This document shows, one piece after another, positions 1 to 23,240 of a stretch of DNA of 23,240 nucleotides. The notes under the pieces were generated by a model. That model searched no databases. It was not told the DNA's origin and worked only from the letters and a program-made list of their open reading frames with translations. This DNA is from a virus, in IMG/VR virus record IMGVR_UViG_3300010883_000507, positions 1-23,240 of that record. One strand, given 5' to 3'. The translations under genes were made by a program, and so were the position numbers. Position 1 is the first letter of the stretch. Every line of letters begins with the position of its first letter.

Positions 1-1722
1 ATATGCTTTAGCATAATTATTCTTTCCCCAATCTTCACCCATTGAGTGACGTGGTAATGCATTCTGATCAAACATAATAACTGTACCTAATTCATCTACC
101 AGGATATCAGCTATTTGGTTATTTACCATATTATAACCAACCTGATAGGCTTTCATTAGGTCAACTAATGATGTGGATCTTGTATTTCTATCTGAGAAAA
201 CTCTCCCTTCTACTGGAAGTTTACATCCATATAAACTGTTATCTCCTTTAAACTGAAAAGGTATTCTAGAAGGTTTGCTTCTATTAATACCTAAATAAAT
301 AGGATTTAGATTATCTGCCATATCTGATCTCCATAAAGCAGGAATATTTGGCCCTAACTTAACACCTCCCCATACTTCATTGATCCAGATCCAATCAATA
401 TGTTCTCCTTCTACAAGATTATCTTTAGATTTATTTTTAAATAAGGATGTATCATATATTGGTTTTTCTGTAACTCTATATGACTCATCTATAATTTCCT
501 GTATTAAATCACCATCTTCTTTTAGATATGTTAAGTGGCCTACTTTTCTTTGTGTTTTCCAATATACTGTGGATACTCTCATCATTTCTCCATTTCCCCA
601 CATATTAACATCTTCACCTTCACTAAGAATCCAACTTATAATATCTCCTCCCCCTTCTGGGCTTCCATACCAATTACTTACAAATTGTCTGTATCCTAAA
701 GAAGGCATTCCTGTATTCCACTCATGTGATTTTGATGGATCATAATAAGAACCATCATTTTGAACACCATCAAGCTGATACATTGCAGATCTTGCAGGAT
801 AAATTGTTTGTAATGAATGAAGTTGTTCTTCTGACATTAAATAACCATATTTATCAATAACATCTGAAACAGTCATCATATCTACTTTACCTGCCCAATT
901 TCCATCTGCTATATATCTTCTGTCTGGAGACTTTTGATAAAATGTAAGTACTGGATTCCAAAGTTCAACATCATAATCATCTTCCATCATTTTAAAATGC
1001 CAAAACTCTCTGTCTGTGCAAAGCATATCACGGAAAGCCCTTTCTTCTAATTCTTTCATTTTAAACCGTTCCTCATCTACATTCAATTGATGAGATGCCC
1101 ATTCTTCTATTAAACTTCTATAATCTTTAGTAAAGAAATCTTCTATTTCTGGTAATGTCTTTAAATTCTCAGGAGATAATTGCTTTTGAACTTCTTCAGA
1201 TTCCATATCAGCATCCATTTCCATCATCTTTAATAAAAGATTCTTTTCAGCATCTGCTAATAAGTTTTCTTCAATAAGACCTCTTTTCTGTTCAAGCATC
1301 TCATTATATGAGAGATCATCAACAGCTCTGAATTGGACTTTAGAAAATCTTTTACTAAATTCTCCTGATAATACATTGATTACATTTGGTATAATTGGAT
1401 AGAATTTTAATTCTAATGCAGATTCATCTTCCTTTGTTAGGGTGTCCATAAGATCCCTCATATCATTGTCTTCCTCAATTATATAATCAGTCTTATCAAT
1501 AATACCTTTAGCAAGTTTATAATTCTTTAATAATTTTCTTGCATTAACTCTTAAAAATTCTAAACCTTGTAGTTCAAGCCAATCTAAATTCCATGCTGCC
1601 CAATCATCATCTTTTTGTTTGGCAGGTATAAACTGTATAGGTTGAGTTAAACTACTAGTTGTTGGATACCCGCTATCAGCTTTGGCTCCTCCTTTTAATT
1701 GCATTGCATTAAATACCTTCAT
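1..1722 (-). CDS. Portal protein (crAss-like), 3' end outside window
   Basis: This frame is open without a stop from the ATG at 1722 to the left edge, giving 574 residues of a larger protein. I infer a portal, the dodecameric ring at the capsid vertex through which DNA is packaged. The inference rests on its position just downstream of TerL, its length, and its composition: a charged helical N-terminal third (about residues 60-230), then Trp/Tyr/Gly-rich stretches around residues 300-460 such as NWYGSPEGGG and WIWINEVWGG. The N-terminus begins MKVFNAMQLKGGAKADSGYP. No single catalytic motif can prove it. A 35-aa gene ends 6 nt upstream, so the gene probably belongs to one late transcript. Another large virion protein is possible but less likely in this position. 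Confidence 0.8.
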   Translation of the reverse strand, partial: MKVFNAMQLKGGAKADSGYPTTSSLTQPIQFIPAKQKDDDWAAWNLDWLELQGLEFLRVNARKLLKNYKLAKGIIDKTDYIIEEDNDMRDLMDTLTKEDESALELKFYPIIPNVINVLSGEFSKRFSKVQFRAVDDLSYNEMLEQKRGLIEENLLADAEKNLLLKMMEMDADMESEEVQKQLSPENLKTLPEIEDFFTKDYRSLIEEWASHQLNVDEERFKMKELEERAFRDMLCTDREFWHFKMMEDDYDVELWNPVLTFYQKSPDRRYIADGNWAGKVDMMTVSDVIDKYGYLMSEEQLHSLQTIYPARSAMYQLDGVQNDGSYYDPSKSHEWNTGMPSLGYRQFVSNWYGSPEGGGDIISWILSEGEDVNMWGNGEMMRVSTVYWKTQRKVGHLTYLKEDGDLIQEIIDESYRVTEKPIYDTSLFKNKSKDNLVEGEHIDWIWINEVWGGVKLGPNIPALWRSDMADNLNPIYLGINRSKPSRIPFQFKGDNSLYGCKLPVEGRVFSDRNTRSTSLVDLMKAYQVGYNMVNNQIADILVDELGTVIMFDQNALPRHSMGEDWGKNNYAKAY

Positions 1723-1728
1723 AATCTG

Positions 1729-1836
1729 TTAATTGATAGTTAAGGGATATATTTCTACTTCATTATCATATACTACATAATAACAAATTTCTGCTAAATT
1801 ATCATCTGTACAATTAATAAAGTAAACTTCTTCCAT
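1729..1836 (-). CDS. 35-aa small protein between TerL and portal
   Basis: This short reading frame starts MEEVYFINCTDDNLAEICYY and ends PLTIN. Its ATG overlaps the TerL stop codon as TAATG, a typical translationally coupled junction, and it fills the gap to the portal gene exactly. The peptide is acidic and hydrophobic, with no recognisable domain. The tight packing between two essential genes supports it being real, although a peptide this small cannot be confirmed by sequence inspection alone. Confidence 0.55.
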   Translation of the reverse strand: MEEVYFINCTDDNLAEICYYVVYDNEVEIYPLTIN

Positions 1837-4046
1837 TATCTAAAATTTTTATACGGTGATCTTTTAACTTTCCAGTTTGTTGCAGGTTTTCCGTTTAATA
1901 ACTGTTTTGATCTTTCCATATTTCTAAATGGTCTATATTTTAATTTATACAAATTTTTGTTATTTTCCAAGTTATTTCCATCTTCTCTTTCTACTCTTTT
2001 TGCATAACCTCTATTTGATTGTTGAACTTTTGCAAAAGCTATTAGTGCTGAAAAGGCCACTAATCTATCCACATTTAATCCAGGATAGTATGCTAACATC
2101 TCTTTTAATAACATTGGATCAGGTATCCTTTCCACTCCTAATGTAATATTCATTACTTCTCCATTCTCATCTGTTTCCTGATCTATTTGTTCTCTTATAA
2201 ACTCAATTGCATAAGAAATCAAATGACTCTTAAATAATGTTCCTGTATTCTTCCATCCATATTCCTGATATACAGTGTTATTAGAACCAAGATCCTTTAG
2301 AAAAAGAATTTGCTGTTTAGGAACTAAATACTTTTGCTTTCTTTTAGCAATCATATGCTGTATGAACAAGGATATATTATTCTCAATAATAGTCCAGGCA
2401 TTATACCATTCTATTATCATTTCTAATTGCTCATGTGTTTTATTTATATCATCATATCTTCCGCACCATGCAGCTACTATCTTATCCTTTTCAATAAAAT
2501 GCTCTATTCCATCTGGAGTTTCTCTACTCACTTCTACAGGATTCTTATAAACATAGATTGAACATAGTGAGTCAGATGTAGTTGTCTTCCCTTCTGAGAC
2601 AGGATCAATTGAAGCATAATATGTTCCAAAACCAGGATTCTCTACAGGACGTTCCCATACTACTAGTGAACCAGTCTTATCTGAAGCTTTTCTAGAAACA
2701 GGAAATTCAGATATTGGAAGTTTCTTTGTTGTTGTGGCACTTATACCTTTCTCATCTCTTTCAAGTTTAAGTAATTCATAAGCATATGTCTTCTCTTCTA
2801 CTCTTCTTATTTGATGAGATAATACACTTTGTGGAAAGATAGAAGCCTTTCTATAAGCAAATGCTTCTGCTATATTGGTTGGCTTCTGGGAAATTCTGAG
2901 TTGATATTGTTCTGGTGTAAGATCTTTTTGCCATTGTGCTCTTTCTATTTTAATAGCTGCTAATGATTTCTCAATTAGTGAATTTCCATATCTATCTATA
3001 TGTGGCAGCATAGACCATTGTTCAGGAATAAATAAACCCGCCATTCCAATTTTACCTTTATCATCTAATAGATCTGTCTCAACCTCATATATATCATTTC
3101 CTTTAGGATTTAATATCATTTGCTTTAATGGTTCACACTGATCAAGATCACCAACTGATCCAGCTGCTATAAACATACCTGTAGTTAACATCCCTGAAGA
3201 CATTGCAGGACGCAAGTACTCATATGTCTCAGCCATCTTAGGTGCTATACCTGCTTCTTCATGAAAGAAATATGTACATGGTCCACCAACACCTGTAGTA
3301 GCATTCTTCTCAAATGATGTACCTTGTATCTTAGATTTAAGACCTCTTGATGTTTTCCTATTAGCTATTTTAACCTCAATTTGTTGTTGCCATAGCAAAA
3401 CCTTTTCTGGATTACATGGTCTATACCATGCAGTATGTTCATTTAGAAACGATTTATATTCATCCAAGAACTTCCAGGATCCTTTATCATTAATATAATC
3501 CTTCAGTGATGCACCTATCTTACATATAGAACCTTCTTCAAACCAATACTGATTCAAGAGTTTTGCCATATGAAAGTATGATGAAGCAATCTGTCTTTTC
3601 TTAAGTATAGCTGTATGTTTATGATGTAATTCTGCTAATAACTCATAAAGTGCCATATGATACTGTGCATCTCTAATTTTAGCAAAACCATACTTCTTTT
3701 CCTCTTTATCAAATATAGGTAAGAAGTTTAACCACATATAATAGTCACGTGTTATAAACCATGTTTGTTTCTTTCCATGAAATATTACACCTTTTCTACA
3801 TTTCTCCTTTTCATATTCCCAGTATTTAAGATAATCCTTAGATCTAAAAGGTTTATCACAATAATATCCCTCCCTATTAAAGATTATAGCTTGTTCATTA
3901 AAAAGTAGTGATACTGTACTAAAGTTATATTGACCTGGCTCTTTTAAAAAAGGAACTAAATAATCTCTTAACTCACCAGCACTATTGAAATCTGTTGTAG
4001 ACCATTTTCCATTTTTATATGTTGGAATTCCTTTATAACTGATCAT
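1836..4046 (-). CDS. terL: Terminase large subunit (TerL), ATPase plus RNase H-fold nuclease
   Basis: The 736-aa protein has the two-part design of TerL, the motor that pumps DNA through the portal and cuts concatemers. In the ATPase half, KKRQIASSY (about residues 149-157) sits where Walker A is expected but is strongly divergent. TYFFHEEAG (258-266) is the Walker B with acidic residues E263/E264, and GSVGD (296-300) is a plausible coupling motif. In the nuclease half, YYASIDP (476-482, D481), the II-E-N segment (E555) and LNVDRLVAF (D660) fit the three acidic positions of the RNase H-like fold. The length near 740 aa matches crAss-like TerL. The start ATG overlaps the upstream gene by 14 nt. 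No inteins or frameshifts are visible. Confidence 0.93.
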   Translation of the reverse strand: MISYKGIPTYKNGKWSTTDFNSAGELRDYLVPFLKEPGQYNFSTVSLLFNEQAIIFNREGYYCDKPFRSKDYLKYWEYEKEKCRKGVIFHGKKQTWFITRDYYMWLNFLPIFDKEEKKYGFAKIRDAQYHMALYELLAELHHKHTAILKKRQIASSYFHMAKLLNQYWFEEGSICKIGASLKDYINDKGSWKFLDEYKSFLNEHTAWYRPCNPEKVLLWQQQIEVKIANRKTSRGLKSKIQGTSFEKNATTGVGGPCTYFFHEEAGIAPKMAETYEYLRPAMSSGMLTTGMFIAAGSVGDLDQCEPLKQMILNPKGNDIYEVETDLLDDKGKIGMAGLFIPEQWSMLPHIDRYGNSLIEKSLAAIKIERAQWQKDLTPEQYQLRISQKPTNIAEAFAYRKASIFPQSVLSHQIRRVEEKTYAYELLKLERDEKGISATTTKKLPISEFPVSRKASDKTGSLVVWERPVENPGFGTYYASIDPVSEGKTTTSDSLCSIYVYKNPVEVSRETPDGIEHFIEKDKIVAAWCGRYDDINKTHEQLEMIIEWYNAWTIIENNISLFIQHMIAKRKQKYLVPKQQILFLKDLGSNNTVYQEYGWKNTGTLFKSHLISYAIEFIREQIDQETDENGEVMNITLGVERIPDPMLLKEMLAYYPGLNVDRLVAFSALIAFAKVQQSNRGYAKRVEREDGNNLENNKNLYKLKYRPFRNMERSKQLLNGKPATNWKVKRSPYKNFR

Positions 4047-4551
4047 AAGCTAATCCTTGACCTCCTCTAACAGTACTTTCCTGTTCTTTTTGCATATCAG
4101 TAAAAGCTCCTTTATATGAGGCTCTTATTGCATCAAACTTAGAAGCTACATTTGTTAAAGCAGTGATATTTCCATCTCTGCCGTGTTCAATAGTAGTATC
4201 TTCCATATACTTTGCCAGTTTATCAAGAACAGCTTTTATACCCTTATAAGCTCTGAAAGAAGGTGTCTCATATAATTGAACACATTTCTCAAGTGCATGA
4301 GTGATCATAGGATCATCTAATGATACATCCAGATTTATTTCATCTGTAATGATGTCTTCCTTTTCATATTCTGGAAGATTAAAAAAAGGATTCATATCTG
4401 GATTAGGACAAGACATATAGAATAAATACTGTAGTATTTTCATATGCTCTTTAGGATAAGTATCTATTATATTCTTCAGAAACTGTAATGTATAACAATG
4501 CTCTGAAGCAATAACCTTTCCATTTTCTATGTCAAATATTCTAACTATCAT
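4033..4551 (-). CDS. Unknown late protein upstream of TerL (172 aa)
   Basis: I choose the ATG at 4551 because it overlaps the stop of the upstream gene as ATGA; the frame could extend three codons upstream only with a TTG. The protein begins MIVRIFDIENGKVIASEHCY, has a predicted helical middle and C-terminal half, and ends in a Gly-rich tail (VRGGQGLAYDQL). It overlaps the TerL start by 14 nt. That position makes a packaging role, such as a small terminase-like partner or TerL-associated factor, thinkable. I see no HTH or other diagnostic motif, so this is only a guess from context. Confidence 0.75.
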   Translation of the reverse strand: MIVRIFDIENGKVIASEHCYTLQFLKNIIDTYPKEHMKILQYLFYMSCPNPDMNPFFNLPEYEKEDIITDEINLDVSLDDPMITHALEKCVQLYETPSFRAYKGIKAVLDKLAKYMEDTTIEHGRDGNITALTNVASKFDAIRASYKGAFTDMQKEQESTVRGGQGLAYDQL

Positions 4552-4835
4552 ACACAACAAACTGGTGCAGCTGGTAATAATGCTTTAAATGATGAATATG
4601 ATTCATTAATATGAAAAAATCCTCCTCCCATTAGAGAAACATCACATTCAGATGATATTACTTGTCCTGTAGTTATATCTGTATGTATACCACAAGAGGT
4701 TACTTTTTCTAAATCAAATGTGACAGGTACCTTTTTTGTAATAGTCATAGGTATATTTGGATCACTACTTCCTGGTGGTGATTGTTTTGCTACATTTGGA
4801 TAAGATATAAATTGATCTGTATCATACCACGTCAT
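4548..4835 (-). CDS. Unknown 95-aa protein of the late operon
   Basis: The product begins MTWYDTDQFISYPNVAKQSP and looks beta-rich with Gly/Pro turns (PPGSSDPN, SLMGGGFFHI). It has cysteines near the end (PVCCV) and no transmembrane segment. Both ends are coupled to neighbours by ATGA overlaps, which supports the start and its translation. The composition would suit a small virion component, but no family is recognised. Confidence 0.7.
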   Translation of the reverse strand: MTWYDTDQFISYPNVAKQSPPGSSDPNIPMTITKKVPVTFDLEKVTSCGIHTDITTGQVISSECDVSLMGGGFFHINESYSSFKALLPAAPVCCV

Positions 4836-5677
4836 AACTTTTTATTTTTTTGTTTATAATTATCTTTCTTCCAATTAATAATATTTCTTATCTCATCTTT
4901 TAAATAAGGTAATTTATATATCTTTACATCATTGATCTCAGGTTCTCCGTCCTTTAGTTTACTAATAGGATAACCATAATCATCTTTTCCTGCTTCTTTA
5001 AATTTAACATGCTGTATTGTAAGCTTTCCAATCTTTAATTTTGGGTTATGCTTCTTTATAATATACGCATATAAACTCAATTGTATGTTATAATGGTTCA
5101 AATTACAATCATCTAAATGACTTAGAGGTTTAAACATCTTAGTGGTAATACCCTCCCAATTAGTATAACCTTTTTCTTTGATCTGCTTATTTGTTTTATA
5201 ATCCATGATATTTATAGTACCATTTACGATCTCAACAAAATCAGCTTGGCCACATATACCAGCTGACTTGAGATATACTAGATGTTCTGGGTAAATACCA
5301 ACTTCTAGTTTTTGATCTGAAGCAATCTTAACTCCATTATTATCTATTATAGGTTTAACAATAGGTATCTCAATTCCCTGTCTTTCAATTGTTTCAAATT
5401 CTCCAATATCAATCTCTCTTTGATTATGATACCAGTTTCCTAATCCCATAGCTCTTTCTGATTCACCACTCCAAATAGATAGAATCTTTTTTTCATCCAT
5501 CCCAAACCATTTAGATTTCTTATTCAATGCTGATTTCTTAGCTTGAGCTTTAGCATTGAACTTAGGTTTAAATATACTAACAAAAGAAGTTACACTCAAC
5601 CAATCAATATTCTCCTTCTCCAAGTCCTTATTTAAACTCTCATATATATGTCCATCTTCTTTAAATATTACTGCCAT
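4832..5677 (-). CDS. PD-(D/E)XK nuclease (Cas4/RecB-like)
   Basis: This 281-aa protein shows the motif order of the RecB/Cas4-type PD-(D/E)XK superfamily. GNWYHNQRE (about 80-88) provides the His, GICGQADFV (about 140-148) provides the metal-binding Asp D146, and IMDYKTNK (157-164) is the D-x-K core with D159 and K161. NIQLSLYAY (197-205) is the downstream Q-x-x-x-Y helix. Such enzymes cleave DNA, often as exonucleases, using Mg2+. In this packaging-proximal operon it may process DNA ends or concatemers, or degrade host DNA late in infection; that is inference. It starts at the ATG 4 nt downstream of the 46-aa gene. The C-terminus is Lys-rich. Confidence 0.87.
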   Translation of the reverse strand: MAVIFKEDGHIYESLNKDLEKENIDWLSVTSFVSIFKPKFNAKAQAKKSALNKKSKWFGMDEKKILSIWSGESERAMGLGNWYHNQREIDIGEFETIERQGIEIPIVKPIIDNNGVKIASDQKLEVGIYPEHLVYLKSAGICGQADFVEIVNGTINIMDYKTNKQIKEKGYTNWEGITTKMFKPLSHLDDCNLNHYNIQLSLYAYIIKKHNPKLKIGKLTIQHVKFKEAGKDDYGYPISKLKDGEPEINDVKIYKLPYLKDEIRNIINWKKDNYKQKNKKL

Positions 5678-5680
5678 AAT

Positions 5681-5821
5681 TTAATTTTCTACTGGATAAT
5701 GTACACGTTCCCAAAATATACCATCTATTGTCATCTTTCTACGCCAACTTATTCTATAAGGTTCCTTTGGTAACATTCCTATTAACTTCCGTAAAGCTAC
5801 TTTAATTCTCAACTTCAGCAT
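5681..5821 (-). CDS. 46-aa basic protein in late operon
   Basis: This reading frame starts inside the 3' end of the zinc-protein gene (ATG at 5821) and stops 4 nt before the nuclease gene. It begins MLKLRIKVALRKLIGMLPKE and ends ERVHYPVEN. It fills what would otherwise be a gap of about 120 nt in a gapless operon. The N-terminal half is basic and amphipathic and the middle contains SWRRK. No domain is recognised, and function is unknown. Confidence 0.5.
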   Translation of the reverse strand: MLKLRIKVALRKLIGMLPKEPYRISWRRKMTIDGIFWERVHYPVEN

Positions 5822-6137
5822 CTTCATAACCCATTTTTTCTTTTAATTCTTCTTCTAATTCTTCAGGCATCAATGCATCCCACCTATCTATTGGACATTT
5901 GGATGATAATGATCTTAATTTCCATTGTAAACTACATCCACATTCTGCACAACAAGGTTGTGTACCTGGAGCATCACAAGAATCTCCTATCTGATCCATA
6001 TGTTTACAGATCTTACAATTATGCCATCTTAATTTAGCAACTGCCTCAACATCCTCACTTTTAAAGATATTATTCTTAATACCTTCTGTAATCTCTTTTA
6101 TATTACTAAAGACTTTTATTAGTTTCCTTAGTTGCAT
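5802..6137 (-). CDS. Zinc-binding protein (treble-clef/zinc-ribbon-like)
   Basis: The 111-aa product has a compact Cys cluster: NCKICKH at about residues 40-46, CD near 54, PCCAECGCS near 61-69, then SKCPIDRW near 79-86. That is at least eight cysteines with C-x2-C pairs, which strongly implies structural zinc. The N-terminus is helical and basic, and the C-terminus is acidic (EELEEELKEKMG). It overlaps the preceding gene by 32 nt and sits between the HU/IHF-like gene and the nuclease. DNA or protein binding in the virion or packaging complex is possible, but the function is not known. Confidence 0.75.
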   Translation of the reverse strand: MQLRKLIKVFSNIKEITEGIKNNIFKSEDVEAVAKLRWHNCKICKHMDQIGDSCDAPGTQPCCAECGCSLQWKLRSLSSKCPIDRWDALMPEELEEELKEKMGYEDAEVEN

Positions 6138-6321
6138 CTTGAATTATTTTAATTAACATTTCTGTTTCTTCATCATCTAATGTTGCAGGATCTATATTAA
6201 ATTCTTCTCCATCACAAACTATTACTATAACATCATCATTAAAAGTCCAACGGCAATCATACATTTTTCTAAGCCATCTTCTTATCTCACTCTTTTCTGT
6301 TTCTGAACTCACGTTTATCAT
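6106..6321 (-). CDS. Small acidic protein of late operon (71 aa)
   Basis: It begins MINVSSETEKSEIRRWLRKM and has a beta-like stretch (DDVIVIVCDGEEFNI) followed by an acidic helix. The gene overlaps the HU/IHF-like gene by 35 nt at its start and the zinc-protein gene by 32 nt at its end, as expected in this compressed operon. No domain is recognised. Confidence 0.6.
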   Translation of the reverse strand: MINVSSETEKSEIRRWLRKMYDCRWTFNDDVIVIVCDGEEFNIDPATLDDEETEMLIKIIQDATKETNKSL

Positions 6322-6646
6322 CTTGTGTTTTTAACACCACTTTTAAAGCTCTTTCAAGTTTAACTAATTTTTCTTTCACACCTACATGTTTTTCATATCC
6401 TCTGTATTGTCTCTTATCAATATTTCCCAGGATATCCCTATGTCTTTTAATACTCTTTTCCAATTTACCCTTTCTTAAACAAAAAGTACCCAAACCATTT
6501 ACATATATCTTTGGGAATACTAAGTCAGATAAATTCTTTCTTAAAGTATTATAATAAAAAGTTATAAAAGACCGCACTACTTCCTCAGATACACCCACTT
6601 CATTAGCAATACCTTCAGTAAATTGTTTATGATCTTTCGGGTTCAA
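6287..6646 (-). CDS. HU/IHF-like DNA-binding protein
   Basis: The 119-aa protein has an HU/IHF-type layout. An N-terminal helical dimerisation part includes IANEVGVSEEVVRSFITFYY (residues 13-32), then VNGLGTFCLRKGK in the place of the usual GFGTF signature before the DNA-binding arm. HU/IHF proteins bend DNA, and crAss-like phages typically carry such genes among structural genes; it could compact or help package virion DNA. No in-frame ATG precedes this domain. The start appears to be TTG at 6646, directly after an AGGAG sequence and an in-frame TAG. This makes a non-ATG start, inside the end of the winged-helix gene, very likely. The C-terminus is longer and more basic than bacterial HU. 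Confidence 0.82.
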   Translation of the reverse strand: MNPKDHKQFTEGIANEVGVSEEVVRSFITFYYNTLRKNLSDLVFPKIYVNGLGTFCLRKGKLEKSIKRHRDILGNIDKRQYRGYEKHVGVKEKLVKLERALKVVLKTQDDKREFRNRKE

Positions 6647-6998
6647 CTCCTAGAAATTTATAATCCAAGAATATTGTACCCTCTGTTTGAACATCCATTG
6701 CTTTACTTATACGTATACTCTTTCTATTATTACCTATCTTATCTACTAAATTCTTTTTCTCTGCCTTAGTTATAGCATTTCTAGCTGATTGTGGACTTTT
6801 AAAAATTTCCTTCTCAGCAACAGCTTTACAGAAACTTGTAAGTTCATGGTCACCCATCTTTGCTAATTCCGTAAGACAATTCAGATCTGATATACTAATT
6901 TGTATATCATTCAGAAAGCAAAACGTCAAGATCTGGTATTTAATAACACCATCCTTAGACATCTTAACTTTCTTATCTACTTTGTTTACTTTAGTCAT
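6627..6998 (-). CDS. Putative winged-helix DNA-binding protein
   Basis: The 123-aa product begins with a Lys-rich segment and then a helical region. SPQSARNAITKAEKKNLVDK (about residues 68-87), followed by IGNNRKSIRIS, resembles a recognition helix plus beta-wing of a winged HTH. The start ATG overlaps the lysin stop as ATGA. It lies directly upstream of the HU/IHF-like gene, so it may be a regulator of late genes or a virion DNA-binding protein. The fold is my reading of pattern, not a confirmed match. Confidence 0.65.
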   Translation of the reverse strand: MTKVNKVDKKVKMSKDGVIKYQILTFCFLNDIQISISDLNCLTELAKMGDHELTSFCKAVAEKEIFKSPQSARNAITKAEKKNLVDKIGNNRKSIRISKAMDVQTEGTIFLDYKFLGVEPERS

Positions 6999-7780
6999 GA
7001 CTCACTGATATCTTTTGTTTCAATTAAGGTATAAGTAAAAGTCTTTTGTTTTGATCCCTCAATGATATCCATAAACTCATCAAAGTCATCTGGATCTTGT
7101 ACAACCTGACAACCTGCTGAGTACTTATTCACATAGTTAGTTGGTTTGTATGGATGACTACGATGAATATTTATTCCAAACCACCCCTCAGTGATAGTAT
7201 CTTCATCATAATCATATTTATCATCTTTGTTACCGTCCCTAAAGACTTCTACCTTACCATTCCTCTGACATAGAGCTTTATACTTACCTCTATGCTTATC
7301 AATCTTATAAACATTTTTATACTGACCTGGTACTAATATAGCACACCCATCAACATTAATTGGATGACCAATCCAATATAAACCTGGATCAGTTGTAGCA
7401 TTATAACATTGATATCTCCACTCACCATCTTTTATATATGAAACAGTAAGAAAATCATCAAAATGATTTGTTACAGCTCTTAGATCAGAATTCCTGATCC
7501 CCACTATATTCAATCCATATCCATTAGTAACATATGGATGTCCAAGTTTACCAAGTGCTTTTTCCACTTCCTCCCTTGTATACTTAATCTCCTGTTCACC
7601 TAATAAGACTGCCCATGTTGCTGATCCTACTATACCATCAGCTTTAAGCCCCACTGCTTTTTGAAGTACCTTAACAGCCTCTTCAGTCTTAGGACCAAAG
7701 TCACCATCCGCAGTAAGATTCAAGATCTTTTGGATAATAGTCACACTATTACCCTTGGCACCTTTGCGTAATGTTTCCAT
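6995..7780 (-). CDS. Lysin-like protein: peptidoglycan-binding domain plus L,D-transpeptidase-like C-terminus
   Basis: Residues 4-60 form a peptidoglycan_binding_1 domain: LRKGAKGNSVTIIQKILN, then ADGDFGPKTEEAVKVLQ and ADGIVGSATWAVLLG are the repeats of this fold. The C-terminal 190 residues end with GINIHRSHP (H206) and NKYSAGCQVV (S221, G223, C224), which resembles the His and S-x-G-C active-site pair of YkuD-like L,D-transpeptidase folds. The likely role is cutting or remodelling host peptidoglycan, either as endolysin or as a virion-borne enzyme. No signal peptide or holin is visible next to it. An alternative is a non-enzymatic wall-binding virion protein. It is coupled to the upstream gene by TAATG and to the downstream gene by ATGA. 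Confidence 0.83.
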   Translation of the reverse strand: METLRKGAKGNSVTIIQKILNLTADGDFGPKTEEAVKVLQKAVGLKADGIVGSATWAVLLGEQEIKYTREEVEKALGKLGHPYVTNGYGLNIVGIRNSDLRAVTNHFDDFLTVSYIKDGEWRYQCYNATTDPGLYWIGHPINVDGCAILVPGQYKNVYKIDKHRGKYKALCQRNGKVEVFRDGNKDDKYDYDEDTITEGWFGINIHRSHPYKPTNYVNKYSAGCQVVQDPDDFDEFMDIIEGSKQKTFTYTLIETKDISES

Positions 7781-8106
7781 TACTCAGTTCTTTTTAATGT
7801 TCTTTTAGGTGGTATATCTGTTGCTGCCATTGCAGCACGGAAATCCTGTTCTGTTTGACCTTGTGGTGCTTCTTCTGGAGGAGGAGCCATAGCTTGTGCT
7901 AAGTATGCCTGAGCCTGTACTCTTTCTGCACGTGTCTTCTCAATATCCATGAGCAATGTCTCATATTCCAACTGGACTTTAAGATGCTCAATATTTTCTT
8001 TATAATAAGAAGTAACTTCAGTTCTTCTCTTTTCAAGTTCTGCTTTTGAAAGTTCAACTTCAGGATTTGCCTTCTTAGTTGATTTTTTTGTTTTAGCTTC
8101 TGTCAT
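7780..8106 (-). CDS. Coiled-coil protein with Pro-rich tail (108 aa)
   Basis: The N-terminus is very Lys-rich (KTKKSTKKANPEVE). Residues about 15-75 form a charged heptad-like helix (SKAELEKRRTEVTSYYKENI and following). The tail has APPPEEAPQGQ and ends PPKRTLKRTE. Such a layout suits a scaffold, a capsid-internal or a linker protein, but I recognise no family. It is the first gene after a 66-nt gap that contains a TATATTTG box. Confidence 0.7.
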   Translation of the reverse strand: MTEAKTKKSTKKANPEVELSKAELEKRRTEVTSYYKENIEHLKVQLEYETLLMDIEKTRAERVQAQAYLAQAMAPPPEEAPQGQTEQDFRAAMAATDIPPKRTLKRTE

Positions 8107-8133
8107 TACTATTGGTTTTAATTAACAATAAGA

Positions 8134-8141
8134 CAAATATA
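8134..8141 (-). promoter_or_regulatory. Bacteroidota-type -7 box TATATTTG (candidate promoter)
   Basis: In the 66-nt gap before the coiled-coil gene the minus strand reads TATATTTG, a perfect match to the Bacteroides TAnnTTTG element, 27 nt before the ATG. I see no clear TTTG -33 element. In DNA this AT-rich the box is expected by chance about once per kilobase, so its position is the main support. Confidence 0.4.
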
Positions 8142-8172
8142 CACTTAAAGTTTAAATAATTGAAGTTTATAA

Positions 8173-8346
8173 TTATTTTATTTTAGTGATGCGTCTATAA
8201 GCCTTAATAGTGCACTTAGATCTATGTAACCATTTTGCTGTATTTTCCCAATCTATCTTTTCACAATATAGACTCACCATCTCCTTCTCAACTTTCATTA
8301 GGTTACACAATCTCCTTTTTACTATTGCCTTCTTAAAGCATTTCAT
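8173..8346 (-). CDS. 57-aa mini helix-turn-helix protein
   Basis: The ATG at 8346 lies 9 nt beyond the upstream stop, with an in-frame TAG just before it. The product is strongly basic, begins MKCFKKAIVKRRLCNLMKVE, and ends with a helix-turn-helix-like stretch WENTAKWLHRSKCTIKAYRR (about residues 33-52). It is probably a small DNA-binding regulator placed near the head of the late operon. The HTH call rests on pattern only. Confidence 0.55.
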   Translation of the reverse strand: MKCFKKAIVKRRLCNLMKVEKEMVSLYCEKIDWENTAKWLHRSKCTIKAYRRITKIK

Positions 8347-8355
8347 ACGTATATA

Positions 8356-8664
8356 CTATTCTCTATCCCCGTCTAAACACGTCATTAACTCCGCACACTT
8401 CTCATACTCCTCCCCCTCCTCAAAGTAATCCATGATAGCATCATATTCCCTCAAAGTAATACCCTCCTGGGGATCATGAGCTAAGACTGCACTTTTTCCC
8501 AGGACATGGTTACCTGTCATCAACTCCTTAAAGGTAAGCTTATTAGTAAGTACCTTATAAGAATTCTCAAATGCCAGTCTCATAAGTTTTCTTTCCAGTT
8601 CCCACTCCTCAACTTCAGTGAGCTCCTTCTCTTCCTTACTATTAGAGCCATTTAAATTATCCAT
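8356..8664 (-). CDS. Acidic protein, first gene of leftward operon (102 aa)
   Basis: I choose the ATG at 8664 (MDNLNGSNSKEEKELTEVEE) rather than an upstream extension to 8730. The upstream part encodes an unlike basic segment, and a TAGGTTTG promoter box lies inside it, only 17 nt before 8664. The leader CAAAAAATAAAAATT before this ATG is A-rich, as usual in Bacteroidota. The protein is acidic and helical, ending with a Glu/Tyr-rich segment (YFEEGEEYEKCAELMTC). No function is recognised. As operon head it could be a late regulator or an assembly chaperone. Confidence 0.65.
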   Translation of the reverse strand: MDNLNGSNSKEEKELTEVEEWELERKLMRLAFENSYKVLTNKLTFKELMTGNHVLGKSAVLAHDPQEGITLREYDAIMDYFEEGEEYEKCAELMTCLDGDRE

Positions 8665-8681
8665 AATTTTTATTTTTTGCA

Positions 8682-8689
8682 CAAACCTA
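8682..8689 (-). promoter_or_regulatory. Candidate leftward late promoter, -7 box TAGGTTTG
   Basis: The minus strand reads TAGGTTTG, a perfect TAnnTTTG element, 17 nt before the ATG at 8664 and at the head of the whole leftward operon. A weak TTG lies 16 nt upstream in place of the -33 TTTG. If used, transcription would start only about 10 nt before the gene. It suggests the host RNA polymerase drives the late operon. Confidence 0.5.
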
Positions 8690-8730
8690 TCTATACAAGA
8701 ATATACAACTTTTCTCACATATTCCCCCAT

Positions 8731-8853
8731 TCCCTAAAATAAAAAATTGTGTGTGTTATGTTGAGTAGAGGTCCAACAGTTTTGCTCCCCAGCTTATTTT
8801 CGGGTGGCTGTGTCCCCCATATTTTATTCTTAACAATTAAAATTTCAATCAAA
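8731..8853. promoter_or_regulatory. Divergent intergenic region between leftward and rightward genes
   Basis: This 123-nt stretch separates the two transcription directions. It is more GC-rich than its flanks and has competing small stems (CAGC 8790-8793 with GCTG 8807-8810; GGG with CCC nearby). Its right end turns A/T-rich (TTAACAATTAAAATTTCAAT) just before the rightward ATG. A rightward promoter is expected here, but no TAnnTTTG box is present on the plus strand. Confidence 0.35.
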
Positions 8854-9216
8854 ATGGAAAATGAAATTCAAGACAACAGTGAATTAGAAGTATACTTCTA
8901 TTCATTATCTGATACTGGCACTATCGTGTGTGTGAGTCAAGACCAAAGCTTAAACAAGTCCAAGCTTAATGGTCATGACGTGTACACTCGTCAAGAAGAA
9001 GCCAGAATTTTTGGCCTTCTTGCCTTGTGTAAAATTGATCCAGACACTGGCAAACCAGTTGCCGTGCATGGCTCAACAGTTGGTTTGAAACCTAATGCAA
9101 AGATATCTCCTGCATTTAAGTTTTCAAACACACCTGTCCTCCAGCGTGGAGATGACCCTGAACGGGGCCTCTCTGATGGAGATCCAACAGGCATGTTTTG
9201 GGTGACAGCTAGCTAA
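8854..9216 (+). CDS. Unknown 120-aa protein, GC-rich for this genome
   Basis: The ATG at 8854 follows an A/T-rich leader (AATTTCAATCAAA). A GTG-led extension to 8749 would cover the GC-rich divergent region and is unlikely. The protein starts MENEIQDNSELEVYFYSLSD, is soluble, beta-rich, and ends with a Gly/Asp-rich segment (DDPERGLSDGDPTGMFWVTAS). Codon use includes many GC-rich codons (CTC CAG CGT GGA) not seen in nearby genes, which may reflect transfer or high expression. It directly precedes the first large structured non-coding region, whose first stem begins 3 nt past the stop. No family is recognised. Confidence 0.65.
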   Translation: MENEIQDNSELEVYFYSLSDTGTIVCVSQDQSLNKSKLNGHDVYTRQEEARIFGLLALCKIDPDTGKPVAVHGSTVGLKPNAKISPAFKFSNTPVLQRGDDPERGLSDGDPTGMFWVTAS

Positions 9217-9877
9217 TAGCTGTTCCCAAATAGGGTGTAACAACCCTAACAGCCTCACTGGAAGAAACCATTGGCACCATCTACTCACTTACCAAGACCA
9301 TCCATAGAAAGCTGCGATCAGTGGACATAACCTGTCTTATGTATGGCTTGGGAGTTGATGTTGTTACAGTTACATCTACTGTTCTATCTACATTTACTTC
9401 TACCTATAGTAAAGAAGAACAAGTTCATTGATTATTTGCGTGTGTCAGTCAATGAAAGGGTATCCAAATACCATCACATAGTATGGTTACACACTATTAA
9501 AACTATTCTCTCACCAGTAATTAATAATATAGCTATAACACATAGTACTGTCTATAAAGATGAAGCTAATTTAGACTACTAGTGGATTGTTAGTTGGAGT
9601 TTGTCACTCTGATGATTCAGTATGTGTTATAGTTATGTTATAGTCTATAGGAAAAGAGTATAGGTAACCGCATAATTGGAAATCAGTAGTAGCCTTTAAA
9701 ATACTGATGTCTCTTAAAATAAAGAGATTGGCTAAACATATTGGGCCAAGCAAGACAGGAATAACGCAAGTAGAAATACTTGTGCCTGGTGCTCAATCTA
9801 ATATGGCAGTGGGTAGGTTCACCACTCTGAACTAATAGGAGATAGAGTTCAACTCTCTACATTGCCACAATACAACA
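9217..9877 (+). ncRNA. Candidate large structured RNA A (about 650 nt)
   Basis: No convincing gene lies here, but paired segments run through the whole stretch. Examples: TAGGGT 9231-9236 with ACCCTA 9243-9248, inside GCTGT/ACAGC (9219-9223/9249-9253). A multi-branched element at 9278-9360 pairs CATCtACTC, CCAA, CCAT and CATA with TATG, ATGG, TTGG and GAGTtGATG around two inner hairpins. TTCATTGA/TCAATGAA pair at 9424/9449. A perfect 12-bp helix joins 9533-9544 (CTATAACACATA) to 9621-9632. ATCAGTA/TACTGAT pair at 9682/9702. An 8-bp stem with a GAAA tetraloop spans 9765-9784. GGCAGTG/CATTGCC closes 9805-9866. The stretch is also more GC-rich than neighbouring genes. The strand is assumed from flanking genes. 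Class unknown; large ornate phage RNAs such as GOLLD or ROOL are comparisons to test. Confidence 0.6.
9805..9867 (+). ncRNA. tRNA-like domain at 3' end of structured RNA A
   Basis: A 7-bp acceptor-like stem (GGCAGTG 9805-9811 with CATTGCC 9860-9866, one G-U) is followed by A. It contains a T-arm-like hairpin TAGAG-TTCAACT-CTCTA (9843-9859) with the GTTCAA signature, and a short GGT/ACC or GTTC/GAAC arm. At 63 nt it is about 10 nt shorter than a normal tRNA, lacks the usual linker at positions 8-9, and has no clean anticodon arm with U33. It is therefore probably not a decoding tRNA; a degenerate tRNA or tRNA mimic fits better. Confidence 0.3.
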
Positions 9878-9899
9878 TTCACCACTTAAATTAATAATC
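9878..9899 (+). promoter_or_regulatory. Shared leader motif TTCACCACTTAAATTAATAAT
   Basis: This A/T-rich element directly precedes the ATG at 9900. It is nearly repeated before the ATGs at 10950, 12060 and 18048 (see the finding on leaders). It may be a phage promoter core, a ribosome-recruiting leader, or both. No Shine-Dalgarno sequence is present. Confidence 0.45.
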
Positions 9900-10439
9900 A
9901 TGACAAAAGAAGTAAAAGAAGTAAATTGGGAAACCTTACTGAAGAAAGAAAAGGACCAAGATATAGCATGGAAAATAATAGCTGATATGATAAAATCTGT
10001 TATTGTTTCCAGACAAGTATTAGATATGACATATTGTGACAGGATACTTGGCTTACAGCGTAAGCTACGGGACAAGTTATCTGATGTAAAAGGAGATCCT
10101 GCTATTTCACATGTGAATAAGACTTGGAATAATTATACTTCTGATCAGGAAGACTATAGTGAAGAGCATAGAGGTGGTGTCAAAGCATTAGAGAATATGA
10201 TTAACCATTTTGCAGCTCAATCTGGTTATGAATATATTCTTAAGGATTTAGATCTTTTAGCTGCCATTACTAAACCTAAACTTGATTGGTATAGACATCC
10301 TTATCAATGTATAGTCAGAGATGGGCTTTGTGAAGATCCTGAAGTTAATACAGCTGCACAAGATGCAATGACTATTGGTTTTCAAAAGGACTTGCAAGAT
10401 GCAGGTAATGTGAAACTTAGATGGTGGATAAGGTCTTGA
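9900..10439 (+). CDS. Unknown 179-aa accessory protein
   Basis: The protein starts MTKEVKEVNWETLLKKEKDQ, is mostly helical and charged, and has a Trp-rich end (NVKLRWWIRS). No transmembrane segment or known motif is visible. It sits between structured RNA A and a strong terminator at 10451, so it forms a one-gene unit with the upstream leader. Its position suggests an early, host-directed function, but that is only context. Confidence 0.75.
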   Translation: MTKEVKEVNWETLLKKEKDQDIAWKIIADMIKSVIVSRQVLDMTYCDRILGLQRKLRDKLSDVKGDPAISHVNKTWNNYTSDQEDYSEEHRGGVKALENMINHFAAQSGYEYILKDLDLLAAITKPKLDWYRHPYQCIVRDGLCEDPEVNTAAQDAMTIGFQKDLQDAGNVKLRWWIRS

Positions 10440-10450
10440 GTATTGTTTTA

Positions 10451-10481
10451 GAGAGATGGGGTAACCTGTCTCTCATTTTTT
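10451..10481 (+). terminator. Rho-independent terminator
   Basis: A 10-bp stem, GAGAGATGGG (10451-10460) with CCTGTCTCTC (10465-10474), including two G-U pairs, is capped by a GTAA (GNRA) tetraloop. It is followed by A and six T residues. It lies 12 nt past the stop of the 179-aa gene. Confidence 0.85.
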
Positions 10482-10501
10482 AACCTAATTAAATCACTTA
10501 A

Positions 10502-10858
10502 ATGAAGAAGGATACACACACCTATATAATTAAGAACAGGAAACCATTCTGCCTGTGGATGAATAAAGAAGTGGGAATTGCAACACGTGGTTACTTTGCC
10601 AGTACCAAGTATGTAGAAACAGAGGCAAATGAATATATTAAACAGGTATCAGGTGGTAAGTTTGGCTGGATAGACCATAATGGTCATCAGTATGTTACCA
10701 GTAAGTATGATATCAACAGACCTACAGATCAGCAGATCCATGACACATTGGAATCCCATTCCAAGTTTGCACAAGCATGTGTCAAGAAGGGACTAATTGA
10801 ACCATCAGGTATAGTCTCTATCAAAGCTCCATTATTTGGAAATGTTTGGTTGAACTAA
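10502..10858 (+). CDS. Unknown 118-aa accessory protein
   Basis: The ATG at 10502 follows AATCACTTAA, a shortened form of the shared leader. The protein starts MKKDTHTYIIKNRKPFCLWM, is basic and aromatic-rich in the first half, and ends GIVSIKAPLFGNVWLN. No motif is recognised. It lies between a terminator and a small structured spacer, and so appears to be an independent unit. Confidence 0.7.
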   Translation: MKKDTHTYIIKNRKPFCLWMNKEVGIATRGYFASTKYVETEANEYIKQVSGGKFGWIDHNGHQYVTSKYDINRPTDQQIHDTLESHSKFAQACVKKGLIEPSGIVSIKAPLFGNVWLN

Positions 10859-10925
10859 GGGTGAGTGAAAGGAAGGCAGAAACTCCTTGAGATAATATCT
10901 CTAAAACTGTCAGACATATTTAACA
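10859..10925 (+). ncRNA. Short structured spacer E
   Basis: Two nested stems are visible: GGCAG (10875-10879) with CTGTC (10907-10911, one G-U), and inside it GAGAT-AAT-ATCTC (10889-10901). No gene fits. It could be the 3' end of the upstream message, a weak terminator without a T-run, or a small regulatory leader for the next gene. Confidence 0.35.
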
Positions 10926-10949
10926 TTTACCACTTAAAACAAATTGATT
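10926..10949 (+). promoter_or_regulatory. Shared leader motif TTTACCACTTAAAAC
   Basis: The element precedes the ATG at 10950 and matches the leader before 9900 over ACCACTTAAA. This supports the ATG start at 10950 over a TTG two codons upstream. Confidence 0.4.
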
Positions 10950-11252
10950 ATGACTAGAGATAAAGGAGTACCAATGTATGAAGTAACATTAATTGACTCA
11001 CAAGCGTGGGGAGATAGTGATGACACAGAGAGTTCAGGAAGTATCTGGATAAATCCATTGTCAATTGTTAGTATGAAAGAAGTACATCAAAAATATCTTA
11101 ATCCTGAACATAAACATCCAATTGATTGGGTAAAATATGCTTCACCAACTTCTGGACCATTTATGTATACAGAAATATATCTTAATGATGGTAGAAGTAT
11201 ATGTACTTTGAGAAGAATTGAAGATATTGATAGATATTTAAGGTATTGCTAA
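10950..11252 (+). CDS. Unknown 100-aa accessory protein
   Basis: I start it at the ATG following the shared leader. It begins MTRDKGVPMYEVTLIDSQAW and looks like a small beta/alpha domain ending in a helix (RRIEDIDRYLRYC). The segment TEIYLNDGRSICTLRRIEDI is reminiscent of small host-like domains that carry a strand-turn-strand, but no family is clear. The stop codon lies within a possible 6-bp stem (AAGGTA 11240-11245 with TACCTT 11260-11265) leading into structured region B. Confidence 0.7.
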   Translation: MTRDKGVPMYEVTLIDSQAWGDSDDTESSGSIWINPLSIVSMKEVHQKYLNPEHKHPIDWVKYASPTSGPFMYTEIYLNDGRSICTLRRIEDIDRYLRYC

Positions 11253-12035
11253 AAAGTTTTACCTTTACAATGAGATAGGCCAGCCTTCGTGGCCTTAAGG
11301 ATAAACCAGTAATGGGATAAAAGGGGATAACTGTTGATGAAGGTCAACAGCCTCTGATGTGAGTTCGCTTGCATTTCACTGAAAGGTATTGTAGTATTAA
11401 TGGTATGGTGAGTAAATCCTCGTGAGGTGACTCAGTATCATTAACTCTTTGACAGGCAAGGAGTTGAGCTAGAAATAGCAATAAGAACTATAATAGATTA
11501 TGGTAGTAACATCTAGCCAGGTGTGAAGCTGTGATTAGAACTGTGTTTGGTGCTAGTAGAAATACTGTGTCAATAAGCATAGAACAATGAGTAAGCTTGG
11601 CAGCTGAAAATAGGTAGGAGTTATGATCTAAACTGTTCAAAAGACAGCATGATCATATAAACTAAGGACATCTTCTACCTTTAACCTGAAACCTTTTTTA
11701 ACTAGAAGGTCCTTTGGGACCACCAAAATTAGAAAAGCCCAATAGTTCTTGGACATTTGGAACACAATGTTCTTATCCTGCTGTAAAATGCAGGCATTGG
11801 ATAGCTAGCAAGCTTGAAGGTGAACGGAATGAGTATTATTTAAGTAACAAGAGCCATCTTGTTAATCCTGGGAAGGAGCTTAGTATGAAAAGGAAGTTAT
11901 ATCTCCAAATGTAGTGGTTGCGTATAATCAATGTACGTGAACATGTTTCCTACTTGCAGTAATGTAAGTGTGTGTGAGAGTTAGAAATGACTCAAAACGG
12001 TAACGGAAAAGGCCAACACTCAACCTTTTAAATTT
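11253..12035 (+). ncRNA. Candidate large structured RNA B (about 750 nt)
   Basis: This is the longest gene-free stretch. Stems include AGGCCA/TGGCCT (11277/11290), CTGTTGA/TCAACAG (11331/11344), and a rod pairing AATGGTA and TGAGT with ACTCA and TATCATT (11399-11442). AACTCTTTG/CAAGGAGTT form a 9-bp stem (11443-11465), GCTA-GAAA-TAGC lies at 11468-11479 and AGTA-GAAA-TACT at 11555-11566. A nested element has AGGTAG/CTACCT (11612/11675) enclosing TATGATC/GATCATA (11622/11651) and CTGT/ACAG. GGTCC-TTTG-GGACC (11708-11721), CCTGC/GCAGG (11777/11790) and AACAAG/CTTGTT (11846/11858) follow. It is followed by the same leader type as region A. Function unknown; a 66-codon frame inside (TTG at 11714) is not credible. 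Confidence 0.6.
12007..12033 (+). terminator. Weak terminator-like hairpin at end of region B
   Basis: AAAAGG (12007-12012) pairs with CCTTTT (12024-12029) around an 11-nt loop, followed by AAATTT. The stem is short and A-T rich, so it may mark the 3' end of RNA B only weakly. Confidence 0.3.
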
Positions 12036-12036
12036 A

Positions 12037-12059
12037 TTCACTCAACTAAATTAATAATT
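12037..12059 (+). promoter_or_regulatory. Shared leader motif TTCACTCAACTAAATTAATAAT
   Basis: It precedes the ATG at 12060 and is almost the same as the leader at 9878, including TAAATTAATAAT immediately before the start codon. The rest of the two regions is not visibly alike at sequence level, so this match is notable. Confidence 0.45.
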
Positions 12060-12305
12060 ATGACAGTAAAAGAATATGATAAATTAGATAGAGCTTTAGA
12101 AATATTAAATGAAGCAGAAAGAAATCTTTCTAGTATAGGAAGAGAAGATGGTGAGACACCAAGTGAAATATGTTCAGCTATGACTTATATAGATCATGCT
12201 TATGCTGAGGTAATTCAGATGTTTGATGGAGGTATAGAAACTTGTTCTGATTATGTTGAACCAAACTTTATTGTAGAAATTAAAGAACCTTTTAAAAATA
12301 AATAG
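12060..12305 (+). CDS. Unknown acidic 81-aa protein
   Basis: It starts MTVKEYDKLDRALEILNEAE and is helical and acidic in the first two thirds, ending IVEIKEPFKNK. It follows RNA B and the shared leader, and it heads a run of seven small closely packed genes reaching to 13586. No domain is recognised. Confidence 0.7.
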   Translation: MTVKEYDKLDRALEILNEAERNLSSIGREDGETPSEICSAMTYIDHAYAEVIQMFDGGIETCSDYVEPNFIVEIKEPFKNK

Positions 12306-12307
12306 TT

Positions 12308-12463
12308 ATGGATGCTCCAACTCACACAGTAGAAGAATTAGAAAAAACCATAGAGATATGGGAAGACAAAGGTATTTATGTAGCTATGGAGTATTTCTAT
12401 AGTATAAATGATTTAAATAAACAATTATGTCAAGACCCTACAGACCAACCAAGAAGAAAATAA
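12308..12463 (+). CDS. 51-aa acidic protein
   Basis: The ATG at 12308 lies 2 nt after the previous stop. The product reads MDAPTHTVEELEKTIEIWED, then a Tyr-rich middle and QPRRK at the end. It overlaps the next gene by 37 nt in another frame. Spacing and composition support translation; function is unknown. Confidence 0.55.
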   Translation: MDAPTHTVEELEKTIEIWEDKGIYVAMEYFYSINDLNKQLCQDPTDQPRRK

Positions 12464-12678
12464 TCAAGAAGATAGAACAGACTCCTCTTAGATGGAAATA
12501 TTTAATAGAGTCAAAATTGAGTAAGAATTGTAAGTTAGAAGCTGTAAAGTTAATGAGAACATATACTGGATTAGATCTTTTTACATCAAAGGATGTAGTT
12601 GATGCATTAAAGAAAGATATAACATATGATTGGACTGATTCAGATAGATTACTAAAAAGATTTGGAAAACATGATTAA
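12427..12678 (+). CDS. Small basic protein with ribosomal L7/L12 C-terminal-like motif
   Basis: The 83-aa product begins MSRPYRPTKKKIIKKIEQTP. Residues about 35-62 read LEAVKLMRTYTGLDL then TSKDVVDAL, close in pattern to the L7/L12 C-terminal signature (K-x-x-A-I-K-x-x-R-x-x-T-G-L-x-L-x-x-A-K-x-x-V). That fold recruits translation factors on the ribosome stalk. A phage protein with it might bind translation factors or use the fold only as a scaffold. The match is by eye and short. It overlaps both neighbours. Confidence 0.6.
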   Translation: MSRPYRPTKKKIIKKIEQTPLRWKYLIESKLSKNCKLEAVKLMRTYTGLDLFTSKDVVDALKKDITYDWTDSDRLLKRFGKHD

Positions 12679-12856
12679 AATTATAGATGTGTCATTATTA
12701 CAAGGTGATATGGCACTAGAATCAGTTAATAATGGCATAGTTGAGTGCTCATGTGATGAGTTTCATATATGTCAGCCTTGTTTTGAAGAATATAAAGACC
12801 CAGAATGGGAAAGAGCTTATGAAAAAGAAAGATATAATACAGGAAATGAGAGTTGA
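12671..12856 (+). CDS. 61-aa protein with Cys/His cluster
   Basis: I use the ATG at 12671, which overlaps the previous stop by 8 nt, rather than a TTG three codons upstream. The middle carries ECSCDEFHICQPCF (about residues 29-42), a C-x-C and H-x-C-x2-C arrangement that could bind one zinc. The C-terminal part is highly charged. Function is unknown. Confidence 0.6.
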   Translation: MIKIIDVSLLQGDMALESVNNGIVECSCDEFHICQPCFEEYKDPEWERAYEKERYNTGNES

Positions 12857-12968
12857 ATTTGCTACATTATGGGTAAAATCAGCTGTCCACAAGAACAGAA
12901 AGAAATATTCACGTAAATTAAAACATAGAAAAAATGAGAGAGATATCCAGTCTAAAAGTTCTACTTGA
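12846..12968 (+). CDS. 40-aa strongly basic peptide
   Basis: This frame overlaps the end of the Cys/His gene by 11 nt and the start of the next gene by 35 nt. It begins MRVEFATLWVKSAVHKNRKK and continues with many Lys/Arg/His. An ATG at 12819 in the same frame would add nine residues. Its basic charge suggests nucleic-acid or ribosome contact. It is credible because it fills a gap in a packed gene run, but it may be non-coding. Confidence 0.4.
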   Translation: MRVEFATLWVKSAVHKNRKKYSRKLKHRKNERDIQSKSST

Positions 12969-13143
12969 TACAGAAGAGTTAACTTTTGCTAATATCAGAG
13001 GACTTAGCAAAAAATATCAATTTATAAACACCCTCAACGGACAAGATAATAGAATCATTGTTAATTCAGCAGATGACTTTGATATGATCCTAAAAAGATA
13101 CAGATCAAATAGATTAAATCACATAATTGTACACACCCTTTAA
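12934..13143 (+). CDS. Unknown 69-aa protein
   Basis: The ATG follows an A-run (ACATAGAAAAA). The product begins MREISSLKVLLDTEELTFAN and ends with a basic segment (LKRYRSNRLNHIIVHTL). The alternating strand and helix pattern suggests a small alpha/beta domain. No family is recognised. Confidence 0.6.
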   Translation: MREISSLKVLLDTEELTFANIRGLSKKYQFINTLNGQDNRIIVNSADDFDMILKRYRSNRLNHIIVHTL

Positions 13144-13153
13144 AACTTATAAA

Positions 13154-13372
13154 ATGAAAAATTTAATTGAACCAGTGAGATTACTTTTAAGTATTTTCAT
13201 AACATTTATATTTACAACAACATTTATGGTAGTTGTATCTTATACTTTTGCTTTATTATTAGACAAAGACTTTCTTGATATTACTCAATCTGCATTTTTC
13301 ATTATAATGTATATAATAATGTATGTAATCCTTTTGATCACCACTCTAATGTGGTTCTTTGAAGGTGAGTAG
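13154..13372 (+). CDS. Small membrane protein, two transmembrane segments (72 aa)
   Basis: I choose the ATG at 13154, after ACTTATAAA, instead of a TTG nine codons upstream. The product has a short polar N-terminus (MKNLIEPVR), one long hydrophobic helix at about residues 9-34, a charged turn (DKDFLD) and a second hydrophobic helix at about 42-67, ending FFEGE. It will insert in the inner membrane. A holin is possible from topology, but it is far from the lysin and lies among accessory genes, so superinfection exclusion or another membrane effect is equally possible. Confidence 0.65.
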   Translation: MKNLIEPVRLLLSIFITFIFTTTFMVVVSYTFALLLDKDFLDITQSAFFIIMYIIMYVILLITTLMWFFEGE

Positions 13373-13586
13373 TTGCAACAGATGCTTACTCAATGACATT
13401 AAGAGTGAAGCAAAGAAAAAAAATTGGAAGGTGGATATATTTGATGCACCTGATATGCCTGGAAATGGTATAAATGTTTATGTTCACCCAAAACATATAG
13501 AAATTACAGAAGATAACAAAGATGAACATGAATATTACTTTGCATCTTGGTTTATGGAAGTTGGAGATGAATGTGAGTGTGATTGA
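13359..13586 (+). CDS. 75-aa protein with N- and C-terminal Cys pairs, non-ATG start
   Basis: There is no ATG before the domain; the frame begins with TTG at 13359 or GTG at 13365, both inside the end of the membrane-protein gene. It reads SSCNRCLLNDIKSEAKKKNW near the start and ends DECECD, so CxxC and CxC could form one zinc site. The middle looks like an alpha/beta domain. The start is uncertain. Confidence 0.5.
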   Translation: MKVSSCNRCLLNDIKSEAKKKNWKVDIFDAPDMPGNGINVYVHPKHIEITEDNKDEHEYYFASWFMEVGDECECD

Positions 13587-13748
13587 ATAGTGCACAATGG
13601 GTCTTGAGAGCACTTTAAATATTGTAAGACACCTACGCCATAAGCTATGGTCACAGGAGAGAACCTGGAAGCTCAAAAACTCTATGCTGGCAAACATATA
13701 GAGGAAGAGTAATCTTCTTCTAATAACTGCCATTAAAACCACAAACTT
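13587..13748 (+). ncRNA. Short structured spacer C
   Basis: The 162-nt gap holds five small stems: GTGC/GCAC (13593/13612 area), CCAT/ATGG (13638/13647), CAGG/CCTG (13654/13664), CTCTAT/ATAGAG (13680/13698) and, directly adjacent, GAAGA-GTAA-TCTTC (13704-13717) followed by TTCTAATAA. The last may be a terminator without a long T-run. The right end (AAAACCACAAACTT) leads to the ATG at 13749. Any antisense frame here is not credible. Confidence 0.4.
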
Positions 13749-14408
13749 ATGAATAGAATTAAAAATTATCTTAAAAGATTAACTTCACAAGCATTTCAAA
13801 AAGAAATTCTAGAATATACTCATGATGAATTAACAGATCAACATACTCCAAAAGAATTTTGGAATACAATCCTAAAGATTGGATTAGGTAAGTTATTTAA
13901 AGGACATACGTGTCAATTCTATTATTATGGAAAGGAAGGTACTAAAGGCTCTCTTTCATTAAGTCAACAATATTTTGCTGGTACAGTAACTGCTAGTTTT
14001 AATCTTGATACAAATATAACTACCACAACCTATACTTTACAAAAGCAAAGTCCTAAATGGTTAATAGAAAAGATAAAAGATATATCAAATTTAGTAATAG
14101 GTGGGAAAATAACACATTCTCATCCTACAATTGCAGGAATCTTTTCTGCAGATTATAATTTAGTGAGTCAAACAAATCCAAAGTTTAACTTTTGGCCTGG
14201 ATCAATTACTTTAGAATATATTGAAATAATTGAAGGCTGTTCGTTTTCTAATCATGCAATTAATATAAAGGAATTGAAGAAACTAACAGAACATTTACGG
14301 AATTTTAGAAATAAAGTAAAAAGAACTGATGTAAATGAAATTGCAACGTTCTGTAGACATTATAAAGAAAAAGGTCACATAATAATAGATGCTAAATTTA
14401 TAAATTAG
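13749..14408 (+). CDS. Unknown 219-aa protein
   Basis: The product begins MNRIKNYLKRLTSQAFQKEI and is helical at both ends. The middle is beta-rich and Thr-rich (SFNLDTNITTTTYTLQ) with HSHP near residue 124. No catalytic motif or transmembrane region is clear. It stands alone between two structured spacers and so is probably expressed as a single unit. Confidence 0.7.
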   Translation: MNRIKNYLKRLTSQAFQKEILEYTHDELTDQHTPKEFWNTILKIGLGKLFKGHTCQFYYYGKEGTKGSLSLSQQYFAGTVTASFNLDTNITTTTYTLQKQSPKWLIEKIKDISNLVIGGKITHSHPTIAGIFSADYNLVSQTNPKFNFWPGSITLEYIEIIEGCSFSNHAINIKELKKLTEHLRNFRNKVKRTDVNEIATFCRHYKEKGHIIIDAKFIN

Positions 14409-14576
14409 TGTCACCTGTGACCTACAAACAATACCAGTATATAATACTCTTAAATAAACAAGAGTAGTTTGAAGGGATTTGAGTGAGTGGAGAGGGGTTA
14501 TTTTACTGTTCCTAATGGACGTAAGTGTTAGCTGTTTGTTTCATACCATGTTGTCAACAGCAGTAATCTGACCCTT
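14409..14576 (+). ncRNA. Structured spacer D
   Basis: GTCA-CCTG-TGAC (14410-14421) and a perfect 7-bp hairpin TACTCTT/AAGAGTA (14445-14451/14460-14466) come first. Then a closed domain follows: GGGT (14495) with ACCC (14571), TTACTG (14503-14508) with CAGTAA (14561-14566), enclosing CTGTT/AACAG (14532/14556). The 3' side is followed by TTTATTTTTT, so the domain may also end a transcript. No gene fits. Confidence 0.45.
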
Positions 14577-14603
14577 TATTTTTTAATTATAAATCTATAA
14601 GAA

Positions 14604-14783
14604 ATGACAAAGTCTAAACAATACGGTGTAAAGCTAAGAAGAGCTGATGCATTAGAAAGGTTAGTTGAACAGCTAAAACTCGTTGAGATAGCCTTAAAAG
14701 GTGCTACAGAGGCAGAATCTAAGAAGTTAACTGTTATACAAAAAAGAATGAATAAAGAGATAGCAAATATTAAAAAGAAATAA
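14604..14783 (+). CDS. 59-aa basic coiled-coil protein
   Basis: The ATG at 14604 follows AATCTATAAGAA. The product reads MTKSKQYGVKLRRADALERL and continues as a charged heptad-like helix, ending NKEIANIKKK. It lies 1 nt before the 2H-phosphoesterase-like gene and is probably co-transcribed with it. Function is unknown; a small nucleic-acid-binding or dimerising factor fits its shape. Confidence 0.6.
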   Translation: MTKSKQYGVKLRRADALERLVEQLKLVEIALKGATEAESKKLTVIQKRMNKEIANIKKK

Positions 14784-14784
14784 G

Positions 14785-15576
14785 ATGAACCGTTGGAGTA
14801 AACAGAAAATGTCAACAGTAAATGATTATCCTTATATGTTTTATTGGGAAGGAATAGATGATTATGATGTAACTCCTTGGAAGGTTCTTCAGATTTATCA
14901 CTCATTTCCAGGTGATTATGCACAATGGTATATAGTTCATAAAGCAGGTTCTAAAGAAGAAGCAGAAGAATATATTCAAACACAAAAAAAACTTAACACT
15001 ATGCAATGTATATTACACACACCAGATGGAAGAGTAAAAAATGAAATAACAACTATAAGATGGGGCGGATGTGCAAGTAAAACTCATTCAGTTATGTATA
15101 CAGGAATACACATTACAAAAGGAGCTCATTTAAAAATATTATTTCCACCAGTACATTCTAATGAATTTTATGATCACATGACTATAGAATTCAAAGGAAA
15201 AAAAGGATATCCTGATAAAACACTCATGAAAGCTAAAGATGCTATTCTAACTATAACAGGTAGATTAACTACTGATAAAGTTGACGTACTTATTGTTACA
15301 CCTTGGTATTGTAGTAAAATATTGCAACCAAAAATGGAAGATTTATTAAATGGACATACTGATCCTTTTAAAACATGGCAGTATGGAGGAGAAGTTGAAT
15401 GTAATAATGAATTTCCACATGTTACATTATCTACAGCAGAGGGTGTTAAACCTTTTGAAAGTAATAATGAATTACAAAAATATGAAGATAATATTCAATG
15501 GTTGATCAATAATAATTACTATATAAAAGGAAAGGCATGCAATTTTGTAATGGAAAAATATACATTAGATGACTAA
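14785..15576 (+). CDS. 2H phosphoesterase-like protein
   Basis: The 263-aa protein carries two H-x-T motifs about 80 residues apart, YDHMTIEF (H131, T133) and FPHVTLSTAEGVKP (H212, T214), each in a beta-strand context. This is the signature of the 2H phosphoesterase superfamily, which includes LigT, tRNA-ligase cyclic phosphodiesterase domains and the phage anti-CBASS enzyme Acb1. The first about 115 residues are a separate domain of unknown type. The protein may hydrolyse 2',3'-cyclic phosphates on RNA or cyclic-nucleotide alarm signals of host defence. The text after the second motif (GVKPFESN) is closer to RNA-repair type domains by my reading. A second ATG lies eight codons downstream. 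Confidence 0.68.
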   Translation: MNRWSKQKMSTVNDYPYMFYWEGIDDYDVTPWKVLQIYHSFPGDYAQWYIVHKAGSKEEAEEYIQTQKKLNTMQCILHTPDGRVKNEITTIRWGGCASKTHSVMYTGIHITKGAHLKILFPPVHSNEFYDHMTIEFKGKKGYPDKTLMKAKDAILTITGRLTTDKVDVLIVTPWYCSKILQPKMEDLLNGHTDPFKTWQYGGEVECNNEFPHVTLSTAEGVKPFESNNELQKYEDNIQWLINNNYYIKGKACNFVMEKYTLDD

Positions 15577-16066
15577 AAAGAAAGCAAGTAATTATAGTTT
15601 AAGTGATGAAGTGATTCATTTATTAATAGATCCTATGTTTACCAAAACATTAAAAAATAGGGAGAATATAAAACAAATGTTATTAGAAACATTTAGTTCA
15701 AATAATTTAGAATTATTAATTGAATTGATTCACAGTAATGTAAAATATATACCATTTTATCAAAATTGTTATGTAAGTGTATTACCTCAAACTTGGTGGA
15801 AAGGAGATCTTTATGAAAATGATAGATTGAGAGATATGGGATTATTATCAGATGAAGGACATGTATATGGACAAATAATGAATGATACTCATTGGAATGA
15901 TGAAACATTCAATCCTTACTATCATAAATTTAAGGTAAATTTGTTTTTACATGAAGTAGGGAAAGCAAAACTCTATGTTAAAGAGGAGGAAATAGAGGGT
16001 GAAAAGTTAACATTACTAACATCTGCAGATTGTATTAATTATTTCAAAGTTAAAAATAAATTATAG
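15569..16066 (+). CDS. Unknown 165-aa protein
   Basis: The ATG overlaps the end of the 2H gene by 8 nt. It begins MTKKKASNYSLSDEVIHLLI with a helical first third, an aromatic middle (YVSVLPQTWWKGDLYENDRL) and a strand-rich end. The coupling to the 2H gene suggests a shared pathway. No motif is recognised. Confidence 0.7.
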   Translation: MTKKKASNYSLSDEVIHLLIDPMFTKTLKNRENIKQMLLETFSSNNLELLIELIHSNVKYIPFYQNCYVSVLPQTWWKGDLYENDRLRDMGLLSDEGHVYGQIMNDTHWNDETFNPYYHKFKVNLFLHEVGKAKLYVKEEEIEGEKLTLLTSADCINYFKVKNKL

Positions 16067-16068
16067 TA

Positions 16069-16269
16069 ATGGCACTTATATCAGAAGGTTTGCTCAGTTC
16101 AGAATATCAAAGATGGGAAAATTATTTTGATTTATTTGATGAAGGACTAGGAATAGAATTTGGAGTCTTTATGAATGTAAAGTACATGTTTAAAGATAAA
16201 GAATTAGCAAAATGTAAATCTGCAGATAAGGCATATGAAATTATAACTGAAAAATATGTTAAAAAATAG
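16069..16269 (+). CDS. Unknown 66-aa protein
   Basis: It starts 2 nt after the previous stop. The sequence begins MALISEGLLSSEYQRWENYF and ends KAYEIITEKYVKK; it is an acidic helical peptide with no motif. It overlaps the HTH gene by 14 nt. Confidence 0.65.
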   Translation: MALISEGLLSSEYQRWENYFDLFDEGLGIEFGVFMNVKYMFKDKELAKCKSADKAYEIITEKYVKK

Positions 16270-16519
16270 TATTGTACGGTATAAAAGATTTGGAATTGTA
16301 TCTTATGATGTTGTTACAGATCCAAGTTTATCCCTTAATTCTAAAGCACTTTATAGTATTCTTTGTGTTTATGCAAATAAACAGAGATATTGTTGGCCAT
16401 CTTTAGCAACTTTAGCTGACACAAGTGATGTAAGCTTAAGTACAATAAAGAGAAGTATAAAAGAATTAAAAAACAAAAACTATATTAAACGTGAGGGAAG
16501 ACGTTTCAAATTATTATAA
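16256..16519 (+). CDS. HTH_36-like DNA-binding protein
   Basis: The 87-aa product matches the helix-turn-helix pattern of replication-initiator/repressor type proteins. DPSLSLNSKALYSILCVYA (about residues 21-39) is followed by CWPSLATLAD, then the recognition region TSDVSLSTIKRSIKELKNKN and YIKREGR. It ends soon after the wing, so it is a bare DNA-binding domain. It is the last gene before a terminator and a new promoter-like box at 16590, and may regulate the middle gene block. Its target is unknown. Confidence 0.8.
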   Translation: MLKNSIVRYKRFGIVSYDVVTDPSLSLNSKALYSILCVYANKQRYCWPSLATLADTSDVSLSTIKRSIKELKNKNYIKREGRRFKLL

Positions 16520-16546
16520 GTTAGCTATATTACTGCTAATTTTTTT
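16519..16546 (+). terminator. Rho-independent terminator after HTH gene
   Basis: AGTTAGC (16519-16525) pairs with GCTAATT (16535-16541, one G-U) around a 9-nt loop and leads into seven T residues. It separates the 2H/HTH unit from the replication block. Confidence 0.7.
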
Positions 16547-16589
16547 AAACTGTAAGAGTTTTAAACGTATAAAAGGTATAGAATTTATC

Positions 16590-16597
16590 TATATTTG
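16590..16597 (+). promoter_or_regulatory. Candidate promoter, -7 box TATATTTG
   Basis: A perfect TAnnTTTG element lies 43 nt past a terminator and 22 nt before the TTG start at 16620, at the head of the replication block. No clear -33 TTTG is visible 19-21 nt upstream. The position between terminator and gene is the main support. Confidence 0.5.
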
Positions 16598-16619
16598 ATT
16601 ATACCTAATCACATACAGT

Positions 16620-16874
16620 TTGATATATCAGCTACCCAACGGAAAGATTATAGAAATGTCAGTTGAGATGTTTTTAGATCTAGATGATAATGCTCTCCAA
16701 GAACTTGTTGGTTTAGGAGGGGCTTATTGTGTTGAAGTAAGTAGCAACAGAAGTTTTGCAAATAATTCACCTATTGTTCAAGTTGAACCTGATGATGAGG
16801 TTGAATTAGATCTAACTAAGGTAGATACATTAGCAAAATTTCATGACAAAGAGTTCCACAGAGATGACATCTAA
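16620..16874 (+). CDS. YQLPNGK-type crAss-like small protein, TTG start
   Basis: The conserved-looking N-terminus IYQLPNGKIIEMSVEMFLDL is followed by DDNALQELVGLGGAYCVEV and an acidic C-terminus. I recall a YQLPNG-x-x-I-x-(x)-(S/T)-x-E-x-x-L segment as recurrent in Crassvirales small proteins; this was not checked. The only start that keeps the whole motif is TTG at 16620; an in-frame TGA lies eight codons upstream, and the first internal ATG is codon 13. The 84-aa protein has no known function. Confidence 0.7.
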   Translation: MIYQLPNGKIIEMSVEMFLDLDDNALQELVGLGGAYCVEVSSNRSFANNSPIVQVEPDDEVELDLTKVDTLAKFHDKEFHRDDI

Positions 16875-16913
16875 GGGAATATTTAACCATTTTTAAATTT
16901 AAAATCAAAAACT

Positions 16914-17495
16914 ATGCAAAGCAAAGTTCAAATTGTGCCTGATGATTTAGGCAATGTAATCCGTGTATCCAAGAATAATTCTGAATACGCACATGTTAGA
17001 ATTATACAAGAAAAAGTAGGATTCACAGCTAATGGCTGGGTAAAGAAAACAACTTTAAGTACTTTAATACATGGTACTGCAGCAGATCTAGAAGAAATAG
17101 GTATTGCTAAAAAGAAAACATTACCTGGTAAAATTGTTGTAAAAGAATCATTAAATCCTTTTAGTACAAATAATCCTGATAGAGATCTTAAAATAGCAGG
17201 AGAAACTGGGGTCATTTGTGTATCAGAAGACCAACCTATTTATAGGAAAACATTTTATGTTCTTAATGATAAGGATGAAGATGTATTAATTCCACATACT
17301 AATAAAGAAGAAATTGTGGAAGCTCAAAGTGGTACTAAAGGTCTTGAAAATCTTACATCTACACAAAATATAGATGCAGCTGAATTATCTAATATACAAG
17401 ATCAAATAGTTAATGAGGATAATGAAACTGAAATTGAAGAAGAAACTGAAGAAGTTGTAGATGAGGTTAAAGAAGAAGAATCCTTTGAACTGTAA
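16914..17495 (+). CDS. Putative single-stranded DNA-binding protein with acidic tail
   Basis: The 193-aa protein has a folded, strand-rich part (about residues 1-125) with IRVSKNNSEYAHVRIIQEKV and a later RDLKIAGETGVIC and QPIYRKTFY. A long acidic, low-complexity tail ends EVKEEESFEL. That layout matches phage SSBs, where the acidic tail recruits partners. It lies next to phosphatase, ligase and helicase genes. I cannot prove an OB fold by eye, so an alternative acidic DNA-mimic or accessory protein remains possible. The leader (ATTTAAAATCAAAAACT) is A/T-rich without SD. Confidence 0.55.
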   Translation: MQSKVQIVPDDLGNVIRVSKNNSEYAHVRIIQEKVGFTANGWVKKTTLSTLIHGTAADLEEIGIAKKKTLPGKIVVKESLNPFSTNNPDRDLKIAGETGVICVSEDQPIYRKTFYVLNDKDEDVLIPHTNKEEIVEAQSGTKGLENLTSTQNIDAAELSNIQDQIVNEDNETEIEEETEEVVDEVKEEESFEL

Positions 17496-17510
17496 TTGAA
17501 TTTTAATAAA

Positions 17511-17582
17511 CATTCCTAATAAGTCACTGTTAACTTATCTTCTAACCATAGATTGTGATAAGTTGCAAACTTGTTAGGAATG
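17511..17582 (+). ncRNA. Long structured leader hairpin F
   Basis: CATTCCTAATAAG (17511-17523) pairs over 13 bp (one G-U) with CTTGTTAGGAATG (17570-17582). Inside, AACTTATC (17532-17539) pairs perfectly with GATAAGTT (17557-17564). The element lies between the SSB-like gene and the phosphatase gene and ends 25 nt before its ATG. It has no T-run directly after it, so it is more likely a 5' leader or processing site than a terminator. Confidence 0.6.
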
Positions 17583-17607
17583 CTTACAGATATAAAAACC
17601 AAAAAAA

Positions 17608-18021
17608 ATGAAAAAAAAAGCAGTAATAGTAGATCTAGATAAAACTTTAGCAAGAAAGAAACAAGGACCAGACTCAAGAGGTATATATGAATGGCATAGA
17701 GTAGGAGAAGATGATGTTATAGAGCCTATAGCAGAGCTTGTAAGGAATCTTTATGAGAATTATGTGGTAATCATCCTAACAGGTAGAGATTTTAGCTGTT
17801 GTGAGCAAACTATGAAATGGTTAGATAATTTTAATATTCATTATCATGAAATTTATATGAAGCCTACAGGTAGTTATGAAAAGACTATAATAACTAAAAG
17901 CAGACATTATATAGAGACTATTCAGAAAAAGTATGATGTTCACCTTGTTATAGATGATGACATTGAAGTTCTTAAATGGTTTAAAGTCATTGAAGGAATA
18001 TCAGTATTACAACCAATTTAA
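17608..18021 (+). CDS. HAD-family 3'-phosphatase (PNKP phosphatase-like)
   Basis: The 137-aa protein has the HAD motifs in order: VDLDKTLA with nucleophile D9 and acid/base D11 (motif I), ILTGRD with T58 (motif II), and a Lys near 92-97 (motif III). LVIDDDIEV with D116-D118 (motif IV) follows. The size and the TGR motif fit the 3'-phosphatase half of phage polynucleotide kinase; no kinase P-loop is present. It would remove 3'-phosphates from nucleic-acid ends so that the DNA ligase encoded downstream can seal them. A 5'(3')-nucleotidase is the main alternative. The leader is purely A-rich before ATG. Confidence 0.8.
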   Translation: MKKKAVIVDLDKTLARKKQGPDSRGIYEWHRVGEDDVIEPIAELVRNLYENYVVIILTGRDFSCCEQTMKWLDNFNIHYHEIYMKPTGSYEKTIITKSRHYIETIQKKYDVHLVIDDDIEVLKWFKVIEGISVLQPI

Positions 18022-18047
18022 TTCACTCACTCTTAAAATTTACACTT
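18022..18047 (+). promoter_or_regulatory. Shared leader motif TTCACTCACTCTTAAAA
   Basis: It precedes the ATG at 18048 with 9 nt between TTAAAA and the ATG, like the leaders at 9878 and 12037, but lies in a 26-nt gap between replication genes. A translation role is therefore as likely as a promoter role. Confidence 0.35.
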
Positions 18048-18566
18048 ATGTTTACTCCAAACCAACTCAAAACTATAGACAAAAAACACATCAATTTAAA
18101 TGAAGCAATAAAAGAAAGGAGATACATGTATCTAGGTATATTATCTGAATATCAGTTATATGCCAAAAATCAGAATTTACTTTACACTAGATTAAATCCA
18201 TATCAACACTTTTTATTTAAAAGAGTATTACACGGATATTCTGTGTATAAACCTGAAGAACTTCAGAAAATGCATTGGCATAAGAAGAAGAGAATCAAAA
18301 AAGTTTGGCATCGTGCTCAAGATGAACTAAATCTTTGGAAACAAGCTATTTGTAATAAAGCTGCAGCAGATATATTTAAAGTGTTCTGGCATAGTGAATT
18401 AGCTAAAGATATAGTAACTTTGTGTGAAGGTAAAGACTCAGTAGATAGTACTTACTTAAACACCATGTCATTCAAAGATATAGGCATAAACTATGAAGAT
18501 GTAATAATCTTTTTCATTGGAAGAGGCTTATTAGCTAAAAACTTCTTAGAATTGAAGTGTAAATGA
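18048..18566 (+). CDS. Unknown 172-aa protein of replication block
   Basis: The product begins MFTPNQLKTIDKKHINLNEA, is helical, Lys- and Tyr-rich, and contains MHWHKKKRIKKVWHRAQDEL near the middle. It ends in a hydrophobic helical stretch (VIIFFIGRGLLAKNFLELK) too polar for a sure membrane span. The stop overlaps the HNH-like start as ATGA. No family is recognised. Confidence 0.75.
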   Translation: MFTPNQLKTIDKKHINLNEAIKERRYMYLGILSEYQLYAKNQNLLYTRLNPYQHFLFKRVLHGYSVYKPEELQKMHWHKKKRIKKVWHRAQDELNLWKQAICNKAAADIFKVFWHSELAKDIVTLCEGKDSVDSTYLNTMSFKDIGINYEDVIIFFIGRGLLAKNFLELKCK

Positions 18567-18841
18567 AAAAAGGTTACATTAAAAAGGTTTCTAAAAAAAT
18601 GGGTAAGACAACACGGTCTTACTCAAAAGAAAGAAAAAATTTCTTATTGGATTATCCTATGTGTCAAGCAAAAATATATAACTGTACATTACAGGCTACA
18701 GAGATCCATCATAAGAAAGGAAGAGATAAGTATCATTTAGATATAAATACTTGGTTAGCAGTATGTAGAAACTGTCATAACTGGATAGAACACAACCCTG
18801 AAGAAGCAATAGAACTAGGTTATTCACAAAATAAATTTTAA
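18563..18841 (+). CDS. HNH endonuclease-like zinc protein
   Basis: The 92-aa product contains PMCQAKIYNCTLQATEIHHK (about residues 32-51), with the HH-x-x-GR active-site start (H49, H50). LAVCRNCHNWIEHNPEEAIE (about 65-84) follows, with a C-x2-C-H-x4-H end. Four Cys and the His-rich ends fit a small HNH/NinG-like domain that binds zinc and a catalytic metal. In phages such proteins cut DNA near packaging or junction sites, or act as stand-alone homing-type nucleases. It lies directly before the DNA ligase, which favours a role in recombination or replication. Confidence 0.75.
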   Translation: MKKGYIKKVSKKMGKTTRSYSKERKNFLLDYPMCQAKIYNCTLQATEIHHKKGRDKYHLDINTWLAVCRNCHNWIEHNPEEAIELGYSQNKF

Positions 18842-18844
18842 ATC

Positions 18845-19912
18845 ATGGATTATTCAAAAAAGATATATAAACTGGACTCTAAAGGAAGAGTGCGTGTATT
18901 ACATGTATATACTAGTGGTACAGATCTTATACAAGAGTCAGGTTTAGTAGATGGCTCACTAGTAGAGCATAGAATTACTTGTTTAGCAAAAAATGTAGGT
19001 AAATCTAATGAAACAACAGCTGAAGAGCAGGCATTAGCAGAAGCTAATAGTAAAATAATAAATAAAATGAGTACAGGTTATTTTCATACCATTGAAGATG
19101 CTGAAGATAATGAAGTGTTATTACCTATGTTAGCTAAAGATTATAAGAAAGAATCTCATAAAGTAGAATACCCATGTTTTGTTCAACCTAAATTAGATGG
19201 TATGAGAGCTCTAGGATACACTAACAAGTTTATATCAAGGAAAGGTAAAGAGATCCTCAATATGGATCATATACTTGAGGAATTAAACAAACTAAAGCTA
19301 AACGCACCATTGGATGGTGAATTATATGCTCATGGAAAGAGTTTTCAAGAAAATATGAGACTCATTAAGAAGTATAGACCTGGTGAAACAGAAGAGATAA
19401 AGTATCATGTATATGATTATGCTGATCTAGATCTATCTTTTGAAGAAAGACATAAAGTAATAGATTCACATATTTTACCTATCCTTAATGATCTCAAGTA
19501 TATTACATTAGTACCTACTGTTCTTATTAAAAGTGAAAGTGATTTAAAAAAAATACATATAAAATCATTAAGATTAGGTTATGAAGGAACAATTCTGAGA
19601 TGGGGAGATGCAGGTTATAAAAGTAAGAGTAGAAGCAGTAATTTGTTAAAGTATAAAGACTTCCAGGACCTAGCATGTACTATTGTAGATGTTGAGCCTT
19701 CTGTAAAAAGACCTGAGCAAGGACAATTTATATGTGAATATAAAAATGTATCCTTTGGTTGTGGTATGAAGTTTTCTCATAAAGAAAGGGAAGACATATT
19801 AACTAATGCATCTGATTACATTGGTAAAACAGCAGAGATAAGATTTTTTGAGTACAGTGAAGATGGTATACCCAGATTTCCTGTATGTATAGGTATAAGA
19901 TTAGATAAATAA
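18845..19912 (+). CDS. ATP-dependent DNA ligase
   Basis: The 355-aa enzyme has the nucleotidyl-transferase motifs: KLDGMR (116-121, nucleophile K116), SRKGKE (131-136), LDGELY (156-161), YEGTILRW (246-253) and LLKYKDF (267-273). The C-terminal about 80 residues form an OB-like domain. The first 95 residues resemble a WGR-like N-terminal domain (residues 50-59, the NVGKSNETTA stretch, and following). It seals nicks in DNA, transferring AMP to 5'-phosphate ends. With the phosphatase and HNH-like neighbours it forms an end-processing set. The start ATG lies 3 nt after the HNH stop. Confidence 0.94.
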   Translation: MDYSKKIYKLDSKGRVRVLHVYTSGTDLIQESGLVDGSLVEHRITCLAKNVGKSNETTAEEQALAEANSKIINKMSTGYFHTIEDAEDNEVLLPMLAKDYKKESHKVEYPCFVQPKLDGMRALGYTNKFISRKGKEILNMDHILEELNKLKLNAPLDGELYAHGKSFQENMRLIKKYRPGETEEIKYHVYDYADLDLSFEERHKVIDSHILPILNDLKYITLVPTVLIKSESDLKKIHIKSLRLGYEGTILRWGDAGYKSKSRSSNLLKYKDFQDLACTIVDVEPSVKRPEQGQFICEYKNVSFGCGMKFSHKEREDILTNASDYIGKTAEIRFFEYSEDGIPRFPVCIGIRLDK

Positions 19913-20148
19913 TGGAATTAAAAATAATCTGTTTTATGACAGAAGAACAGAAAGAAGATTTATATGATTATTTATTTCATTATAATAGCTATAAAAAAAT
20001 ATGGTGTTGTTTCCATAGAAAAGAAACTAAAGATTATTGGAATGGCCATGCAGATATAGTAGGATTTGGTGAATCACCAGATGTAGCATATTCAGATTAC
20101 AAACATAAACAATTATTAGATGAGCAATCAAGAGATAGTACAGAATGA
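19912..20148 (+). CDS. Unknown 78-aa protein between ligase and helicase
   Basis: The start overlaps the ligase stop as TAATG. The sequence begins MELKIICFMTEEQKEDLYDY and has a Trp/Cys-rich middle (KKIWCCFHRKE) and an acidic end. It overlaps the helicase start by 29 nt. No motif is recognised, and the coupling suggests a helper of one of its neighbours. Confidence 0.65.
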   Translation: MELKIICFMTEEQKEDLYDYLFHYNSYKKIWCCFHRKETKDYWNGHADIVGFGESPDVAYSDYKHKQLLDEQSRDSTE

Positions 20149-21223
20149 TGCATTAGAAAAGATAATGCAACATGAAAGATGTGGTCTGGGAATTTCTATG
20201 GGAGTAGGTAAAACTAGAGTAGCTATTAATCATATGATTAAGAACTATAACCCTTTATTAAAGGTTCTAGTTGTTGCTCCCAAGAGATCTATTTTTACAT
20301 CATGGATGGATGAATTAACTAAAACTGATACAGAATTTTTAGCTGATCATTTAACATTTACTACTTATTTGAGTATAAATAAACATAATCCAGATGTATA
20401 TGATATAGTTTATTTAGATGAATGTCATAGTCTTTTAGATAGCCATGAGGCATTTTTATCTTGTTATAAAGGTAAAATAGTAGGTTTAACAGGAACACCT
20501 CCTAAAAGAAGAGGTTCAGAAAAGTTTAGGATGGTAAATAAGTACTGTCCTATTATTTATGAATTCACTGTAGATGATGCAACTGATAAAGATATACTTA
20601 ATGACTATCAGATAATTGTACATGAACTTCAATTATCAAAATTACAGACATTGTCTAAAACAGGGAAGACTGGAAATACATGGTATACTTCAGAATTTAA
20701 AGATTATGAATACTCAACTAATAGAGTAGCAGATGCTCAAACTTCTAAAGCAAAACAATTTGCATCTATTATGAGAATGAGGGCTTTAATGGATTATACT
20801 ACTAAAGAACAATATCTTAAGGGTTTACTAAAGAATATTAGTCAAAAATGTATAATATTTGCTAATACTCAAAAACAAGCAGATAGAGTATGTAATTATA
20901 GTTTTCATTCTGGTAATACTTATTCAAATGATAATTTAGAATTATTCTCTGATGGGCGTATAGATAAGTTATCATGCGTATTACAACTGAGTGAGGGAAT
21001 TTCAATACCAGGATTGCAGCAAGGTATTATCATGCATGCATATGGAAATGAAAGAAAATCTGCTCAAAGAATAGGAAGATTATTACGTTTAAGTCCAGAT
21101 CAAACAGCAACTTGTCATATTCTATGTTATAATAACACTGTAGATAGAAAATGGGTTACAACTGCATTGAGTGATTTTGATCAAGCAAAAATTAAATTTT
21201 TTAATCCTCTAAATCCAATATAA
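20120..21223 (+). CDS. Superfamily 2 DNA helicase
   Basis: The 367-aa protein has SF2 motifs: LGISMGVGKT (residues 23-32, Walker A), VVAPKRS (motif Ia, about 51-57), YLDECH (98-103, DECH box), LTGTP (123-127, motif III), CIIFANTQ (about 244-251, motif IV) and SAQRIGRLLR (314-323, motif VI). It resembles compact phage SF2 helicases of the UvsW/SNF2-like kind that remodel replication or recombination intermediates. Overlap with both neighbours supports its place in the replication operon. The motor is complete, with no accessory domain. Confidence 0.93.
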   Translation: MSNQEIVQNDALEKIMQHERCGLGISMGVGKTRVAINHMIKNYNPLLKVLVVAPKRSIFTSWMDELTKTDTEFLADHLTFTTYLSINKHNPDVYDIVYLDECHSLLDSHEAFLSCYKGKIVGLTGTPPKRRGSEKFRMVNKYCPIIYEFTVDDATDKDILNDYQIIVHELQLSKLQTLSKTGKTGNTWYTSEFKDYEYSTNRVADAQTSKAKQFASIMRMRALMDYTTKEQYLKGLLKNISQKCIIFANTQKQADRVCNYSFHSGNTYSNDNLELFSDGRIDKLSCVLQLSEGISIPGLQQGIIMHAYGNERKSAQRIGRLLRLSPDQTATCHILCYNNTVDRKWVTTALSDFDQAKIKFFNPLNPI

Positions 21224-21474
21224 TGGGTACAATGAAATTAATACTTATAGAAATGATGGAACAAAGAATGGGAAAAAATCTTAGTGAATTTAAAGAAAAC
21301 TTTTCACATCATCTCTTAAAAGACCCAGGCGGATTGAGCCAACACGTATTAATAAGCACAATTAATGATCAACTCACATGTTCTGGAACAATGAGTGCTA
21401 TCCAGGAGTATTTAAAAATGAATAAAATACCACAACATAAGGTATTTAATTATTATAAATATTGGGACAGATGA
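21223..21474 (+). CDS. Unknown 83-aa protein
   Basis: It begins MGTMKLILIEMMEQRMGKNL, overlaps the helicase stop as TAATG and ends by ATGA overlap with the next gene. It is helical with His/Lys-rich stretches. No domain is recognised. Confidence 0.65.
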   Translation: MGTMKLILIEMMEQRMGKNLSEFKENFSHHLLKDPGGLSQHVLISTINDQLTCSGTMSAIQEYLKMNKIPQHKVFNYYKYWDR

Positions 21475-21689
21475 TCAGTAGACTATTATCCTTAGTAGAG
21501 AAAGGATATTGGGTACAGGTTAGTCCATTAGCAAGCATTGAGAATGAAGAGTGGATTGTGGGTATATACAGAAAAGGCAAAACTGCCTGGGTCACTGAAT
21601 TATGCAAAAGTGGATTTAACACACCTACTGTTGCATATATATGGGCATTTGAACACATAGAAAATAATTATCAATTTAAAACTAAATGA
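21471..21689 (+). CDS. Unknown 72-aa protein
   Basis: The ATG at 21471 overlaps the previous stop as ATGA, so I prefer it to a TTG three codons upstream. The product (MISRLLSLVEKGYWVQVSPL, then Trp-rich strands) could be a small beta-barrel-like fold. Function is unknown. Confidence 0.65.
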   Translation: MISRLLSLVEKGYWVQVSPLASIENEEWIVGIYRKGKTAWVTELCKSGFNTPTVAYIWAFEHIENNYQFKTK

Positions 21690-21690
21690 A

Positions 21691-22332
21691 ATGGGAAAAG
21701 ATAGATTAGAAATATTATCTGAATTGATTCAGGTAATAGGAGTAATAACAGATGGTACTAAATATTATGGACATACAACTTTATCTGAATTATCAGAAAC
21801 AGAAACCACACCTACTGAAGATGTAGAAACAACAGTAGACAATAGTTCATTATGGCAAGAAGTTACTGATATTAAAGAAGGAATGGGAAAAGTATATGCT
21901 ACTTTAACTAATCTTTTAAAATCTATTCATGAGATAGAAGATGGTCTTATAGATCATAAAAGCAAAATTGAAGCTTTGAATGATGTATATAATAAATCTT
22001 TTGATAAACCAAAGGCTAAAAAAGGACAAGATCAAGTAAGTAAAAAGAGAGGGCCTTATAAGAAGAAAAGGAAGAAATCTGTTAGCAAAGTTAAACCTAT
22101 TGAGCCAACAACACCTTCTTTAGGTATACGTACTATTAGTAAATTTTCTAAGAAGATTGAATATAGTTTAAATAACTCTAAACATTTTAGTAGAAAAGAA
22201 CTGTTAGCAGGTATAAAAGAAAAACATCCTGATTTAACTACTTTAAGTGGTAGAGATATGATTTATGAAATCAGAAAAGCAAGATGGAGATTGGATGGTA
22301 GAAGGAGAAGAGATGCAGACAAGAAAAAATGA
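21691..22332 (+). CDS. Basic coiled-coil DNA-binding-like protein (213 aa)
   Basis: Residues 1-105 are acidic and helical with coiled-coil character. A strongly basic linker SKKRGPYKKKRKKSVSK (about 117-133) follows. It contains the RGP/AT-hook-like core and could bind DNA in the minor groove. The C-terminal part (about 140-213) includes FSRKELLAGIKEKHPDLTTL and a very basic end (LDGRRRRDADKKK). It is probably a DNA-binding accessory factor of the replication block. An ordinary AT-hook normally reads RGRP, so the match is partial. Confidence 0.65.
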   Translation: MGKDRLEILSELIQVIGVITDGTKYYGHTTLSELSETETTPTEDVETTVDNSSLWQEVTDIKEGMGKVYATLTNLLKSIHEIEDGLIDHKSKIEALNDVYNKSFDKPKAKKGQDQVSKKRGPYKKKRKKSVSKVKPIEPTTPSLGIRTISKFSKKIEYSLNNSKHFSRKELLAGIKEKHPDLTTLSGRDMIYEIRKARWRLDGRRRRDADKKK

Positions 22333-22559
22333 AAATAGATAACTATTTTTGTGATAAATGTGGGAAAGAATTACTTGATACAGATGAAACAAATACAAAG
22401 TGGCATTTACAAGTATACTTTCCTAACATGTCACATAAAGATCCAAATCATAATCTTGGCATAAGACATCTGTGTACTGATTGTAGGAATGTATTTATTA
22501 AAACATTCCGTAGATGGTTTAAATTTTATAATAATGTAACAAAAGGAAATAAAAAATGA
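22329..22559 (+). CDS. 76-aa zinc-ribbon-like protein
   Basis: It starts by ATGA overlap. Two Cys pairs, NYFCDKCGKEL (about 5-15) and HLCTDCRN (about 47-54), are spaced like a zinc ribbon, followed by a basic aromatic helix (FIKTFRRWFKFYNN). DNA or protein binding is likely; its partner is unknown. Confidence 0.7.
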   Translation: MKIDNYFCDKCGKELLDTDETNTKWHLQVYFPNMSHKDPNHNLGIRHLCTDCRNVFIKTFRRWFKFYNNVTKGNKK

Positions 22560-22744
22560 ATGATATAATTAAATGTTGTATCTGTGATACAGAAATACTT
22601 CAAAGAGATAGTCATAATGCAACACCTATTGTAGATGATGGCAGATGTTGTAAAGACTGTAATCATAAAGTACTTGCAGCTAGGTTAAGTAAAGTAATAT
22701 CAACTACAATGAATAAAATACGTAAAAAAAGAGAAAAAGAATGA
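22556..22744 (+). CDS. 62-aa zinc-finger-like protein
   Basis: ATGA overlap couples it to the previous gene. IKCCICDTEIL (about 5-15) and DGRCCKDCNHKV (about 28-39) give two C-x2-C pairs with a basic helix after them (VISTTMNKIRKKREKE). It resembles its upstream neighbour in design and may have arisen by duplication. Confidence 0.65.
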   Translation: MNDIIKCCICDTEILQRDSHNATPIVDDGRCCKDCNHKVLAARLSKVISTTMNKIRKKREKE

Positions 22745-22809
22745 AATATATAATCAGTGATCCAGGTGATGAACAACCTGGTTCACACATAATAGTAAGT
22801 CATGACTGA
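22741..22809 (+). CDS. 22-aa peptide in overlapping micro-gene run
   Basis: The ATG overlaps the previous stop as ATGA and the peptide is MKYIISDPGDEQPGSHIIVS plus HD. Its only support is the start/stop coupling at both ends. It may serve as a coupling relay, or be non-functional. Confidence 0.3.
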   Translation: MKYIISDPGDEQPGSHIIVSHD

Positions 22810-22933
22810 TGAACAATTTATAGACTGGATGGAGGGATTAGAAACTCCCCAAGTATTTACAGATGATCTGAAAGAAGATATCTTAGACAATTTTCAAGAA
22901 GTTATAACACAAATGTTAAAAGACTATGACTGA
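22802..22933 (+). CDS. 43-aa acidic peptide
   Basis: The frame begins MTDEQFIDWMEGLETPQVFT and ends QMLKDYD. It overlaps both neighbours by 8 nt. The acidic helical composition is coherent and suggests a real gene; no function is known. Confidence 0.5.
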   Translation: MTDEQFIDWMEGLETPQVFTDDLKEDILDNFQEVITQMLKDYD

Positions 22934-23039
22934 AGAAGAAAAGAAAAGATCAGAAAGAGTAGAGATATTTTGTTGGATAGGCATATTAGCCTTTATAGCT
23001 TTCTTGTTAATAATTGCAGGAGCATCATTAAATTCATAA
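22926..23039 (+). CDS. 37-aa single-transmembrane peptide
   Basis: A charged N-terminus (MTEEEKKRSERVE) is followed by one hydrophobic helix (residues 14-32) ending AGASLNS. It should be an inner-membrane peptide with its N-terminus in the cytoplasm. Such peptides can be exclusion or lysis-control factors, but nothing specific shows this. It overlaps the previous gene by 8 nt. Confidence 0.55.
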   Translation: MTEEEKKRSERVEIFCWIGILAFIAFLLIIAGASLNS

Positions 23040-23042
23040 ATT

Positions 23043-23168
23043 ATGAAGGAAAAACCTTGTTATTATTGTAAACAAATAAAACCTATATCAGAATTAATAG
23101 AAATAGTAGTATGGGTTTGTAAAGAATGTTTAAAACCTAAAAAGAAAAAGAAAAAGGATGAAGGATAA
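23043..23168 (+). CDS. 41-aa zinc-knuckle peptide
   Basis: It begins MKEKPCYYCKQIKPISELIE and has CxxC at 6-9 and CKEC at 26-29, followed by a Lys-rich end (KPKKKKKKDEG). The spacing fits one zinc site. Its ATG is 3 nt after the previous stop, and the end overlaps the next ATG. Confidence 0.55.
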   Translation: MKEKPCYYCKQIKPISELIEIVVWVCKECLKPKKKKKKDEG

Positions 23169-23240
23169 TATATTTGTGTTTTTAACTAAAAAAGATGGTA
23201 AACTATCTTATAATATAAAAGCTATGGAAACCAGATACAA
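23158..23240 (+). CDS. Start of a further small gene, cut by window edge
   Basis: An ATG overlapping the zinc-knuckle gene by 11 nt opens a frame (MKDNIFVFLTKKDGKLSYNI) that runs to the window end without a stop. Only 27 codons are visible, so no function can be given. Confidence 0.4.
   Translation, partial: MKDNIFVFLTKKDGKLSYNIKAMETRY

Follow-up and report, generated by a model that had tools for sequence, protein, structure and literature searches.

A previously uncatalogued structured RNA element within a composite noncoding region of a crAss-like phage

Bacteriophages of the crAss-like group rank among the most abundant phages, and little is known of how their gene arms are turned on. 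In phage HK022 the put RNAs serve as cis-acting antitermination leaders. Large phage RNAs of another kind, GOLLD and ROOL, assemble into RNA cages and are frequently located near tRNA islands (PMC12286853), while mycobacteriophage DS6A carries a tag-less (CDS-less) tmRNA inhibiting the tmRNA of its host (PMC11915505). The locus described here has traits in common with each of these systems. It was found in a 23,240-base IMG/VR fragment of a crAss-like phage (hereafter the window), which encodes the terminase large subunit on the minus strand (PHROG 6681); GenBank relatives of this terminase belong to crAss-like, Bacteroides and Flavobacterium phages. Genes of the window are directed leftward until approximately position 8730 and rightward from position 8854, and the rightward arm contains a PNK-type phosphatase, an ATP-dependent DNA ligase and a helicase. 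The region 8731–8853 between divergent arms, 5' of gene 8854–9216, shows conservation across many relatives, with 54 profile hits, and probably represents a promoter and leader region. For comparison, 80 viral loci (designated by L numbers) were fetched with terminase as a bait; gene 9900–10439, tried as an alternative bait, fetched no relatives. The first gene of the rightward arm gave tblastn matches in L003, L011, L032, L035, L039 and L062, and no Pfam or PHROG family was matched by it.

An earlier note based on the letters of the window pointed to about 650 nt without a gene behind this first gene. That is confirmed: no credible gene was found in the 683 nt at 9217–9899, a PHROG search with the sole ORF inside it (9343–9582, 79 aa) gave no family, and conserved protein coding, searched for by tblastn of stop-free peptides against the relatives, was not found (zero matches). 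To call such a gap exceptional was an overstatement, since a second one of 807 nt is present at 11253–12059. The stretch had also been described as GC-richer than nearby genes. Its GC content (0.368) does exceed that of the window (0.315), but genes 8854–9216 (0.43) and 10502–10858 (0.384) are higher and the conserved core is lower (0.329). The presence of structure beyond chance was borne out by folding. The plus strand of 9217–9899 folded with z –4.66, and none of 20 dinucleotide shuffles was as good, while the minus strand (z –1.45) was not clearly better than its shuffles and a control of equal length, taken nearby and mostly coding, gave z –0.37.

The strong overall fold of the plus strand, the phage setting, tRNA-like elements in the vicinity and the GOLLD match of the neighbouring gap would all suit a single giant ornate RNA of the GOLLD/ROOL type occupying the entire 650-nt stretch, as had been proposed. 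However, cmscan of 9150–9950 against Rfam at E≤10 registered neither GOLLD nor ROOL and only three chance-level matches, and conservation across the family is confined to 9440–9674 (about 200–250 nt), which we term element A; its flanks are not conserved, and relatives have genes or other elements there. A single giant RNA is therefore largely refuted and should be considered highly improbable. The stretch, which found no blastn matches among annotated phages, is a composite of several noncoding elements. Together with the preceding gene they are as follows:

8854–9216, plus strand: short gene (120 aa) heading the rightward arm; its kin precede element A likewise in other phages
9219–9253, plus strand: terminator-like hairpin (GCUGUU..AGGGU/ACCCU..AACAGC), –13.5 kcal/mol, z –1.96, directly behind gene 8854–9216
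9263–9375, plus strand: spacer able to adopt a branched fold, z –1.98, equalled by 10 of 200 shuffles; not conserved
9440–9530, plus strand: 5' block of element A with GTGTGTG, CCACA/ACCAC repeats and AATATAGCTA, seen in alignments of relatives
9533–9544, plus strand: 5' strand of stem A, covarying with 9621–9632 across relatives
9545–9620, plus strand: variable arm of element A, differing widely in length and sequence among relatives
9621–9632, plus strand: 3' strand of stem A, covarying with 9533–9544
9645–9672, plus strand: 3' motif CTATAGGA-N11-GTAACCGCA, near-invariant, with fixed spacing, a probable hairpin
9680–9800, plus strand: run of local hairpins (z –4.05), including a GAAA-capped 8-bp stem at 9765–9784
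9804–9867, plus strand: tRNA-like structure of 64 nt; acceptor GGCAGTG/CATTGCC, D-like arm GGT/ACC, T arm TAGAG-TTCAACT-CTCTA
9868–9899, plus strand: AT-rich 5' untranslated stretch before gene 9900–10439, common to L003

Not all of these parts have the same standing. The branched domain suspected at 9278–9360 is able to fold, but 10 of the 200 shuffles equal it and it is absent from relatives; the GAAA-capped stem does lie inside a hairpin run of low z, but relatives lack a homologue of it. Searches for homologues of the entire segments 9263–9375 and 9680–9800 in relatives also gave none. This absence of conservation is what one would expect if the structure had arisen by chance in a spacer without function. 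For element A such an explanation is refuted by the existence of a conserved family with covariation, and as an account of the whole its probability is negligible, but for 9263–9437 and 9680–9800 it may hold. The stretch 9868–9899 has its homologue in L003 in front of a different gene than in the window.

Element A was discovered by iterated profile searches seeded with the noncoding stretch of relative L025. The window was reached at the second round (E 1.6e-5), and a profile made without the window recovered it with E 5.2e-6, while in 1.96 Mb of unrelated control sequence the profile built without the window matched nothing. The motif pattern of the family was registered in 71 viral contigs with always identical spacing; the pattern with wrong spacing gave chance matches only. 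About 60 distinct copies were counted, all of them in crAss-like contigs, and a search of the GTDB genome set with the exact motif gave zero bacterial genomes. Neither Rfam nor 50,697 phage records contained a match to element A, and the cores from L128 and L062 compared with annotated phages produced only one chance match of 24 nt. Copies reading AGCTAT..TAACCGC, that of the window included, were designated type I, and those reading AGCTAAC..TACCCGC type II. The 3' motif CTATAGGA-N11-GTAACCGCA has a single occurrence in the window and reads CTATAGGATAAGAGACATAGTAACCGCA in many relatives. Direct reading of L003, the nearest relative, showed its element A to be degenerate, with an ORF replacing the arm. 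As a structured RNA, element A is genuine and had escaped cataloguing; its conservation, single copy, position, stem A and plus-strand bias are established, and its function is proposed.

The perfect 12-bp pairing of 9533–9544 with 9621–9632 (stem A), to which attention had already been drawn, is exact and is the sole helix with covariation support in relatives. It was assessed on 12 sequences anchored on motifs and not on full pairing. In this set 91.7% of cells were paired, two-sided changes occurred at six of the 12 pairs, and the covariation score (0.388 against a shuffle mean of 0.175) was reached by none of 500 shuffles; slid registers were paired only in 22–59%. As a part of the anchor, TATAG, lies within stem A, the pairs fixed by it carry no weight, but the varying pairs do count. 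With homologues in about 60 crAss-like contigs and covariation at the main helix, the suggestion of a genuine structured phage RNA holds. Among 53 copies compared, the duplex was well under its shuffles in most cases and was more stable on the plus than on the minus strand in 34, nearly always where stem A exists; G-U pairs are frequent on the plus strand, although they were chosen by the program. Stem A is absent in approximately 19 of the 53 copies, mostly short ones of type II, and therefore is not essential everywhere. RNAalifold gave no useful pairs on mixed alignments because registers differ between subgroups. A hairpin at the 3' motif is plausible, and some compensating changes can be seen by eye (L032 versus L128); excess conservation and frequent register shifts make a clean covariation test of it impossible. 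As to the arm, in L154 an ORF begins within it. A second partial copy resembling the arm from L025, without the 3' motif, was observed elsewhere in the phage L043 (2428–2293, minus strand), so that arms seem to be transferable.

The 5' block differs from the rest of element A in being conserved and unstructured (z –0.27 for 9397–9525). Its CCACA/ACCAC repeats are spaced a few bases apart and end in ATATAGCTA; a search for a further copy of any weight elsewhere gave none. Conservation without structure suggests that this block may be promoter-like or protein-binding DNA, and it is on this ground that a putative promoter is placed here, no known promoter consensus having been matched to it.

Repeats, an AT-rich tract and structure located where the arm of replication genes starts may be expected of a phage replication origin, in which ACCAC repeats would bind an initiator, the AT-rich tract would melt, and hairpins or a transcript would prime DNA synthesis. 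In line with this, 15 of the 16 long records of phages (42–122 kb) have precisely one copy of element A, and in two near-complete genomes element A is situated at a local minimum of cumulative GC skew. However, the skew at this place merely tracks gene direction and cannot separate an origin from a leader. Tolerance of stem A to G-U pairs and its higher stability on one strand favour RNA over a DNA cruciform, and type II copies are placed just 5' of start codons, as leaders are. An origin is therefore regarded as unlikely.

In relatives element A comes after a short gene related to 8854–9216 or after its positional substitute, and terminator-like hairpins were found 5' of it in 38 of 55 relatives compared with 70 of 220 shuffled sequences; L411 has a textbook terminator hairpin upstream. 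In type II relatives the motif ends about 35 nt upstream of the start codon. Element A is located where both the direction of genes and the GC skew change over, and its location fits an operon-head leader with a putative promoter there. Three other candidates were considered and rejected. An ATG straight after ATAGCTA as a mark of leaderless start was convincing by script in L154 only; sites inspected for GCAATATTGC as a general leader motif turned out to be mostly element A itself; and long gaps of L033 and L074 that looked free of genes, taken as possible RNAs, carry long genes on the opposite strand.

Based on the preceding gene with its terminator, the start-codon spacing in type II copies and the position at the direction switch, we prefer to consider element A as a promoter of the rightward replication arm followed by a structured 5' leader, acting in cis and processed at a 3' tRNA-like RNA, although our confidence in this reading stays somewhat below even. 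Transcription of gene 8854–9216 would stop at the terminator hairpin 9219–9253, and a fresh rightward transcript would begin near the ATATAGCTA box, behind the block of ACCAC repeats. The leader would then form a long hairpin, made of stem A with its replaceable arm, and a small one bearing the near-invariant CTATAGG motif. It probably works in cis, affecting either the polymerase during transcription or the stability of the transcript, in the manner of the put RNAs of HK022, and might let an arm rich in hairpins and tRNA-like RNAs be read through. The tRNA-like structure 9804–9867 would probably be excised by RNase P and RNase Z, parting the leader from the next mRNA. A bolder version, in which element A controls the whole replication arm, either as a leader RNA of a new, polymerase-modifying class or as a replication origin primed by RNA, is doubtful. 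If true, it would give a control element for a large group of environmental crAss-like phages, and the swappable arm of this element could host extra RNAs or genes.

The near-invariant 3' motif with its fixed spacing and the swappable arm are also compatible with a separate trans-acting small RNA, having its own promoter and subject to processing, whose CTATAGG hairpin would bind a host or phage protein; further small RNAs clustered beside element A in relatives point in the same direction. Yet no terminator was seen at the 3' end of element A, and several type II copies pass directly into the next start codon in a leader-like manner, which leaves a small RNA with a low probability.

The tRNA-like structure at 9804–9867 has an odd anticodon-like arm and discriminator A, and CCA is not encoded. 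Its homologue in L003, L082 and L083 is 77% identical; according to visual reading, three pairs of the T stem and one of the acceptor are changed on both sides with pairing kept. It was not assigned to tRNAs, as ARAGORN made no call and Rfam gave no tRNA match, nor did any tmRNA model match it: G3-U70 is absent and the third acceptor pair is C-G. Since the tRNA-like RNA of L003 precedes another gene, the role of a single-gene switch is unlikely, and punctuation of the transcript by RNase P and RNase Z may be supposed. A scan for a T arm with matching acceptor near element A gave nine sense-strand hits, six of them copies of ordinary tRNA-Arg, and zero on either control. A tRNA-Arg (anticodon TCT) or its close copy was observed 3' of element A in L026, L027, L035, L072, L084 and L123; ARAGORN called it in the first four.

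In relatives, tmRNA models matched from one end to the other, but the mRNA-like domain is absent (L003, E 3.2e-16; L025, E 4.2e-14). Three such mini-tmRNAs of 77–81 nt, with G3-U70 and discriminator A kept, were located:

L003, 1206–1282, minus strand: mini-tmRNA
L025, 770–850, minus strand: mini-tmRNA
L083, 6403–6479, plus strand: mini-tmRNA

They resemble the tag-less tmRNA of DS6A. Only nine sequences are listed as "standard, no CDS" in the tmRNA database. The mini pattern, corresponding to tmRNA-like molecules consisting of TLD only, was found in at least 120 viral contigs (L168–L287). Among the matches listed there were 105 distinct sequences of 70–98 nt; the acceptor is complete in 101 of these and the T stem in 104, and G3-U70 is present in all of those listed, but it was required by the search pattern. 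ARAGORN called a tRNA in 3 of 125 listed minis, and a CCA end was encoded in 36 of 125. Bacterial matches of the pattern seem, on reading, to be 3' portions of full-length tmRNAs. The TLD-only minis look like a family of viral RNAs that is widespread and unannotated, and tag-less minis may block ribosome rescue.

The next gap, 11253–12059 (807 nt), folds with z –3.47 and contains a plus-strand match to GOLLD (RF02032) at 11613–12026, which covers all model positions (1–416 of 416) with 77.8 bits and E 2.8e-20, below the curated threshold of 150 bits. This match was lost in longer scans with stricter filters, and so was the tmRNA match of L025. Judging from this model match, a divergent GOLLD seems to be present in a crAss-like phage at 1.9 kb from element A. 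A GOLLD search in genomes of 39 relatives gave nothing, yet it is uninformative because it missed the window's own match too. Near-identical noncoding pieces of about 70–90 nt were observed 3' of element A in otherwise divergent phages (L026/L154, L036/L062 and L025/L411), suggestive of an exchange of small RNA elements within a hub. Taken together, tRNA-like RNAs, tag-less tmRNA minis and the GOLLD-like RNA suggest a small-RNA hub missed by standard annotation tools.

Comparison with known systems delineates this locus from several sides. Like 9217–9877, GOLLD is a phage noncoding RNA beside tRNA-like elements, but it exceeds 800 nt, whereas the conserved part here is about 200–250 nt and 9217–9877 has no GOLLD match. 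With ROOL this stretch has in common its large gene-free structured character and differs from it in giving no Rfam ROOL match at E≤10 and in not being conserved as one unit. Minis similar to the DS6A tag-less tmRNA are present in L003 and L025 in the same region as element A, while the window's own tRNA-like RNA lacks G3-U70 and a tmRNA match. The latter shares with tRNA a paired acceptor, a T arm with the TTCAACT loop and GG in the D-like loop, and is distinguished by an anticodon-like loop without U33 and a very short variable region. Element A itself supplies a control point that is concrete and can be tested, placed where the replication arm starts in about 60 environmental relatives. Its nearest known parallel is put of HK022. 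There are two put copies against one element A, and crAss-like phages use other polymerases; no relation in sequence was seen, and the likeness consists in a short, strongly conserved RNA with two hairpins, situated behind a promoter (putative in our case) and heading a long operon.
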